NCBI RefSeq assembly: GCF_000092645.1
Contig: NC_014165.1
Location: 1,922,001 to 1,986,000 of the forward strand
Source: Thermobispora bispora DSM 43833
GTDB lineage: Bacteria; Actinomycetota; Actinomycetes; Streptosporangiales; Streptosporangiaceae
Direction of reading: 5' to 3'
DNA length: 64,000 nt
The notes under the pieces are model-generated. The model made no database searches and was not told the origin of the DNA. It saw only the letters and a program-made list of their open reading frames with translations. Positions within the stretch are counted from its first letter, which is position 1, and each line of letters begins with the position of its first letter. Positions 1-64,000 of this stretch are shown here, piece after piece. A program made the position numbers and the translations under genes.

Positions 1-1
1 C

Positions 2-295
2 GGCATGAAGCGCGGCATCGTCTTCCGCTACATCGCCCGCAACGCGATCCTGCCGCTCTTCACCATCCTCGCGCTCTCGCTCGGCACGCTCTTCGGCGGC
101 TCGGTCTTCATCGAGAAGATCTTCAACTACCCGGGCCTCGGGCTGCTCCTCGTGGGCAGCATCGGCGCCCGTGACTACGCGCTCATGGGCGGCGCCTTCC
201 TGATGATCACGATCGGGATCGTGGTGGCCAACATCGTCGCCGACCTGCTCTACACCGTCATCGACCCCCGGGTCAGGAGTGGAGAGAGCACATGA
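2..295 (+). CDS. ABC transporter permease, DppB/OppB type (3' part only)
   Basis: C-terminal 97 codons of an inner-membrane permease of a peptide-type (Dpp/Opp) ABC importer; the 5' part lies outside the window. Visible features are two hydrophobic segments and the typical DppB ending: FNYPGLG around residues 40-46, where the protein faces the ATPase, then a last membrane helix and IDPRVR near the C-terminus. The stop overlaps the next permease start by 4 nt (ATGA), so the two are translationally coupled. With the next three genes it forms a permease-permease-ATPase-ATPase importer; the binding protein is presumably upstream. Because NamZ, MurQ and a serine hydrolase follow, cell-wall peptides or muropeptides are the likely cargo (inference). 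Confidence 0.9.
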   Translation, partial: GMKRGIVFRYIARNAILPLFTILALSLGTLFGGSVFIEKIFNYPGLGLLLVGSIGARDYALMGGAFLMITIGIVVANIVADLLYTVIDPRVRSGEST

Positions 296-1200
296 CCCTG
301 ACGACCGCCCCACGCCAGGCCACGGTCACCCGGGCCACGCTCCGCCGCAACTTCTGGCGCGGCGTCTGGCGGGTGCTCCGGCGCAAGCCGAGCCGGATCG
401 CCGGCGTCGTCATCGTCGCCCTGTTCGCCGTCATGGCCGTGGTGGGCCCCATGGTCTACCCGGACCCGCTGCCGCGGGACGATGACGCGCTCTACGCCCC
501 GCCCAGCCTGAAGCACCCGTTCGGGACCGACTTCGAGGGCACGGACGTGCTCGCGCTCGTCGTCACCGGAACCCGGTACGTGCTCCTCACCGCGGTCATC
601 ACCGCGGTGATCACGGTCGCGGTCGGCACCGCCATCGGGCTGTTCGCCGGGTTCCGGCGCGGCCGGTGGGAGACCGTGCTCATGCGGCTCACCGACATCA
701 ACCTCGCGATCCCCGGGCTGCCGCTGCTGCTCGTGCTCACCACGGTGTGGAAGTTCGAGAGCTCCTGGGAGATGGGGCTGGTGCTCGGCCTGCTCGGCTG
801 GGGCGGCATCGCCCGCGCGGTGCGCTCCCAGACGCTCTCCCTGCGCGAGCGCGGCTTCGTCGAGGCCGCCCGCGGGCTCGGCCTGTCCACCACCCACATC
901 ATCGGCCGGGAGCTGCTGCCGAGCATGGCCCCGTACATCGCCATGAACATGCTCATCGCGGTCACCGCCGCGGTCTACTCGCAGGTCGGCCTGTTCTTCC
1001 TCGGCGTGCTGCCCTTCGAGTCGAACAACTGGGGCGTGATGCTCAACCTCGCCGTGTTCAACGGCGGGGCGCTCACTACCCCGGCCGCGCTGCCGTACCT
1101 GCTCGCGCCGCTGCTGGCGATCCTGCTGCTCACGCTCGGCGTGGTGCTGATCGTCGACGCGATGGACGAGATCTTCAACCCGAGGCTGCGGGAGGAATAG
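292..1200 (+). CDS. ABC transporter permease, DppC/OppC type
   Basis: 302-aa second membrane subunit of the peptide-type importer. It has an N-terminal cytoplasmic stretch (about residues 1-35), a first membrane helix, the DppC-type PFGTD motif near residue 80, then five further helices. The EAA-type coupling loop (EAARGLGLSTTHII, about residues 192-205) contacts the ATPases. Start ATG overlaps the upstream stop (ATGA) and is preceded by a GGAGAG ribosome site. Family assignment is firm; the substrate cannot be read from the permease. Confidence 0.93.
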   Translation: MTLTTAPRQATVTRATLRRNFWRGVWRVLRRKPSRIAGVVIVALFAVMAVVGPMVYPDPLPRDDDALYAPPSLKHPFGTDFEGTDVLALVVTGTRYVLLTAVITAVITVAVGTAIGLFAGFRRGRWETVLMRLTDINLAIPGLPLLLVLTTVWKFESSWEMGLVLGLLGWGGIARAVRSQTLSLRERGFVEAARGLGLSTTHIIGRELLPSMAPYIAMNMLIAVTAAVYSQVGLFFLGVLPFESNNWGVMLNLAVFNGGALTTPAALPYLLAPLLAILLLTLGVVLIVDAMDEIFNPRLREE

Positions 1201-1204
1201 CCCG

Positions 1205-2230
1205 ATGACCCTGACCACCACCGCCGCACCCGGGGTGCGGATCCGCGACCTCACGGTCGTCTACCGGACCCCGCACGGCGAGCTCCCCGCCGTCCGGGGG
1301 GTCGACCTCACGCTCGCCCCGGGGACGATCACCGGCGTCGTCGGCGAGTCCGGATCCGGCAAGTCGACCCTCGCGCTCTCCCTGCTCAACGCGGTCCAGC
1401 CGCCCGGCCGGATCGCGAGCGGCAGCGTGGAGATCGACGGCATCGGCGACGTGGTGCGGCTCGGCGGTGAGCGGCTCCGGCAGACCCGCGGCCGCCGCAT
1501 CGGCTACGTCTTCCAGGCGGCGCAGAACTCGCTCAACCCGCTGAAGACCATCGGCAAGCAGCTCCTCGACCTCGGCCGCTCGCACGGAGTGGAGGACCTG
1601 CGCGGCCTGGTCCGCGACGCCAAGGAGCTGCTCGCCCGCATGGGCATGGACGGCGCCCGGGTGCTCGACTCCTACCAGCACGAGCTCTCCGGGGGCATGC
1701 GCCAGCGGGTCGGCATCATGCTCGCCCTCGTCCTCAACGCCAAGGTCGTCGTGCTCGACGAGCCGACCACCGCGCTCGACATGATCACCCAGGCGATGAT
1801 CCTGCGGATCGTCCGGGAGATCCACGAGGAGCGCGGCCTCACCACGCTCATCATCACCCACGACGTCGGGGCGGTCGCGGAGATCGCCGACGACCTCGCC
1901 GTCATGTACGGTGGCCGCGTGGTGGAGCACGGCCCCGTGGAAGAGGTGCTCGGCAGCCCCGCCCACCCGTACACCCAGGCGCTGATCCGGGCGATCCCCC
2001 GCCTGTCCGGGGACCTGTCGCTGGCCCGCCCCCTGCCCGGGCGGCCGCCCACGCTCGGCACCCTCCCGGTCACCGGGTGCGTGTTCCGCGAGCGCTGCGA
2101 CCGGCGGATGCCGATCTGCGAGACGGACGACCCCGCCCAGGTGGTCGCCGGCGGGCGCACGGTCGCCTGCCACGCGGTCGTCCCGCCGCACGCTCCCGCC
2201 GAGCCGGCCATGCGGAAGGAGTACGCGTGA
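1205..2230 (+). CDS. Peptide-type ABC transporter ATP-binding protein (DppD/OppD-like)
   Basis: 341-aa nucleotide-binding subunit. Walker A GESGSGKST is at about residues 47-55, the signature LSGGMRQR at about 161-168, Walker B VVVLDEPTTALD follows, and the H-loop is THD. The C-terminal oligopeptide-transporter extension contains CVFRERCDRRMPIC, a Cys cluster that in this family can bind an iron-sulfur cluster. Four bases separate it from the permease. It pairs with the following ATPase as the heterodimeric motor of the importer. Confidence 0.94.
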   Translation: MTLTTTAAPGVRIRDLTVVYRTPHGELPAVRGVDLTLAPGTITGVVGESGSGKSTLALSLLNAVQPPGRIASGSVEIDGIGDVVRLGGERLRQTRGRRIGYVFQAAQNSLNPLKTIGKQLLDLGRSHGVEDLRGLVRDAKELLARMGMDGARVLDSYQHELSGGMRQRVGIMLALVLNAKVVVLDEPTTALDMITQAMILRIVREIHEERGLTTLIITHDVGAVAEIADDLAVMYGGRVVEHGPVEEVLGSPAHPYTQALIRAIPRLSGDLSLARPLPGRPPTLGTLPVTGCVFRERCDRRMPICETDDPAQVVAGGRTVACHAVVPPHAPAEPAMRKEYA

Positions 2231-3234
2231 TCACGGGGAAGGGGATCACCAAGACCTACCGGCAGCGCGGCGGCATCCTCGGCAAGCGGACCGTGCAGGC
2301 GCTGCGCGGCGTCGACTTCGCCATCGAGAAGGGCGGAGCGGTCTCTTTCATCGGCGAATCCGGCTGCGGCAAGAGCACCCTCGGCCGGATCATCGCCGGC
2401 CTGGAGACCTACGACTCCGGTGAGATCATCATCGACGGCGTGCCCATGTCCGCGCTGAGCCGCCGGCGGCGCTGGCCGTACTTCCGGAGGATCCAGCTCA
2501 TCCACCAGGACCCCTACTCGGCCCTCAACCCCACCCGCACGATCTACCAGACCCTCCAGGCGCCGCTCGCGCTCCGCGCGCGGCGGACCCGCCGCCCGAG
2601 GTCGTGGGTGGACGAGCGGGCCGAGGAGCTGCTCTCCCTGGTCGGCCTCGACCCGGGGTACGTGCTCCCGCGCTACCCCCACCAGCTCTCCGGCGGCATG
2701 CGCCAGCGGGTGGTGATCGCCCGGGCGCTCACCGTGGACCCCGACGTGCTCGTCGCCGACGAGGCCGTGTCGATGATCGACGTGTCGCTGCGGCTCGGCA
2801 TCCTCGACCTCCTCAAGGACCTGCGGGAACGGCTCGGCGTGGGCGTGCTGTTCATCACCCACGACATCGCCACCGCCCGCTACCTCGGGGAGAACGGCGA
2901 GCTCTACGTGCTCTACCGCGGGGAGGTCGTCGAGCGCGGGCCGACCGAGCAGGTCATCGCCCGGCCCGTCCACCCGTACACCCAGGCGCTGCTGTCCGCG
3001 GTCCCCGTGCTGCGCGGCCGGGAGGTGGCGAGCGACCAGCGGGTCATCCCCACCGAGCCGCTCGACGAGCGGAAGGCCGGCACGGGCTGCCTGTTCGCGC
3101 CGCGCTGCCCGTTCGCCACGGACCGGTGCCGCAGCGAGCACCCCACCCTGGCCCGCTTCGAAGGGTCCGGGCAGTGGCACGCGTGCTTCCTGCCGCGGCC
3201 GCGGAGCGTCATCCCCGTGGAGGTGCCCGGGTGA
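2227..3234 (+). CDS. Peptide-type ABC transporter ATP-binding protein (DppF/OppF-like)
   Basis: 335-aa second ATPase. I chose the GTG that overlaps the previous stop (GTGA) because the protein then begins VITGKGITKTYRQRGG, at the normal start of the domain; the open frame runs further upstream but only inside the preceding gene. Walker A GESGCGKST is at about residues 43-51, the signature LSGGMRQR follows, and the usual Walker B reads VLVADEAVSMID, with DEA in place of the common DEP. The C-terminus has the same four-Cys extension (CLFAPRCPFATDRC). It is the last subunit of the importer. Confidence 0.93.
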   Translation: MITGKGITKTYRQRGGILGKRTVQALRGVDFAIEKGGAVSFIGESGCGKSTLGRIIAGLETYDSGEIIIDGVPMSALSRRRRWPYFRRIQLIHQDPYSALNPTRTIYQTLQAPLALRARRTRRPRSWVDERAEELLSLVGLDPGYVLPRYPHQLSGGMRQRVVIARALTVDPDVLVADEAVSMIDVSLRLGILDLLKDLRERLGVGVLFITHDIATARYLGENGELYVLYRGEVVERGPTEQVIARPVHPYTQALLSAVPVLRGREVASDQRVIPTEPLDERKAGTGCLFAPRCPFATDRCRSEHPTLARFEGSGQWHACFLPRPRSVIPVEVPG

Positions 3235-4094
3235 GCGGGCACGCCATCGACCCGGTACGGCCCGACGACCGGGTCGCCGAGATCGCCGCGGCCGCGCTGT
3301 GGGCGGACGCCGACGAGGCCGCGCTCCTCACCCGGCGGCTCGCCGCCCCGCCCGAGGGGCGGCGGTGGACCGTGCTCGCCGACCGCGACCTGCACGGGGT
3401 GGTGTTCGCCTCCATCGGCGCGGACGGCGCCGGCCACCTGGACCTGCTCGCCGTCCACCCGGAGGCGCAGGGCCGGGGGATCGGCCGGGCGCTCGTGGCC
3501 GCGGCCGAGGAGTGGCTGCGGGACCACGGCGCCACCGAGGCGCGGTTCGCCGGCAACCCGCCCTGCTACGCCTGGCCGGGCATCGACGTCCGGTACACCC
3601 CGGCCGCCTGTCTCGCCGAGCGCCTGGGCTACGAGCGCTACCAGGTCGCCTGGAACATGACCGTCGACCTGCCGGTCCGCTGCGACGAGGCCGCGGAGAC
3701 CGCCCGGCTCACCGCCGCCGGGGTCACCGTGCACGCCGCGCCGCCCGGGGAGCGGGACGCGGTGAGCGCGTTCGCGCGCGAGCACTTCTCCGACGCGTGG
3801 GCGTGGGAGGCCGAGCAGGCCATCGGCTGCCATTACGCCGTGCGCGACGGGCGGATCATCGGCTTCGCCGCCTGGGGGGCGCGGCCGTTCTGGTTCGGCC
3901 CGATGGGCACGGCCGAGGCCGCCCGCGGGCTCGGCGTGGGCCGGGTGCTGCTCTGGCGCTGCCTCGCCGAGCAGGCCGGCGCCGGCATGCGCACCGCGCA
4001 GATCGGCTGGGTGGGACCGCTCCGCTTCTACTCCCGGGCCGCGGGCGCCCGGGCGGAGCGGGTCTTCTGGCTCTACCGGCGCCGGCTCGCCTGA
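3231..4094 (+). CDS. Tandem GNAT-family N-acetyltransferase
   Basis: 287 aa with two acetyl-CoA-binding GNAT modules. The first has the pyrophosphate loop PEAQGRGIGRAL at about residues 78-89, the second ARGLGVGRVLL at about residues 232-242. It starts at a GTG overlapping the ATPase stop (GTGA), so it is cotranscribed and coupled to the importer. The acetyl acceptor is unknown. Bacillus subtilis has a GNAT gene (ybbJ) in its MurNAc-recycling locus, so a role linked to muropeptide use is plausible but not shown. It converges with namZ, only 11 nt separating the stops. Confidence 0.85.
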   Translation: MSGHAIDPVRPDDRVAEIAAAALWADADEAALLTRRLAAPPEGRRWTVLADRDLHGVVFASIGADGAGHLDLLAVHPEAQGRGIGRALVAAAEEWLRDHGATEARFAGNPPCYAWPGIDVRYTPAACLAERLGYERYQVAWNMTVDLPVRCDEAAETARLTAAGVTVHAAPPGERDAVSAFAREHFSDAWAWEAEQAIGCHYAVRDGRIIGFAAWGARPFWFGPMGTAEAARGLGVGRVLLWRCLAEQAGAGMRTAQIGWVGPLRFYSRAAGARAERVFWLYRRRLA

Positions 4095-4105
4095 TGCGGC
4101 CGGGG

Positions 4106-5218
4106 TCACCGGTACAGCGGCTCGGGCGGGCCGGACCACCCCGTGCTCCCGCACAGCCCGCGCGGATCCTCCCCGGCCTCCAGCGCCCGGCGCAGGGAGT
4201 CCGACCCCCACAGCGAGTCCAGGAACGGGCCGCAGGCGAAGTCCTCCGGGTAGAGGGTGCGCAGCACGTGGAGCACGGACACGCCGGTGAGCACCGGCCG
4301 GAACGCCTCCCGGTCGGTGACGTGCACCTGCACCCCGCGCACCGGGGTCCCGGCGTACTTCCCGGCCGTGGGGGTGAACCACGCGCCGCGGAACCGGACG
4401 CCCGGCAGGCCGAGCGCGGCCAGCTCCCGGGCGAACCGCCCGTCCACGAACGGGGCGCCGATCAGCTCGAACGGCCGGGTGGTCCCCCGGCCCTCGGACA
4501 CGTTGGTCCCCTCCAGCAGGCCGGTCCCGGGGTAGACCAGGGCGGTGTCCAGGGTCGGCATGTTCGCCGACGGCATCACCCACGGCAGGCCGGTCCGGTC
4601 GAAGTACCACTCCCGCCGCCAGCCCTCCATCGGGACCACCTCCGGCTCCACGCCCAGCCGCCGCCCGGCGAGCAGGGCCATCTCACCCGCGGTGAGGCCG
4701 TGCCGGATCGGCACCGGAAGGCGGCCCAGGAACCCGGCGAACCCCGGGTCGAGCAGCGGGCCCTCCACGCGCACCCCGCCGATCGGGTTGGGGCGGTCGA
4801 GCACGACGAACCGCAGCCCCAGCCGCCCGGCCGAGGCCAGCAGGTCGTACATGGTCCACAGGTAGGTGTAGAAGCGGGTGCCGACGTCGTTGATGTCGAA
4901 CACGAGCACGTCCACGCCGGAGGAGGCCACGACCTCGTCCAGCGCCGCACCCGACCGCCCGTAGGTGTCGAACACCGGCAGCCCGGTGTCCGGGTCGGCG
5001 GCGTCCGCCTCCCCGCCGCCCGCCTGCACCGTGCCGCGCAGGCCGTGCTCGGGGCCGAACAGGGCGGTCACCGGCACGCCCGCCGCGAGCAGGGCCGGTG
5101 CCGACGGCGTCAGATCGGGAAGGACTCCGGTGGGGTTGGTGATGAGGCCGGCCCGGGCACCGCCGATCCGCCGCTCACCGGCGGCCACCCGCTCCAGCCC
5201 GGTGCGCACCCGCGTCAT
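4106..5218 (-). CDS. namZ: Exo-beta-N-acetylmuramidase NamZ family (DUF1343)
   Basis: 370 aa, full length for the family. Conserved family sequences are TNPTGV near residue 28, FGPEHGLRG near 54, DINDVGTRFYTY near 109-120, DRPNPIGG near 142 and EGRGTTRPFE near 242. NamZ enzymes remove MurNAc from the non-reducing end of peptidoglycan fragments, giving the MurNAc that MurQ uses after phosphorylation. No clear signal peptide is visible, which is odd for an enzyme usually thought to act outside the cell. Either the N-terminus is mis-set or the enzyme acts on imported muropeptides, which would suit the adjacent ABC importer. It diverges from murQ with only 26 nt between start codons. Confidence 0.9.
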   Translation of the reverse strand: MTRVRTGLERVAAGERRIGGARAGLITNPTGVLPDLTPSAPALLAAGVPVTALFGPEHGLRGTVQAGGGEADAADPDTGLPVFDTYGRSGAALDEVVASSGVDVLVFDINDVGTRFYTYLWTMYDLLASAGRLGLRFVVLDRPNPIGGVRVEGPLLDPGFAGFLGRLPVPIRHGLTAGEMALLAGRRLGVEPEVVPMEGWRREWYFDRTGLPWVMPSANMPTLDTALVYPGTGLLEGTNVSEGRGTTRPFELIGAPFVDGRFARELAALGLPGVRFRGAWFTPTAGKYAGTPVRGVQVHVTDREAFRPVLTGVSVLHVLRTLYPEDFACGPFLDSLWGSDSLRRALEAGEDPRGLCGSTGWSGPPEPLYR

Positions 5219-5244
5219 ATCGATCGAGCATCCGGATTCGAGGA

Positions 5245-6150
5245 ATGATGAGGCAATCTCTCGCCGCTCTCGCCACCGAACAGATCGATCCCCGCTACAG
5301 CGGGATCGACACCCTGCCGACCGAGGAGATCGCCCGGCTCATGAACGAGGCCGACGCCACCGTGCCCGCCGCGGTCGGCCGGGCGATCCCGGCCATCTCC
5401 GCGGCGATCGACGCGATCGCCGAGCGGATGCGATCCGGCGGCCGGCTGCTCTATGTCGGCGCGGGCACCTCGGGGCGGCTCGCCGTGCTCGACGCCGCGG
5501 AATGCCCGCCGACGTTCGGCACCGACCCCGAGCAGGTCCAGGGCATCATCGCCGGAGGGGAGGCCGCGCTGCTCCGGCCGGTCGAGGGGGCCGAGGACGA
5601 CGCCGCGGCCGGGGCCGCCGTGATCCGCGAGAAGGGGACCGGCCCGCTCGACTCCGTGGTCGGGATCTCGGCGAGCGGGCGCGCGCCGTACGTGGTCGCC
5701 GCCGTGGCCGAGGCGCGGCGGCGCGGCGCGCTCACCGTGGCGCTCACCTGCAACACCGGTACGGCCCTGGCCGCCGAGGCCGAGCACGCGATCGAGGTCG
5801 TGGTCGGGCCGGAGGTGATCGCCGGTTCGACCCGGCTGAAGGCGGGCACCGCGCAGAAGCTGGTGCTCAACATGATCTCGACGATCACGATGATCCGGTG
5901 CGGCCGGGTCTACCGGAACTACATGATCGACGTGGTGGCGAGCAACGCCAAGCTGATCGACCGGGCGACCCGCATCGTCGCCGACCTCACCGGCGCCGAC
6001 CAGGAGACCGCCCGCCGTGCCCTGGAGGACGCCGGGCGCGACGTGAAGACCGCCGTGGTGATGATCGAACGCGGCCTCCCGGCGGGCGAGGCGCGGACGC
6101 TGCTCGCCCGGCACGGCCACCGGCTCGGCGACGCGCTGCGCGATGCTTGA
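5245..6150 (+). CDS. murQ: N-acetylmuramic acid 6-phosphate etherase
   Basis: 301 aa (E. coli MurQ is about 298). It cleaves the lactyl ether of MurNAc-6-phosphate to GlcNAc-6-phosphate and D-lactate in the cytoplasm. The SIS sugar-binding signature LLYVGAGTSGRLAVLDAAECPPTFG spans about residues 68-92 in two parts, with catalytic Glu86; SASGRAPYV and AGSTRLKAGTAQKL are also conserved. Two ATGs are adjacent (5245 and 5248). The AGGA just before them gives slightly better spacing to the second. It overlaps the next gene by 8 nt. No MurNAc kinase or MurP is present here; a separate kinase must supply MurNAc-6-P. Confidence 0.97.
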   Translation: MMRQSLAALATEQIDPRYSGIDTLPTEEIARLMNEADATVPAAVGRAIPAISAAIDAIAERMRSGGRLLYVGAGTSGRLAVLDAAECPPTFGTDPEQVQGIIAGGEAALLRPVEGAEDDAAAGAAVIREKGTGPLDSVVGISASGRAPYVVAAVAEARRRGALTVALTCNTGTALAAEAEHAIEVVVGPEVIAGSTRLKAGTAQKLVLNMISTITMIRCGRVYRNYMIDVVASNAKLIDRATRIVADLTGADQETARRALEDAGRDVKTAVVMIERGLPAGEARTLLARHGHRLGDALRDA

Positions 6151-7189
6151 ACGGATCCTCCGCGCGGCGGTCCCCGAGGTGGCCTCCGCCGCGGTCGCGC
6201 TGATCGCGGTGGACGGGCGCACGGCCGCCGCCGCGGCGGTGGGCGAGGCCATGCGCTACGCCGACGGATCGGGGCGCCTGCTCCCCGAGCGGCCCCCGGT
6301 GGCGGCCGATGCCCTCTTCGACATCGCCTCGATCACCAAGCTCTTCACCACGGTGGTGCTGCTCGCGCTCGCCGACGCCGGGCGGCTCGCGCTGGACGAC
6401 CCGGTCGCCGCGTGGCTGCCCCGGCACTACGGCCACCGGCCCGAGGTCACCATCCGCCACCTGCTCACCCACACCGCCGGGCTGCCCCCGGGGCGCCGGG
6501 TGGAGCACGAGCCGGAGGACGCCCGCTGGGAGCTGGTGCTCTCCACCCCGCAGGCCGGGCCGGTCGGCGCGCACGTCTACTCCGACGTCGGCATGATCAC
6601 GGCGGGGCGGGTGGCGGAGCTCGCCGGCGGCGCTCCGCTCGACGTGCTGGTCCGGGATCTCGTCACCGCGCCGCTCGGCCTGGCGGACACGGTCTTCCGC
6701 CCGGGACCCGCCCTGCGGGAGCGGGCCGTGGCCACCGAGTACAAGCCCGAGCGGGACACCATCGCGTGCGTCCGGGGCGAGGTGCACGACGAGACCGCGT
6801 ACGCGCTCGGCGGCGTGGCCGGCCACGCCGGGCTGTTCTCCACCGCCGCCGACCTGCTCCGCTTCGGTGAGGCGCTGCGCACCGGCGGCGGGGGAGTGCT
6901 CTCCCCGGCGGCGGTCGCCGAGATGCTCCGGGATCAGGGGGTGACCGGCGCCGCCTACCGGCAAGGGCTCGGGATCCGCATCGGCGATCCCGCGATCGTC
7001 GGCCCGCTCCGGGACGCGGCCGGGCATTCGGGGTTCACCGGCACCTCGCTCGTCATCGACCCCGCCCGCCGGCTCACCGTGGTGCTCTTGACCAACAACG
7101 TCCACCCGCTGCGCGGCCGGCCGGGCATCCGGGAGCTGCGCACCGCGGTGGCCGCCGAGGCGCTCCGGCTCGCCGGGTCCTCGCGCTGA
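6143..7189 (+). CDS. Beta-lactamase-family serine hydrolase, AmiE-like
   Basis: 348 aa of the class C beta-lactamase/PBP-like (S12) fold. The catalytic SxxK is SITK (Ser63, Lys66), the second motif is YSD (Tyr146-Asp148) in place of YxN, and the third-motif region is HSGFTGTS near residue 293. No signal peptide is evident, so a cytoplasmic location is likely. It overlaps murQ by 8 nt. In Bacillus the MurNAc operon includes AmiE, a member of this same superfamily that removes peptides from MurNAc; the gene context makes that the best guess. Esterase or D-amino-acid peptidase activity remains possible. Confidence 0.82.
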   Translation: MLERILRAAVPEVASAAVALIAVDGRTAAAAAVGEAMRYADGSGRLLPERPPVAADALFDIASITKLFTTVVLLALADAGRLALDDPVAAWLPRHYGHRPEVTIRHLLTHTAGLPPGRRVEHEPEDARWELVLSTPQAGPVGAHVYSDVGMITAGRVAELAGGAPLDVLVRDLVTAPLGLADTVFRPGPALRERAVATEYKPERDTIACVRGEVHDETAYALGGVAGHAGLFSTAADLLRFGEALRTGGGGVLSPAAVAEMLRDQGVTGAAYRQGLGIRIGDPAIVGPLRDAAGHSGFTGTSLVIDPARRLTVVLLTNNVHPLRGRPGIRELRTAVAAEALRLAGSSR

Positions 7190-7244
7190 AGGGGGCCGTG
7201 GGCGACGATCCCGCCCGGTGCGTGATCTCTGTTGGTGGGCGGGT

Positions 7245-7268
7245 GGCCCAGCGGGGTACCGCTGGGCC
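7245..7268 (+). terminator. Hairpin terminator after the recycling cluster
   Basis: Perfect 10-bp stem (GGCCCAGCGG / CCGCTGGGCC) with loop GGTA, 56 nt after the serine hydrolase stop. It has no T-tract, as is common in actinobacteria. Confidence 0.7.
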
Positions 7269-7544
7269 GGGCACCTCGTGGTGTCCCTCCCGCAGCCGCG
7301 CTCGCGGATGCCGGCGGTGGCAGACCCGACCGCCCGTGCCCATGGGACACGACCACCTCGGTGCGCGAGGCCGGCGTGCCCCAGGCAGGCGATCCCCGTG
7401 CCGGCGGACGTCAGCACCGACCGGGCGCGCCCATGCTCACCTTCCCGGCCACGAGAGCGGCCACCGGTCAAGGCCCCGGCACGGTCGGCCGCCGGGCGGT
7501 TTCGCGGTGAAGTGGTGTGCGCCCTTGGCCGGAACGGGGTGCTA

Positions 7545-7578
7545 TTCGGCGATTTACGCCTACCTCGGTATCGCCGAA
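7545..7578. repeat. Inverted repeat, 9-bp arms
   Basis: TTCGGCGAT at 7545-7553 and ATCGCCGAA at 7570-7578, with a 16-nt spacer, in the AT-richer intergenic region. It could be a hairpin or a dimeric regulator site; its role is unknown. Confidence 0.5.
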
Positions 7579-8019
7579 ATCTTCCGTTTTAGTGATGTTC
7601 TTTCCTGAGGCAGGCTGACCTATGCTCAGTCGTACTGATCGGCCCGGTGGTGTGCCGCGCAATGGCCGGTCCTCATCCGTGCCGGATGAATCGTCGTTGA
7701 GCGCCGTCCGGGCGGCGCTGCCGGTGGCATGCATGTGTTTTTCAGGAAGGCTGCCATCGGATCGCATTCGGACACGGTGACTGCCCGGGAGGCCCGAAGG
7801 TGAGACGGGGCGCGCGCCGGTCACCGAGGCACGATGCGCTCGGGGACCGCCGTTGGCCCCGCGATGCGGTGCGGTCTGCTCGCTTCCTTGCCTGTCACAG
7901 CCCTGAGCCCTGAGATGCCCCTCATGCAGCCCTGAGGCGCCCGCGTGGCGGCTTTCACCTTAGTACCGTCATTTGTTAGACGAAAAAGGAATGACTTTTC
8001 CGTAAGCCGCGAACGAGGC

Positions 8020-8046
8020 ATTGTGCGACTCTTGTCGCATGACAAT
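8020..8046. promoter_or_regulatory. Inverted repeat upstream of the hydrolase gene
   Basis: Nested arms ATTGT...ACAAT and GCGAC-TCTT-GTCGC, 52 nt before the hydrolase start. It is well placed for an operator or 5' hairpin. Function is not known. Confidence 0.4.
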
Positions 8047-8097
8047 CGGCCTGCTCATTCGATTTCATGAATTCTCATTGCCGGCCGTTGGCGCGGT

Positions 8098-9927
8098 ATG
8101 CGAATCTGCTGGCCCGTGGCGGCGGATACGGCAACCGAATTGGAGCTCGCTTTCACCCGGGTGGTACGGCTGGGCCAGGAGTACGCGGGGGTGCTGGATT
8201 CCCCGTACCGGTGCCTGATCGCCAAGGCGTGGGTGGGCGGCGGGGCACCGGTTTTCGCCGAGGAGCTGCGGGTGCGGCGGGCCCGGGTGCAGGCCGCCTT
8301 CCAGGAGGCGGCCGCTCAGATCGCCGAGCAGATCCACCGCCAGGGCGGGCGCCGCCCGGCGGTCCCCACGTTCGCCACTCCGGCCGCGGTGGTATCCCCT
8401 GCGCCGTCGGGGTTTGCGGGGATGGACATCCCGGCGATGCAGCGGTTGATTGCGGGGTTGGAGCGGGCGGGGCAGGAGCTGCGGCATGCCGGGGCCCGGG
8501 TCGGGGCCGAACTACGCGCGTCGGGCCTGCCGGCCACCCCGGGGCATCAGATCTCCGGGGTGGGGGTGTGGGCGCAAGAGCAGGTGCCCGGCCTGCGCCG
8601 GCGGTTGGAGCGGATCCAGCGGGACTGCCCCGGTGGGTTGACCACCCCGGTGATGACCGGGTTCGGGCTGTTCGGCGGATATGCCCCCGACCGGCACGGG
8701 GTGGGCGCGCTGCTGGATGCCGCCGCTACCGGGGATGTGGTGGCGCTGCAGCGGTTGGTGGAGCTGCAGCGAACGGGCGCGGATCGTCAGCTGGCGGCCC
8801 GGGTGAACGCCTGGTGGCAGTCCCTCGGCGCCGCCGAACGGCAGCGGTTGCTCACCGGCGCCCCGCATCTCCTCGGCCGGTTGGACGGTCTTCCCGCCAC
8901 GGTGCGCGATCAGGCCAATCGCGCCCATCTGGCCCAGGAGAAACAGGCCGTCACCGCCGAGCTGGCCCGGCTGCGCCAAAGCGCCCAGGCGGCGGAAGCC
9001 CGGGTCAAAGAACTGGAAGGGCGGTTGCGCCAGATCACCGCCGTGGAACGCGCCCTGGCCCTCGGCGGGCGAGACGGCCGCCCACCGGCCCTGTTGCTGC
9101 TGTTCGACCCTTCCGGCCCGGGGAAGGCCGCCATCTCCTTCGGCGATCCGGACGAGGCCACCTCGATCGTGGTCTCGGTGCCCGGCACCGGGACCACCCT
9201 CGAAGGGTTCGCCGGAGATGCGCAACGTGCGGTGAGGATATGGGACCAAGCGTCGGCGGTCGGTGGTCCCAACAGCACGATTGCTTCGATTGCATGGCTG
9301 GGATATGACGCCCCCCAGTGGGGCTCGATCCTCAGCAGTGATCGCAGCCCGGCAAATCTTGGCGCGGCTGAGAAGGGTGCGCCCGCGCTGGCGAGCTTCA
9401 CCGACGGCTTGCGCGCCGCCCACCTGCCCACCACGGACGCCCGGCTGACCGTGATCGGGCACAGCTACGGATCAACCCTCACCGGGGCGGCTGCAAGGCT
9501 TCGCCCGCATGCATTCGCCGACCAGCTCATCTTTCTTGGCAGCCCTGGTGCGGGCGCCCGGCATGCAAGTGAACTGGGAGTGAAGTCGGTGTGGGTCGGT
9601 GAAGCTCCAGACGACCCAGTAGCAGATCTTGGGATATACGGTGCCGATCCCAGTGACGCAAAGTTCGGCGGGCAGAACTTCTATGTTCAAGAGGCGAGCG
9701 ATTTTCCCTATTCATTGAAGGCCCACTCCATTTATTGGGAGCGTGGATCGGCTTCGCTCCGGAACCTCGGGTATCTGGTCACCGGCCAGTACGCCAAGCT
9801 CGTTCCGTTTCCGGTTCCCACTCCGTCTCCGAACCCGTCTCCCCTACCGCCTGGTCCAGCAGCGCAGCCGTCTTCCAGCGGAATTCCTGCTGGTGCGCTG
9901 CCCTCTCCGCAACCATTCGGAGGATGA
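8098..9927 (+). CDS. DUF1023-type alpha/beta hydrolase with N-terminal helical domain
   Basis: 609 aa. Residues 1-175 are helical and Ala/Arg-rich, with a WXG100-like character. About 235-275 carry the motif that normally precedes this hydrolase (WW..LG..ERQRLL...P..LGRLDGLPATVRDQANR), followed by a coiled coil (about 280-320). The catalytic domain is at about 345-560, with VPGTGTT and the nucleophile elbow GHSYGS (Ser about 456). The last 45 residues are Pro/Ser-rich. No signal peptide is seen; WXG100-like proteins often leave by type VII secretion, so export is possible but inferred. No good ribosome site precedes ATG 8098; GTG 8116 is an alternative. The substrate is unknown. Fragments of the same gene lie downstream. 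Confidence 0.8.
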   Translation: MRICWPVAADTATELELAFTRVVRLGQEYAGVLDSPYRCLIAKAWVGGGAPVFAEELRVRRARVQAAFQEAAAQIAEQIHRQGGRRPAVPTFATPAAVVSPAPSGFAGMDIPAMQRLIAGLERAGQELRHAGARVGAELRASGLPATPGHQISGVGVWAQEQVPGLRRRLERIQRDCPGGLTTPVMTGFGLFGGYAPDRHGVGALLDAAATGDVVALQRLVELQRTGADRQLAARVNAWWQSLGAAERQRLLTGAPHLLGRLDGLPATVRDQANRAHLAQEKQAVTAELARLRQSAQAAEARVKELEGRLRQITAVERALALGGRDGRPPALLLLFDPSGPGKAAISFGDPDEATSIVVSVPGTGTTLEGFAGDAQRAVRIWDQASAVGGPNSTIASIAWLGYDAPQWGSILSSDRSPANLGAAEKGAPALASFTDGLRAAHLPTTDARLTVIGHSYGSTLTGAAARLRPHAFADQLIFLGSPGAGARHASELGVKSVWVGEAPDDPVADLGIYGADPSDAKFGGQNFYVQEASDFPYSLKAHSIYWERGSASLRNLGYLVTGQYAKLVPFPVPTPSPNPSPLPPGPAAQPSSSGIPAGALPSPQPFGG

Positions 9928-10434
9928 ATGCTCCGCCGTCTCGTCTCGACCGCCGTGCTCGCCACCCTGACCACAGGATGCGCCGGAGGGTTCATGGAGA
10001 GAACCATTACCAAGGATGAGGCCCTGCGCCGTGTTCACGAACTGATCGATGACACCGTCGCGATCATCGATCCGAAACCACGACTTGATCTCGACCCCAC
10101 GACCCTGTCCGTACATCACTGTCTGGATCCGTCTGACGGCGGATCAGAAGATCGCATTTACGTCACCCGTGGCTATTACTTGCGCGGAATACCCAAGGAG
10201 AAGATCGGGGATGTGGCCAGGCAGATAAGGCGACGTTGGGAAGAGCGAGGCCACTTCATCGACTCGGTTTCGAAGGACGGCACGGTCATCGCGGCGCGAT
10301 CCCGGCCCGACGACTTCACCCTCGCACTCTCGTGGACCGCCGGTGACGTCCTCATGATCGAGGTTTCCTCCTATTGCATATGGCCGAACGGGACGCCGGA
10401 GCCGAGCTCGTCGTCCGGTCCGGGAGAACCGTGA
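9928..10434 (+). CDS. Putative lipoprotein, first copy of an array family
   Basis: 168 aa with a short lipoprotein signal: two Arg, a hydrophobic stretch and lipobox TTGC (Cys18). The mature part contains ITKDEALRRVHELIDDTV, IIDPKPRLDLDP, YYLRGIPKEK, RSRPDDFTLALSW and a CIWPNGTPEP end. I do not recognise the family. It starts one base after the hydrolase stop, with GGAGG overlapping that stop, so the two are coupled. A second, diverged copy follows at 10848 and a broken third at 11861. A secreted partner, inhibitor or immunity protein for the hydrolase is an attractive guess from this one-to-one pairing, not a demonstrated role. Confidence 0.8.
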   Translation: MLRRLVSTAVLATLTTGCAGGFMERTITKDEALRRVHELIDDTVAIIDPKPRLDLDPTTLSVHHCLDPSDGGSEDRIYVTRGYYLRGIPKEKIGDVARQIRRRWEERGHFIDSVSKDGTVIAARSRPDDFTLALSWTAGDVLMIEVSSYCIWPNGTPEPSSSSGPGEP

Positions 10435-10447
10435 CCATGAGACGGGC

Positions 10448-10888
10448 GGATCACGTACGGAGTGGCCGCAAGGCTGCACCCGCATGACTTCGCCGACCAG
10501 CCCATCATCCTGGGGTAGCCCTGGCGTGGGTGCCCGGCATGCCAGTGAATCGGGAGTCAGGTCGGTCTGGGTAGGCGAGGCTCCGGACGACTCGCGGACC
10601 TCGGAGTGCCGATCCCAGTGAAAAGGAGTTCGGTGCCAGAACTGTTATGTGAACTGAACTTCGTCTCTGCCTTACTCGTTGGCCGTCCACTCTAGCTATT
10701 GGAACGAGCTTCACTATCCATCAAGAACTCGGATTTCTGATCAATGTCAATATGACGATCTGACCCTTGCCGAATCGGCTGCTACGCCGAGCCCGTCTCC
10801 TGCACAGAGTTCTGTGCTTCGACAATCCTCTGACCGAGGAGAACCTCATGCCGAGCAGATGCCTTCGCCGCAACCGGCCGGAGGATGA
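10448..10888 (+). pseudogene. Degraded second copy of the hydrolase C-terminus
   Basis: Nucleotide similarity to the 3' third of the hydrolase at 8098-9927. The stretch from AGTGGCCGCAAGGCT onward matches the region after the GHSYGS motif, then GCCGATCCCAGTG, and finally the Pro/Gln tail ending CAACCGGCCGGAGGATGA. In frame it reads VAARLHPHDFADQPIILG and then stops at TAG, where the intact gene has FLGSPGAG. Several small deletions and frameshifts follow. The catalytic serine region is mostly missing. It is a relic of a tandem duplication of the hydrolase-lipoprotein pair. Confidence 0.85.
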
Positions 10889-11435
10889 ATTCCGCATCAT
10901 CGCCCTGATCGCCGCTCTCGCTTCCGTGACCGCGGGTTGTGTCGGAGGAAGAGCTGATTCAATCATGATCAAGTCAACCATGACCAAGGACGAGGCGCTC
11001 GCCCGTGTTCAGGAGCTGATCAACGATACGGTGTCCATCATTGATCCAAAGCCACGATTGGATCTCGATCCCATTACGTTGACTGTTTATCCCTGCCTTG
11101 GTTGGACGGGAGATCACACAGACGGTCGCATCTTCATCAGCCGAGCCTACCATTTGCGTGGTCTTCCCAAAGAAAAGGATAAACTCGCCGACATTGCCCG
11201 CAGCGTGAGACGCCATTGGGAGCAACGAGGTCACATTATCGAAGCGGTGTCAAGAGATGGTCTGGTCATCACCGCGCGTTCCCGATCCGATGATTTCCGT
11301 CTCTCCTTGTCGTGGACGAGCGGTGATATTCCCGGTCTCGGCGTTTCCTCTCCCTGCGTGTGGCCGAAGGGAGCTCCGGAACCCATCCCGTCCTCAGATC
11401 TCGACCGGTTATCTGAGTCTCGGCAGACTCCGTGA
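10848..11435 (+). CDS. Putative lipoprotein, second copy
   Basis: 195 aa, clearly paralogous to the lipoprotein at 9928 (same order of MTKDEALARVQELINDTV, IIDPKPRLDLDP, YHLRGLPKEK, RSRSDDF.LSLSW and CVWPKGAPEP). Lipobox TAGC, with Cys at residue 31. The position matching the first copy's ATG is ATT here. I place the start at ATG 10848, inside the hydrolase relic, because GAGGAG lies 6 nt before it. This gives an n-region of about 18 residues before the hydrophobic core. The frame is open throughout, so this copy looks functional although its partner hydrolase is dead. Confidence 0.72.
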   Translation: MPSRCLRRNRPEDEFRIIALIAALASVTAGCVGGRADSIMIKSTMTKDEALARVQELINDTVSIIDPKPRLDLDPITLTVYPCLGWTGDHTDGRIFISRAYHLRGLPKEKDKLADIARSVRRHWEQRGHIIEAVSRDGLVITARSRSDDFRLSLSWTSGDIPGLGVSSPCVWPKGAPEPIPSSDLDRLSESRQTP

Positions 11436-11693
11436 CGCCGGGCTGATCTTGATCGGATTCCCATGCTCCCGTGCTTTCTCCCGATGGCCATCGACGCCGT
11501 CAAGAGGAGAGGAGGGTTCTGCATTTGGCTTCACGGGACTCGGGATCGTCCTCATCGCCTGACCTCCTGCTGCGTGCCTCGGGCCGTCAGCGTCTAGGGG
11601 TCGGCTAGCACGAGCTAGGCATACAGCGTCGTCCGACGGTACGCCGTGTCGAGTCCACGTCTGGCCCCCTGCCTGTCTCGGTGACTGCACCGT
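11436..11693. other. Non-coding spacer in the array
   Basis: About 260 nt between the second lipoprotein and the MTH1187 relic. No reading frame or recognisable relic was found. It includes a purine-rich run near 11500 and short self-complementary words (GGCTAGC...GCTAGGC) near 11600. Confidence 0.4.
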
Positions 11694-11816
11694 AGGCGGT
11701 CGCCGCCGTGGAACCGCGCTGCTCCCGGGTGAGCCCGGTGCTGGAGGCGGACGCCCGGGCCGGTCAAGGGCGCTTTGACGCGAAGGTCGAGCCCGTCGAT
11801 CGCCACCTCGCCGGTA
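11694..11816 (+). pseudogene. 3' fragment of an MTH1187-family gene
   Basis: About 120 nt closely matching the last 40 codons of the intact gene at 12211-12519: AGGCGGTCGCCGCCGTGGA, GCGCTGCTCCCGGGTGAGC, GGACGCCCGGGCCGGTCA and CGCCACCTCGCCGGT are shared. The N-terminal part is absent and the stop is lost. It is fused directly to the last codons of a third hydrolase tail (11843-11860, CAACCAGCCGGGGGATGA), which shows a recombination junction inside the array. Confidence 0.82.
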
Positions 11817-11860
11817 AGGAGCGCTGGCGCCGGAGCAAGCAGCAACCAGCCGGGGGATGA

Positions 11861-12075
11861 ATGCTTCGCATTACCGTCGTGATCGCTTTAACGGTTATGA
11901 CCGCAGGCTGCATGGGAGGACGTATGGAGCCGACCATGACAAGTGGCGAGGCGATGTCCTCGGTCTCGAGGTGTCCTCCCACTGCATCTGGCCGAATGGG
12001 ACTCCCGAGCCGCCACCTTCGTACGACCTCGACCTGGGCAGCCCGGCAGACGTCGGAAAGCCCAGCCCCAGCTAG
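11861..12075 (+). pseudogene. Broken third lipoprotein copy
   Basis: The start and signal peptide are intact (MLRITVVIALTVMTAGCMGG, lipobox Cys17) and the first mature residues PTMTSGEAM match the other copies. The sequence then jumps, in another frame, to GDVLGLEVSSHCIWPNGTPEP, the C-terminal block of the family. About 330 nt are missing between them, and the join is out of frame. Translation from the ATG would give a Cys-tagged junk tail. It sits right after the remnant of a third hydrolase stop, as in the two upstream pairs. Confidence 0.82.
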
Positions 12076-12210
12076 ACGACGGAGATCCCTGTTGACGCGG
12101 TCTCGGGACGGAACCGCGCGCAGCGCGCCGGGCCGGCCGGGCATGCCCGCTCTGGACGGCAGTAGGCGTCCAGGCCGGGAGTGCTACGGTGACCGCCCGG
12201 GAGGTGAGTG

Positions 12211-12519
12211 ATGTCGGTATTGGTGGCGTTCAGCGTCACGCCGATCGGCAAGGGGGAGGACGTCGGCGAACTGGTCGCCGAGGCGGTGCGGGTGGTCCGG
12301 GAGTCCGGGCTGCCCAACCGGACCGACGCGATGTTCACCACGATCGAGGGCGAGTCGTGGGACGAGGTGCTCGACGTGGTGAAGAAGGCGGTCGCCGCCG
12401 TGGAGCGGCGCTGCTCCCGGGTGAGCCTGGTGCTGAAGGCGGACGCCCGGGCCGGTCAGGGGCGCCTCGACGCGAAGGTCGCGTCCATCGAGCGCCACCT
12501 CGCCGGTCAGGGCAGCTAG
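12211..12519 (+). CDS. MTH1187 family (thiamine-binding type) small protein
   Basis: 102 aa, compact alpha/beta protein: [26 protein letters not shown] at the N-terminus, [21 protein letters not shown] in the middle, [11 protein letters not shown] at the end. Members of this family are small ferredoxin-like-fold proteins, some of which bind thiamine or hydroxymethylpyrimidine. The cellular role is poorly defined. Start ATG 12211 follows GGGAGGTGA; a GTG just before it is in frame. A truncated duplicate of its 3' end lies 600 nt upstream. Confidence 0.85.
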
Positions 12520-12680
12520 CTGCCGGAGGTCACCACGGACCCGCCGGTGGATCCCCCGAACCGGGGGACACGGTCGGCGACGCCCACCCGAGAGCGACGC
12601 CCATCCCGTGCCGCCGCTCGACGACCACGTCCCGCCGCTCGAAGAGACCGGCGCGTCGCCGGGTGTCGCCACGGCCCTGG

Positions 12681-13361
12681 TCACGGGGTGGTGCCGCGGG
12701 TGAGCACCGCACGGGAGAGCCGGTCGGCGGCCCGGGTCGTCTCGGGCAGCCGGTGCCGCGGGCACAGCGCGAGCACGTTCGCGCACGCGGTGTCCAGGTC
12801 GATCCGGTTGCCCACGGAGACGAACACCGGCTTGACGTCGTCCTGCGTCCGGAGCACCCGCCCCACCACGTCGTCGCCGAGGCGCAGCTCGCTCCACGAC
12901 CCGCGACGCCGTCCGGGCATCTCGTACGTTCCGACGTACGCGGTCTTGCCCACACCGATGGTCGGCAGCCCGGTGAGCACGCCCAGGTGGCAGGCGAGCC
13001 CGAACCGGCGGGGATGCGCGAGGCCGTACCCGTCGCAGACGATGAGCTCGGGCGTCCTGGTGAGCCGCTCGAGGGCGGTGATCAGGCCCGGCAGCTCGCG
13101 GAAGGCGAGCAGCCCGGGCACGTAGTCGAAGGCCACCCGTCCTGGTACGGCGACCTGTTCGAGCACCTCGAGGGTGGCGCCGTCGAGCACCACGACGGCC
13201 GCGACCAGCCGCTCGCCGGCATAGGCGACGTCCACGCCCGCCACGGTCGCCGGGTGGCGCGGGCCTGGTCCGGTGAGGTCGAGCCGGGACCGCAGCTTCT
13301 CTTGGATCGCCTCGGCCTCGTCGACCGTCGTCGGCCACGACGGCGGAGCGTCAACCTTCAC
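12681..13361 (-). CDS. nfi: Endonuclease V (deoxyinosine 3' endonuclease)
   Basis: 226 aa (E. coli enzyme 223). It nicks DNA one base 3' of deoxyinosine in repair of deaminated adenine. Motifs are GVDVAY with metal ligand Asp44, the wedge-type region PGLLAFRELP, VCDGYGLAHPRRFGLACHLGV and GVGKTAYVG. The open frame continues upstream, but homology begins at GTG 13361. A TATGGT box sits 8 nt before that GTG, consistent with a leaderless transcript. It converges with the MTH1187 gene; the 160-nt gap holds nothing obvious. Confidence 0.95.
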   Translation of the reverse strand: MKVDAPPSWPTTVDEAEAIQEKLRSRLDLTGPGPRHPATVAGVDVAYAGERLVAAVVVLDGATLEVLEQVAVPGRVAFDYVPGLLAFRELPGLITALERLTRTPELIVCDGYGLAHPRRFGLACHLGVLTGLPTIGVGKTAYVGTYEMPGRRRGSWSELRLGDDVVGRVLRTQDDVKPVFVSVGNRIDLDTACANVLALCPRHRLPETTRAADRLSRAVLTRGTTP

Positions 13362-13369
13362 GGTGGCCC

Positions 13370-13375
13370 ACCATA
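13370..13375 (-). promoter_or_regulatory. Putative -10 box of nfi
   Basis: TATGGT on the minus strand, 8 nt upstream of the GTG start. It implies transcription starting at or next to the start codon. The remaining upstream sequence to 13654 is GC-rich with no other gene seen. Confidence 0.5.
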
Positions 13376-13654
13376 GATCCTTCCGCCGGCCCGGTGGGCG
13401 GGCCGTACGGCGGGGCCGGAGCCCGACGGGCCGGGCCGTCAGGCGAGGAGGCCCGACGGCGCGCCCGGCCACGGGATCCCCGCCCGCAGGCGCGGAGGCC
13501 GGCCACGCCGGGGTGACCATCCGGCTCACCTCCGGCGCCCGCCGCATGCGCGAGGCCGGCCCGGAGCGTACGCGCACGCCCGGGCCCGGCGGCGGGGCCG
13601 GGGCGCGTGACCAGCGCCCTCGGCCGGCGCGCTATGGGAACGCGTCCGGGACGG

Positions 13655-14656
13655 CTAGGCGGGCAGGCCCGGCCCGAGCCGCTCCCGGCCGTGCGGGGCG
13701 TGCCAGTCGAGGACCGGCCCGGCGGGGATGATCCGCAGCGGGTTCAGCCGCGGGTGCGTCAGGTAGTAGTGGCGCTTGATGTGATCGAAGTCGGTGGTGC
13801 CGCCGAAGGCCGGGTGCTGGTACAGGTCGCGGGTGTAGCCCCACAGGTTGGGGTAGTCGGCGATGCGGCGGAGGTTCGCCTTGAAGTGGGTCACGTAGAC
13901 CGTGTCGAACCGCACGAGCGTGACCCAGAGCCGGATGTCGGATTCGGTGATCCGGTCGCCGAAGAGGTACCGCCGGTCGGCGAGCCGCTCCTCGAGCTCG
14001 TCGAGCATGGCGAAGAGCTCCCGCACCGCGGTGTCGTAGGCCTCCTGGCTGGTGGCGAAGCCGCACCGGTACACCCCGTTGTTCACGTACCGGTAGATGC
14101 GGTCGTTGAGCGCGTCGATCTCGTCGCGCAGCTCGACCGGGTAGAGGTCGATGCCAGGCCTGGCCCACTCCCGGAACTGGGTGGCGAGGTCGATGGTGAT
14201 GTCCGGGAAGTTGTTGCTCACGATCCGCTTGGTCTCGCGGTCCCAGAGCACCGGCACGGACACGTGGCCGTCGTAGCCCGGCTCGGTCGCCTCGTACGCC
14301 TCCCGGAGGAGGGTGAAGCCGTTGACCTCGTCGGGCCCGTGGCCGGGGCCGTGGCGGAAGGCCCACCCGCGCCCGTCGCGCACCGGGTCGACGACGGACA
14401 TGGAGATGACGTCCTCGAGGCCGAGCAGGGAGCGCACGATGATCGACCGGTGCGCCCACGGGCAGGCGAGGGAGACGTACAGGTGGTAGCGGCCCGGCCG
14501 GGCGGGGTACCCGCTGCTGCCGTCCGCGGTGACGCGCCCGCGGAAGCGGTACAGCGGCCGCTGGAAGGATCCGTCGGGTCCGGTGGACTGCTTGATCTCG
14601 TAGTCGCCGTAGACGGCGAAGTCCACGGGGCTCGCGACAGGGTGCGTGGTGGTCAT
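13655..14656 (-). CDS. Glutathionyl-hydroquinone reductase-like (ECM4/YqjG family)
   Basis: 333 aa. The thioredoxin-like N-domain carries the family motif ACPWAH with catalytic Cys65. NNFPDITIDL (cis-Pro region) is near residue 148 and the alpha-helical GST C-domain contains GDRITESDIRLWVTLVRFD and a YPNLWGYTRDLYQHP block near residue 278. The family reduces S-conjugated hydroquinones and other oxidised aromatic thiol adducts. Most actinobacteria make mycothiol in place of glutathione, so the physiological thiol is uncertain. Start ATG 14656 has no strong ribosome site. It appears to be a single-gene unit. Confidence 0.9.
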   Translation of the reverse strand: MTTTHPVASPVDFAVYGDYEIKQSTGPDGSFQRPLYRFRGRVTADGSSGYPARPGRYHLYVSLACPWAHRSIIVRSLLGLEDVISMSVVDPVRDGRGWAFRHGPGHGPDEVNGFTLLREAYEATEPGYDGHVSVPVLWDRETKRIVSNNFPDITIDLATQFREWARPGIDLYPVELRDEIDALNDRIYRYVNNGVYRCGFATSQEAYDTAVRELFAMLDELEERLADRRYLFGDRITESDIRLWVTLVRFDTVYVTHFKANLRRIADYPNLWGYTRDLYQHPAFGGTTDFDHIKRHYYLTHPRLNPLRIIPAGPVLDWHAPHGRERLGPGLPA

Positions 14657-14793
14657 TGCCCCATTCTCTACCGACGGACCCGGTTAAGGCAGGCGCCCGG
14701 CGCCCGGTCCGGGCCGTGCCCGGGCAAGACCGTGCCGCGGCCGGGTCAGGTGACCGGCTGCGGCCGGCTGATCGCGGTTGCGCGGGCTCCGGT

Positions 14794-15288
14794 TCAGGAC
14801 TGCTGCGGGCGGTCGAAGCCGCCGCCGGGCCGTTCGAAGCCGGTGCTGCGTTCGTATCCACCGCCGGTCCGGCCCTGCTGCATCATGCCGAGGCGCATGG
14901 TCGCCAGGCCGAGGGCGAGGATGATCGCACCGATGATCACGTTGTTGATGATCGTCCGTCCTTCGGTCGCTCCGCGGACCAGCCACGGCGCCACGATGGT
15001 CCACACCCCGATCAGGGGCGCGACCCAGGACAGGCCGTACGTGCGGCCGAACGCCGAGCTGTAGCTGAGGGCGAGCATGGAGACCAGCAGGCCGGTGATC
15101 AGGTTGTTCACCGTGATCCCGGTGAGGTTCTGGAACCCGACGATCCACGGTGAGAGGGCGAGGTACAGGCCGGCGACCATGTTGAGGCCGTCCGCCGTCT
15201 GCATGGTCGGGTTGGCCGAGGCGGCCTCGTACCGCGCGCGCATCTCCATGATGTCGGGATGGGTCCCGATGTCGGTGCTGTGCCTCAT
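14794..15288 (-). CDS. SPW-repeat membrane protein
   Basis: 164 aa. It has a soluble N-terminus (about 1-35), then two SPW repeat units, each a pair of hydrophobic helices: the first includes GLYLALSPWIVGF near residue 47, the second VWTIVAPWLV near residue 100. The C-terminal 25 residues are Gly/Arg/Phe/Gln-rich. Four membrane helices are predicted by eye. Start ATG 15288 was chosen for the GGGGGTGG ribosome site upstream and because residues further upstream look non-coding. The family is common in actinobacteria; function is unknown. Confidence 0.85.
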   Translation of the reverse strand: MRHSTDIGTHPDIMEMRARYEAASANPTMQTADGLNMVAGLYLALSPWIVGFQNLTGITVNNLITGLLVSMLALSYSSAFGRTYGLSWVAPLIGVWTIVAPWLVRGATEGRTIINNVIIGAIILALGLATMRLGMMQQGRTGGGYERSTGFERPGGGFDRPQQS

Positions 15289-15534
15289 CGGTTCCACCCC
15301 CCTTTCGTGGTCGGACGTATTTGCAGCATACGCCCGATATGTCCGCAATATGGTGTTATGAGGGTTTTCTTAGTTCGAGGTGGTGTTGACCTGGCACGCA
15401 CCGCCGGCGGGCCGGTGCGCGGCGGTTGAGCTGAGGGAGGCGCGTCCCGCATCCCACGGTGCCGGGCGGCCGGCGGGGGAGTGGGCGGCACGGGCGCGCG
15501 GCCTTACCGCGTTTCGCGTCGAACCGGGATCTTC

Positions 15535-15660
15535 TCAGGCGGCCGCGCCGAACTGGATCCGGAGGCCCGAGGTGATGAGGGCCTGGACCAGGCGGAGGAT
15601 CAGGGCTTCCAAGAGCATCAGCGCGGCCTTGGCGAGCACTGCGGCGACGAAGTCCGACAT
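15535..15660 (-). CDS. 41-aa hydrophobic peptide
   Basis: Short frame encoding MSDFVAAVLAKAALMLLEAL followed by ILRLVQALITSGLRIQFGAA and a final Ala. It is an almost continuous amphipathic or membrane-seeking helix with only a few charged residues (Asp3, Lys11, Glu18, Arg23, Arg34). I do not recognise it with confidence, but the composition is clearly protein-like, unlike random GC-rich frames. No good ribosome site is visible. The upstream region is AT-richer and shares a 17-nt word with the region at 38046. It could be a small membrane-active or developmental peptide. Confidence 0.5.
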   Translation of the reverse strand: MSDFVAAVLAKAALMLLEALILRLVQALITSGLRIQFGAAA

Positions 15661-15950
15661 TGGTATCCAATCTGTCTGAACTTGCTTTCATTGGGATACT
15701 CGCGGACAAACGTCGCGAAGCAGCGTAGTTTAGGTTAACGGCAGATGAACGTCCCGTGACGATACGGTGCGCGCCCGCCGGTTCGCCCCGCCCCGGATCC
15801 ACCCGGTGCACGGTCCCCGGAAGCACCGCGCCAGGATCCCGCCCACGGAGCGCCGGGTCCCGTCCCCGATGGGTCCCGGTGGTCTCGCCCGCGATGAGGC
15901 CGGGGCCCTGCCCGCGTGACCCCGCCCCGGGGCGGAGACCCCGGGATCCG

Positions 15951-16451
15951 TCAGGCGGTGGTCCGCTTGGTGGCCCGGGTGCGGCGCGTGGTCGTGGTGG
16001 TGGTGCCCGTGGTGGTCCGCGTCCGGCGGGCCGGCTCCGTGGGCTCGCTCGCCGTCTCCCGCGGGGCCCGCAGCGGGGACCAGCGCTGCTCCCGCGCCCG
16101 GGCGCGCTGGGCGATCATCGTCCCCGCGCCGATCGCCGCGGCGATCGGCCAGTCGATCACGCCGAAGGCCGCGATGGCGGCGAGGCCGCCGTAGTAGAGC
16201 ATGCGCTCCGGCGGCGGGAGGAACGTGCGGGCGATGTCGATGGCGTGCCCGAGCTCCCGCGGGGTGATGTGCGGCAGCTCCACCCGGGGCAGGTGCAGCT
16301 CCGGGGGCCGGATCTGGATCCGGACGCACGGCAGGTTCAGCGTGAGCTCACGGCGGGCGCTTCGCATGGTGTGCGGGGGGATCGGGGCCGCCGGCGGCGC
16401 GGTGGCGCCGGGCTGTTCGTAGGACGTGCGTTCCGACGTGGTGACGGTCAT
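15951..16451 (-). CDS. Membrane-associated protein with Thr/Arg-rich tail
   Basis: 166 aa. A Pro-rich N-terminus is followed by VRIQIRPPELHLPRVELPHI (about residues 43-62), an amphipathic stretch, a hydrophobic segment MLYYGGLAAIAAFGVIDWPI near residues 84-103, and a low-complexity tail of Thr and Arg (TRTTTGTTTTTTRRTRATKR) over the last 30 residues. The basic tail could bind nucleic acid or acidic cell-wall polymers. Start ATG 16451 follows GGGAGGAAGC. No known function. It stands alone between the small peptide gene and the ROK kinase. Confidence 0.78.
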   Translation of the reverse strand: MTVTTSERTSYEQPGATAPPAAPIPPHTMRSARRELTLNLPCVRIQIRPPELHLPRVELPHITPRELGHAIDIARTFLPPPERMLYYGGLAAIAAFGVIDWPIAAAIGAGTMIAQRARAREQRWSPLRAPRETASEPTEPARRTRTTTGTTTTTTRRTRATKRTTA

Positions 16452-16673
16452 GCTTCCTCCCCCGAACTCCCCCGATCAGCGGACGGCCGCGAACGCCGCC
16501 GCGAACCGCTGCGTCCGCGGCGTTCGTTCGCGATGTCGTATCCATCTTCCACCGCCGCTTATCGCGTTTCGGCTGATAAGAGCCGTTGTTTGCCGAGATT
16601 TCCCGAAATGCAGATGCGCCGGTACGGCAGGCCCGCGGCCATGCCGAACGGCATCGGCGGCGCCGGCCCGCGG

Positions 16674-17702
16674 TCACTCCCCGCGGACCGCGGCGAGCGC
16701 GGCGAGCGCCACGCCCCGGGCACCCGCCATGTCCCGATCCCGCACCAGCGCCACCGTGGCGATCCGGCGCTGCTCGGCCCGGAGCGCGGTGTGCTCCCGC
16801 ACCTTGCCGAGGAACCAGTCGCGGAAGCGCGGCGCCGCCTCCACCACGCCGCCCCCGACGAAGTACGCGTCCGGGTCGAGCACGTTGCCCAGGATGGTGA
16901 AGAGCCTGCCGATCGCGATCGCCTGCTGCTCGAAGATCTTGAGCGCGAGCGGGTCGCCGTGCTCCGCGTGGCCGCGGAGCAGCCGGGCCGCCTTGGCCAG
17001 GGGCTCGACGTCGGCGAGCTCGTGGCCGGGGAACCGGGTCAGCCAGTACGGCAGCAGGTTCCGCTCGATCCCGGTGAGCGAGGCGATGCTCTCCACGTCC
17101 CCGGTGAAGCCGCAATTGCAGGTGGGCGCCGGCTGCCCCTCCTCGAGCAGGCCGTCCAGGGGGATGTGCACGTGCCCGAGCTCGCCGGCCATGCCGGCCG
17201 CGCCCGTCACCACCCGGCCGTGCACGACGACCCCGCCGCCGAGCCCGGTGCCGACGACGGCCGCGACCGAGGAGCGCTCGTGGGCCTCGGCGCCGAAGTG
17301 GGCGTGGTGGGCGTAGAGCGCGGCCGCGTTGCCGTCGTTGAGGTACACGACCGGCAGGCCGAGCCGCGCCTCGAGCGCCCCGCGGAAGTCGAACCCGCGC
17401 CACGCGGGGTGACCGAAGTTCGTGGCCCCGGTGGACGCGATCACCCCGTTGGCGTCGGCCGGGCCGGGGGAGTCGAGCCCCACCGCGCGCACCGCCGAGC
17501 GCGGGGTGCCGGTGAGCTCGAGCACCCCTTCGAACGCGCGGACGAGCTGGGCGAGCGCGACCTCGGGGCCCTCCCGGACGAGGCTCGGCGTCTCCACCAT
17601 CCGGTCCACCAGGAACCGCCCGGAGGAGTCGAGCACGGTCGCGTTGTTGCTCGTGCCGCCGTTGTCGAGCCCGACCACCACCCAGGGCGCCGTGTTCGCC
17701 AT
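16674..17702 (-). CDS. ROK-family sugar kinase
   Basis: 342 aa. N-terminal ATP-phosphate motif GLDNGGTSNNATV (residues 11-23), sugar-binding YLNDGNAAALYAHHAHFG (about 139-156), VGTGLGGGVVVHG and AGELGHVHIP near 190-197. The zinc signature CNCGFTGDVES has Asp where the family normally has the third Cys (GCxE). Likely reaction is ATP-dependent phosphorylation of glucose or an N-acetyl-hexosamine. Linkage to the MurNAc/GlcNAc recycling genes 10 kb away is only a thought. Start ATG is preceded by GGAGGTGG. Confidence 0.85.
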   Translation of the reverse strand: MANTAPWVVVGLDNGGTSNNATVLDSSGRFLVDRMVETPSLVREGPEVALAQLVRAFEGVLELTGTPRSAVRAVGLDSPGPADANGVIASTGATNFGHPAWRGFDFRGALEARLGLPVVYLNDGNAAALYAHHAHFGAEAHERSSVAAVVGTGLGGGVVVHGRVVTGAAGMAGELGHVHIPLDGLLEEGQPAPTCNCGFTGDVESIASLTGIERNLLPYWLTRFPGHELADVEPLAKAARLLRGHAEHGDPLALKIFEQQAIAIGRLFTILGNVLDPDAYFVGGGVVEAAPRFRDWFLGKVREHTALRAEQRRIATVALVRDRDMAGARGVALAALAAVRGE

Positions 17703-17848
17703 CGCACCACCTCCGCGCTACTCCGAGCGAAGAGTATGCGGGCCCGGCCGGGCGAGCACCAGCCCGTGCCGCGCCCGCGTCCCATCGCGGACGCGGTGCG
17801 CCGCCCCGCGCCGGGCCGTACCGTGGCGAACACGGATCGGATAGTCGA

Positions 17849-17865
17849 TGTCACGCTGCGTGACA
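17849..17865. promoter_or_regulatory. Perfect 8-1-8 palindrome upstream of the hemerythrin gene
   Basis: TGTCACGC-T-GCGTGACA, an exact inverted repeat 136 nt before the hemerythrin start and 147 nt from the divergent ROK start. It has the form of a dimeric repressor site. The binding protein is unknown. Confidence 0.6.
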
Positions 17866-18000
17866 CAGAAGGTGCACGGGTACTCATCTGTCACCGGCAG
17901 GCGGGAGCCCGGCATGAGGGGCGCTCCCGCCGCATTGGTGCCCGGGGGTGTCACCGCCGGCGTGCGGCGGTGGGGTACCGGATTCCGAAGGGAGAGCTTG

Positions 18001-18582
18001 ATGACAGCGGCCCAGCCGATACCCGAGCTGATGAAGGAGAACGACGTCGTCGACCTGCTCATCCATCAGCACGGGGTGATCAGGGACATGTTCGACGAGG
18101 TGGAGCAGGCCACGGGCAGAGATCGGGAGGAGGCGTTCCGCCGCCTGGTGCGCATGCTCTCGGTGCACGAGACCGCGGAGGAGGAGATCGTGCACCCGTA
18201 CGTGCGCCGCCGGATCGAGGGCGGCGCCGAGGTGATCGAGGACCGGCTGCGCGAGGAGAACCAGGCCAAGCGCCTGCTCAGCCGGATGGACCAGCTCGGC
18301 ACCGACCACCCGGACTTCCTCGAGAACCTCCGCCGGCTGCGCCTGATGGTGACGCAGCACGCGCGGGCCGAGGAGCGGTACGAGTTCATGCGGATGCGGG
18401 CCGAGACCACGGCCGCCGAGCGCCGGGCCCTGGCCCTGGGCGTGCGGGCCGCCGAGGCGATGGCCCCGACCCGGCCCCGCCCTGGGGTGGAGTCGGCGAC
18501 GAAGAACCTGCTCTTCGGCCCACCCGCGGCGATCATCGACCGGGCGCGCGACCTGATCCGCCGGGCGATGTCGCGGCGGTGA
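18001..18582 (+). CDS. Hemerythrin HHE-domain protein
   Basis: 193 aa. A four-helix HHE bundle spans about residues 15-140, with candidate di-iron ligands in LLIHQHGVIRDMFDE, LSVHETAEEEIVHPYV and VTQHARAEERYEF. The C-terminal 50 residues are less structured and end in an amphipathic helix. Such cytoplasmic proteins are linked to oxygen, iron or redox stress responses. Start ATG 18001 follows GGGAGAG; earlier in-frame codons lack protein-like composition. A palindromic site lies upstream, and a strong terminator follows the stop. Confidence 0.92.
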   Translation: MTAAQPIPELMKENDVVDLLIHQHGVIRDMFDEVEQATGRDREEAFRRLVRMLSVHETAEEEIVHPYVRRRIEGGAEVIEDRLREENQAKRLLSRMDQLGTDHPDFLENLRRLRLMVTQHARAEERYEFMRMRAETTAAERRALALGVRAAEAMAPTRPRPGVESATKNLLFGPPAAIIDRARDLIRRAMSRR

Positions 18583-18620
18583 CCGCGGGGTCGCGCCCCT
18601 GAGACCGCCTCTGATACGAC

Positions 18621-18654
18621 GTACGGCTCCCGCCCGCCCGGGCGGGAGCCGTAC
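18621..18654. terminator. Bidirectional hairpin terminator, 15-bp stem
   Basis: Perfect 15-bp stem (GTACGGCTCCCGCCC / GGGCGGGAGCCGTAC) with loop GCCC, between the convergent ends of the hemerythrin and ferritin-like genes. Confidence 0.88.
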
Positions 18655-18678
18655 CGCTGTCCGGACGGCCGCGCAGGG

Positions 18679-19878
18679 TCAGCGGGTCCCCATGAGCCGG
18701 AGCGGGTGGGCCCCCTCGGTCTCCATGCGGTACTCCATGCCGGACCGGGCGCGGTTCTCCTCGATGACGCGCTCGCTCGGCGGCTCCTCGCCGCCCATGA
18801 TCTGCTCCTGCCAGCGCTGGAACCGCTCGTGGGCCTCCTGGACGTAGCCGGTGCCGAGCGTGGTGTAGTCGACCTGGGTGGCGATCAGCTCGCGGATGAA
18901 CTGCTTGTTCGGCTCGAAGGTCACCGGCTCGGGGATGCGGTTGGGGAGCACCTCGGCGGGGTCGCGCCCGTCGTGGCGGCGCATGAGGTCGCAGGCGATG
19001 CGCAGGTGCTCGAGCTCCATGTTGAGGTGGAGCTCCCAGATCCGCTTGACCTTGGGGTCGGTCTCGGTCTGCATGAAGGAGTAGTACATGTAGCACTCGT
19101 TGTACTCGTGGATGACGAGCCGTTCCCACCAGGTCTCGCCCGGGTCCACGAGCGACTCGTAGTGCGTGACGTGCTCCTCCTCCACGAGCCCGATCTCCTG
19201 GTAGAGCTGCCGGGCGATCGGCTCCATGTACATCGGCCCGACGTTCATGTAGAAGTTCATGGTCTGCTGCTCGGCAGACATGATCGTCAGCGCGTGGAGC
19301 CGGGAGATCGGCTGGACCTTGTCCCGCTTGTACGGCTCGCGCACGTTGTCGATGGGATGCCGGTGCTGGGCGATGGTGGGCCGGCCCGGCATCACCTCGG
19401 TGAGCGCGTCGACGATCTTCTCCGCCTTGCGGTGCTCGATCATCTCGTACAGGTTGGCGTACCGGTACAGGTGGTCGAAGTCCTCGAGCACGCCGAACTG
19501 GTACGCCTGCTTCAGATAGGGATCGGGCTCCATCCGCGCGACCCAGGCGGTGAGGTCGACGGCGACCTGCTCGTACGAGATCGTCGTCTCCAGCACCGAG
19601 CTCAGGCCGGGCAGCAACCAGTTCACCACCCGTTGCTGCTGGGCCTCCATGAACCGGACGTGGGCAAGCTGCTGGCGCACCTCCGGATCCGGGCAATGCC
19701 GGGCGAACTGGTGGCTGAACCAGATCGCCTCCATCTCGATGCCGTTCATCGTGATGATGCGGCATCGGGTGTACGGGTCCGCCCGATCAGGGTCGATGGG
19801 CGTCACGTTCAGCTCGCGCCAGTTGCGCAGCTGGCGGTCGAGAGGGATCCCCCGTTCCTTCAATGGGTTGAATGTCAT
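18679..19878 (-). CDS. Ferritin-like superfamily protein, unrecognised
   Basis: 399 aa. I do not recognise the family by name, but it is rich in long helices with repeated E..H pairs typical of di-iron ferritin-like folds: GIEMEAIWFSHQF, FMEAQQQRVVNW, SAEQQTMNFYMN, VEEEHVTHYESL and LHLNMELEHLRIACDLM. Two four-helix modules seem likely. No signal peptide. Start ATG 19878 was chosen for the GAAGGAG ribosome site 7 nt upstream; the open frame extends 41 codons further but with poor composition. It lies downstream of the metallo-hydrolase gene on the same strand with a 185-nt gap. It may be an oxygen- or metal-related oxidase. Confidence 0.75.
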   Translation of the reverse strand: MTFNPLKERGIPLDRQLRNWRELNVTPIDPDRADPYTRCRIITMNGIEMEAIWFSHQFARHCPDPEVRQQLAHVRFMEAQQQRVVNWLLPGLSSVLETTISYEQVAVDLTAWVARMEPDPYLKQAYQFGVLEDFDHLYRYANLYEMIEHRKAEKIVDALTEVMPGRPTIAQHRHPIDNVREPYKRDKVQPISRLHALTIMSAEQQTMNFYMNVGPMYMEPIARQLYQEIGLVEEEHVTHYESLVDPGETWWERLVIHEYNECYMYYSFMQTETDPKVKRIWELHLNMELEHLRIACDLMRRHDGRDPAEVLPNRIPEPVTFEPNKQFIRELIATQVDYTTLGTGYVQEAHERFQRWQEQIMGGEEPPSERVIEENRARSGMEYRMETEGAHPLRLMGTR

Positions 19879-20063
19879 CAGCCGGCTCCTTCCCCCGATG
19901 GAAAGGCGCGGGGCCGTCGCCCGGACATGACAGGAGCCGTCAGGGCACCCCGCGCTGGCGCAGGGCGTACCCAGACCGCGGACCGTGGCAAACCTCGCCA
20001 ACCTGGTCGAATCCGCAGGTCAACCCGGCGTTGGGGGGTTGATTGCCGAGCGCTGAGGCCGGC

Positions 20064-21167
20064 TCAGGCGATCTCGCGCCACCAGCCGTCCACCGGCGGC
20101 GGGTCGTCCGCGCTCACCCGCTCTCCCGGGCGCGGTACGGCGAGGCGGACGCCGTGCGCCCGTGCCTCCCGGCACAACCGTTCCACCGGATCGCTCCAGG
20201 AGTGCGGGGCGAGGCGGAACGTGCCCCAGTGCACCGGCAGCAGCAGGCCCGCGCGGAGGTCGAGGTGGGCGCGGACCGCCTCCTCCGGGGTCATGTGCAC
20301 GTCCGGCCAGGCGGCGCTGTACGCGCCGATCTGGATGACCGACAGGTCGAAGGGGCCGTACGCCCGCCCGATGGCGGCGTACCCGTCGAAGTAGCCCGAG
20401 TCCCCGGTGTAAAAGACCCGCCTCCGCTCCCCGGCGACCACCCACGAGGCCCACAGGGTCGGGTTGCGGGCGATGAAGCGGCCGGAGAAGTGACGGGCCG
20501 CGGTCGCGGTGAGCCGCAGCCCGCTGAGCTTGGTCTCCTCGTCCCAGTCGAGCTCGATGATGCGGGAGGCCGGCACTCCCCACCGTTCGAGGTGGGCGCC
20601 GACCCCGAGCGGCACGGCGAACGGGGCCCGCTGCAGCCGGGTCAGCTCCCGCACCGTCGCCATGTCGAGGTGGTCGTAGTGGTCGTGGGAGATCACGATG
20701 GCGTCGAGCTCGGGGAGGCCGGCGAGCGGGACCGGGGCCGGGTGCAGGCGGCGCGGGCCGGCGATCGGCGAGGGGGAGCAGCGCTCGCTCCAGACCGGGT
20801 CGAAGAGGACCCGCCGGCCCTCGATCTCGATCAGCACCGAGGCGTGGCCGTACCAGACCACGTCGAGGTCGCTCGCGGGCCCGGGCGAGGGCGTGACGAG
20901 CGGCACGGGTCCCCGCGGGCGGCGCGGCCCGGAGCGAAGCTCACCGAGGACGGCGCGGGCGGTGCCGCGCCGCCGCCCTGACGTCGGCACCGGGTTCCGG
21001 AAGCGTCCGCCGCCGAACCGCTCCGACCGCCGGATCCGCCGGGCGCGCTCCCCGGCCGGGCGCGCGCCGAGCGCCGGCACGATGTCGCGCGCCAGCCACC
21101 CGGCGCCGGCCAGGGCGAACAGCACGCCGAGCAGCCGCAGCGCATGGCCGGACCGGCTGTCCTTCAC
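20064..21167 (-). CDS. Metallo-beta-lactamase-fold hydrolase (NAPE-PLD/UlaG-like)
   Basis: 367 aa. An N-terminal membrane anchor (HALRLLGVLFALAGAGWLARDIVP, about residues 7-30) and basic linker precede the MBL domain. Metal motifs are WYGHASVLIEI, ISHDHYDHLD (HxHxDH) near residue 164, FYTGDSGYFDGY and PVHWGTFRLAPHSW. The arrangement resembles N-acyl-phosphatidylethanolamine phospholipase D-like and UlaG-like hydrolases, so a membrane phosphodiester or lactone substrate is possible. Start GTG 21167 was taken because GAAGGAG lies 7-8 nt upstream. Confidence 0.87.
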   Translation of the reverse strand: MKDSRSGHALRLLGVLFALAGAGWLARDIVPALGARPAGERARRIRRSERFGGGRFRNPVPTSGRRRGTARAVLGELRSGPRRPRGPVPLVTPSPGPASDLDVVWYGHASVLIEIEGRRVLFDPVWSERCSPSPIAGPRRLHPAPVPLAGLPELDAIVISHDHYDHLDMATVRELTRLQRAPFAVPLGVGAHLERWGVPASRIIELDWDEETKLSGLRLTATAARHFSGRFIARNPTLWASWVVAGERRRVFYTGDSGYFDGYAAIGRAYGPFDLSVIQIGAYSAAWPDVHMTPEEAVRAHLDLRAGLLLPVHWGTFRLAPHSWSDPVERLCREARAHGVRLAVPRPGERVSADDPPPVDGWWREIA

Positions 21168-21219
21168 CCGCGTGCTCCTTCCGGGACCTCGTCGGTTCAC
21201 GGATCACTCTAGGCGGCCT

Positions 21220-21246
21220 GCCGGCCGGGTGTCCCGCCCGGCCGGC
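21220..21246 (-). terminator. Hairpin after the zinc-ribbon gene
   Basis: Perfect 10-bp stem (GCCGGCCGGG / CCCGGCCGGC) with a 7-nt loop, just 3' of the small zinc-ribbon gene and before the hydrolase start. Confidence 0.65.
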
Positions 21247-21292
21247 GCCGCACCGCCCGGGGGACGGGCCGCACCCGGTGCCCCTGCCGGGA

Positions 21293-21544
21293 TCAGCGCA
21301 CGCCGGGCTCGGGCGGCTCCGGCACCTGGTCCGGGCTGCCGGGCGGGCACGGCCGGGCGATCCGCGTCTCGTAGTGGAGAAAGCCCTCGCCGAAGCAGTC
21401 GGTGCACTGCTCGTTCACGCCCGCCGTGCCGGCGCTGAGGCCGAGCACCGCCGCACGATCGACGATGACGCGGCCCGATCCCAGGCAGCTGGGGCAGAGC
21501 ATGCGCTCCCGATGGGCGGGGGTTGACTCCTCGTCTCCGTTCAC
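21293..21544 (-). CDS. Small protein with two DnaJ-like CxxCxGxG motifs
   Basis: 83 aa. [10 protein letters not shown] (about residues 17-26) and CTDCFGEGF (about 47-55) form one likely zinc site like the DnaJ zinc finger. The Pro-rich C-terminus is probably disordered. No J-domain is present. It starts at GTG 21544 after GGAGGGAGG. It diverges from hutU. A zinc-dependent chaperone-like or adaptor role is possible; nothing more can be said. Confidence 0.75.
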
Positions 21545-21746
21545 CGAGCCTCCCTCCGGGGCACCGCGCGGCGGGCCCCGCCGGTGTCATGCTCTCAGTC
21601 TGCCGTGCCCGCCGGCGTGCCCGGGAACGAGCCGCCCGGCGGGAGCGCCCGCCGGCGCTCCCGGGCGGGTCCGGCCCGCACGCGGGCACAACCCTCTGGT
21701 GGAGGACCCGCGGGCGAGAGGGGCGCGGAGAGGAGGCCGGGCGACG

Positions 21747-23429
21747 GTGGACGGACGCAGGACGATCCGGGCGCCGAGAGGCCGCCGGCTGACCGCGCGC
21801 GGGTGGCCGCAGGAGGCCGCGCTGCGCATGCTCATGAACAACCTCGACCCCGAGGTGGCCGAGCACCCGGAGGAGCTGATCGTCTACGGCGGCACCGGCA
21901 AGGCCGCCCGGGACTGGCGCTCGTTCGACGCCATCGTCCGCGCCCTCACCACGCTCGCCGACGACGAGACCCTGCTCGTCCAGTCCGGGCGGCCGGTCGG
22001 CGTGCTCACCACCCACGAGTGGGCGCCCCGGGTGCTGATCGCCAACGCCAACCTCGTGGGGGAGTGGGCGACCTGGCCCGAGTTCCGGCGGCTGGAACGG
22101 CTCGGCCTCACCATGTACGGGCAGATGACCGCCGGGTCGTGGATCTACATCGGCACCCAGGGCATCCTCCAGGGCACGTACGAGACCTTCGCCGCGGTCG
22201 CGGCCGAACGGTTCGGCGGCACCCTGGCCGGCACGGTCACCCTCACCGGCGGGCTCGGCGGCATGGGCGGCGCCCAGCCGCTCGCGGTCACCCTGAACGG
22301 CGGCGTCGCGATCTGCGTGGACTGCGACCCCCGGAGCATCGAGCGCCGGATCAGGCACGGGTACCTCGACCTCCGGGCGGAGAGCCTCGACGAGGCGCTC
22401 CGGCTCGCCGAGCAGGCCCGCCGCGCCCGCCGCCCGCTCTCGATCGGGGTCGAGGCGAACGCGGCCCGGGCCGTCCCCGAGGCGCTCGCCAAGGGCGCGG
22501 AGGTCGACATCGTCACCGACCAGACCAGCGCGCACGACCCGCTGACCTACCTGCCGCTGGGCGTCGCCTTCGCGGACATGGCGGCCAAGGCGCGCGAGGA
22601 CCCGGAGGGGTTCACCCGCCGGGCGCGGGAGTCGATGGCCCGGCACGTCGAGGGCATGCTCGGCTTCCTGGACGCGGGGGCGGTGGTCTTCGACTACGGC
22701 AACTCGATCCGCGGCGAGGCGCGGCTCGGCGGGTGCGCCCGCGCCTTCGACATCCCCGGGTTCGTGCCCGCCTACATCCGCCCCCTGTTCTGCGAGGGCA
22801 AGGGCCCGTTCCGGTGGGTCGCCCTCTCCGGTGACCCGGCGGACATCGCCCGGACCGACCGGGCGATCCTCGAGCTCTTCCCGGACAACGAGCCGCTCGC
22901 CCGGTGGATCCGGGCGGCGGGGGAGCGGGTCCGCTTCCAGGGTCTGCCAGCGCGCATCTGCTGGCTCGGGTACGGCGAGCGCGACCGGGCCGGGGAGCGG
23001 TTCAACGACATGGTCGCCTCGGGCGAGCTCTCCGCGCCCATCGTGATCGGCCGGGACCACCTCGACTGCGGTTCCGTGGCCTCGCCGTACCGGGAGACCG
23101 AGGGGATGGCCGACGGCTCGGACGCGATCGCCGACTGGCCGCTCCTCAACGCCATGGTCAACGTCGCCTCGGGCGCCTCCTGGGTCGCCGTCCACCACGG
23201 CGGGGGCGTCGGGATCGGCCGCTCGCTCCACGCCGGGCAGGTGGTCGTGGCGGACGGCACGGCGCTCGCCGGCGAGAAGGTGCGCCGGGTGCTCACCAAC
23301 GACCCGGCGACCGGTGTGATCCGGCACGCCGACGCCGGCTACGAGCGCGCGGCCCGGGTCGCCCGGGAGCGGGGCGTGCGGATCCCCATGGACCCCGGCG
23401 CCGGTGGACCGCGGCCCGGCGCGTCCTGA
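21747..23429 (+). CDS. hutU: Urocanate hydratase
   Basis: 560 aa, normal length. It converts urocanate to imidazolonepropionate in histidine breakdown, using NAD+ as electrophile. Characteristic stretches are [48 protein letters not shown] in pieces at the N-terminus, [16 protein letters not shown] near residues 165-180, [10 protein letters not shown] near 316, [14 protein letters not shown] (with the active-site Cys region) near 400, and [17 protein letters not shown] near 480. Start GTG 21747 has an AGGAGG site; longer frames upstream do not match the family. Other hut genes are not in the window. Confidence 0.96.
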
Positions 23430-23508
23430 GCACGGCGCGTCCCCGCCCGGCCGGCCGGCGTGCGCGCCGTACGGGCCGGCCCGGGGCACTCCGGCGGCAC
23501 CCGCCGAC

Positions 23509-23598
23509 GGGCCCGGAGCACGCCGGGATCCGCCCGCACGGGCCCGCAGCACCCGCGATCCGCCTGCACGGGCCCGGGGCACCAGGATCCACCCACCG
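23509..23598. repeat. Three imperfect 30-31-nt tandem repeats
   Basis: Units begin at 23509, 23540 and 23570, each starting GGGCCCG and containing GCACC/GCACG, GGATCC or GATCCGCC and a closing GCAC. They lie in the 265-nt gap between the convergent hutU and tex genes and can form GC-rich hairpins, so they may act in termination. No gene is present in this gap. Confidence 0.6.
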
Positions 23599-23694
23599 GG
23601 GACACCCGGCCGGACCTCGGCCCGGGGAGCCCGGGCGCCTCGCCCGCCGGGAACCGAATGCCCCGAGGGCCGGGACTCCGGCGCGGGCGGGCGG

Positions 23695-26010
23695 CTAGCG
23701 GGCGTCCGGGCCGATCAGCCCGGCGCGGCGCAGCGCCTCGGCCATGGCGCCCCCGGCCGGGGCCGGGCGGCCCCCGGTGCGCCGTCCGCCGCGCTCACCC
23801 CGGCCCGGCCCGCGCCCGTCGCCGCAGCCCGCGCCGCCGCGCTCTCCGGGGCGGCGCGCGGCCTCGTCGTCGAGCCGCAGGGTGAGCGAGATCCGCTTGC
23901 GCGCCAGGTCGACGTCGAGCACCTTGACCCGCACGATGTCGCCGGGTTTGACCACCTCGCGCGGGTCCTTGACGAACCGGTCCGCCATCGCCGACACGTG
24001 GACCAGGCCGTCCTGGTGGACGCCGATGTCGACGAACGCGCCGAACGCGGCGACGTTGGTGACCACGCCCTCGAGCACCATCCCCGGCTTGAGGTCCTCG
24101 ATCGTCTCCACGCCCTCCTTGAAGGCGGCCGTGGTGAACGTGGGCCGCGGGTCGCGCCCCGGCTTCTCCAGCTCCTTGAGGATGTCGGTCACCGTCGGCA
24201 GGCCGAACCGGTCGTCCACGAACCGGGCCGGGTCGAGCGAGCGGAGCACCCCGGTGTTGCCGATCAGCGAGCGGATGCCCATCCCGGTGGCCTCGAGGAT
24301 CCGCCGGACCACCGGGTACGCCTCCGGGTGCACGCTGGAGGAGTCGAGCGGGTCGTCCCCGTCCCGGATGCGGAGGAAGCCGGCGCACTGCTCGAACGCC
24401 TTCGGCCCGAGCCGGGGAACCGACTTGAGCTGCTCCCGGGACCGGAACGGGCCGTTGGCGTCGCGGTAGGCGACGATGTTCTCCGCCAGGGCGGGGGTGA
24501 TGCCGGAGACCCGGGCGAGCAGCGGCACGGAGGCGGTGTTCACGTCGACCCCGACCGCGTTCACGCAGTCCTCGACCACCGCGTCGAGCGAGCGGGAGAG
24601 CTTCACCTCGGAGACGTCGTGCTGGTACTGGCCGACGCCGATCGACTTCGGGTCGATCTTCACCAGCTCGGCGAGCGGGTCCTGGAGGCGGCGCGCGATC
24701 GAGACCGCGCCGCGCAGCGACACGTCGAGGTCGGGCAGCTCCCGGGAGGCGTACTCGGACGCGGAGTAGACCGACGCCCCGGCCTCGGAGACCATCACCT
24801 TGGTCAGGTGCGGCATCCGCCGGACCAGCTCGGCGGCGAGCCGGTCGGTCTCCCGGGAGGCGGTGCCGTTGCCGACCGCGATCAGCTCGACCGAGTGCTC
24901 GGTGGCGAGCCGGGCGAGCACCTGCAGCGACTCCTCCCACCGCCGCTGCGGTTCGTGCGGGTAGATGGTCGTGGTCGCGACCACCTTGCCGGTCCCGTCG
25001 ACCACGGCGACCTTCACCCCGGTCCGCAGGCCCGGGTCGAGCCCCATGGTGGGCCGCGCCCCGGCGGGGGCGGCGAGCAGCAGGTCCCGCAGGTTCGCGG
25101 CGAAGATCCGGACCGCCTCGTCCTCGGCGGCCTGCCACAGGCGGCCGCGCAGGTCGATGCCGAGCCGGACGAGGATCCGGGTGCGCCACGCCCAGCGGAC
25201 CGTGTCGGCGAGCCACCGGTCGGCCGGGCGGCCCCGGTCCTCGATGCCGAACCGCTGCGCGATGATCCGCTCGTAGTCGTTCGGCTCCTCGGCCTGGGGG
25301 TCGAAGGTGAGGCTGAGGACCTCCTCCTTCTCCCCGCGGTACATCGCGAGGATCCGGTGCGAGGGCAGGGTGGTGAACGGCTCGGCGTAGTCGAAGTAGT
25401 CCGCGTACTTGGCCCCGGACTCCTCCTTGCCCTCCCGGACGCGGGAGACGAGCCGGCCGCGCCGCCACATCCGCTCGCGCAGCTCGCCGATGAGGTCGGC
25501 GTCCTCGGAGAACCGCTCGATGAGGATGGCCCGGGCGCCCTCCAGGGCGGCCGCGGTGTCCGGCACGCCCTCGCCGAGGTACGCCTGCGCCGTGGCCTCG
25601 GGGTCGAGCGTGGGGTCGGCGAGCAGCGCGTCCGCGAGCGGCTCCAGCCCGGCCTCGCGGGCGATCTGCGCCTTGGTCCGCCGCTTTGGCTTGAACGGCA
25701 GGTAGAGGTCCTCGAGCCGGGCCTTCGTGTCGGCCGCCATGATCTGCGCCTCCAGGGCCTCGTCGAGCTTGCCCTGGGCCCGGATCGACTCGAGGATCGC
25801 CGCGCGCCGCTCCTCCAGCTCGCGCAGGTAGCGCAGCCGCTCCTCGAGGGTGCGCAGCTGCGCGTCGGTCATCATGCCCGTGGCTTCCTTGCGGTAGCGG
25901 GCGATGAACGGCACCGTGGCGCCGCCGTCGAGCAGCTCGATGGCCGCCGCCACCTGGTTTTCCCGTACGCCGAGCTCCTCGGCGATCCGCTGCTGAATGG
26001 TGGTCGTCAC
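23695..26010 (-). CDS. tex: Tex-family RNA-binding transcription accessory protein
   Basis: 771 aa (E. coli YhgF 773). Order of parts: N-terminal HTH-like region with [19 protein letters not shown] near residue 30, YqgF/RuvC-like domain with [17 protein letters not shown] near 325, helix-hairpin-helix motifs ([19 protein letters not shown] region near 453 onward, then [16 protein letters not shown]), and the C-terminal S1 domain ([34 protein letters not shown], from about 637). A Gly/Arg-rich tail follows. The start is set at GTG 26010 ([15 protein letters not shown]) to match the family; an upstream in-frame ATG at 26049 is less likely. It probably acts in RNA handling around transcription. 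Confidence 0.95.
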
Positions 26011-26159
26011 GATCGTTGACCCGCTTTCTTCCGGGAGGCGGCTCACCATTCTGCCGGATTCGCGGGCGGGGACGGGCCGGGAAGATCACACCGGTCCGGC
26101 CGCGCCGTGATCGGCCGGTCGCGCCCCGGCGCGGGCGGGCCGTTGTTACGCTGCCGCGG

Positions 26160-26573
26160 GTGACCGGTGGCGAGGGGATGGAGTGCGCATGGCGGGTGCC
26201 CTGGCAGATCATCGCGGTCAAGGCGGCCGGCGCCGTGCTCTGCGCGGTGCTGGCGGTGGCCGGTGACCCCGGGCAGCTCTTCCTCGCCGGGGTCGCCGCG
26301 CTCGGCTTCGCCGGGCTGGCCCTCCGCGACCTGCTCGTCCCGGTACGGCTCGCCGCCGGCCCGGACGGGCTGGTGATCGCCGGGCTCACCGGGCGGCGGC
26401 GGATCCCGTGGGACCGGGTGCGGGGGATCCGGGCCGAGGCGTACCGCCGGTACGGGATCACCACCGAGCTGCTGGAGATCGACACCGGGGACGACGTGCA
26501 CCTCTTCAGCCGGTGGGACCTCGGCGCCCGGGTGCCCGACGTGGCCGGCGCGCTCGCGCGGCTGCGGCCCTGA
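26160..26573 (+). CDS. Small membrane protein with PH-like domain
   Basis: 137 aa. Two hydrophobic helices (IIAVKAAGAVLCAVLAVAG and FLAGVAALGFAGLALRDLL) precede a PH-like domain (RLAAGPDGLVIAGLTGRRRIPWDRVRGIRAE to the end), a layout like mycobacterial Cfp6-type proteins. Start GTG 26160 sits 7 nt after a TACGCT box (26147-26152), which suggests a leaderless transcript; ATG 26178 is an alternative. Function unknown. The next gene in the same direction also encodes a small membrane protein. Confidence 0.75.
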   Translation: MTGGEGMECAWRVPWQIIAVKAAGAVLCAVLAVAGDPGQLFLAGVAALGFAGLALRDLLVPVRLAAGPDGLVIAGLTGRRRIPWDRVRGIRAEAYRRYGITTELLEIDTGDDVHLFSRWDLGARVPDVAGALARLRP

Positions 26574-26624
26574 CCGCAAGCGGGCTGCAAGCGGGCGTCA
26601 AAGCCCCTGTCCTACGTTCCAGGC

Positions 26625-27047
26625 GTGCCTGACATCCTCCTGAGCATCGTCTGCGGCGGCGCCGGCCTGTTCCTCGCGGTGGCGGGGTGCCGGGAGCTGC
26701 TGAGCCTGCGGAGCTTCCGGCGGCGGGCGCTGCGCGCACCGGGCCTGGTGGTCGGGCTGCGCCGGGACGGGGTTCCCGACGAGGGCGCCGCGTGCTATCC
26801 GATCATCCGGTTCACCACGCTCGACGGCCGGCAGGTCGAGGCGCGGGCCAGGATCGGCGGCAACCCGCCGCTGTGCCGGCCCGGGCGCCAGGTCACGGTC
26901 CTGTACGACCCGGCCCGGCCGGCCGACATCAGCCTGAGCGGGCCGGTGGGCAGCGGGGCCGTGTTCTTCGGGATCCTGCTCTGCGTCGGGCTCGGGCTGC
27001 TCTTCCTGGCGGCCGGCACCGCGATCGACGCCCTCGGGGCGCTGTGA
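26625..27047 (+). CDS. DUF3592-type membrane protein
   Basis: 140 aa. One membrane helix at each end (LLSIVCGGAGLFLAVAGC and SGAVFFGILLCVGLGLLFLAAG) encloses a beta-rich soluble domain with YPIIRFTTLDGRQVEARARIG and GRQVTVLYDPARPADISL, the DUF3592 pattern. Start GTG 26625 lies 6 nt after TACGTT (26613-26618), again consistent with leaderless expression. Role unknown. Confidence 0.82.
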   Translation: MPDILLSIVCGGAGLFLAVAGCRELLSLRSFRRRALRAPGLVVGLRRDGVPDEGAACYPIIRFTTLDGRQVEARARIGGNPPLCRPGRQVTVLYDPARPADISLSGPVGSGAVFFGILLCVGLGLLFLAAGTAIDALGAL

Positions 27048-27202
27048 CGCCGCCGCGAGGCCGCCGGGCCGCCCGCCGGGCGCGGTGCGCGCACCGCGCG
27101 CCCCGTGCACGGCCCGGCAGGACATCGCCGGTGCCTCCCCGGCCGCGCGGTGGGCGCGGCCGGGGAGGCGGCGCGCCGCGCGACGGTCATATGCTGTCGC
27201 CC

Positions 27203-27784
27203 ATGGCAGCGGAGCGTGGCCGGAGCCGGGAGCGGCGTGAGGAACTGCTCGACGCGGCCGACCGGGTGATCCGGCGGGAGGGGCCCGAGGCGTCGATGGC
27301 CGCGATCGCCGCCGAGGCGGGGATCACCAAGCCGATCCTGTACCGGCACTTCGGCGACAAGAGCGGCCTGTACCAGGCCCTGGCCGAACGGCATGCCCGT
27401 ATCGTGATCGACCGGTTGCGGCCGGAGTTCGCCCGGGCGATGGCCGACCCGCGGTCCCGGGCCCGGGCCGCGATCGGCGCCTACCTGGACACCATCTCCG
27501 CCCACCCGAACCTCTACCGGTTCCTCTTCCACCGGGCGAGCGCGGAGGACGGCAAGACCCGCAGCCAGATGGCGGCGATCGTGCGGAGCGTGGGCGAGGA
27601 GCTCGCGTCCCTGCTCCTGCAGGAGGGGGTGGTCGGCGACCCGGTGCGGGCCAGCGTGTTCGGGCACGCGTTCGTCGGCATGGTCCAGGCGATCGGCGAC
27701 TGGTGGCTCGACAACCCCGGGCTCGACCGCGACACGGTGGTCGACAGCCTCGCCGACGTGATCGCCGCGGCCCTGAAGGCCTGA
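27203..27784 (+). CDS. TetR-family transcriptional regulator
   Basis: 193 aa. The HTH (residues about 12-58) includes ELLDAADRVIRREGPEASMAAIAAEAGITKPILYRHFGDKSGLYQAL. The ligand domain is alpha-helical with a FGHAFVGMVQAIGDWWLDNP segment, typical of regulators of lipid or exporter genes. ATG 27203 follows a TATGCT box by 7 nt, so leaderless translation is likely; an earlier in-frame ATG at 27191 overlaps that box. The target is unknown. Confidence 0.92.
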   Translation: MAAERGRSRERREELLDAADRVIRREGPEASMAAIAAEAGITKPILYRHFGDKSGLYQALAERHARIVIDRLRPEFARAMADPRSRARAAIGAYLDTISAHPNLYRFLFHRASAEDGKTRSQMAAIVRSVGEELASLLLQEGVVGDPVRASVFGHAFVGMVQAIGDWWLDNPGLDRDTVVDSLADVIAAALKA

Positions 27785-27790
27785 CCGGGC

Positions 27791-27829
27791 GTCACCGCGG
27801 ACCGGCCGTGCGTGGCGCGCCGCGGTGAC
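27791..27829. terminator. Hairpin between TetR gene and rodA
   Basis: 10-bp arms GTCACCGCGG and CCGCGGTGAC, with a 19-nt GC-rich loop that can itself pair, between convergent genes. Confidence 0.6.
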
Positions 27830-27852
27830 CCGCACGGCGCGGCCACCGCGCG

Positions 27853-28998
27853 TCACAGGTGGTGCAGGTCCTTGCGCTGGATCGACATGAGCACGCCCAC
27901 CGCGGCCAGGCAGGCCACCGCGGACGACCCGCCGTACGAGACGAACGGCAGCGGCACCCCGGCGATCGGGGCGAGCCGGACGACCATGCCGACGTTGACG
28001 AACGTCTGCGCGGCGAACCAGCAGACGATCCCGGCGGCGGCGAGGGTCCCGAACGGCAGGGCGGCCCGGGACGCGGTGCGCAGCGCGCGCCAGATCACGA
28101 ACCAGAGCAGGACCAGGATGAGCGCCGCGCCGGCGAACCCGAGCTCCTCGCCGGCGACGGTGAAGATGAAGTCGGTGTGCTGCTCGGGGACGAACCGGCC
28201 GCCGGTCTGGTCGCCGCGGAACAGGCCGGTGCCGAGCAGCCCGCCCGAGCCGACCGTGTTCAGGGCCTGGGTGGCGTTGTACCCGGCGCCCTGCGGGTCG
28301 GCCGCGGGGTCGGCGAACGCGAGCAGCCGCTGCACCTGGTGCGGGCGGAGGAGCCCGAGCCACCAGGCGAGCGCCGCGGCGGCCGCGCCGGAGAGCACCA
28401 GGACGGCGATCCACCGCCACCGCACCCCGGCGATCACGAGCATGCCGAGCACGATCGCGGTGAGGATCATGGCGGTGCCGAGGTCGGGCTGGAGCATCAC
28501 CAGGCCGAACGGCACCGCGGTGACGCCGAGCGCGAGCAGCAGGTGCACCCCGCCCGGCCGGTGCTCCCCGTCGGGCTGGTCGCCGAGCAGGGTGGCGAGG
28601 GCGAGCACGAGCGTGAGCTTGGCGAACTCGGACGGCTGCGCCTGCACCGGGCCGATGCCGAGCCACGACTGCGCGCCGTTGACGGTCTGGCCGAGCGGGG
28701 TGAGCACCAGGAGCAGGCTCACGCAGGTCAGCGCGTACGCGGGCAGGCTCCAGACCCGCAGCGTCGACAGGTCGACCAGGGCGACCACGAGCATGATCAC
28801 CAGGCCGGCGAGCACGTTGACGATCTGCCGCTTCAGGTACTGCTGCGGGTCCTCCCCGGCGGCGATGAGCCGCGGCCGGGTCGCCGCCCACACCAGGACC
28901 ACGCTGATCAGGGAGAGCGCGGTGACCGCGGCGGCGAGGCCCCAGTCGAGCCGGGGCAGCGGGAGGCGGCGGGCGCGGGCGGACGGTGACGTGATCAC
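27853..28998 (-). CDS. rodA: Peptidoglycan glycosyltransferase RodA (SEDS family)
   Basis: 381 aa polytopic membrane protein. SEDS signatures are LAGLVIMLVVALVDLS, GAQSWLGIGPVQAQPSEFAKL near residues 108-128 (with the catalytic-site Asp/Glu region nearby), GTGLFRGDQTGGRFVPEQHTDFIFTVAGEELGF near 210-242 and PFVSYGGSS near the C-terminus. It polymerises lipid II during cell elongation with the PBP2 encoded just upstream. GTG start overlaps the PBP2 stop by 4 nt (GTGA). It is the last gene of the mreB-mreC-pbp2-rodA unit. Confidence 0.95.
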   Translation of the reverse strand: MITSPSARARRLPLPRLDWGLAAAVTALSLISVVLVWAATRPRLIAAGEDPQQYLKRQIVNVLAGLVIMLVVALVDLSTLRVWSLPAYALTCVSLLLVLTPLGQTVNGAQSWLGIGPVQAQPSEFAKLTLVLALATLLGDQPDGEHRPGGVHLLLALGVTAVPFGLVMLQPDLGTAMILTAIVLGMLVIAGVRWRWIAVLVLSGAAAAALAWWLGLLRPHQVQRLLAFADPAADPQGAGYNATQALNTVGSGGLLGTGLFRGDQTGGRFVPEQHTDFIFTVAGEELGFAGAALILVLLWFVIWRALRTASRAALPFGTLAAAGIVCWFAAQTFVNVGMVVRLAPIAGVPLPFVSYGGSSAVACLAAVGVLMSIQRKDLHHL

Positions 28999-31007
28999 TT
29001 GGCCCCTCCGGTGAGGTCGGGCAGGCGGTCGGTGAGCCGGCCGCCGGGGAGCGCGGCGCGCTTGCCCTCGAGGCCGTAGATGCCGGACCAGATCTCCCGG
29101 GCCGCGGGCGCGGCCGCGTCGGCGCCGGCGCCGCCCTGGGTGACCACGACCACCACCACGAACCTCGGCTTGTCGGCCGGGGCGAACGAGGCGAACCAGG
29201 AGGTGTCATTCACCCCGTATGCCTCGGCGGTCCCGGTCTTCCCGGCGACCGGCAGCTCGTCGAGGGGGAACCCGGCGAACGCCCCGGCGGCGGTGCCGGA
29301 GCGGGGCACCTCGGCGAGCGCGTCCCGGATGTAGGCGAGGGTCTTGCCGGAGACGGGGAGCCGGCCGACCACCGGCGGGGTGATGGTCCGCAGCACCCGG
29401 CCGTCGGCGCCGACCACGGCCTTGCCGATCCGCGGGCTGAACAGCTTGCCGCCGTTGGCGAGCGCGGCGTACGCCCGGGCGAGCTGCAGCGGCGTGACGA
29501 GCACGTCCCCCTGGCCGATGGAGAAGTTGGCCGCGTCGCCCGGGGTCCACAGGTAGCCGGTGGCGCAGTGCTCGGCGGCCACCGCCTTGAGGTAGGCGGC
29601 CCGCTGCGGATCGGTCTTCGCCAGGGACGGGTAGCCGGTCTTGGCGGCCTTGCAGGTCTCCTCCTTGGTCTGCTCCCAGTAGGCGCGCTTCCACTCCCGG
29701 CCCGGCACCCGGCCGGCGGCCTCCCCGGGCAGGTCGATCCCGGTCTTGGCGCCGAACCCGAAGGCGCGGGCCATGCGCTGCATGGGCTCGGCCGGCCGCT
29801 TGGCCCGCTCGTCCTTCACCCACATGTCGTAGGCGAACCGGTAGAAGATCGTGTCGCAGGAGACGACGAGGGCGCGGCGCAGGTCCATGAAGCCGTAACC
29901 GATCCCGCCGAAGTTGCGGAACGACCGATCGCCGACCCGGTAGGAGCCGGAGCAGTCGTACCGGCCGTACAGGTCGTAGCCGGCGTCCACCGCCGCCGCG
30001 AGCGAGACGATCTTCCAGGTTGAGGCGGGCGGCCACTGCCCCTGGATCGCCCGGGAGACCAGCGGCTGGCCGTGCGCGGCGCTGGTGAGCCGCTTGTAGT
30101 CGGCCGGGCGGATGCCGCCGGTCCACACGGACGGGTCGTAGGAGGGGTAGGCGGCCATGGCGACCACACGGCCGGTGCGGACGTCCATGACCACCGCGGC
30201 GCCGGAGCGCGCGGACGCGGGGCGGGTCTTCCGGACGGCCCGCTCGAGCGCCTTCTCCACGACCCGCTGCACCTTGGCGTCGATGCTGGTCACCAGCGTC
30301 GCCCCGGGCTGGGGCGGCTCCTCGCGCACGACCCGCAGCACCTGGCCGGCGCTGTCCACCACGAGCTGCCGGCTGCCCTCCCGCCCGCGCAGCTCCGCGT
30401 CGTAGCTCGCCTCCAGCCCGTCGCGGCCGACGAACCGGACGCCGTACGGCCCGCCGCCCCGGGTGCTGTCGGGGCCGACGTAGCCGAGCACGTGCGCGGC
30501 GAGGCCGCCCTCGGGGTAGTCCCGGACCGGCTGGAGCTCGGCGGTGACCCCGGGGAACTCCTCGGGGCGCTCGACGATCTGCATCGCGATCCGCTCGTCG
30601 ACCCCTTCGGCGACCGGGATCGGCTGGTACGGCGAGCCGGCCCAGCACGGCTTGCCCACCTTCGGCCCGCAGAGCCGCACCTTGCGGGCGATCTCCCGGT
30701 AGGGCATGCCGAGCAGGCGGGCGAGCCGGCGCAGCACGGCGCGCCCGTTGTCCGGCCGGCGGGAGAGGGTGATGTAGTCCACGGACACCGTCATCGCCGT
30801 GCGGTTGCGCACCAGCGGGCGGCCGCGCTGATCGACGATCTGCCCGCGCACGGCCGGGAGGACGACCTGGCGGGTGTGGTCCTCGACGGCCGCGCGGGCG
30901 TACCGGTCGCCGTCGATGATCTGCACCTGCCAGAGGCGGCCGAGGAGCACGAGGAACATGCAGGCGACGAGCACGTGGACGAGGAGCAGGCGCGATCGGT
31001 GCGGCAT
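28995..31007 (-). CDS. mrdA: Elongation penicillin-binding protein 2
   Basis: 670 aa class B PBP. A single N-terminal anchor (LLLVHVLVACMFLVLLGRLW) is followed by the pedestal domain (RGQIVDQRGRPLVRN near residue 54) and transpeptidase domain. The active-site SxxK is STWK in PPASTWK near residue 330, the second motif is SCD (VVSCDTIFYRF) and the third KTGT (VAGKTGTAEAYG near 590). It cross-links peptidoglycan during lateral or apical growth. Start ATG follows AGGAGG. It overlaps rodA. The 138 nt between it and mreC hold no mreD. Confidence 0.95.
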   Translation of the reverse strand: MPHRSRLLLVHVLVACMFLVLLGRLWQVQIIDGDRYARAAVEDHTRQVVLPAVRGQIVDQRGRPLVRNRTAMTVSVDYITLSRRPDNGRAVLRRLARLLGMPYREIARKVRLCGPKVGKPCWAGSPYQPIPVAEGVDERIAMQIVERPEEFPGVTAELQPVRDYPEGGLAAHVLGYVGPDSTRGGGPYGVRFVGRDGLEASYDAELRGREGSRQLVVDSAGQVLRVVREEPPQPGATLVTSIDAKVQRVVEKALERAVRKTRPASARSGAAVVMDVRTGRVVAMAAYPSYDPSVWTGGIRPADYKRLTSAAHGQPLVSRAIQGQWPPASTWKIVSLAAAVDAGYDLYGRYDCSGSYRVGDRSFRNFGGIGYGFMDLRRALVVSCDTIFYRFAYDMWVKDERAKRPAEPMQRMARAFGFGAKTGIDLPGEAAGRVPGREWKRAYWEQTKEETCKAAKTGYPSLAKTDPQRAAYLKAVAAEHCATGYLWTPGDAANFSIGQGDVLVTPLQLARAYAALANGGKLFSPRIGKAVVGADGRVLRTITPPVVGRLPVSGKTLAYIRDALAEVPRSGTAAGAFAGFPLDELPVAGKTGTAEAYGVNDTSWFASFAPADKPRFVVVVVVTQGGAGADAAAPAAREIWSGIYGLEGKRAALPGGRLTDRLPDLTGGAK

Positions 31008-31145
31008 GGTCCTCCTGGGGTGCGGACGGCCGATGGCGGTCCCGCCGGGGGCGGGTGTGGGGGAGCGTCACGGGCGTGCGGGCGGTGCGGTGGGGGCGCG
31101 GACGGGCCGCGGGCCGGGGTCCCGGGCGCCGCGGAGCCCGGCGCC

Positions 31146-31967
31146 TCACCCGGCCCGGGCGTCGCCCGACCGGCCGGACCCGGTCACCACCCCGACCACG
31201 TCGAGGGCGCTGAACCGGACCGCGGGGCGCACCAGCGCGCTCCGGGTGAGCTGGTCCGTCGCCGGCTCCACCTCGATCACCTCGCCGATGGGGACGCCGG
31301 CCGGGTAGGGCCGCATGCCGCGGGAGCCGAGGGTCTCCACGCGCTGCCCGACCCGGAGCGGGGCGCGGGCGTCGAGCACGCGGAGGCGGAGCAGGCCGCC
31401 GCTCCGCATGCCCTCACCGGTCACGATGCCGACGTGGCGGGACCCGGCGAGCCGGGCGCCGATGCCGCTGGTGACGTCCGTGGCGAGCAGCACGGTGGCG
31501 CTGTCGGCGCCGGCCGCGATCACCCGGCCGACCAGCCCGTCGCCGCTCACCACGGCCATGTTCGGCCGCACCCCTCGCCGGGTCCCTGCGTCGATGGTCA
31601 CCGTGTCGGCGCGGCCCGGGCCCTCGCCGACCGCGATCACGTGGGCGGGGACGAGGCCCGGGTACGGCGCGGCCTCGCGGAGCTCCGCGAGCCTGGCTGC
31701 CCGGTCGTGTTCGGCGCGCGCCGCCCAGAGCCGGGCGGCGAGCCGGGCGTTCTCCAGCTCGTACGCGCGGACGTCGCCCGCGTCCGAGCCGCCGAGGGCC
31801 GCCGTGCCGCCCAGGGCGGCTGAGGTTCCGCCCGCCCGGCCGGCGGGTTCGGCGCCGGCGGCGTGCCGCAGGGCGAGGCCGCCCGGGACGCCGATCACGA
31901 TCAGCCCGGCGGAGGCGGCGGCCAGCAGGGCGAGGACGGGCCGCCGGGCGCGCGGCGCGCGGCGCAT
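31146..31967 (-). CDS. mreC: Rod shape-determining protein MreC
   Basis: 273 aa. An N-terminal membrane helix (PVLALLAAASAGLIVIGVPGG) is followed by a coiled coil (YELENARLAARLWAARAEHDRAARLAELREA) and a periplasm-type two-barrel domain with GTRRGVRPNMAVVSGDGLVGRVI and the end GVPIGEVIEVEP...RPAVRFSALDVVGVV. It couples MreB filaments to PBP2/RodA. Start ATG 31967 has a strong GGAGGAGGTGAG ribosome site. The stop is 138 nt from mrdA. Confidence 0.93.
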   Translation of the reverse strand: MRRAPRARRPVLALLAAASAGLIVIGVPGGLALRHAAGAEPAGRAGGTSAALGGTAALGGSDAGDVRAYELENARLAARLWAARAEHDRAARLAELREAAPYPGLVPAHVIAVGEGPGRADTVTIDAGTRRGVRPNMAVVSGDGLVGRVIAAGADSATVLLATDVTSGIGARLAGSRHVGIVTGEGMRSGGLLRLRVLDARAPLRVGQRVETLGSRGMRPYPAGVPIGEVIEVEPATDQLTRSALVRPAVRFSALDVVGVVTGSGRSGDARAG

Positions 31968-32053
31968 CTGCTCACCTCCTCCGGCTGGCTCGTGCGATCG
32001 GGGACGTGGGACGGGCGGGAGGCCCTGGGCCGCGGGAGATGGCCGGGCGGCGA

Positions 32054-33088
32054 TCAGCGGCGCGGCTCGGGGATCAGCACGCCCTGCAGCCGGTCGAACT
32101 CCTCCAGGCAGCGGCCCGCGCCGAGGACGACCGAGTGGAGCGGGTTGTCGGCGACCTTGATCGGCATGCCGGTGACCTCGGCGAGCCGCCGGTCGAGGCC
32201 GCGCAGCAGGGCGCCGCCGCCGGTGAGCATGATCCCGTTCTCCACCAGGTCGCCGGCGAGCTCCGGCGGGCACTGGTCGAGCGCGTCCTGGATCGCGTCG
32301 ATGATCGAGCGAACCGGCTCCTCGATGGCCTGCCGTACCTCATCGGCCGAGATCATCAGGGTCTTCGGCAGCCCGCTCACCAGGTCCCGGCCCCGGATCT
32401 CCATCTTCGGCTCCTCCGGATCCTGGGGGAGCGCCGACCCGATGGCGATCTTGATCTCCTCGGCGGCCCGTTCGCCGAGCAGCAGCGAGTGCTCCTTCTT
32501 GACGTACGTGATGATCGCCTGGTCGAGCTCGTTGCCGCCGATCCGGATGGAGTGGGCGGTGACGATGCCGCCGAGCGCGATGATCGCCACCTCGGTGGTG
32601 CCGCCGCCGATGTCGACCACCATGCTGCCGGTCGGCTCGCTCACCGGAAGCCCGGAGCCGATCGCGGCGGCCATCGGCTCTTCGATGATGTAGACCCGGC
32701 GCGCGCCCGCGTGGTAGCCGGCCTCCTTGACGGCGCGCTGCTCCACGCCCGTGGTGCCGCTCGGCACGGCCACGATCATCCGCGGCTGGGTGAGATAGCG
32801 CCGCCGGTGAACCTTCTGAATGAAGTAACGGAGCATTCGCTCCGCCACCTCGAGATCGGTGATGACGCCGTCGGCGAGGGGGCGGATGGCCACGATGTTC
32901 CCCGGGGTGCGGCCGATCATCTGTTTGGCCTCATTGCCCACCGCGACGATTTTCTCCGTCCTGGTGTTCAGCGCGACCACGGACGGCTCGTCGAGCACGA
33001 TGCCGCGATTGCGCACGTAAACGACGGTGTTCGCGGTTCCGAGATCAACAGCGATGTCGCGGCCGAGGAAATCCATAGAAAAGCCCAT
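32054..33088 (-). CDS. mreB: Rod shape-determining protein MreB
   Basis: 344 aa actin homologue. Phosphate-1 motif DLGTANTVVYV (residues 15-25), connect-1 and phosphate-2 VDIGGGTTEVA, and adenosine motif MLTGGGALLRGLDRRLAEVTG. Also RTPGNIVAIRPLADGVITD. It forms membrane-associated filaments that organise wall synthesis; in filamentous actinomycetes it is often needed for spore walls. First gene of the operon, with a TATAAT box about 50 nt upstream. ATG 33076 (MDFLGRD) is an alternative start. Confidence 0.97.
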   Translation of the reverse strand: MGFSMDFLGRDIAVDLGTANTVVYVRNRGIVLDEPSVVALNTRTEKIVAVGNEAKQMIGRTPGNIVAIRPLADGVITDLEVAERMLRYFIQKVHRRRYLTQPRMIVAVPSGTTGVEQRAVKEAGYHAGARRVYIIEEPMAAAIGSGLPVSEPTGSMVVDIGGGTTEVAIIALGGIVTAHSIRIGGNELDQAIITYVKKEHSLLLGERAAEEIKIAIGSALPQDPEEPKMEIRGRDLVSGLPKTLMISADEVRQAIEEPVRSIIDAIQDALDQCPPELAGDLVENGIMLTGGGALLRGLDRRLAEVTGMPIKVADNPLHSVVLGAGRCLEEFDRLQGVLIPEPRR

Positions 33089-33137
33089 GCCAGTGCAGCG
33101 TCCTAAAGCCTCCCACCGAACCCGAATTCTGTAAAAT

Positions 33138-33143
33138 ATTATA
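33138..33143 (-). promoter_or_regulatory. Putative -10 box for the mreB operon
   Basis: Exact TATAAT on the minus strand inside an unusually A/T-rich stretch (33131-33150), 49 nt upstream of mreB. No clear -35 hexamer is seen at 16-18 nt. Confidence 0.6.
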
Positions 33144-33265
33144 GTTACGGAAAAGCCGTGTGTGGTGTGATGTGGCCCTCCATGCCCGCGAAGAACGTAC
33201 GGGTATTGAGGTATTCGTCACAGACCTCCGGTTCCACGGGGCGCGTGGTCCGGCGCCCGTCGCCG

Positions 33266-33295
33266 TTGCTTGATCGCCGTGCGCGTCGCTACGCT
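33266..33295 (+). promoter_or_regulatory. Putative trpL promoter
   Basis: TTGCTT (33266-33271), 18-nt spacer, TACGCT (33290-33295). The -10 box ends 7 nt before the leader-peptide ATG, so transcription would start at the ATG and the leader peptide would be translated from a leaderless mRNA. Confidence 0.6.
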
Positions 33296-33302
33296 GTACG
33301 GC

Positions 33303-33347
33303 ATGCGAGACCACGCCGCTTCGCCGATCTGGTGGTGGCGCCGCTGA
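33303..33347 (+). CDS. trpL: trp operon leader peptide
   Basis: 14 codons: MRDHAASPIWWWRR. Three consecutive Trp codons (33330-33338) sit just before the first arm of a hairpin series upstream of the anthranilate synthase gene. This is the hallmark of ribosome-mediated attenuation; Streptomyces venezuelae has a comparable trp leader. The peptide itself has no other function. Stop TGA at 33345-33347. Confidence 0.88.
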   Translation: MRDHAASPIWWWRR

Positions 33348-33410
33348 ACGGCGGCGCGGGTTTCGCATTGTCACGCAGCGTGGACCGGCCGCCCCGTGAG
33401 GCGGCCTTAT
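33338..33410 (+). promoter_or_regulatory. Trp attenuator (pause, antiterminator and terminator hairpins)
   Basis: Arm 1 GCGCCGC (33338-33344) pairs with arm 2 GCGGCGC (33351-33357). Arm 2 region GGCGGC (33350-33355) can instead pair with GCCGCC (33388-33393) in arm 3. Arm 3 GGCCGCC (33387-33393) pairs with arm 4 GGCGGCC (33400-33406), loop CCGTGA, followed by TTAT, as the terminator. A ribosome stalled at the Trp codons would cover arm 1 and favour the 2:3 antiterminator. Confidence 0.82.
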
Positions 33411-33456
33411 GTATGTCCGCCCCCGGGGCATTCGACGAATCAGAGGGGCGTGGACA

Positions 33457-35625
33457 GTGGAGACCAGCGGATATATCACAGCCGGCAGGATCGCCGTCGA
33501 GCGCGAGGCGCGCGAGGTGCCCGAGGAGGCGCTCGAGGAGATCGTGACGGCGCTGCGGGAGCGCCGGGGCGGGGCCTTCTCCTCAGGCATGGACTACCCG
33601 GGCAGGTACAGCCGGTGGGCGTTCGGCTACGTCGATCCCTGCCTGGAGATCACGGCGCGGGGCCGGCGCGTCACGGCCCGCGCGCTCAACGACCGCGGCA
33701 TGGTCGTCTTCCCGGTGATCGCCTCCTGCCTGCTCGCCGCGGGCAAGCCGGTCTCCGGGCCCGACCGGGGCTCGGTCGAGGTGGTCATCCCCGAGTCCGA
33801 GGAGCTCCTCCCGGAGGAGATGCGCAGCCGCCGGCCGACGGTGTTCAGCGCGATCCGCGAGGTGATCGCCGCGTTCAAGGGCGAGGACCCCCACCTCGGC
33901 CTGTACGGCGCGTTCGGCTACGACCTCGCCTTCCAGTTCGAGCCGATCCGGCTCCGCATCCCGCGGCCCGAGGACCAGCGCGACCTCGTCCTCCACCTGC
34001 CCGACCGGCTGGTCGTGATCGACCGGGTGCGCGAGACCAGCATGGAGTACCGCTACGAGTTCACCGTGGACGGCGTCTCCACCCGCGGCCTGCCGCGCAC
34101 CGGGGAGACGATCCCGCTGGTCGCGCCCGAGCGCATCCCCCCGGGCCCGCGCAAGGGGGCCTACGCCGAGATCGTGGCCAAGGCCAAGGAGCGGTTCGCG
34201 CGGGGCGACCTGTTCGAGGTGGTGCCGAGCCAGGTCTTCTACGGCGCGTGCACCGACCCGTCCGCCTTCTACCGCGCGCTGCGCACCAGCAACCCCGCGC
34301 CGTACGAGTTCCTGCTCAACCTCGGCGACGGCGAGCACCTGGTCGGCGCGTCGCCCGAGATGTACGTGCGGGTCACCGGCGACCGGGTCGAGACCTGCCC
34401 GATCTCCGGCACCATCGCCCGCGGCGCCGACCCGGTCGAGGACGCCGAGGCGATCCGGACCCTCCTGTCCAGCGTGAAGGAGGAGTCCGAGCTCACCATG
34501 TGCACCGACGTGGACCGCAACGACAAGTCGCGGATCTGCGTGCCCGGGAGCGTGCGGGTCATCGGCCGCCGCCAGATCGAGATGTACTCCCGGCTCATCC
34601 ACACGGTCGACCACATCGAGGGCCGGCTGCGCCCCGAGTTCGACGCGCTCGACGCCTTCCTCACCCACATGTGGGCGGTGACCGTCACCGGCGCGCCGAA
34701 GACCTGGGCGATGCAGTTCATCGAGGACCACGAGGACCAGCCGCGGCGCTGGTACGGCGGGGCCGTCGGCTTCCTCGGCTTCGACGGCTCGATGAACACC
34801 GGCCTGGTCCTGCGCACCGCGCAGATCCGGCACGGGGTCGCCGCGGTGCGGGCCGGGGCGACGCTGCTGTTCGACTCCGACCCCGCGGCCGAGGAGCGGG
34901 AGACCGAGCTGAAGGCGAGCGCCCTGCTCGGCGCGCTCGCCGCCGCCGAGCGGCCCGCGCAGGAGGAGCCGCCGGCGGAGCCGGCCGAGCGCCCGGGCGA
35001 GGGGCACACGGTGCTGCTCGTCGACCACGAGGACTCGTTCGTCAACACGCTCGCCGACTACTTCCGCGCCCAGGGCGCCTCGGTGGTCACCCTGCGGCAC
35101 GGCTTCCCGCTGGAGAAGCTCGACGAGATCGCGCCGACCCTGGTGGTGCTGTCGCCCGGGCCCGGCTGGCCGTCCGACTTCGGCTGCTCCGCCCTGCTCG
35201 ATGCCGTGTACGCCCGCGGGCTGCCGGTCTTCGGCGTCTGCCTCGGCCTCCAGGCGATGGTCGAGCACGCCGGCGGCACCCTGGAGCTCCTGCCGTACCC
35301 GGAGCACGGCAAGCGCGGCCGGATCCGGCGGGAGGGGGAGAGCGCGCTCCTCGACGGCCTGCCCGAGGAGTTCGTCGCCGCCCGCTACCACTCGCTGCAC
35401 GCCAAGCGCTCCGGGGTGAAGGGGTTCACGGTGACCGCGACCACCCCGGACGGCGCGGTGATGGCGATCGAGGACGTGGCGAACCGCCGGTTCGCCGTGC
35501 AGTTCCACCCCGAGTCGATCCTCACCACCCAGGGCGGCAACGGCGCCAAGATCATCGCCAACGTGCTGCGGCTGTGCGCCGGGGCCCGGGACCGCGCCGG
35601 GCGGGCGGCCACCCCGGCCGGCTGA
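33457..35625 (+). CDS. trpE(G): Fused anthranilate synthase, TrpE-TrpG
   Basis: 722 aa. Residues 1 to about 510 are the chorismate-binding component I (EFLLNLGDGEHLVGASPEMYVRVTG, CPISGTIARGAD, VKEESELTMCTDVDRNDKSRIC, AVTVTGAPKTWAMQFIE). After a Glu/Pro linker, about 530-720 form the glutamine amidotransferase (LLVDHEDSFVNTLADYF, LSPGPGWPSDFG, FGVCLGLQAMVEH with nucleophile Cys, and VQFHPESILT). It makes anthranilate from chorismate and glutamine, the first step to tryptophan. The start is GTG 33457 (AGAGGGG site); the earlier ATG 33409 lies on the attenuator terminator. Regulated by the upstream leader. Confidence 0.95.
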   Translation: METSGYITAGRIAVEREAREVPEEALEEIVTALRERRGGAFSSGMDYPGRYSRWAFGYVDPCLEITARGRRVTARALNDRGMVVFPVIASCLLAAGKPVSGPDRGSVEVVIPESEELLPEEMRSRRPTVFSAIREVIAAFKGEDPHLGLYGAFGYDLAFQFEPIRLRIPRPEDQRDLVLHLPDRLVVIDRVRETSMEYRYEFTVDGVSTRGLPRTGETIPLVAPERIPPGPRKGAYAEIVAKAKERFARGDLFEVVPSQVFYGACTDPSAFYRALRTSNPAPYEFLLNLGDGEHLVGASPEMYVRVTGDRVETCPISGTIARGADPVEDAEAIRTLLSSVKEESELTMCTDVDRNDKSRICVPGSVRVIGRRQIEMYSRLIHTVDHIEGRLRPEFDALDAFLTHMWAVTVTGAPKTWAMQFIEDHEDQPRRWYGGAVGFLGFDGSMNTGLVLRTAQIRHGVAAVRAGATLLFDSDPAAEERETELKASALLGALAAAERPAQEEPPAEPAERPGEGHTVLLVDHEDSFVNTLADYFRAQGASVVTLRHGFPLEKLDEIAPTLVVLSPGPGWPSDFGCSALLDAVYARGLPVFGVCLGLQAMVEHAGGTLELLPYPEHGKRGRIRREGESALLDGLPEEFVAARYHSLHAKRSGVKGFTVTATTPDGAVMAIEDVANRRFAVQFHPESILTTQGGNGAKIIANVLRLCAGARDRAGRAATPAG

Positions 35626-35669
35626 GCCGCACCGCCGCCCGCCGCCCCGGGCGGACGCGACGGCACGGG

Positions 35670-35699
35670 GAGGCCGCCGGCCCGCGGGCCGGCGGCCTC
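35670..35699 (+). terminator. Hairpin terminator after trpE(G)
   Basis: 14-bp perfect stem (GAGGCCGCCGGCCC / GGGCCGGCGGCCTC) with a 2-nt centre, 45 nt after the trpE(G) stop. It indicates that no further trp gene is cotranscribed. Confidence 0.85.
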
Positions 35700-35776
35700 G
35701 CCCCGGGGCCGGTTCGCCCGGACGCCTCGGGTTTGGAATCCTGGGACGGTCAACGCCACACGACACGGGGAGAGCA

Positions 35777-36559
35777 ATGCGCAGCGTCGAACCCGAGGTA
35801 TTCCTCGTCGCCCGGCCGGCGGTCGACTACGACGAGCTCGCCCGCTACCTGCGGCAGATCGGCGGGGAGCGCTGGCTGGAGCGGCTGGACCGGGGCGAAC
35901 TGGACGCGCAGAACCTGGCGGAGTTCGCCGGGCGGCTGTGCTACCGGTCGTTCGAGCCGGGGCTGAATCCGAACGTCGTCCGGATCCGCACCGACCAGGA
36001 GGACTACCTCCGCAACATCCTGGCGAGCGCGCACGGGAGCGTGCTGGAGCACGTGAGCTTCAGCTTCGTGCTGCACAACGTCTCCCGGGTGCTCACCCAC
36101 GAGCTGGTACGGCACCGCGTCGGGGTGGCGATCTCCCAGGAGTCGCTGCGCTTCGTCCGGCTCACCGACATCCCCTTCTGGTTCCCGGAGTGGGCGCGCG
36201 AGGACGCCGAGCTGATGAAGCGGGCGACCGAGATCCTCGACCGGCTCCAGGAGTTCCAGCTGTGGATGGCCGAGCACTTCGGCCTCGACAAGGAGGGCGT
36301 GCCGTTCTCCGAGAAGAAGCACCGCACGTCGTTCATGCGGCGCTTCGCCCCCGAGGGCGTGGCCACCGGCCTGGTCTGGACGGCGAACGTGCGCACCCTC
36401 CGCCACACGATCGAGACCCGGACCGCGCCCGGCGCCGAGGAGGAGATCCGCCTGGTCTTCGGCAAGATCGGCGAGATCATGCGGAAGGAGGCGCCGGCGC
36501 TCTTCGGCGACTTCGAGGTCGAGGACGGCGCGTGGATTCCCCGCTGGCGTAAGGTCTGA
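35777..36559 (+). CDS. thyX: Flavin-dependent thymidylate synthase
   Basis: 260 aa. It makes dTMP from dUMP with FAD and methylene-tetrahydrofolate. Conserved blocks: LCYRSFEP, ASAHGSVLEHVSFSFVLHNVSRVLTHELVRHRVG (about 80-114), SQESLRFVRL and the C-terminal VRTLRHTIETRTAPGAEEEIR. The family motif RHRx7S here has one extra residue, RHRVGVAISQES (starting at Arg112), a variant I believe exists in a ThyX subgroup. Start ATG 35777 follows GGGGAGAG. Single gene flanked by terminators. Confidence 0.93.
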   Translation: MRSVEPEVFLVARPAVDYDELARYLRQIGGERWLERLDRGELDAQNLAEFAGRLCYRSFEPGLNPNVVRIRTDQEDYLRNILASAHGSVLEHVSFSFVLHNVSRVLTHELVRHRVGVAISQESLRFVRLTDIPFWFPEWAREDAELMKRATEILDRLQEFQLWMAEHFGLDKEGVPFSEKKHRTSFMRRFAPEGVATGLVWTANVRTLRHTIETRTAPGAEEEIRLVFGKIGEIMRKEAPALFGDFEVEDGAWIPRWRKV

Positions 36560-36621
36560 GCCGGCCCGGGGCGCTCCGGCGGCCGGGCGCGTCCGGCGCG
36601 GCGGGCCGCCCTTCCGGTCAC

Positions 36622-36651
36622 CCGGGGAGAGGCGGGGCCGCCCCTCCCCGG
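36622..36651. terminator. Hairpin between thyX and the flavohemoglobin gene
   Basis: Arms CCGGGGAG / CTCCCCGG continuing as GGCGG / CCGCC with one mismatch, loop GG, between convergent genes. A bidirectional terminator is likely. Confidence 0.72.
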
Positions 36652-36730
36652 CGCACGTCCCCATGCCCGATCACGGAGTTCCCCGGCGGTGCCGTGGACC
36701 GATGGGCTGCAGACGGGTGCCGTGACCCGA

Positions 36731-37903
36731 TCACCGCACCCGCGCCGGGCCGATCAGCGCGCTCGGCGGGCGCCCGTTCCGCGCGGGCGGCCGCCACGGC
36801 TGATCACGGAGCGTGTCGTAGTGGATCCGCTCCCGCGGCACGCCCGCGCGCCGCAGCCGGCGCACGGTCTCCGCCACCGTCGCGGCCGGGCCGCAGAGGT
36901 ACACCTCGTGCTCCTCCCAGGGGCCGAGCCGCTCCACCGCCTCCGGCGGGGTGGCCCGCATCCCCGGAAAGGACGGGTCGTCGGAGACGACCGGCACCAC
37001 CCGCAGCTTGGGGTGGGCGGCGGTCATCCGCTTCAGCTCCGCCATGTCGTAGAACTCGGCGGCCCGCCGCGCGCAGAGCAGCAGGTGGATGCGGGACGCG
37101 CCACCGGACTGCAGGGCGTGCTCGATGATCGCCTTCATCGGGGCGAGCCCGGTGCCGTCCGCCACGCAGAGGATGTCCCGGCCCGTGTCCGCGGGGACCA
37201 TGGTGCCGGTCGGCGGGCCGAGCATGATCTGGTCGCCCACCCGGGTGTACCGGACCAGGGCGGAGCTGACCCAGCCGCTGGGGAGGGCCCGCACGTGGAA
37301 GCGGAGCGTGTTGTCCCGCCGCGGGGCGTTGGCGATGAAGAAGGTGCGCCAGATCCGGGGCCAGCGCGCCGTCTGCACCGGCACGTGCTGGCCGGGCTTG
37401 AACGCGAGCCGCTCGGCGGGCCGTACCGTCACCACGGCGATCTCCGCGGTGCGGCGCTCGTGGCCGATCACCTCGGCGTGCCACCAGGGCGGGCCCGGAT
37501 CGGCCTCCGCCCCCGCGATCATCTCCTGGGCCGCCAGGGCGTACGCGCTGCTCCAGGCCGCCTCCACCTCCTCGTTCCACAGGTCCGCGGCGAAGCGCTT
37601 GACCGTGGCGAGGAGCGCGTCCCCCGCGGCCAGGAAGTGCTCGGCGGTCACCCCGTACTTGCGATGGTCGCGCCCGAGCCTGGCGAGGTACGGCCGCAGC
37701 CCGTCGGGATCGTCCAGCATGGAGACGATCTTCGTGAGGGCCTTGACCAGGTGCTCGTTGTGCGCGTCCATGGCCGGCGGGAACAGGGCCCGCATGTGCG
37801 GATGCTCGGCGAACAGCCGGCCGTGAAAGTACGCGGCCGCCTTGCCGCGTGCGGCCTTCACCGGCGCGAAGCTCTCCCTGACCAGGCGTGGATTGAGCGA
37901 CAT
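36731..37903 (-). CDS. Flavohemoglobin-like protein (globin + FAD/NAD reductase)
   Basis: 390 aa. A globin domain (about 1-135) with AAAYFHGRLFAEHP and the likely proximal His in GRDHRKYGV is followed by a ferredoxin-reductase-type FAD domain (FKPGQHVPVQ, RTFFIANAPRRDN near residue 196) and an NAD domain (VADGTGLAPMKAIIE near 255, VYLCGPAATV near 346). The FAD motif RTFF replaces the RxYS of classical Hmp, so NO-dioxygenase activity is likely but not certain. Start ATG 37903 has no obvious ribosome site. Confidence 0.88.
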   Translation of the reverse strand: MSLNPRLVRESFAPVKAARGKAAAYFHGRLFAEHPHMRALFPPAMDAHNEHLVKALTKIVSMLDDPDGLRPYLARLGRDHRKYGVTAEHFLAAGDALLATVKRFAADLWNEEVEAAWSSAYALAAQEMIAGAEADPGPPWWHAEVIGHERRTAEIAVVTVRPAERLAFKPGQHVPVQTARWPRIWRTFFIANAPRRDNTLRFHVRALPSGWVSSALVRYTRVGDQIMLGPPTGTMVPADTGRDILCVADGTGLAPMKAIIEHALQSGGASRIHLLLCARRAAEFYDMAELKRMTAAHPKLRVVPVVSDDPSFPGMRATPPEAVERLGPWEEHEVYLCGPAATVAETVRRLRRAGVPRERIHYDTLRDQPWRPPARNGRPPSALIGPARVR

Positions 37904-38434
37904 TGGATCGTTCCGTTCCAGGACCGGAGGCGATACCCCGGTCGTGCCGACATGCCTGACGGTTCCGGGTGAGGAACGGACACGGCCCGGCCCGCGCCGT
38001 TCACCGGGAGTCTTTCACCGGCAGCCGGGAGTCACAACCCGTTTCATCCCAATGAAAGCAAGGTGTATCCATCATGGGGATATTTCGGGCCTTTCACATT
38101 CTTCTATTCACTAATGCTGAAATAAGCGATCAGGTGGAAAAACGGATATAACGTCGGGGTGTTCACGTGCCGTCCGCGACGGGCGCGGCCCGCCGCGCCC
38201 GAGCGTCCGTCCCCGGCGTCCCGCCCGGCCGGGCGGCACCCAGCGGCGGCGGTCGACGTCGTCGTACGAGCCCGCGACCCCGACGATGCGGCCGCCGTGC
38301 ACCGCGGCCACGACGATCTCGGCGGCCTGGGCCGGAGGCCGCCGCGCGACGCCGCACGTGAGCGCCTTGCGCGGCCGATGCGCTCCCGGTCCACCGGCCC
38401 GGGCGGCCGGATCGCGGGCGGTAAGGTTCGGGGC
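37904..38434. other. Intergenic region; palindrome, no confident gene
   Basis: About 530 nt. The first half is AT-richer and includes TTTCAT-CCCA-ATGAAA (38042-38057), a perfect 6-4-6 palindrome, and a 17-nt word shared with 15681-15697. The second half is GC-rich; a minus-strand frame around 38230-38380 reads somewhat protein-like but has no start or family match, so it is not called. Confidence 0.5.
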
Positions 38435-39001
38435 GTGGACGCTGCCGAGGACAGGATCTGGACGCTTCCCAACGCGCTGAGCACGCTCCGCCTGCTCGGC
38501 GTCCCCGTCTTCCTCTGGCTCGTGCTCGGCCCCAGGGCCGACGGCCTCGCCATCGCGCTGCTGGTCCTCGCCGGGCTGTCCGACTGGCTCGACGGGAAGC
38601 TCGCCAGGGCCTGGAACCAGACGAGCAGGCTCGGCCGCGTGATCGACCCGCTCGCCGACCGGCTCTACATCATCGCCACGCTGATCGGCCTGGTCCTGCG
38701 GGAGGCCATCCCCTGGTGGCTGGCGATCGCGGCGCCGCTGCGCGACGTGGCCCTGCTGTGGATCCCGCCGCTGCTGCGCCGCCTCGGCTACGGCCTCGCC
38801 CCGCCGGTCCACTTCCTCGGCAAGGCGGCCACGGCCGCGCTCATGTACGCCTTCCCCCTGCTCTTTCTCGCCTCCCACCACGCCTGGTACGCCGAGATCT
38901 GCTGGATCCTCGGATGGGCTTTCGCCATCTGGGGAACTGGTCTGTATTGGTGGGCCGGGGTGTTGTATGTGGTTCAGGTCCACCGGCTGACGAAGGGGTG
39001 A
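38435..39001 (+). CDS. CDP-alcohol phosphatidyltransferase family protein
   Basis: 188 aa membrane enzyme. The complete catalytic motif D50xxD53G54xxAR58x8G67xxxD71xxxD75 (DWLDGKLAR...GRVIDPLAD) is followed by four hydrophobic segments. It transfers a phosphatidyl group from CDP-diacylglycerol to an alcohol. The position beside garA matches PgsA2 of mycobacteria, so a phosphatidylglycerophosphate or related product is plausible. GTG 38435 lies 7 nt after TAAGGT (38422-38427), a probable leaderless start. Confidence 0.9.
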
Positions 39002-39003
39002 CC

Positions 39004-41508
39004 GTGAAGGCCGTCGTCATGGCGGGCGGGGAGGGGACACGGCTCCGGCCGATGACCGCCACCCAGCCCAAGCCCCTGCTTCCGATCATCAACAAGCCGG
39101 TCATGGAGCACGTGCTGCGGCTGCTGAAGCGGCACGGCTACACCGAGACCGTCGTCACCGTGCAGTTCCTCGCCCCGCTCATCCGGAACTACTTCGGGGA
39201 CGGGGACGAGCTCGGCCTGACCCTCCACTACGCCGCCGAGGAGATCCCCCTCGGCACCGCGGGGAGCGTGCGGAACGCCGCCGACCGGCTCCGGGACGAG
39301 CGGTTCCTCGTGATCTCCGGTGACGCGCTCACCGACATCGACCTCACCGACATGCTCCGGTTCCACCTGGAGCACGAGGCGCTGGTCACGATCGGGCTCA
39401 AGCGCGTGCCGAACCCGCTGGAGTTCGGGATCATCATCGTGGACGAGCGCGGGCGCATCCAGCGGTTCCTGGAGAAGCCCACCTGGGGCCAGGTGTTCTC
39501 CGACACGGTCAACACCGGCATCTACATCATGGAGCCGTCGGTGCTGGAGGAGGTCCCGCCCGGCCGGGCGGTCGACTGGTCCTCCGACGTCTTCCCCCGG
39601 CTCCTGGAGAAGGGCTGCCGGCTGTACGGCTACGTGGCCGAGGGCTACTGGGAGGACATCGGCACCTTCGAGAGCTACCTGAAGGCCCAGGCCGACGTCC
39701 TGGAGGGCCGGGTCAAGGTCGACATCGACGCGTTCGAGCTCGCACCGGGGGTGTGGACGGCCGAGGGCGCCTCCGTCGACCCCGAGGCCGTGCTGAAGGG
39801 CCCGCTCTACATCGGCGACTACGCCAAGGTCGAGGCCGGCGCGGAGCTGCGGGAGTACACCGTGCTCGGCAGCAACGTGGTGGTCAAGGAGGGCGCCTTC
39901 CTCCACCGCGCCGTGGTCAACGACAACGTCTACATCGGCCCCGGCGGGCACCTGCGCGGCTGCGTGATCGGCAAGAACACCGACGTCATGGCCCGGGCCC
40001 GGATCGAGGAGAACGTGGTCGTCGGCGACGAGTGCGTCATCGAGGCGGAGGCCTACGTCTCCTCCGGGGTGAAGATCTACCCGTTCAAAACGATCGAGGC
40101 CGGGGCGGTCGTCAACACCAGCGTGATCTGGGAGTCCCGCGGGCAGCGCAGCCTCTTCGGCCCGCGCGGCGTCTCCGGGCTGGTGAACGTCGAGATCACC
40201 CCCGAGCTGTGCGTACGGCTGGCGAGCGCGTACGCCACCACCCTGAAGAAGGGCGACACCGTGGTCACCTCCCGGGACGCCTCCCGCGCCGCCCGGGCGC
40301 TCAAGCGCGCCGTGATCAGCGCCCTCAACTCGAGCGCGATCAACGTGCTCGACCTCGAGGCGACCCCGCTGCCGGTCGCCCGGTTCCACACCGCCCGGCA
40401 GGACGTCAGGGGCGGGATCGCGCTGCGGACCACGGCGGGCGACCCGCAGAGCGTGGACATCGTGTTCATGGACGAGACCGGCGCCGACCTGTCCCAGGCG
40501 GCCCAGCGGAAGCTGGAGCGGGTCTTCACCCGGCAGGAATACCGCCGGGCCTTCCCCGGGGAGATCGCCGAGCTCTCCTTCCCGGCGCGGGCGGTCGACA
40601 CCTACGCCCGGGAGCTGCTCCGCTGCGTGGACATCCGCGGCGTGAAGGAGAGCAACATGAAGGTCGTGGTCGACTGCGCCGGCGGCACCTCCTCGCTCGT
40701 GCTGCCCAGCCTCCTCGGCCAGGCCGGGGTGGACGTGCTCACCGTGAACAACCGGCTCGACGACGCCGCGCCCACCGAGACCCTGGCCGCGCGCCGCCGC
40801 GACCTGCAGCGCCTCGCCGAGCTCGTCGCCTCCTCCCGGGCCGCCTTCGGCGTGCGGTTCGACCCGGTGGGGGAGCGGATCTCCCTCGTCGACGAGAAGG
40901 GCCGGCTGATCAGCGACGAGCGGGCCCTGCTCGTCCTGCTCGACCTGGTGGCCGCGGAGCGGCGCGGCGGCCGGGTCGCCCTGCCCGTCACCACCACCCG
41001 GGTGGCCGAGCGCGTGTGCCGGTCGTACGGGGTTGAGGTCGAATGGACCGCGACCAGTCTCGATACGCTCACGCGGGCGGCGAGCCATCCGGATATGATC
41101 TTCGCGGGGGACGGGCGCGGTGGCTTCATCGTCCCCGAGTTCGCCCCCACGCTGGACGGCCTCGCGGTCTTCCTGCGTCTGCTCGGACTGGTCGCGCGGA
41201 CCCGGATGTCGCTCAGCCAGATCGACGCCCGGATCCCCGAGGCCAAGATGCTCAAGCGAACGGTCCCCACCCCGTGGGCGCACAAGGGCACCGTGATGCG
41301 GTCGGTGGTGGAGGCCGCCGAGGGCTACCGTCTGGACACCACGGACGGTGTGCGGATCGTGGAGGACGATGGAAGCTGGGCGCTCGTGCTACCGGACCCG
41401 GCCGAGGCGGTCACCCATCTGTGGGCCGAGGGGCACGACATGGACACCGCGCAGGCGCTGCTGGAGCGCTGGGCGCGCGTGGTGGAGCAGGCGGCGGGCG
41501 CCAGGTGA
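39004..41508 (+). CDS. Mannose-1-phosphate guanylyltransferase / phosphomannomutase-like fusion
   Basis: 834 aa in three parts. A nucleotidyltransferase (about 1-235) has [39 protein letters not shown] and [12 protein letters not shown] left-handed beta-helix of hexapeptide repeats (about 250-375) follows, then a phosphomannomutase-like region (about 385-834) with [15 protein letters not shown], which holds the phosphoserine position. The usual metal loop is altered ([20 protein letters not shown]), so mutase activity is doubtful. It would supply GDP-mannose or a similar sugar nucleotide for glycans. GTG 39004 was chosen over GTG 38998 for ribosome-site spacing. It is coupled to the previous gene. 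Confidence 0.88.
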
Positions 41509-41526
41509 GCGCTTCCGGTCCGGCGG

Positions 41527-41550
41527 GCGCGCCGCCTCTGGGCGGCGCGC
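41527..41550 (+). terminator. Hairpin terminator
   Basis: 10-bp perfect stem GCGCGCCGCC / GGCGGCGCGC, loop TCTG, 19 nt after the guanylyltransferase stop. Confidence 0.8.
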
Positions 41551-41684
41551 GCCGGCCGCCCTCGATAGGGTCGTGCCGGTGGCGTCCGCCCGGCGCCATG
41601 GTGCGGCAGGGAATCCGTGTGGCGGGATGGACCACAGGGACCACATGGTTGTAGCGTTGGTCAGTCCATGTCCTGCCATGCTTC

Positions 41685-41714
41685 TTGACCACTGTTCCCT
41701 GATCAGCGTAAGTT
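41685..41714 (+). promoter_or_regulatory. Putative promoter of the garA-like gene
   Basis: TTGACC (41685-41690), 18-nt spacer, TAAGTT (41709-41714), 47 nt before the start codon and after the terminator at 41527. Confidence 0.65.
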
Positions 41715-41761
41715 GCGGCATTCGCAGTCTGAGCAAGTCGTGAGAGAGGCCGAGCCGATCG

Positions 41762-42265
41762 ATGCCCAGCGTCTACTGCACGCAGTGCGGTCACGCCAAC
41801 CCCGAGGACGCCCGTTTCTGCTCCCGATGCGGGACGCCGCTGAGCAGGGCGACGCAGGTCGCCGCCGACACGACCTCGACGATTTCACTTGAGGCGCTCG
41901 AGGCCGAGGCGGCCCAGACGCTGCTGCCGGATCGGTCGGTCGTGGAGCAGCTCCCGCCCGGCACCGCGCTCCTGGTGGTGATGCGCGGCCCGAACGCCGG
42001 TAGCCGGTTCCTCCTCGACAGCGACCTCACCACGGCGGGCCGGCACCCCGAGAGCGACATCTTCCTCGACGACGTGACCGTCTCCCGGCGGCACGCGGAG
42101 TTCTACCGGCGGGGCGGCCGGTTCACCGTCCGCGACGTCGGCAGCCTGAACGGCACCTACGTCAACCGGGAGCGCATCGAGGAGGCGCCGCTCGCGAGCG
42201 GCGACGAGGTGCAGATCGGCAAGTTCCGTCTGGTGTTCCTCACGCGCGGGCCTGGAGGGCAGTGA
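41762..42265 (+). CDS. garA: FHA-domain protein with N-terminal zinc ribbon, GarA-like
   Basis: 167 aa. A zinc ribbon CTQCG...CSRCG (residues 6-23) precedes a linker with ADTTSTISLEALE (Thr-rich, like the ETTS phosphosite of GarA/OdhI) and a C-terminal FHA domain (about 70-155) with GRHPESDIFLDDVTVSRRHAEF and SLNGTYVN. GarA proteins bind and restrain 2-oxoglutarate-using enzymes until phosphorylated by Ser/Thr kinases. The zinc ribbon is an addition to the mycobacterial form. Neighbours (MerR, DUF151, MerR, gcvP) match the mycobacterial garA locus, which supports the name. Confidence 0.8.
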   Translation: MPSVYCTQCGHANPEDARFCSRCGTPLSRATQVAADTTSTISLEALEAEAAQTLLPDRSVVEQLPPGTALLVVMRGPNAGSRFLLDSDLTTAGRHPESDIFLDDVTVSRRHAEFYRRGGRFTVRDVGSLNGTYVNRERIEEAPLASGDEVQIGKFRLVFLTRGPGGQ

Positions 42266-42285
42266 ATCGGTGAGGAGGGAGGATC

Positions 42286-42942
42286 ATGGGCGCGCAGGCC
42301 GTACGGGCGTTCATGAGCATCGGGGAGGTGCTCGCCCAGCTCCAGGGCGAGTTCCCTGACATCACCGTCTCCAAGATCCGGTTCCTCGAGGGCGCCGGGC
42401 TCATCGAGCCGCAGCGCAGCCCGTCCGGGTACCGCCGGTTCACGCACAAGGACGTCGAGCGCCTGCGGTACATCCTCCGGGCGCAGCGCGACCACTACCT
42501 GCCGCTCCGCGTGATCAAGTCACAGCTGGAGCAGCGCGACGCGCTGACCGAGCCCGGCCCGATCCAGGCGCCCCCGGTCAAGATGACCCGGGAGGAGCTG
42601 CTCAAGTCGGCCGGGATCGACGAGGAGCTGCTCGGCGAGATGGAGGCGTACGGCCTGGTCACCCCGGTGGCCGGCCACTACGAGGGCGAGGCGCTCGAGG
42701 TCGCCCGTAAGGTCGCCGCGCTCACCCGGTTCGGGCTGCAGCCGCGGCACCTCAGGGCGATCAAGGTGGTGGTCGAGCGGGAGGCCGCCATGATCCAGCA
42801 CGCGGTGGCGCCGCTCATGCGCCGCCGCAAGCCCGGAGCGATCGCCGAGGCGGACGAGGTGGCACGGGAGATCTCCGGACTTCTCCAGGATTTGCACAAC
42901 TCATTACTGCGTGACGGTGTTCGCGGCGTCCTGGGCAGATGA
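42286..42942 (+). CDS. MerR-family regulator, FtsR/Rv1828-like
   Basis: 218 aa. The N-terminal winged HTH reads MSIGEVLAQLQGEFPDITVSKIRFLEGAGLIEPQRSPSGYRRFTHKDVERL. The long C-terminal domain has no effector-binding Cys cluster. It is the counterpart of Rv1828/FtsR, which in Corynebacterium activates cell-division genes. A strong ribosome site (GAGGAGGGAGGA) precedes ATG 42286. It follows garA by 20 nt, so they are cotranscribed. Confidence 0.88.
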   Translation: MGAQAVRAFMSIGEVLAQLQGEFPDITVSKIRFLEGAGLIEPQRSPSGYRRFTHKDVERLRYILRAQRDHYLPLRVIKSQLEQRDALTEPGPIQAPPVKMTREELLKSAGIDEELLGEMEAYGLVTPVAGHYEGEALEVARKVAALTRFGLQPRHLRAIKVVVEREAAMIQHAVAPLMRRRKPGAIAEADEVAREISGLLQDLHNSLLRDGVRGVLGR

Positions 42943-43017
42943 GGGACGCAATTGCAGCCCTGCGGTGTTACGTTGAATGCCAGGTGATATGCCGTAACGC
43001 TTGAGACGGAGCCGCCC

Positions 43018-43488
43018 GTGTTGCAGATGGAGGTCGTGGGGGTTCGCGTAGAGATGCCCACGAACCAGCCGATCGTCCTCCTGAAGGAGAGGGACGGCGA
43101 TCGGTACCTGCCGATCTGGATCGGCATGACCGAGGCGACCGCGATCGCGCTGGCGCAGGCGGAGGAGCCTCCGCCCCGGCCGCTCACCCACGACTTGTTC
43201 CGGGACGTGCTGAACGCGCTCGGGGTGCAGCTGCAGACGGTCAACATCGTCGCCATCAGGGACGGGATCTTCTTCGCGGATCTCGTCTTCTCCAACGGCG
43301 TCGAGGTGAGCGCCCGGCCGTCGGACTCGATCGCGCTCGCCCTCCGCACCGGCGCGAAGATCTACGCCGCCGAGGAGGTCATCCAGGAGGCTGGGGTGAC
43401 CATGCCGAGCGACCAGGAGGACGAGGTAGCGAAGTTCCGGGAGTTCCTGGACAAAGTCACCCCGGAAGATTTCGGTCGAGCGGGCTGA
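43018..43488 (+). CDS. Bifunctional nuclease family protein (DUF151)
   Basis: 156 aa. Family blocks: MEVVGVRVEMPTNQPIVLLKE, YLPIWIGMTEATAIALA, RPLTHDLFRDVLNALG and RPSDSIALALRTGAKIYAAEEV. Related proteins have DNase/RNase activity in vitro; Rv1829 is the mycobacterial neighbour-equivalent. The in vivo role is unclear. GTG start 43018; the upstream 75 nt include TACGTT and may carry a promoter. Confidence 0.92.
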   Translation: MLQMEVVGVRVEMPTNQPIVLLKERDGDRYLPIWIGMTEATAIALAQAEEPPPRPLTHDLFRDVLNALGVQLQTVNIVAIRDGIFFADLVFSNGVEVSARPSDSIALALRTGAKIYAAEEVIQEAGVTMPSDQEDEVAKFREFLDKVTPEDFGRAG

Positions 43489-43539
43489 CACTTCCGGCGA
43501 TTCGGGAGATTAGCCTTCACGACGCGCCGGACAGGGTCG

Positions 43540-43568
43540 TTGACTGACGATGCGCCCGGTCCTACGGT
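43540..43568 (+). promoter_or_regulatory. Putative promoter of the second MerR gene
   Basis: TTGACT (43540-43545), 17-nt spacer, TACGGT (43563-43568). It is one of the best matches to the housekeeping consensus in the window, 74 nt before the start. Confidence 0.7.
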
Positions 43569-43642
43569 GCAAGGGAAACCACGGTTGTAGTTCACGAACC
43601 CCCAGATCAGACCGTGGGACGAGGGAAAGCCGGAGGTCCGCA

Positions 43643-44263
43643 GTGGCGGTCAGCAGCGGCGAGGGTAAGACGGCCGGCAAGCACGACCCGGTCCGGGAGT
43701 CGGCCCGGGAACGGGCCGGCGAGGAGGGTCTGCTATGCGACGAGCAGCCGGTGACACTGCCCGAGGACATCGGTTACCGCGGCCCCACGGCGTGCGCAGC
43801 GGCGGGGATCACCTACCGGCAGCTCGACTACTGGGCGCGCACCGAGCTGGTGACGCCGACGATAAGGGCGGCGAACGGCTCGGGCACCCACCGGCTCTAC
43901 AGTTTCCGGGACATCGTCGTCCTCAAGGTCGTCAAGCGGCTGCTCGACACGGGGGTGTCCCTGCAGCAGATCCGCACCGCCGTACGGCACCTGCGCGACC
44001 GGGGCGTTCAGGACCTCGCGCAGATCACGCTGATGAGCGACGGGGTCAGCGTCTACGAGTGCACCTCGGCCGACGAGGTGATCGACCTCCTGCAGGGAGG
44101 CCAGGGGGTGTTCGGCATCGCGCTCGGCCGGGTGTGGCGCGAGGTCGAGGGCTCGCTCGCCAAGCTGCCCGGTGAGCGGGCCATCCCCTCCGGCGGCGAG
44201 GCCGAGGCCGACCACCCGGCCGACGAGCTCGCCCGCCGGAGGAGGGCGCGCAAGACCGGGTGA
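43643..44263 (+). CDS. MerR-family regulator, Rv1830-like
   Basis: 206 aa. About 50 polar residues precede the HTH (GYRGPTACAAAGITYRQLDYWARTELVTPTIRAANGSGTHRLYSFRDIVVLKVV). The C-terminal part has LMSDGVSVYECTSADEVIDLLQGGQGVFGIALGRVW and a basic tail. It corresponds to Rv1830 in the mycobacterial order. Start GTG 43643 was chosen for GGAGGT 5 nt upstream. It is the last gene before the glycine riboswitch. Confidence 0.88.
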   Translation: MAVSSGEGKTAGKHDPVRESARERAGEEGLLCDEQPVTLPEDIGYRGPTACAAAGITYRQLDYWARTELVTPTIRAANGSGTHRLYSFRDIVVLKVVKRLLDTGVSLQQIRTAVRHLRDRGVQDLAQITLMSDGVSVYECTSADEVIDLLQGGQGVFGIALGRVWREVEGSLAKLPGERAIPSGGEAEADHPADELARRRRARKTG

Positions 44264-44315
44264 CCGAGGTGTCCGGCACCCGGTTGAGGGTAGAGTGACA
44301 CCGCGCCGGCGACCC

Positions 44316-44506
44316 CGTGCGGGAGAGACCCCTGTTCGGCAGGGGCGCCGAAGGAGCAACCTTCTCCCCGGAATCTCTCAGGCACCCGTACCGCACGGGC
44401 GAGGCAACTCTGAAGAGCAGGCCCACCCGGCAGGGTGCGGCCTCACCGAAGGGGAAAGCCGGGCCCCGGCGGCCCGGTGAAGCTCTCAGGTCGGGCGACA
44501 GAGTGG
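44316..44506 (+). promoter_or_regulatory. Tandem glycine riboswitch
   Basis: Two gcvT-type aptamers. Aptamer 1 is closed by CGTGCGG (44316-44322) and CCGCACG (44391-44397) and contains GGGAGAG, GCCGAAGGAGCAA and TCTCAGGCACCC. Aptamer 2 is closed by ACTCTG (44406-44411) and CAGAGT (44499-44504) and contains ACCGAAGGGGAAAGCC and GCTCTCAGGT. An 8-nt linker joins them, as in cooperative glycine riboswitches. It activates glycine cleavage when glycine is plentiful. TAGAGT at 44291-44296 may be the -10 box. A 6-bp hairpin (44528-44547) lies between aptamer 2 and gcvP. Confidence 0.95.
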
Positions 44507-44585
44507 GGAGACCGCAGCGAGGGCCGTGCCGTGCCACCGGACACGGCGGACGCCATGGTCTCGACCCGCCGAGGAGGCACCTGTC

Positions 44586-47420
<2,835 letters not shown>

Positions 47421-47431
47421 CCCGCCGGCAG

Positions 47432-47458
47432 CCCGCCCGCTCCGGGCGAGCGGGCGGG
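47432..47458 (+). terminator. Hairpin terminator after gcvP
   Basis: 11-bp perfect stem CCCGCCCGCTC / GAGCGGGCGGG with loop CGGGC, starting 12 nt after the gcvP stop. Confidence 0.88.
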
Positions 47459-47853
47459 GCCAGGCCGGGCCCGGGCCGATAGGGGAGCGGCGCGCGTCGC
47501 CGGATGGCCGTGTGGCGGTCGAGCGACCCGGCCCGGTGGCGCCCCGGCGCGCGCCACGCCATCCCCGTCTTGCGCCTTCGACGTGCCACGACGGTGCGTC
47601 CGCGGGCCTCGCCCGGTGGCGCCCGCCGCGCGCCACGGCATCATGCCGCGGCCCGCTCCGGGTGGGCGGACGGGGAGCCCGGGCCGGGGTCCCTGGCCGG
47701 TGGGGGAGCCGCGCGCGGCGGCCCGCAACGGTGCCCGGCCGAAGGCGCGTCGGGAGCCGTGCCGTGCCGGGCGGTTCCGCCACGGCGCGGTACGGAGGCT
47801 CGTTAGGATCCTGATGATCTTCAGGACACGAGCGACCTTTGCGAGGCTCCTCC
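47459..47853. other. Intergenic, GC-rich repeated segments
   Basis: About 400 nt without a convincing gene. It contains repeated words GGCCCGGTGGCGCC / GCCCGGTGGCGCCC (near 47530 and 47610), CGCGCGCCACG twice (near 47550 and 47630) and CCGCTCCGGG twice, as if a roughly 80-nt unit was duplicated and diverged. Function unknown. Confidence 0.45.
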
Positions 47854-48384
47854 ATGACGGCCATCGACTCCGAGCGGCGGATGGGCGAGGCGCGCCGGCT
47901 CGCCGAGCACGGTGACCTGGAGGCCGCCGCGGCGATCCTGGCGGAGATCGCGGCGGACGAGAGCGCGGCGGACCGGGAGGAGGCCGCGCTCGGGCTCTCC
48001 GTCCTCGCCGAGCGCATGGCCGAGCGGGCCCTGGAGGAGGGAGACCCGGAGCGGGCGGCGGACGTGCTGCGCGCGGCCCTGGCGGTGGAGTCCGTGGCCG
48101 ACCGGGCGCGGCTGCGCGTCCTGCTCGGCATCGCCCACCTGGAGCTCGCCTGCCGCGAGTTCGCCGGCGCCTTACCGGACGGCGGCGGGGGAGAAGGCGA
48201 CGCCGAGACCGGTGCGCTCGCCATCGAGCTGCTCGCCCGGACCCTGCCGCTGCGGGGCCGGGACGCCGACGCCGCCGCCGTCTGGCGGTACGGGCTCGGC
48301 CACCCCGATCCCGAGCTCGCCGCTCAGGTACGGCTCCGCCTCGGCCGGGACGTCCGCCCGATGGTCGAGGTGGGCGAGGACTGA
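47854..48384 (+). CDS. Helical, TPR-like protein of unknown function
   Basis: 176 aa, almost wholly helical and Ala/Glu/Arg-rich. Repeating pairs (MGEARRLAEHGDLEAAAAILAEIA, MAERALEEGDPERAADVLRAALA, AIELLARTLPLRGRDADAAAVWRYGL) resemble tetratricopeptide units. A Gly/Glu loop lies near residue 117. Start ATG 47854 follows GAGG by 8 nt. Probably a cytoplasmic interaction module; partner unknown. Confidence 0.75.
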   Translation: MTAIDSERRMGEARRLAEHGDLEAAAAILAEIAADESAADREEAALGLSVLAERMAERALEEGDPERAADVLRAALAVESVADRARLRVLLGIAHLELACREFAGALPDGGGGEGDAETGALAIELLARTLPLRGRDADAAAVWRYGLGHPDPELAAQVRLRLGRDVRPMVEVGED

Positions 48385-48407
48385 GCGGCGCCGTACGGCG
48401 CGGGCGG

Positions 48408-48839
48408 TCAGCGGCGGCGCCGCCCGAGCGCGTTGGCGACGTTGATCGCGATGATGCCGGCCCAGGCGGCGAACATCCCGAGCGGGCCCGCGGTCTCGGC
48501 CGCGATCGCGGTGAGCGGGACCGCGATGCCGAGCGATCCCAGGGCGAGGATCAACCCGCCGCCGTCCTTCGACCGCTTCGGCCCGCCCTGCGCCTCGAGC
48601 TGCGCGGCGACCTCCTGGCGCACCCGTTCGGTGATCTGTGCGTCGATCTTGTCGAGGAAGGAGGCGACCAGGGCGTCGTCGTACTCGGGCCCGAGCTCGC
48701 GGCGGGCGCCGATGACGGCCTCGAGATCCTGCCGCTGCGCCGGGGTCAGCGGGGACCGCGGCGCCGCCGAGGACAGCGGATCATATGAGGCCGCCGGGGT
48801 GGCCGGTTCGGGTGATGAAGTCTCCGTCACGAGAGCCAT
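48408..48839 (-). CDS. Small membrane protein of unknown function
   Basis: 143 aa. N-terminal 40 residues are Ser/Pro/Thr-rich, then a charged helix (LTPAQRQDLEAVIGARRELGPEYDDALVASFLDKIDAQITERVRQEVAAQL, given in pieces) with a coiled-coil look, then two hydrophobic segments (LILALGSLGIAVPLTAIAAE and GMFAAWAGIIAINVANALG) and a final RRRR. Common in actinobacteria in my recollection; no known role. Start ATG 48839. It converges with the TPR-like gene. Confidence 0.78.
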   Translation of the reverse strand: MALVTETSSPEPATPAASYDPLSSAAPRSPLTPAQRQDLEAVIGARRELGPEYDDALVASFLDKIDAQITERVRQEVAAQLEAQGGPKRSKDGGGLILALGSLGIAVPLTAIAAETAGPLGMFAAWAGIIAINVANALGRRRR

Positions 48840-48989
48840 TCTCGCCCATGCCCCACCCGGGTTGTTATCCCCCGTCAGGCGGACCGGCATCCGCACGGAG
48901 GAGGAGCCGGGCCCGCCCCCGAGGCGGACTAGCGCGGCCGGGAGCCCGCTCGCCGGAGACACCTCGCCTGGTCCGCCGTGCCGAGAGCC

Positions 48990-49031
48990 CTCGTGGTGAG
49001 CGGGCCGTCGTGCCTCGTGGTGAGCGGGCCG
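48990..49031. repeat. Direct repeat, two 18-nt copies
   Basis: CTCGTGGTGAGCGGGCCG occurs exactly at 48990-49007 and 49014-49031, a 24-nt period, 33-74 nt before the start of the alpha/beta hydrolase gene. It is positioned where a regulator could bind. Confidence 0.6.
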
Positions 49032-49063
49032 CCGCACCGGCCGGTCGTCGGTACGGTCGTGGC

Positions 49064-49663
49064 ATGGAGATCGCGACCCCGCATGGCCCGGCGCTCGCCG
49101 AGGTGGACGAGCCGGCCGAGCCCCGGTTCCTCCTGGTGCTCACCCACGGTGCGATGGGCGGCATCGACTCGCCCGACCTGCTCGCGGTCCGGGACGCCGT
49201 GCTCGGCTCCGGCGGCGCGGTGGCCCGGGTCGTCCAGCCGTTCCGGCTCCGCGGCGCCCGCGCGCCCGGGTCGGCGGCGAAACAGGACGAGGCCTGGGTC
49301 GCGATCGTCGAGGCGCTGCGGCGGCGCCACCCCGGCCTGCCGCTCGTCCAGGGCGGCCGGAGCAACGGCGCGCGGGTGGCCTGCCGTACCGCCTGCGCGG
49401 CCGGGGCGGCCGCCGTGATCGCGCTCGCGTTCCCGCTCCACCCTCCGGGCAGGCCGGAGCGCTCGCGCGCGGACGAGCTGCGGAGCGCGGGATGCCCGGT
49501 CCTCGCGATCTCCGGAGGGCGGGACCCGTTCGGCATACCGGACGAGGCGGACGTCACCCGCCTGGTGGTCCTGCCCGGGGAGGGCCACGATCTGTCGAAG
49601 GACCCGGCCCGGGCCGGGGCCGAGGCGGCCCGCTGGCTGGCGGAGCGGATCCCGGCGGGCTGA
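49064..49663 (+). CDS. Alpha/beta-hydrolase family protein (KANL3/Tex30-like)
   Basis: 199 aa small hydrolase: THGAMGGIDSPDL (oxyanion region, about 24-36), nucleophile region QGGRSNGARVACR (Ser about 100), GCPVLAISGGRDPFG (acid Asp about 159) and GEGHDL (His about 177). The elbow GGRSNGAR is the form typical of this subfamily. Substrate unknown. ATG 49064 lies 6 nt after TACGGT (49052-49057), another likely leaderless start. Confidence 0.85.
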   Translation: MEIATPHGPALAEVDEPAEPRFLLVLTHGAMGGIDSPDLLAVRDAVLGSGGAVARVVQPFRLRGARAPGSAAKQDEAWVAIVEALRRRHPGLPLVQGGRSNGARVACRTACAAGAAAVIALAFPLHPPGRPERSRADELRSAGCPVLAISGGRDPFGIPDEADVTRLVVLPGEGHDLSKDPARAGAEAARWLAERIPAG

Positions 49664-49668
49664 GCCGG

Positions 49669-49697
49669 GGCGCGCCGCGGCGTGACGCGGGCGCGCC
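49669..49697. terminator. Hairpin between convergent genes
   Basis: Two copies of self-complementary GGCGCGCC (49669-49676 and 49690-49697) plus inner GCG/CGC form a stem with a 1-nt bulge, between the hydrolase and DUF5999 genes. Confidence 0.6.
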
Positions 49698-49703
49698 GGG
49701 ACG

Positions 49704-49904
49704 CTACGCCGCGCCGACCGCGACGTCGGTCGGCCGGTGCGGGGCGATGACCCCGCCGTCGGGCAGCAGCTCCCCGGTGTCCTCGAAGAGCACGACGCCG
49801 TTGCAGAGCAGGCTCCACCCCTGCTCGGGGTGGGCCGCGATCACGCGGGCGGCTTCGCGGTCGGGCGCGTCCGCGCCGGGACAGGGCGGGTCATGGGGAC
49901 ACAT
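49704..49904 (-). CDS. DUF5999-type small protein
   Basis: 66 aa. MCPHDPPCPGADAPDREAAR at the N-terminus and EQGWSLLCNGVVLFEDTGEL in the middle, then LPDGGVIAPHRP. This is a short Cys-containing family widespread in Streptomyces and relatives. Role unknown. Start ATG 49904; the open frame upstream has no supporting similarity. No clear ribosome site. Confidence 0.85.
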   Translation of the reverse strand: MCPHDPPCPGADAPDREAARVIAAHPEQGWSLLCNGVVLFEDTGELLPDGGVIAPHRPTDVAVGAA

Positions 49905-50089
49905 CGCCGACGCTCCGTTCGGGGTCGAGGTGGTGGTGAACGGATGTCCATGGATCGGCAGGCTCGTCCCGCGGCGGAGGACATCGGCCGGGAGGCGGCC
50001 TGCGGAGCGGAGATGACGGACACCAGTCTGCTCCCCGCCGCCCGGGGCACGACATAGCCCTTTCGGGCGGTTTCCGCAGATCAGGAGGG

Positions 50090-50689
50090 CTATGGGCGGG
50101 TACCGGACCCGTCCCGGGCCCAGCCGGAGATGCCGGCGATGAGCGCGTCGAGCCCTTCGGCGAACTCCCGCTCGCCCTCGGCCGTCCGGACCTCGCGGAC
50201 CTCCGCGTCCGGGTCGGCCCAGCCGGACCGCTGGAGCTCCACGGCGACGCTGCCGTAGACGTACGCGAGCAGCGCCCGGACGGCCGCCGGCGCGGCGTCG
50301 CCGAGCCCCGCCTCCCGGAGCTGCTCGGTCTGCTCGGTGAGCGAGGCGAGCGCGGCGCCCTTGGGCGGCCGGGTGAGGGCGAGGGAGAGCACGCCCGGGT
50401 GCTCGAGCAGCGCGGCGCGGCGCGCCCGGGCCCAGGCGCGGGCGATGTCCTGCCACCCGGCGGCCGGGCCGGGGTCGACGTGCACGGCGGTGACGTGCTC
50501 GGCGAGCGCGTCGAACAGCGCCTCCTTGCCCCGGGGGAGGTGGTGGTAGATGGCCATCGCCTCCACCTGCAGGGCGTCGCCGAGCTTGCGCATGGTGAGG
50601 CGGCGCAGGCCCTCGGCGTCCGCCAGGTGCAGGGCGGCCTCGATGATCCGTTCGCGGGACAGTGGCACGGGGGGTCGCTTGGCGGGCAT
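50090..50689 (-). CDS. TetR-family regulator with TetR_C-type ligand domain
   Basis: 199 aa. HTH about residues 10-56 (SRERIIEAALHLADAEGLRRLTMRKLGDALQVEAMAIYHHLPRGKEALFDAL); the MAIYHHL form is typical of the tetracycline-repressor branch. Start ATG 50689 is preceded by a GGGTGGCGGC stretch. A palindrome TTAC-TTT-GTAA lies 24 nt upstream, probably its own operator. The DUF5999 gene is downstream. Which gene besides itself it controls is not evident. Confidence 0.9.
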   Translation of the reverse strand: MPAKRPPVPLSRERIIEAALHLADAEGLRRLTMRKLGDALQVEAMAIYHHLPRGKEALFDALAEHVTAVHVDPGPAAGWQDIARAWARARRAALLEHPGVLSLALTRPPKGAALASLTEQTEQLREAGLGDAAPAAVRALLAYVYGSVAVELQRSGWADPDAEVREVRTAEGEREFAEGLDALIAGISGWARDGSGTRP

Positions 50690-50712
50690 GCCGCCACCCT
50701 GCCACACGGTAC

Positions 50713-50728
50713 CTTACTTTGTAAAGGC
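50713..50728. promoter_or_regulatory. Candidate operator of the TetR regulator
   Basis: CCTTACTTTGTAAAGG: inverted CCTTAC / GTAA(A)GG in an AT-rich patch between the TetR start and the divergent 132-aa protein gene. Form and position fit an autoregulatory site. Confidence 0.6.
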
Positions 50729-50825
50729 GTCGGCCGTGCGCCGGTGCTCCCCACCGCCCTCGTCACGCCGTCCTCCGGGCAGCGCGTACGCTTATGGCGA
50801 CGGTTGCCGGAACTGGAGGGCTGAG

Positions 50826-51224
50826 ATGGCGTATTTCCGGCCACGGGTGAGCCGCGAGGCCGAGGTGCGGTACCACGCCGACCGGGAGATCGCGAAGAAC
50901 GTCCCGGATCTGCTCCGGAAGGCGGTGGAGGCCGAGCGGCGCCTGGTGGACCTGCGCACCTCCGGCGCGCCCCTGGAGCAGGTGCGAGAGGCCGCGCTCG
51001 AGTACGATCGCGCCCTCGCCGACGCCCTGCGCGCCGCGGAGGCCGCGCAGCGCGCCGCGGCCGGGGTGAAGGCGTACGACAGCCGGATCGCCCGGCGGAA
51101 GGCGAAGTCCACCCCGGAGGGGGCGTTCTGGGCGGCCGAGGTGCACCGCCTGCGCACGCTGCGGGAGGCGCACCGGCTCAACGGCATCCCGCGGGTGCCG
51201 CGCCACGTCCCCAGCGCCCGCTAG
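50826..51224 (+). CDS. Hypothetical coiled-coil protein
   Basis: 132 aa, charged and helical. MAYFRPRVSREAEVRYHADREIAKN is followed by a long probable coiled coil (RKAVEAERRLVDLRTSGAPLEQVREAALEYDRALADALRAAEAAQRAAAGV, about 33-83) and a basic C-terminus. Not recognised. ATG 50826 has GGAGGGC 6 nt upstream. Divergent from the TetR gene, so it is one candidate target. Confidence 0.72.
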   Translation: MAYFRPRVSREAEVRYHADREIAKNVPDLLRKAVEAERRLVDLRTSGAPLEQVREAALEYDRALADALRAAEAAQRAAAGVKAYDSRIARRKAKSTPEGAFWAAEVHRLRTLREAHRLNGIPRVPRHVPSAR

Positions 51225-51314
51225 GGGCCGGTCCTCCGGCCGCGGGCCCGGCGGGCGCACGCGCCGCCGTACGCCCGGGCCGGGTGGCGGACGCGCGGCC
51301 CCGGAGACGGCGAC

Positions 51315-51338
51315 GGCCCGCGCCGGTGGGCGCGGGCC
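51315..51338. terminator. Hairpin between convergent genes
   Basis: 10-bp stem GGCCCGCGCC / GGCGCGGGCC, loop GGTG, between the coiled-coil protein and the sigma factor gene. Confidence 0.82.
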
Positions 51339-51431
51339 GGATCAGGCGATCTCGCGATGGCCGGCTCTAGGCCGCGCAGCTCGCTCGCCCAAGGAACGCA
51401 GGGTCGCCGCGCCACGGCGCGCGGCCGCGGC

Positions 51432-52868
51432 TCAGCAGGCCCAGTCCATGAGCGGCCGGGCGTTGCTGGGGTGGCGGAGCTTGGAGAGCGACTCCTTCTC
51501 GAGCTGGCGGATCCGCTCCCGGGTCAGCCCGAGCCGCTTGCCGATCTCGTCGAGGGTGTGCGGCTTGCCGTCCACCAGCCCGAAGCGCAGGCTCATGATC
51601 TTCGCCTCGCGCGGGGACAGGTTGTCGAGCATCCCCTTGAGCTGCTCCGCGAGGAGCTGCCGGTCGACGATCTCGGACGCCTCGAGCGAGTCCACGTCCT
51701 CGATCAGGTCGCCGATGCAGGTCTCCCCGTCCTCGCCGATCGTGGAGTCGAGGCTGATCGGCTGCCGGCTCGTCCGGAGCAGCTCCTCGATCTGGTCCGG
51801 CGTCTTGTCCAGCTCGACGGCCAGCTCCTCGGGGGTGGGCTCCCGGCCGAGCCGCTGGTGCATGTCCCGCTCTACCCGCGACAGCTTGGAGAGCATCTCC
51901 AGCACGTGCACGGGCAGCCGGATCGTGCGGGCCGAGTCGGCGAAGCCGCGCTGGATGGCCTGGCGGATCCACCACATGGCGTAGGTGGAGAACTTGTACC
52001 CCTTGGTGTAGTCGAACTTCTCCACCGCGCGGATCAGGCCGAGGTTGCCCTCCTGCACGACGTCGAGCAGGGACATGCCGCGGTCGGTGTACTTCTTGGC
52101 CACCGACACGACCAGCCGGAGGTTCGCCTCGAGCATGTGATCCTTGGCCCGCTTGCCGTCCTCGATGACCCACTCCAGGTCCTCGCGGAAGCCCGGCGGG
52201 AGCTTCTCACCGCTCTCCAGCGCCTGCTTGAGCTTGTACTCCGCGTACAGCCCGGCCTCGATGCGCTTGGCGAGCTCCACCTCCTGGGCGGCGGTGAGCA
52301 GGGTCCGGCGGCCGATCGACTTCAGGTACGTGTGCACCGAGTCGCCGAGCACCGACGAGGTGTCGTCGAGGTCCGCGGTCCCGCCGTCGGCGAGGTCGGC
52401 GTCCGTGATCTCGGCGTCCCGGATGTCGAGGTCCTCCGGCGCGAGGTCGTCGAGGTCCGGCTCGGCCACCTCGGCCGCACCCGCCGCGGCGGCCTCCTCG
52501 GCGTCCTTGCGGCGCCTCCGGCTCCCCGCCGTGGCCTTCGTGCGCGAGGCGGCCCGCCCGCCGGACCGGCCGGCGCGCTTCCGCTCCGCACCGGCGCGGC
52601 CGGTACGGCCGGCCGCCGTGAGGTCCGCCACGTGCTCGGGACCCGCCTCACCGCCCGCGGCCGCGTCCTCGGCGAGCTGCACCCCGGCTTCGGCGAGCTC
52701 GTGCAGGATCGAGCGCCCCTCGGCAGGGCTCACCCCCGCCTTGGCGAAGGCCGCACGCAGCTCCGACAGGGAAAGCCGGCCCTGCGCACGCCCCCGCTCC
52801 AGCAGTTCGTCGAGGGGCGTCGGGGTCGCCTGGCGCTCGGGCGAAGCCGCCATGGCGGTGCGGGGCAT
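51432..52868 (-). CDS. RNA polymerase sigma-70 factor, HrdB-like
   Basis: 478 aa. A region-1.1-like N-terminus ([27 protein letters not shown]) and a long charged linker (about 70-150) are followed by region 1.2, region 2 ([61 protein letters not shown]), region 3 and region 4 ([29 protein letters not shown]). The size and N-terminus look like a principal factor, but the C-terminus ends [10 protein letters not shown], not the RSQ.LRDYLD ending of Streptomyces HrdB. It may be the principal or a second group 1/2 factor. GGAGGAGG precedes ATG 52868. Confidence 0.92.
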
Positions 52869-53003
52869 GGGGAACCTCCTCCAAGGCGGAGTCAGTGACG
52901 TGCGGATCGTTCAGGGGTGCGTTGCTCCGGCGGCGCGCACCGCTATCAATAACGCCCTCACGTCCAGTTTGTTCCCTCTGCCCGTTCTGCTGGGCGGCGC
53001 TGG

Positions 53004-53354
53004 TCACTCGCGGGGGGCGATGGTGATGGTCACCCGGGGGTCCTCGGTCCGCGGGCGATCCGCGCCCCCGCGGTCCGTCTCCAGGCCGGAGGTCAGCTCA
53101 TCCACCCACCGCTCCACCTCGGAGAGGTCCGCGACGAAATCGCTCGGCGGCGCGGTGGGCGGCTTGACGCCGCGGTCGCCGGGGGACGCGGCCGGCACGT
53201 CGTCCTCGACCTCGCGCGGGATGTGGACCTCCACCCGGCGGGCGTCCTCCCCCTGGAGCCGGTTCGCCGCGGCGGCCACCGTCACGGAGACTCCCCCCAC
53301 GACGACGGCGGCCACGACGCCCGCGGAGACGAGCCTCTTCCGGGTCTGATTCAT
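53004..53354 (-). CDS. Small membrane-anchored or secreted protein
   Basis: 116 aa. Basic start (MNQTRKR), one hydrophobic segment (LVSAGVVAAVVVGGVSVTVAAA, residues 8-29), then a polar Asp/Glu/Pro-rich extracytoplasmic part with VADLSEVERWVDELTSGL. Not recognised. Its ATG overlaps the menE stop by 4 nt, so it is expressed with menE, but no link to menaquinone is known. Confidence 0.75.
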   Translation of the reverse strand: MNQTRKRLVSAGVVAAVVVGGVSVTVAAAANRLQGEDARRVEVHIPREVEDDVPAASPGDRGVKPPTAPPSDFVADLSEVERWVDELTSGLETDRGGADRPRTEDPRVTITIAPRE

Positions 53355-54538
53355 GCGGACCCTCCTCCGTTTCCTGGGAACGCGCCCGAGCCGTTCCGCA
53401 ACGCGACCAGATCCGGCTTCCCGTTGGGCAGCAGCGGGATCTCCGGCACCACCTCCACCACCTTCGGGGCGGCGTAGGCGGGGAGCCGCTCCTTGGCGAA
53501 GGCGCGCAGGCCGTCGCGGGTGACCTCGCCGGCCACGACGGCGACCACGACCTCCCCCCACTCGGGGTCGGGCCGGCCGACCACCGCGACGTCCCGGACG
53601 CCGGGATGCTCCGCGAGCACCCGCGCGACCGCCGAGGCGACGACCTTCTCCCCACCGGTGATGATCACATCGTCGGCCCGGCCGAGCACGGTCAGGCGGC
53701 CGTCCTCGATCACCCCGAGGTCCGAGGTGACGAACCAGCCGTCCTCGAAGGGCCGCTCCTCGCGCAGGCGGTAGCCGGTGAAGAGCACCGGGCCGCGGAT
53801 CCGGATCCGCCCGTCGCCGCCGGCCTTCACCTCGACGCCGTCGAGGGGGAGGCCGTCGTACACGCACCCGCCGGCGGTCTCGCTCATCCCGTAGGTGACC
53901 ACCACCCGCGCCCCGGCCCGGCGGGCCTCGTCCAGGAGCCCGGGCAGGGCGGCCGCGCCGCCGAGGAGGATGGTGCGGAAGCGCCCCAGATCGACGCCCG
54001 CGTCGATCATGCGCCGGAGCTGGGTCGGGACCAGCGACACGTGCTCGGCCCCGCTCGCGGCGGCCTCCTCCGGGGAGAACCGCGGGTGGATCACCGGGTC
54101 GGTGCCGCTCAGCAGGGACCGGACCAGCACCTGCATGCCCGAGATGTGCGAGGTCGGGAGGCAGCACAGCCAGCGCTCGCCCGGGCGCGCCCCGATCCGG
54201 CGGAGCGACGCGCGCGCCGAGGCGGTGAGCGCCCCGGCGGGCAGCTCGACGCCCTTCGGGGTCCCGGTGGACCCTGATGTGGCGATGATCACCGCCGCGT
54301 CGGACGGCACACCGCCGGGCAGGCGCCGTACCCCGTCGGGCGTGACCAGGTGGGTGGGGCGCAGCGCGGCGAGCGCGGCGTCCAGCGCCGGCCGGGGGAG
54401 GTCGGGGGAGAGCGGCAGCACCGCCGGGCCGCCGTCCAGGGCCCGCCGTACCGCCTCGAGCAGGGCCGGTCCCGGTGGGAGGAGCAGGGCGTGCACCGGG
54501 CGGTGTCCCACCGGGCGATGTCCGGGACGGTCGAGCAC
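53351..54538 (-). CDS. menE: O-succinylbenzoate-CoA ligase
   Basis: 395 aa adenylate-forming enzyme. P-loop [14 protein letters not shown] (about 87-100), [75 protein letters not shown] in pieces, and the catalytic Lys in LPNGKPDL near the C-terminus. It converts o-succinylbenzoate to its CoA ester for MenB. GTG 54538 is 7 nt after TAACCT on the minus strand, so the transcript is probably leaderless. It diverges from menB. Confidence 0.95.
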
Positions 54539-54545
54539 GGTCGTA

Positions 54546-54551
54546 AGGTTA
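54546..54551 (-). promoter_or_regulatory. Putative -10 box of menE
   Basis: TAACCT on the minus strand, 7 nt from the GTG start. It leaves only 56 nt to the divergent menB start, so the two promoters must abut or overlap. Confidence 0.5.
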
Positions 54552-54607
54552 GTCCGGGTATGGTGCCGCCGATGTCCCGTCGGCGAGTGAGTGGAAAAGG
54601 AGCGCGT

Positions 54608-55438
54608 GTGTCGAGTGCGGTCGACTGGAAGCGGTCTGGTGAGTACGAGGACATCATCTACGAGACCGCCGAGGGCATCGCGAAGATCACGATCAACCGC
54701 CCCGAGCGGCATAATGCGTTCCGCCCCACGACGCTCTTCGAGCTCAGCCAGGCCTTCCGGATCGCCCAGGAGGACACCTCGATCGGTGTGATCATCCTCA
54801 CCGGGGCGGGGGACAAGGCCTTCTGCTCCGGCGGCGACCAGAAGATCCGCGGCGACGACGGGTACGTCGACGACAAGACCCACGGCATCGGCCGCCTGAA
54901 CGTGCTGGACCTGCAGGTGCAGATCCGCCGCTGCCCCAAGCCGGTCATCGCGATGGTCGCCGGTTACGCGATCGGCGGCGGCAACGTGCTCCAGGTCTGC
55001 TGCGACCTGACCATCGCGGCCGACAACGCGATCTTCGGGCAGACCGGCCCCAAGGTGGGCTCGTTCGACGGCGGGTACGGCTCCTGGCTGCTCGCCGCGA
55101 CCGTCGGGCTCAAGCGGGCCCGGGAGATCTGGTACCTGTGCCGCCAGTACGACGCCAAGACCGCCCTGGAGTGGGGCCTGGTCAACGCGGTGGTCCCGCT
55201 GGAGAAGCTGGAGGAGGAGACCGTCCGGTGGGCGCGCGAGCTGCTGCAGAAGTCGCCGCTCGCGCTGCGGATGCTCAAGGGCGCGCTCAACGCGGTCACC
55301 GACGGCGCCGCCGGGATGCAGCAGTTCGCCGGTGACGCCACGCTCCTGTACTACATGAGCGAGGAGGCGCAGGAGGGCCGGGACGCGTTCAAGGAGAAGC
55401 GCGCCCCGGACTTCTCCAAGTTCCCCCGCCGCCCGTGA
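54608..55438 (+). CDS. menB: 1,4-Dihydroxy-2-naphthoyl-CoA synthase
   Basis: 276 aa crotonase-fold enzyme closing the naphthoquinone ring. Family blocks: [85 protein letters not shown] and [17 protein letters not shown]. Start GTG 54608 has AAGGAG 5 nt upstream. Divergent from menE and followed by menD 98 nt later. Confidence 0.97.
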
Positions 55439-55536
55439 TCCCCTGATCCGCTCCGACCCCCAGCAGACGCCGCACGGAGGAGGAATCCCGTGCTCGGGAC
55501 CCTGACCGCCGCCCGGCACTCCCCCGGGGAGCGGCC

Positions 55537-57186
55537 GTGAACCCGGCGACCGCGCTCGCGACCGTGCTCGTCGACGAGCTGGTCCGCTGCGGGATGACCG
55601 ACGTGGTGCTCGCCCCCGGCTCCCGCTCGGCGCCGCTCGCCCTCGCGGTGCACAACGAGCCGCGCCTCAGGCTGCACGTCCGCATCGACGAGCGCTCGGC
55701 CTCCTTCCTCGCCCTGGGGCTGGCCAAGCGCTCCGAGCGGCCGGTCGCCGTCATCTGCACCTCGGGCACGGCCGCGGCCAACCTCCACCCGGCCGTCATC
55801 GAGGCGTCCGAGGCCGGCGTGCCCCTGCTCGTGCTCACCGCCGACCGGCCGCCCGAGCTGCGCGGCACCGGGGCGAACCAGACGATCGACCAGATCAAGC
55901 TGTACGGCTCCGCGGTGCGGTGGTTCGCCGAGGTCGGCGTGCCCGAGGAGCGGCCCGGCCAGGTCGCCTACTGGCGGTCGCTCGTCGCCCGCGCCTACCA
56001 CCGGGCGCTCGGGCCGTCCGACCCCGGCCCGGTCCACCTCAACCTCGCCTTCCGGGAGCCGCTCATCCCCGACGGGGACACGAACTGGTGCGAGCCGCTC
56101 GGCGGGGACGCCACCGGCGCCTGGGTGCGGACCCGGGTCGCCCCGCCCGCGCCGGCCCTCCACCTCCCGCCGGTCCGCCGGGGCGTGCTCGTCATCGGCG
56201 ACGGCGCGACCAACGTCCGGCGCTACGTGGCCGCGGCCGGGATGGCCGGGTGGCCGGTGCTCTCCGAGCCCAACGGCAACGGGCGGTACGGCGACACGGC
56301 GATCTCCACCTACCACTTCCTCCTGGGGGATCCCGCCTTCGCCGAGGCGCACCGGCCCGACGTGGTGGTCACCCTCGGCCGCCCCGGGCTCTCCCGCCCC
56401 CTGCTGTCGTGGCTGCGGACCGCGGGGGAGCACATCGTGGTGACCGGCGACCTCACCCGGTGGCCGGACCCGACCCGGTCGGCCACGCAGGTGGTCGAGG
56501 CCGTGGAGATCCCGATCGCGTCCGGCGGGGACGACTGGCTGCGCTCGTGGCGGAACGCCGAGCGGCTGGCGCGGCAGGCGCTCGACGAGGTGCTCGACTC
56601 CACCGGCCTGAGCGAGCCCCGCCTCGCCCGGGACCTGGTGGACCTGCTGCCCAACGGCTCGCTGCTGTTCTGCGGCTCGTCCATGCCGATCCGGGACCTC
56701 GACCAGACCATGCGGCCGCGGCGCGGCGTGCGGGTGATGGCCGGCCGGGGCGCGTCGGGCATCGACGGCCTGGTCTCCACGGCGATCGGCGCGGCGCTCG
56801 CGCACAACGGCCCCTGCTACGCGCTGCTCGGGGACCTCTCCCTGCTGCACGACCAGAACGGCCTGGTGATCGGCCCGCAGGAGCCCCGCCCCGACCTGTG
56901 CCTGGTGGTGGTGAACAACGACGGGGGCGGCATCTTCTCGCTGCTGCCCCAGGCGGCGCTCCGGGCCCCGTTCGAGCGGGTGTTCGGCACCCCGCACGGC
57001 GTCGACCTCGGCCATGTCGCGGCCGCCCACGGCCTGCCGTACACGCTCGTCGGCGACATCGGCGAGCTGCCGCGGGCGATCAAGGGGGACGGGCTGCGGC
57101 TCGTCGAGGTGCGCACCGACCGCGAGCGGAACGCGGCGATCCACGCGGCGATGCGCGACGCGGTGCGCGCGGCGATCCGGGGATAG
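55537..57186 (+). CDS. menD: SEPHCHC synthase MenD
   Basis: 549 aa thiamine-diphosphate enzyme: isochorismate + 2-oxoglutarate to SEPHCHC. LAPGSRSAPLALA near residue 26, the conserved Glu in RIDERSASFLALGLAK (about Glu52), CTSGTAAANLHPAVIEA, FCGSSMPIRDLD near 375, and the ThDP/Mg motif GDLSLLHDQNGL...VVNNDGGGIFSLLPQ (about 430-468). GTG 55537 follows GGGGAG. With menB and menE it covers three steps; menF/menC/menA are elsewhere. Confidence 0.97.
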   Translation: MNPATALATVLVDELVRCGMTDVVLAPGSRSAPLALAVHNEPRLRLHVRIDERSASFLALGLAKRSERPVAVICTSGTAAANLHPAVIEASEAGVPLLVLTADRPPELRGTGANQTIDQIKLYGSAVRWFAEVGVPEERPGQVAYWRSLVARAYHRALGPSDPGPVHLNLAFREPLIPDGDTNWCEPLGGDATGAWVRTRVAPPAPALHLPPVRRGVLVIGDGATNVRRYVAAAGMAGWPVLSEPNGNGRYGDTAISTYHFLLGDPAFAEAHRPDVVVTLGRPGLSRPLLSWLRTAGEHIVVTGDLTRWPDPTRSATQVVEAVEIPIASGGDDWLRSWRNAERLARQALDEVLDSTGLSEPRLARDLVDLLPNGSLLFCGSSMPIRDLDQTMRPRRGVRVMAGRGASGIDGLVSTAIGAALAHNGPCYALLGDLSLLHDQNGLVIGPQEPRPDLCLVVVNNDGGGIFSLLPQAALRAPFERVFGTPHGVDLGHVAAAHGLPYTLVGDIGELPRAIKGDGLRLVEVRTDRERNAAIHAAMRDAVRAAIRG

Positions 57187-57334
57187 CGCCCGGGAGGCGT
57201 TGCCGCCCCCGGTGGAGGACGGGTGCTCCTCCGGTCGGATCCCGGGCGCGCCGGAACCCGTCCGCCTGTGGGATGGCACAGCGCGGGCGGCACGGCAGAA
57301 TGGGCGGGGTCCGCCGGCCGTCGAGGAGGAACGG

Positions 57335-57988
57335 ATGCACGTCGACGAGTGGCTGCAGGCCATCCCCGCGACCTGGGTGTACGTGCTCGTGGGCGTGATC
57401 ATCGCCCTGGAGAGCCTCGGCATCCCGCTCCCGGGCGAGATCATGCTGGTGAGCGCGGCCCTGCTCTCGTCCCAGGGGGTGGTGAGCCCGGTCCTCGTCG
57501 GGGTGTACGCGAGCGCCGGCGCGATCGTGGGGGACTCGATCGGCTACTTCATCGGGTACAAGGGCGGGGCGCCGCTCTTCGACCGGCTCGGGCGGCGCTT
57601 CCCGCGCCATTTCGGCCCCGAGCAGATCGCCAAGGCCGAGCGCCTCTTCCACCGGTACGGGGTGTGGGCGGTCTTCTTCGGGCGGTTCGTGGCGCTGCTG
57701 CGCATCCTCGTCGGCCCGCTGGCCGGCGCGCTGCGCCTGCCGTACTGGCGGTTCCTGGTGGCGAACGTGAGCGGCGGGATCGTGTGGGCGGGCGGCACCA
57801 CGGCCGCGATCTACTACCTCGGCGTGGTGGCCGACCGGTGGCTGAAGGGGTTCTCCTGGGCCGGTCTGGCCCTCGCGGTGGCCGCCGGGCTGATCACCAC
57901 GGTCGTGGTGAAGCGCCGGCTGGCCAGGGCGGCCGCGCCCGCGCCGGCGGCGCCTCAGCGCTCGATGAGCGTGACCTCCAGGGAGTAG
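57335..57988 (+). CDS. DedA/SNARE-associated family membrane protein
   Basis: 217 aa with about five hydrophobic segments. Family motifs: ESLGIPLPGEIMLVSAALL near residue 26, GDSIGYFIGYKGG near 69, and FGRFVALLRILVGPLAGALRLPYWRFLVANVSGGIVWA (about 112-149), with the conserved Arg and Gly/Pro residues. DedA proteins translocate undecaprenyl phosphate or other phospholipids. ATG 57335 has GAGGAGG. Its last 34 nt overlap the convergent GntR gene. Confidence 0.92.
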   Translation: MHVDEWLQAIPATWVYVLVGVIIALESLGIPLPGEIMLVSAALLSSQGVVSPVLVGVYASAGAIVGDSIGYFIGYKGGAPLFDRLGRRFPRHFGPEQIAKAERLFHRYGVWAVFFGRFVALLRILVGPLAGALRLPYWRFLVANVSGGIVWAGGTTAAIYYLGVVADRWLKGFSWAGLALAVAAGLITTVVVKRRLARAAAPAPAAPQRSMSVTSRE

Positions 57989-58692
57989 TGCGAGGCGCGG
58001 TAGACGTGCGAGCCGTGCTCGACCGCCTTGCCCTGGTCGTCGTACGCGGTGCGGACCATGGTGAGCAGCGGGGCGCCCCGGCGCTCGCCGAGCAGGCGCG
58101 CCTCGGCGGCGCTCGCCGCCTTCGCCCCGATCCGCTGGTTCGCCACCCGCAACCTGATCCCGGCCGCCCGGAGCAGCTCGTAGAGGCCGTGCTCCTCCAG
58201 GGCCTCCGCGGTGAGCTGGGCCGGCCCGGCGGGCAGCCAGTTCCGCAGGATGGCGAGCGGCTCCCCCGAGGCGTAGCGCAGCCGCTGGATGTGGACGAGC
58301 TCGGTCCCGGGCTCGAGGCCGAGGGTCTCCGCCATCGCCTCGTCGGCGCTCACCCGCTCGAACGACAGCACCCGGGTGGACGGCTTCTGGCCGGCGCGGC
58401 GGAGGTCGTCGTAGAGGCTGGTGAGCTCCACCGACCGCTTGACCTGCCCGTGCACCACCTGGGTGCCGACCCCGCGCTTGCGGACGAGCAGGCCCTTGTC
58501 GACGAGGTACTGGATCGCCTGGCGGACCGTGGGCCGGGAGAGCCCGAGCCGGTCGGCGAGGAGGATCTCGTTGTCGAGCCGTGAGCCAGGGGCAAGGTCG
58601 CCCCGTCTGATCGCCTCCGAGATCTGCTCGGCGACCTGGAAATAGAGGGGGACCGGGCTCGACCGGTCGAGTTCGATCTCCAAGTGCCCCAT
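57955..58692 (-). CDS. GntR-family regulator (HutC/UTRA type)
   Basis: 245 aa. Winged HTH (about 8-75: PVPLYFQVAEQISEAIRRGDLAPGSRLDNEILLADRLGLSRPTVRQAIQYLVDKGLLVRKRGVGTQVV) and UTRA ligand domain (about 90-240; ETLGLEPGTELVHIQRLRYASGEPLAI). Start ATG 58692 has GAGGAGG. It diverges from the sugar-type ABC importer, whose promoter region holds two inverted repeats; it very likely represses that importer until a sugar ligand binds. Confidence 0.93.
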   Translation of the reverse strand: MGHLEIELDRSSPVPLYFQVAEQISEAIRRGDLAPGSRLDNEILLADRLGLSRPTVRQAIQYLVDKGLLVRKRGVGTQVVHGQVKRSVELTSLYDDLRRAGQKPSTRVLSFERVSADEAMAETLGLEPGTELVHIQRLRYASGEPLAILRNWLPAGPAQLTAEALEEHGLYELLRAAGIRLRVANQRIGAKAASAAEARLLGERRGAPLLTMVRTAYDDQGKAVEHGSHVYRASHYSLEVTLIER

Positions 58693-58736
58693 CGTGCTCG
58701 TCCTCCTCGACGACTTGATCCTAACCGACGTCAAGA

Positions 58737-58782
58737 TGTCCGGACAATCATCGGCAATGAGAAAGTCATATTGTCAGGACAA
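58737..58782. promoter_or_regulatory. Two candidate GntR operators
   Basis: TGTCCGGACA (58737-58746, perfect palindrome) and TTGTCAGGACAA (58771-58782, arms TTGTC/GACAA), centres 35 nt apart. The second ends 4 nt before the importer's -35 box, and the first lies between the two start regions. Confidence 0.65.
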
Positions 58783-58786
58783 AGTA

Positions 58787-58816
58787 TTGACATTGATTTC
58801 ACATAGCGGTTAAAAA
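58787..58816 (+). promoter_or_regulatory. Putative promoter of the ABC importer
   Basis: Consensus TTGACA (58787-58792), then TAAAAA (58811-58816) after 18 nt, or TTAAAA after 17 nt. The region is unusually A/T-rich for this window. Confidence 0.65.
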
Positions 58817-58867
58817 CAAGCACCAGCGATCTCACGGGGGGGCAGGAGCCGACGTGAGGAGGAAGTG

Positions 58868-59842
58868 ATGAAGCGGAAGATCATCGTGGTCGCCGCCGTC
58901 CTGCTCGGCGCGCTGACCGGCTGTTCCAGTGGCAACGGTGATCAGCAGGGTGCGGCGGCGCAGAGCGAAGGCGCCCAGGCGCCCGCCGCCAAGTTCGCGG
59001 TGATCACCCATGGTTCCGCCGGTGACGCCTTCTGGGATGTGGTGAAGAACGGCGCCGAGGCCGCCGCCAAGCAGTACGGCGTGACCGTCAACTACCAGAG
59101 CGACGGCGACCCGGCGAAGCAGTCCCAGCTCATCGACCAGGCGGTGAGCGAGAAGGTGGACGGCCTTGTGGTCTCGATGGCCAACCCCGAGGCGCTCAAG
59201 GAGTCGATCGCCAAGGCCGTCGCGGCGAACATTCCGGTCATCACGATCAACTCGGGGGCGGACAAGTCCAAGGAGTACGGCGCGATCACGCACGTCGGCC
59301 AGTCGGAGGAGGTTGCCGGCCAGGGCGCGGGTGAGAAGCTCAAGGAGGCCGGCGTCACCAAGCTGATCTGCGTGATCCACGAGGCCGGCAACATCGGGCT
59401 CGACCAGCGCTGCAACGGCGCCACCCAGACGCTCGGCGGCACCGTGGAGCGGCTCCAGGTCGACGTGAACGACCTCGCCGGCGTCACCTCGAAGATCAAG
59501 GCGAAGCTGCAGAGCGACTCGTCGTTCAACGGGGTGCTGACCCTGAACCCGGCCGTGGCCATCGCCGCCCGGGACGCGATCAAGGAGCTCGGCTCCTCGG
59601 TGACGCTCGCCACCTTCGACCTGTCCGGCGACGTGGTGAGCGCGATCCAGAACGGCGAGATCCTCTTCGCCGTGGACCAGCAGCAGTACCTGCAGGGCTG
59701 GCTGCCGATCACCTTCCTCTACCTCTACAAGCAGAACCTCAACACGGTCGGCGGCGGGCTGCCGGTCCACACCGGCCCGGGCTTCGTGACCAAGGAGAAC
59801 GCCGCCCAGGTGGCTCAGCTCGCGAGCGGCGGCACCCGGTGA
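58868..59842 (+). CDS. Sugar-type ABC transporter substrate-binding lipoprotein
   Basis: 324 aa. Lipoprotein signal MKRKIIVVAAVLLGALTGC with Cys19, then a periplasmic-binding fold of the ribose/galactose (Peripla_BP_4) class: THGSAGDAFWDVVKNGAEAAAKQYGV, QSQLIDQAVSEKVDGLVVSMAN, PVITINSGAD, LTLNPAVAIAARDAIKELG and ATFDLSGDVVSAIQNGEILFAVDQQQYLQGW. The sugar is unknown; ribose, inositol or fructose-type ligands fit this class. ATG 58868 has GAGGAGG; a GTG directly before is in frame. First gene of the importer operon. Confidence 0.93.
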   Translation: MKRKIIVVAAVLLGALTGCSSGNGDQQGAAAQSEGAQAPAAKFAVITHGSAGDAFWDVVKNGAEAAAKQYGVTVNYQSDGDPAKQSQLIDQAVSEKVDGLVVSMANPEALKESIAKAVAANIPVITINSGADKSKEYGAITHVGQSEEVAGQGAGEKLKEAGVTKLICVIHEAGNIGLDQRCNGATQTLGGTVERLQVDVNDLAGVTSKIKAKLQSDSSFNGVLTLNPAVAIAARDAIKELGSSVTLATFDLSGDVVSAIQNGEILFAVDQQQYLQGWLPITFLYLYKQNLNTVGGGLPVHTGPGFVTKENAAQVAQLASGGTR

Positions 59843-59885
59843 CGCGCGTGGCCGGCGGAGGGTCTGTGGCCAACGGAGGGTTTGG

Positions 59886-60920
59886 ATGACGGCCGTCGCA
59901 CGTGACGAACGGATCTGGCACACCGGCTGGCTGCGCCGCATGGTCATCCGGCCGGAGCTGGGGTCGGTCGTGGGCGCGATCGCGGTGTTCGGCTTCTTCG
60001 CCGCTCAGTCGCCGGTGTTCCGGTCGGCCGACGGCGTGGCGAACTGGCTCGATCCCGCGTCGACCCTCGGCATCATGGCCGTGGCGATCTCCCTGCTGAT
60101 GATCGGGGGCGAGTTCGACCTGTCGGCCGGCGTGCTCACCGGCACCTGCGGCCTGATCGTGGTCACCCTCGCCACCCAGGCGGGCTGGAACGTCTGGGCC
60201 GCCATGCTGGCCAGCCTGGCCGTCGCCCTGCTCATCGGGTTCCTCAACGGCCTGCTGGTGGTGCGCACCAAGCTGCCGAGCTTCATCGTCACCCTCGGCA
60301 CGTTCCTGATGCTGCAGGGCCTGAACCTCGGCGTGACCAAGGCGCTCACCGGCACCGTCCAGGTGGGCGGCCTGCGGGACGCGTCCGGGTACGAGAGCGC
60401 GCACGCGGTGTTCGCCGGCTCGGTGACCATCGGCGGCACCGACTTCCGGATCGCGATCCTGTGGTGGCTCGCGGTCACCGCCATCGCCACCTACGTGCTG
60501 ACCCGGACCAGGCCCGGCAACTGGGTGTTCGCGGTGGGCGGCGACGAGCGCGCCGCCCGGGCGGTCGGGGTGCCCGCGGCGCGGGTGAAGATCGCCCTGT
60601 TCATGACGACCGCGGGGGCGGCGTGGCTGGTCGGCTCGATCCTCGCGCTCCGGTTCGCCTCGGTGCAGGCGAACGCCGGCATCGGCCAGGAGTTCATCTA
60701 CATCGTCGCGGCCGTGATCGGCGGCTGCCTGCTGACCGGTGGGTACGGCTCGCCCGTGGGGGCGGCGATCGGCGCGCTCATCTTCGGCATGGCGGACAAG
60801 GGCATCGTCTTCGCCGGCTGGGACGCCGACTGGTTCAAGTTCTTCCTCGGCGCGATGCTGCTGCTCGCCACGCTCACCAACAGCCTGGTGCGGAAGTACG
60901 CGGAGGAGGCGCGGCGGTGA
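59886..60920 (+). CDS. Sugar-type ABC transporter permease (RbsC/BPD_transp_2)
   Basis: 344 aa, about nine membrane segments. Signatures: [21 protein letters not shown] near residues 72-92, [29 protein letters not shown] near 118-146, [33 protein letters not shown] near 217-249 (coupling region) and [27 protein letters not shown]. It forms a homodimer in the membrane with the ATPase below. Start ATG 59886; stop overlaps the ATPase start (GTGA). Confidence 0.94.
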
Positions 60921-61699
60921 CGTCCCTGCTGGAGACCCGGAAGGTCGGCAAGATCTTCGGCAGCGTGATCGCGCTGCGCGACGTGTCGATGCGGGTGAAC
61001 GCCGGCGAGGTCACCTGCGTGCTCGGCGACAACGGCGCCGGCAAGTCCACGCTCATCAAGATCCTTTCCGGCGTCCACCGCCCGGACTCGGGGGAGTACC
61101 TGGTGGACGGCGAGCCGGTTGCGTTCTCCGGGCCGCGGGACGCGCTCGACCGGGGCATCGCGACCGTCTACCAGGACCTCGCGATGATCCCGCTGATGTC
61201 GGTGTGGCGGAACTTCTTCCTCGGCTCGGAGCCGGTGACGAAGTTCCGCAAGTTCGACGTGGCCATGGCCAAGCGGGTCGCCCGCGAGGAGCTGCGCCGG
61301 ATGGGCATCGACATCCGGGACGTGGACCAGCCGGTCGGCACGCTCTCCGGCGGGGAGCGCCAGTCGGTCGCGATCGCCCGCGCGGTCTACTTCGGCGCCC
61401 GGGTGCTCATCCTCGACGAGCCGACCTCCGCGCTCGGGGTGAAGCAGGCGGGCGTGGTGCTCCGGTACATCGCCCAGGCGCGGGACCGCGGGCTGGGCGT
61501 GGTGTTCATCACCCACAACCCGCACCACGCCTATCCGATCGGCGACCGCTTCCTCGTCCTCAACCGCGGCGCGAGCCTCGGGGAGTACACCAAGTCCGAC
61601 ATCAGCAAGGAGGAGCTCACCTCGCTGATGGCCGGGGGAGCGGAGCTGGAGGAGCTCGCCCATGAGCTGGCGCGGGCGCCTCAGGAATCTACGACGTAA
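60917..61699 (+). CDS. Sugar-type ABC transporter ATP-binding protein (single domain)
   Basis: 260 aa. Walker [10 protein letters not shown] (about 36-44), Q-loop [10 protein letters not shown], signature LSGGERQ, Walker [13 protein letters not shown] and H-loop ITHN (His with Asn after it). Ribose-type ATPases are usually double-domain; this is a single domain, as in the FrcA-type systems. GTG 60917 overlaps the permease stop. It completes the operon, which is closed by two strong hairpins. Confidence 0.94.
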
Positions 61700-61700
61700 A

Positions 61701-61735
61701 GGAGCGGGCCGGGTGATCACCTGGCCTACCGCTCC
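61701..61735 (+). terminator. Hairpin just after the ABC ATPase
   Basis: Near-perfect inverted repeat: outer GGAGCGG / CCGCTCC and inner GCC / GGC around the palindrome GGTGATCACC, 1 nt after the ATPase stop. Confidence 0.75.
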
Positions 61736-61776
61736 TCACCCCACACAACAAAGACCCAACAACCGCATGGCCGATC

Positions 61777-61813
61777 ACGGGCCCGGCCGCCCACGGGGCG
61801 CGGCCGGGCCCGT
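61777..61813. terminator. 14-bp stem hairpin
   Basis: ACGGGCCCGGCCGC (61777-61790) and GCGGCCGGGCCCGT (61800-61813) pair perfectly, loop 9 nt. A second terminator behind the importer operon. Confidence 0.82.
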
Positions 61814-62080
61814 CCGGTCTCCGCTCCGGGGTACCGCGCGAGCCCTCCGCACCACTGGACGAGCCGAGCCGTGGCCGCGCCCTCCCGCCCCGGACCCGCC
61901 GGCCGGACAAGGGTGCGGCCCGCGCATCCGAGCCCGGGGCGAGGCCGCCGCCACCGCTGGGCTTGCCCTCCTCGTGAGGCCCGTGCGGGACGTGTCCTCC
62001 TCGTGAGGTCCGCGCGCCGGAGCCCAGGTCGGCGCCCAGGCATGCCGTGCGCCTGGGGGCGGCCTAGCGTGCCGTACGGA
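61814..62080. other. Intergenic, no gene seen
   Basis: GC-rich stretch between the terminators and the end of the CydC-like gene. It holds short repeated words (CTCCTCGTGAGG near 61970 and 61998) but no supportable coding frame. Confidence 0.5.
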
Positions 62081-63790
62081 TCACCCTCCGGTGGGCCGGG
62101 CCGCCCCGGCCCTGCCGCTCCGGGTCTCGGTGACGCGGCCGTCCTCGAGGACCACGACCTGGTCGGCGAGGTGGAGGGTCGCCGGGCGGTGGGTGATCCA
62201 GACGGTGGTGCAACCGGCCAGCTCCGGGCGGAGCCGGTCGAGGAGGCGGGCCTCCGTCGCGGCGTCGAGCTGGCCGGTGACCTCGTCGCAGATCAGCAGG
62301 GCGGGGCGCCGCAGCAGCGCCTGGGCGAGGGCGAGGCGCTGCAGCTGGCCGCCGGACAGGTTGGCGCCGCGCTCGGTGAGGCGGGTGTGCAGCCCGTCGG
62401 GGAGCGCCCGGACGGTGTCGCCGAGCTCGACGGCGTCGATGACGTGCCACAGCTCGGCCTCGCCCGCGTCGGGCCGGGCGAGCCGGAGGTTCTCGGCGAT
62501 GGTGCCCGAGAAGAAGAACGGCCGCTGGTCGACGAGCGCCACCCGGCGCCGCAGCTCGTCCTCGGGCAGGTCGCGCAGGTCGGCGCCGTCCACGGTGATC
62601 GTGCCGGCCGTGGGGGAGAGGCAGCGGGCGAGCAGGTAGCCCAGCGTGGACTTGCCGCTGCCGGTCGCCCCGAGGATCGCCGTCGTGGAACCCGCGGGGA
62701 GGTCGAGGTCGATGCCGTCGAGCACCGGCACGGCATGGCCGCCCGGGCCCGGGTACGCGAAGCGGACCCCGCGCAGCCGCACCTCCGCGCCCGCCGGGTT
62801 CCGCGGCGGGGCGGCCGGGCACGGGTGCTCCGGCTCCGGTGCGGGCGCGGCGTCGACGATGGCGAAGAACCGCCGCGCGGCCGCCAACGTGGTGCCGAAC
62901 TCGCTCGCGAACGCCTCCACCGCGGTGAGCGCGGGCTCCAGGGCGACGGCGATCGCGATCGCGACCCACCAGGCCTGCTGGTCGATCCGCCTGTCCCGCC
63001 ACAGGTGCGCCCCGGCGAGCGCCACGGCGCAGGCGGTCAGCGCGAGCACGGCCAGGTTGGCCGCGCGGCGGGCCGCGGTGCGCGCGGCCAGCGTGCGGGT
63101 GCACGAGCCCGCCTCGGCGTCGAGCTCGCCGAGGCGCCGCCGCCGGCGGTCGAGGGCGCGCAGCTGGATCAGCTCCCGCAGCCCGCCGATGGTGTCGGTG
63201 ATGTGCGCGGCGATCTGCCCGCGGACGTGCTGCCGCCGCCCCGCCACCTCCCGGAGCCGCCCGCGCCACAGCGCCGGTACGGCGAGGCCGGAGAGGGCGG
63301 CCCCGGCGAGCAGGATCGCCGCGAGCGCCGGATGGGCGGCCACCGCCAGGTACCCGGCCGCGCCGAGGGAGACCACCGCGGCGGCGATCGCCGGGGCGAC
63401 CGTGTGCGCGTAGAACACCTCGATCCGGTTGACGTCCTGGGTGGCCCGGGCGGTGAGGTCGCCGGAGCGGTGCCGGTGGAGCACGCCCGGCGGCTGCCGG
63501 GCGATTGCGTCGAAGAAGACGGTCCGCAGCCGGGCCAGCACGGTGAAGGCCACCCAGTGCCCGAGGTACTGCTCGCCGTAGCGCGCCGCGCCCTTCGCCG
63601 TGGCGAGCAGCAGGATGAGCCCGAGGACGGCCGCGGCGTCCGGCGCGTTCCCGCCGCGGGCCTGCGCGACCGCGTGCACGGCGAACGCGAGCAGGCCGAT
63701 CCCCAGGCCGAGGTGGACGACGCGCAGCGCGGTGGAGGCGGCGAGCGGGACCGCGAACGGCCGGGCGAACGCGGCGAGCCGGCGGATCAT
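62081..63790 (-). CDS. ABC exporter, permease-ATPase fusion, CydC-like
   Basis: 569 aa. An N-terminal exporter membrane domain (six hydrophobic segments, about 1-300) includes HRHRSGDLTARATQDVNRIEVFYAHTVAP, the loop form seen in CydC-type thiol exporters. The ATPase (about 345-560) has Walker A GATGSGKST, signature NLSGGQLQRLALAQALL, Walker B ALLICDEVTGQLDA and H-loop ITHR. The ATG overlaps its upstream partner by 4 nt, so they form a heterodimer. Cysteine or low-molecular-weight thiol export for cytochrome bd assembly is the best guess; no cydAB is in the window, so a lipid or drug exporter cannot be excluded. Confidence 0.8.
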   Translation of the reverse strand: MIRRLAAFARPFAVPLAASTALRVVHLGLGIGLLAFAVHAVAQARGGNAPDAAAVLGLILLLATAKGAARYGEQYLGHWVAFTVLARLRTVFFDAIARQPPGVLHRHRSGDLTARATQDVNRIEVFYAHTVAPAIAAAVVSLGAAGYLAVAAHPALAAILLAGAALSGLAVPALWRGRLREVAGRRQHVRGQIAAHITDTIGGLRELIQLRALDRRRRRLGELDAEAGSCTRTLAARTAARRAANLAVLALTACAVALAGAHLWRDRRIDQQAWWVAIAIAVALEPALTAVEAFASEFGTTLAAARRFFAIVDAAPAPEPEHPCPAAPPRNPAGAEVRLRGVRFAYPGPGGHAVPVLDGIDLDLPAGSTTAILGATGSGKSTLGYLLARCLSPTAGTITVDGADLRDLPEDELRRRVALVDQRPFFFSGTIAENLRLARPDAGEAELWHVIDAVELGDTVRALPDGLHTRLTERGANLSGGQLQRLALAQALLRRPALLICDEVTGQLDAATEARLLDRLRPELAGCTTVWITHRPATLHLADQVVVLEDGRVTETRSGRAGAARPTGG

Positions 63791-64000
63791 CGCGCCACCT
63801 CCCGTGCCGCGGCGAGCTCGACCACCCGGTCGGCGACCTCCATCACCGCCGCGGAGTGCGTGGCCACGAGGATGGTCCGCGTGCCGCGCAGCCGCCGCAG
63901 CGTGTCGATGATGAGCCGCTCGGAACGGCCGTCGATGTGGCCGGTCGGCTCGTCGAGCAGCAGCACGTCGGCGTCGGTGAGCAGCGCGCGGGCGAGCGCC
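63787..64000 (-). CDS. ABC exporter ATPase domain, CydD-like (3' part only)
   Basis: Last 70 codons of the partner subunit; the rest lies beyond the window. Visible are the end of the signature helix (ALARALLTDADVLLLDEPTGHIDG with Walker B and D-loop), RTILVATHSAAV with the H-loop His, and the C-terminus AAAREVAR. The DEPTGHID site is canonical, whereas the CydC-like subunit has DEVTGQLD. The stop overlaps the CydC-like ATG by 4 nt. Confidence 0.85.
   Translation of the reverse strand, partial: ALARALLTDADVLLLDEPTGHIDGRSERLIIDTLRRLRGTRTILVATHSAAVMEVADRVVELAAAREVAR

Follow-up and report, generated by a model that had tools for sequence, protein, structure and literature searches.

Organization of the trpE(G) leader region

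The window analysed here is a 64,000-nucleotide stretch of the Thermobispora bispora DSM 43833 genome, in which a fused anthranilate synthase gene, trpE(G), extends from a GTG start at 33457 to 35625 (33457..35625; NCBIfam PRK13566 / TrpE-clade3) and is preceded by a leader region on the same strand (all features given here are on the forward strand). This region opens with a -35-like TTGCTT (33266..33271), followed after a spacer of 18 nt by a -10 box, TACGCT (33290..33295; TAnnnT), and 7 nt further on by the ATG (33303) of a short leader ORF, MRDHAASPIWWWRR* (33303..33347), which is predicted to be leaderless, with a probable transcriptional start site (TSS) at or adjoining A33303. The 14-codon leader contains three consecutive Trp codons (33330..33338), evident from its translation and from relatives. 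Arm 1 (GCGCCGC, 33338..33344) and arm 3 (GGCCGCC, 33387..33393) were delineated by shuffle test and comparison, as was arm 2 (GGCGGCGC, 33350..33357), which in folds is a partner of either of them; arm 4 (GGCGGCC, 33400..33406; shuffle test and terminator scan) forms the 3' arm of the terminator, and the scan placed an imperfect U-rich tail, UUAUGUAUGU (33407..33416), directly behind it. A Shine-Dalgarno-like AGAGGGG of trpE(G) was located by eye at 33442..33448. A hairpin masking this element was considered and rejected, the pattern of GCCCC followed by GGGGC that could hide it being limited to 32 of 77 leaders. The 14-codon leader with its Trp codons, the four arms and the -10 box ending 7 nt before the leader ATG had all been proposed in a preliminary description, and each was found where it had been placed.

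Folding and conservation of the probable four-arm attenuator

As in ribosome-mediated trp attenuators, a short ORF with tandem Trp codons precedes a trp gene, and mutually exclusive antiterminator and terminator hairpins are followed by a U-rich tail, here imperfect. Compared with 200 dinucleotide shuffles, hairpin 1:2 (z -3.30; 1/200 as good) and the terminator stretch (z -2.53; 2/200) ranked highest, followed by the whole leader (z -1.96; 6/200) and positions 33336-33420 (z -1.14; 27/200). The antiterminator stretch (33348-33420) gave z 0.21, with 110 of the 200 shuffles as good, so the antiterminator by itself is no stabler than chance. A simple scan of the window leader reported one terminator (0.4 expected). 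In folds, hiding nt 1-42, the stretch that a ribosome stalled on the first Trp codon would cover, produced the 2:3 antiterminator and hiding the leader to its stop codon produced the 3:4 terminator, in line with the stall geometry that had been suggested.

Comparison across relatives is a stronger test than shuffle statistics. A WW or WWW leader was detected by script in 76 of 80 relatives; among the four others, L062 retains just the -10 box and terminator, the leader of L076 is visible by eye and lacks the usual stop, and no leader was seen in L068 and L070 by script and then by inspection. Hairpins 1:2 and 3:4 and the Trp codons, on whose conservation the preliminary description had staked its reading, are conserved, and the second pair of arm 4 is G-C in one trpE(G) clade and A-U in the other. 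Together with the -10 spacing, these comparisons support the leader, the Trp codons and arms 1-4 as parts of a putative attenuator.

Promoter and probable leaderless start

TAnnnT was sought at distances of 3-10 nt from the leader start; of the 76 script-detected trpE(G) relatives, 75 have it 6 or 7 nt upstream and L049 has it 10 nt upstream, as expected if the leader is leaderless, which had also been predicted. The same 6 or 7 nt separated box and start in 80/80 trpS leaders of one genus and in 29/30 trpE-like pattern loci, the remaining locus probably lying within another gene; leuS-type leaders had the box at 6 nt (29) or 7 nt (1) in 30/30. As in S. lividans trpL1-type leaders, the -10 box lies 5-7 nt from the start codon and leaves no space for a Shine-Dalgarno sequence. 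Since the mean -10-to-TSS distance is 6.3 nt in the S. lividans 5'-end data, the window transcript start was placed at the A of the ATG; most likely, judging from sequence, transcription begins at this A and the leader is read from leaderless RNA. A start farther upstream, giving a 5' UTR without a Shine-Dalgarno sequence and leaving TAnnnT as a coincidence, could be argued from the inferred nature of the start in the window, from a simple scan of the window leader that returned no sigma-70 promoter, and from the limited occurrence of TTG at a spacer of 16-19, with 38 of 77 trpE(G) leaders having it (32/38 in the Streptosporangiaceae group, 6/39 in the others). Such a start is nevertheless very improbable, because the spacing is nearly constant across three gene types and because trpL of S. 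meliloti, like trpL1 and trpL2 of S. lividans, has been reported as leaderless.

CGA, which accounts for 1.4% of the Arg codons across 80 trpE(G) genes, occupies the second codon position in 67 of 77 leaders, and this counts in favour of the proposed attenuator with its helix at the leader start. That leaderless starts in general prefer CGA was discarded as an explanation, with 1 CGA among 77 other candidate starts, which are unverified and make a weak control.

A helix pairing the leader start with the segment past arm 2

The four-arm picture of the preliminary description holds for arms and geometry but is incomplete, having overlooked a covarying helix, here called P0. In the window, the leader start (AUGCGAGACC, 33303..33312), which includes the start codon, pairs with the non-coding GGUUUCGCAU (33359..33368) directly 3' of arm 2, enclosing hairpin 1:2. 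Pairing as good was reached by 1% of 100 shuffled linkers; when pairs in the minimum free energy (MFE) structure were counted, the window was equalled or exceeded by 12 of 20 shuffles. Blocking the P0 5' arm cost 8.0 kcal/mol. As the transcript end moved from 33362 to 33368, nt 1-3 shifted from open to mostly paired; a transient pairing of nt 3-5 was seen earlier too, with the transcript ending at 33350, when P0 has yet to form.

P0 recurs in many actinobacterial trpE(G), trpE-like and trpS leaders, with differing letters and maintained complementarity. Among trpE(G) leaders, 88.2% and 95.9% of P0 cells were paired in alignments A3 (29 sequences) and A4 (19 sequences), respectively, the window being outside both. 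When linkers were swapped, 1/2000 permutations did as well as the leaders' own linkers in 25 Streptosporangiaceae-group leaders and 0/2000 in 14 Thermomonosporaceae-group leaders; in the 11 remaining trpE(G) leaders 336/2000 did so, which is not significant. P0 varies little inside single trpE(G) clades, and in A3 the two-sided-pair count was reached by 228/500 shuffles. The RNAs are GC-rich, and the pairing of an individual sequence is often no better than that of its shuffles; over 5% of the shuffles matched it for 27/77 trpE(G) leaders and 27/36 others. At least 6 P0 pairs were present in the MFE structure of 219/228 leaders; with shuffled linkers the mean was 4.5 for one of the seven groups and 7.4-8.1 for the other six, so these counts were dropped as proof and the case for P0 rests on covariation.

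Covariation was clearest in trpS leaders of one genus (A6, n=73), where 91.9% of P0 cells pair, 74 cells carry two-sided changes and 0/500 shuffles reached the score, the two-sided pairs (37/500) and pair types (91/500) being less striking. Unaided, RNAalifold on A6 recovered six of nine P0 pairs as well as 3:4, and replaced 1:2 by other pairs. On a tree of 40 trpS leaders, 11 two-sided pair-keeping branch events were inferred, versus 0-1 in slid controls, and 30 one-sided and 4 two-sided changes lose pairing. Most trpS helices begin at nt 9 and spare the AUG, start-codon nucleotides being paired in 15/88. P0 was rejected as a trait of every leaderless attenuator: among 15 leuS-type leaders whose folds were inspected, 12 instead fold the start into a small local hairpin.

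Pairing of the leader start with the segment right after arm 2, together with covariation, was thus found in trpS leaders and in trpE(G) leaders of two groups. The alignments provide strong evidence for P0 covariation in trpS leaders of one genus and good evidence for P0 in trpE(G) leaders of the Streptosporangiaceae and Thermomonosporaceae groups, and P0 is well supported as a conserved helix. With covariation this clear in one trpS set, P0 can become an RNA family and be tested.

Relation to known trp attenuators

The E. coli trp leader follows the same four-arm logic as the window, and its start region can reportedly pair downstream, limiting leader peptide synthesis; it differs in having a UTR with a Shine-Dalgarno sequence.

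Two S. lividans genes, trpL1 preceding trpE and trpL2 preceding trpS, encode leaderless Trp leader peptides identified from 5'-end RNA-seq (PMC8079986). They resemble the window in this and in having hairpins before the gene, and differ in peptide sequence; in the part of that report considered here, two hairpins are mentioned while a pairing of the leader start is not, unlike the leaders of the same kind analysed here, which show P0. The S. meliloti trpL (rnTrpL) before trpE is likewise described, in the available text, as a 14-aa leaderless leader with WWW, and a role in trans has been reported for its terminated RNA (PMC10117765); the corresponding locus (L088) is annotated trpLE before anthranilate synthase. 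In its MFE structure, leader bases 5-7 and 9-14 pair with a segment past arm 2, sparing the AUG, unlike P0 of the window. Among the rhizobial leaders (L088-L090) start-region pairing occurs in 2/3 only, and as the AUG is spared this is a lead only. Seliverstov et al. (2005; PMC1262725) described classical trp attenuators, in the portion considered for Corynebacterium and Streptomyces only. As in the window, UGG is doubled or tripled there and an antiterminator hairpin is the alternative to the terminator; their alignment runs from the Trp codons as far as the terminator, which leaves the P0 5' arm outside it. As leaderless trpL genes have already been published for S. meliloti and, as trpL1 and trpL2, for S. 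lividans, the leaderless leader is not the new part, and the kind of attenuator is itself known; new here is the helix P0, which the literature searched did not describe. Neither the window leader nor six related loci matched Rfam at curated score, and below that score just unrelated families appeared in the window leader (best E 0.21).

Proposed mechanism and role of P0

The locus is probably a ribosome-mediated transcription attenuator of trpE(G) with a leaderless leader whose start P0 would close. With little charged tRNA-Trp, a ribosome would stall at the three Trp codons and cover arm 1, leaving arm 2 to pair with arm 3 so that trpE(G) is made; with ample Trp it would reach the stop codon and the 3:4 terminator would form. 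P0 could form only once about 64 nt have emerged (transcript past approximately 33366) and would then shut the leaderless start. If P0 closes the start, the ribosome must load on nascent RNA and finished leaders would not be reloaded, each being read about once.

More tentatively, and with somewhat less than even confidence, we suggest that P0 is a kinetic gate in actinobacterial leaderless trp attenuators generally, the 5'-terminal AUG being open to a 70S ribosome only until 60-70 nt have been transcribed, so that a leader would be read about once and would be silent after completion or termination. Leaderless initiation would then have to keep time with RNA polymerase, and any model of trp attenuation in Streptomyces that leaves P0 out would be incomplete. 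P0 offers a testable answer to transcription-translation coupling in a leader without a ribosome-binding site, in that the message would open and close its own start. For S. venezuelae trpE, a computer model is described, in the part of the report considered, as having missed the dependence on tryptophanyl-tRNA unless RNA triplexes were considered (PMC4833913); P0 may fill this gap.

P0 could instead merely extend hairpin 1:2, which it encloses, aiding the snap-back of arms 1 and 2 and preventing the antiterminator on a ribosome-free leader, with the block to initiation a side effect. Folds of the window favour this view, since blocking the P0 5' arm turned the MFE structure antiterminator-like (-52.3 vs -60.5 kcal/mol) and lowered P(3:4) from 1.00 to 0.52, and the position of most trpS helices, from nt 9 and off the AUG, points in the same direction. 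In most leaders scored, however, the terminator forms without P0: with the 5' arm blocked, P(3:4) stayed >0.5 in 37/38 Streptosporangiaceae-group leaders and in 21/25, 13/13, 20/22 and 24/26 leaders of the four other groups, the terminator pattern having fitted only 22/88 trpS and 26/29 trpE-like leaders. In these models P0 does not generally seem to be required for the terminator, and a thermodynamic default-off role, attractive in the window, fails in most leaders and is retained only as a rival; that P0 does no more than extend hairpin 1:2 we consider rather unlikely. That a repressor binds the two P0 arms as half-sites of a DNA operator, as an inverted repeat adjoining the promoter might suggest, is extremely improbable and was rejected because the letters vary between clades while pairing persists; the halves also lie 46 nt apart and flank a coding region, and their variation tracks RNA pairing, G-U included.

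Loci and alignments

The Streptosporangiaceae group comprises the window, L008-L042, L072 and L085, and the Thermomonosporaceae group L043-L069 and L081 (chiefly Actinomadura and Actinoallomurus; some MAGs carry other names). L030 is a duplicate, and L058, whose leader has 28 codons, was excluded from A1, the swap tests and the fold counts; A2 holds the 58 of the 75 remaining unique leaders that have equal ATG-to-arm-1 distance. The window was included in A1, per-sequence pairing, the swap test and MFE pair counts, and is absent from A2-A4 and R1. A3 and A4 omit by hand L024 and L067 (bulged P0, other register) and L071, L077, L078, L082-L084, L086 and L087 (other lineages). The class search fetched 39 regions, of which, with L100 added, 36 were scored after exclusion of L147 and L148 (trpE(G) leaders of the window's family, not rescored), L161 (no leader) and L167 (no hairpin by script). 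The trpE-like genes of this wider set are not non-fused; L160 matches PRK13566 over the amidotransferase part too, all below cut-off. A6 represents 73 of 110 trpS loci (22 missed by the leader script, 3 duplicates and 12 near copies removed by hand), and the 40 leaders of the trpS tree were hand-picked from it for diversity. When trpS loci were cut by exact coordinates, the leader was present in 80/80.

Conservation of the trp attenuator before trpE(G)

The forward strand of the window carries a -10 box, TACGCT (33290-33295), a leader ATG 7 bases past it (33303), a leader ORF of 14 codons (MRDHAASPIWWWRR), three of them for Trp (33330-33338), the four attenuator arms and trpE(G), a fused anthranilate synthase gene (GTG start at 33457; PRK13566 and TrpE-clade3, each over its NCBIfam cut-off), with mreB and mreC upstream on the opposite strand. 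The preliminary description had placed every one of these elements correctly. Both hairpin 1:2 (z -3.30) and the 3:4 terminator stretch (z -2.53) were more stable than dinucleotide shuffles, the whole leader had a modest excess stability (z -1.96, equalled by 6 of 200 shuffles), and the antiterminator stretch (2:3) alone had none (z 0.21). Comparison of relatives is a stronger test than such folding of the window. A WW or WWW leader was detected by script in 76 of 80 trpE(G) relatives, WWRR was present in 75 of 77 leader peptides (the 76 relatives and the window), and all arms were matched by search patterns in 77 of 77 leaders. Out of the four loci missed by the script (L062, L068, L070 and L076), L076 had a leader recognisable by eye, while in L068 and L070 a leader was looked for and none was seen. 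The finding of a Trp attenuator before trpE(G) is real: the alignment across relatives that had been proposed as a check showed Trp codons and arms to be kept, and the four-arm reading is correct as far as it goes.

Individual loci varied in build. L062 lacked the leader ORF but retained what flanks it elsewhere, a -10-like TACGCT on one side and the terminator on the other, and L058 had a 28-codon leader with extra codons between start and WWW, and with start:linker pairing retained. Within 33416-33456 of the window, GUCCGCCCC could pair with GGGGCGUGGAC, covering the trpE(G) Shine-Dalgarno sequence; a GCCCC followed by GGGGC was present in 32 of 77 trpE(G) leaders (pattern count).

Promoter spacing and a predicted leaderless start

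With spacings of 3 to 10 nt permitted in the search, TAnnnT was found 6 or 7 nt ahead of the leader start in 75 of the 76 script-detected trpE(G) relatives, and 10 nt ahead in L049. In Streptomyces lividans, the reported distance from -10 box to start site averages 6.3 nt, and is 5-7 nt in 88.7% of cases (PMC8079986). Taken together, these distances support the earlier proposal of a leaderless leader peptide, and predict that the transcription start site in the window should be the A of the leader ATG. A -35 box of TTG type, spaced by 17-18 nt, was clear in the Streptosporangiaceae group (32/38) and rare outside it (6/39 trpE(G) leaders).

A fifth helix, P0, at the leader start

In the minimum free energy (MFE) fold of the window leader, the first ten bases (33303-33312), including the start codon, pair with GGUUUCGCAU (33359-33368), a non-coding segment directly past arm 2. 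This helix, P0, encloses hairpin 1:2 and was absent from the preliminary picture, the four arms of which were present. The start pairing of the window was equalled by 1% of 100 shuffled linkers, and by a cruder MFE pair count 12 of 20 shuffles matched or surpassed it. Although the P0 3' arm is non-coding, its complementarity to the leader start was retained in relatives: P0 cells were paired in 88.2% of cases in 29 Streptosporangiaceae-group leaders (alignment A3) and 95.9% in 19 Thermomonosporaceae-group leaders (A4), and whole-structure cells in 95.2% (35-49% when the structure was slid along the alignment as a control) and 97.3% (28-54%), respectively. Two-sided changes were few because most pairs hardly vary, with two such pairs in each alignment, a count reached by 228 of 500 shuffles for A3 and 6 of 500 for A4. 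A clearer signal is given in trpE(G) leaders by a swap test of each start against permuted linkers, in which shared ancestry stays in: 1 of 2000 permutations was as good as the leaders' own linkers for 25 Streptosporangiaceae-group leaders with unique starts, 0 of 2000 for 14 Thermomonosporaceae-group leaders, and 336 of 2000 for the 11 other trpE(G) leaders, where the own linker was not significantly better.

Leader codon 2 was CGA in 67 of 77 leaders, while CGA constitutes 1.4% of Arg codons in 80 trpE(G) genes, so selection seems to act on the bases instead of the amino acid. Taken alone, this could equally stem from leaderless initiation; as a control, CGA stood at codon 2 once in a small set of 77 candidate leaderless starts, all unverified.

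P0 in leaders of trpS and other genes

A covariance model of trpE(G) leaders (R1), from the construction of which the window was kept out, recovered two T. bispora loci, the window leader (E 1.8e-10) and L100 (C1:3650236-3650343; E 0.003). L100 lies upstream of trpS (TIGR00233); its leader reads MRMIAVLLGWWRP, starts 6 nt past a TAnnnT and has a perfect P0, GCGGAUGA:UCAUCCGC. R1 matched 75 of 394 genomes of the class at E 0.01. The 39 regions cut for matches without loci, together with the own-genome trpS leader, gave 36 scorable leaders, sorted by sequence motif as 15 before trpS, 13 before a trpE-like gene and 8 unsorted. A family search confirmed trpS downstream of L100, L131 and L139; the genes at L132, L135, L142 and L160 were anthranilate-synthase-like, best to PRK13566 and under its cut-off. 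P0 letters differed widely (UACGCGA:UCGCGUA in L132 and L146, GCAUGCGC:GCGCAUGC in L137, GUGCUGA:UCAGCAC in L145). In the swap test 0 of 2000 permutations were as good over all 36 leaders, 1 of 2000 for the 15 trpS leaders and 16 of 2000 for the 13 trpE-like leaders; with shuffled linkers, only 9 of 36 reached 5%. In one family, f28 (L144, L168), a similarly built WW leader lay ahead of a gene that in L144 has a methyltransferase domain (PF08241).

At the level of sequence comparison, the decisive set for P0 is the trpS leaders of one large-genome genus, reached through genome G020 and by inference Streptomyces. Hits of a second model, R2, came from 163 of 246 genomes, and in 80 of 80 trpS loci cut by exact coordinates TAnnnT lay 7 nt (60 loci) or 6 nt (20 loci) before the start (4-9 nt permitted). 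In a MAFFT alignment of 73 of these leaders (A6), P0 cells were paired in 91.9% of cases (slid, 0.7-62%), 74 cells were changed on both sides (31 +/- 4 in shuffles; 0/500), and the covariation score was 0.400 (0.255 in shuffles, 0/500; slid, at most 0.209); less striking were the numbers of two-sided pairs (6; 37/500 shuffles) and pair types (16; 91/500). RNAalifold gave six of nine P0 pairs unaided, and replaced hairpin 1:2 by other pairs. On a FastTree tree from the trpS region of 40 A6 genomes, parsimony placed 11 pair-keeping two-sided branch changes in P0 (slid, 0 or 1) and four that lost pairing, all at the innermost pair (26-76), while 28 one-sided changes kept a pair and 30 broke it (slid, 43-78). 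A pattern search for trpE-like leaders of the same genus gave hits in 68 of 121 genomes; out of 30 loci, 29 had TAnnnT at 6 or 7 nt ahead of the start and the remaining one probably sits inside another gene, and in 25 of 28 folded leaders the pairing with the segment after arm 2 began at nt 1-3. Comparison thus supports leader, Trp codons, arms, -10 spacing and P0 as conserved elements.

Possible working of P0

Computed for the window, arm 2 pairs with arm 3 when nt 1-42 are hidden (ribosome at the first Trp codon), and the 3:4 terminator forms with the ribosome placed at the stop. The start codon bases are open at transcript end 33362 (at least 0.95 unpaired), nt 3-6 are closed by 33366 and nt 1-2 mostly so by 33368 (0.37 and 0.09 unpaired); a transient pairing of nt 3-5 already occurs at 33350 (0.13-0.15 unpaired). 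Blocking the P0 arm costs the ensemble 8.0 kcal/mol. A 70S ribosome on a leaderless message must take up about the first 19 bases, within which the P0 5' arm mostly lies, as judged from the leader sequences, so loading would have to precede the emergence of the 3' arm. We infer that P0 acts as a gate on the leader start: a ribosome would load on the nascent leader ahead of the P0 3' arm, and a finished or terminated leader would allow no second reading, its start being shut by P0. Counting against a gate, the AUG is mostly unpaired in trpS leaders, 15 of 88 having any pairing of the start codon. Alternatively, P0 could merely strengthen hairpin 1:2, as would fit the window, where P0 shifts the computed terminator/antiterminator balance (P(3:4) 1.00 with P0, 0.52 when blocked), but in most leaders scored P0 had no such computed effect. 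The role of P0, as a gate or otherwise, is open to testing.

Relation to known systems

The E. coli trp leader reportedly limits its own re-reading via start-region pairing. Leaderless trpL is an already known kind: in S. lividans, 5'-end RNA-seq reportedly shows both TrpL1 (MFAHSTRNWWWTAHPAAH, ahead of trpE) and TrpL2 (ahead of trpS) to be leaderless (PMC8079986), and S. meliloti trpL is a leaderless sORF detected by Ribo-seq (PMC10117765). Attenuators of trp genes in Streptomyces and Corynebacterium were published in 2005 (PMC1262725), in an alignment that spans Trp codons to terminator, so the P0 5' arm lies outside it. No description of P0 was found in the accessible text of open-licence PMC papers, and P0 is, as far as the literature search reaches, a new, well-conserved feature of these switches. 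Rfam scans of the window leader and of six related loci gave no match at the curated score; under it, the window leader hit unrelated families only. By folding, early leader bases also pair with CAUGCGUGAU after arm 2 in two rhizobial trpE(G) leaders (L088, S. meliloti; L089, Shinella), whereas a third (L090) had no clear pairing of this kind. In leaders of a leuS type (MRAVRLLLSEPR; L350-L379, of which L350 precedes leuS), TAnnnT precedes the ATG by 6 or 7 nt in 30 of 30, and a small start hairpin takes the place of P0 in 12 of 15 folds inspected. Elsewhere in the window, tandem glycine riboswitch aptamers lie at 44310-44511 (RF00504, 76.5 and 44 bits).
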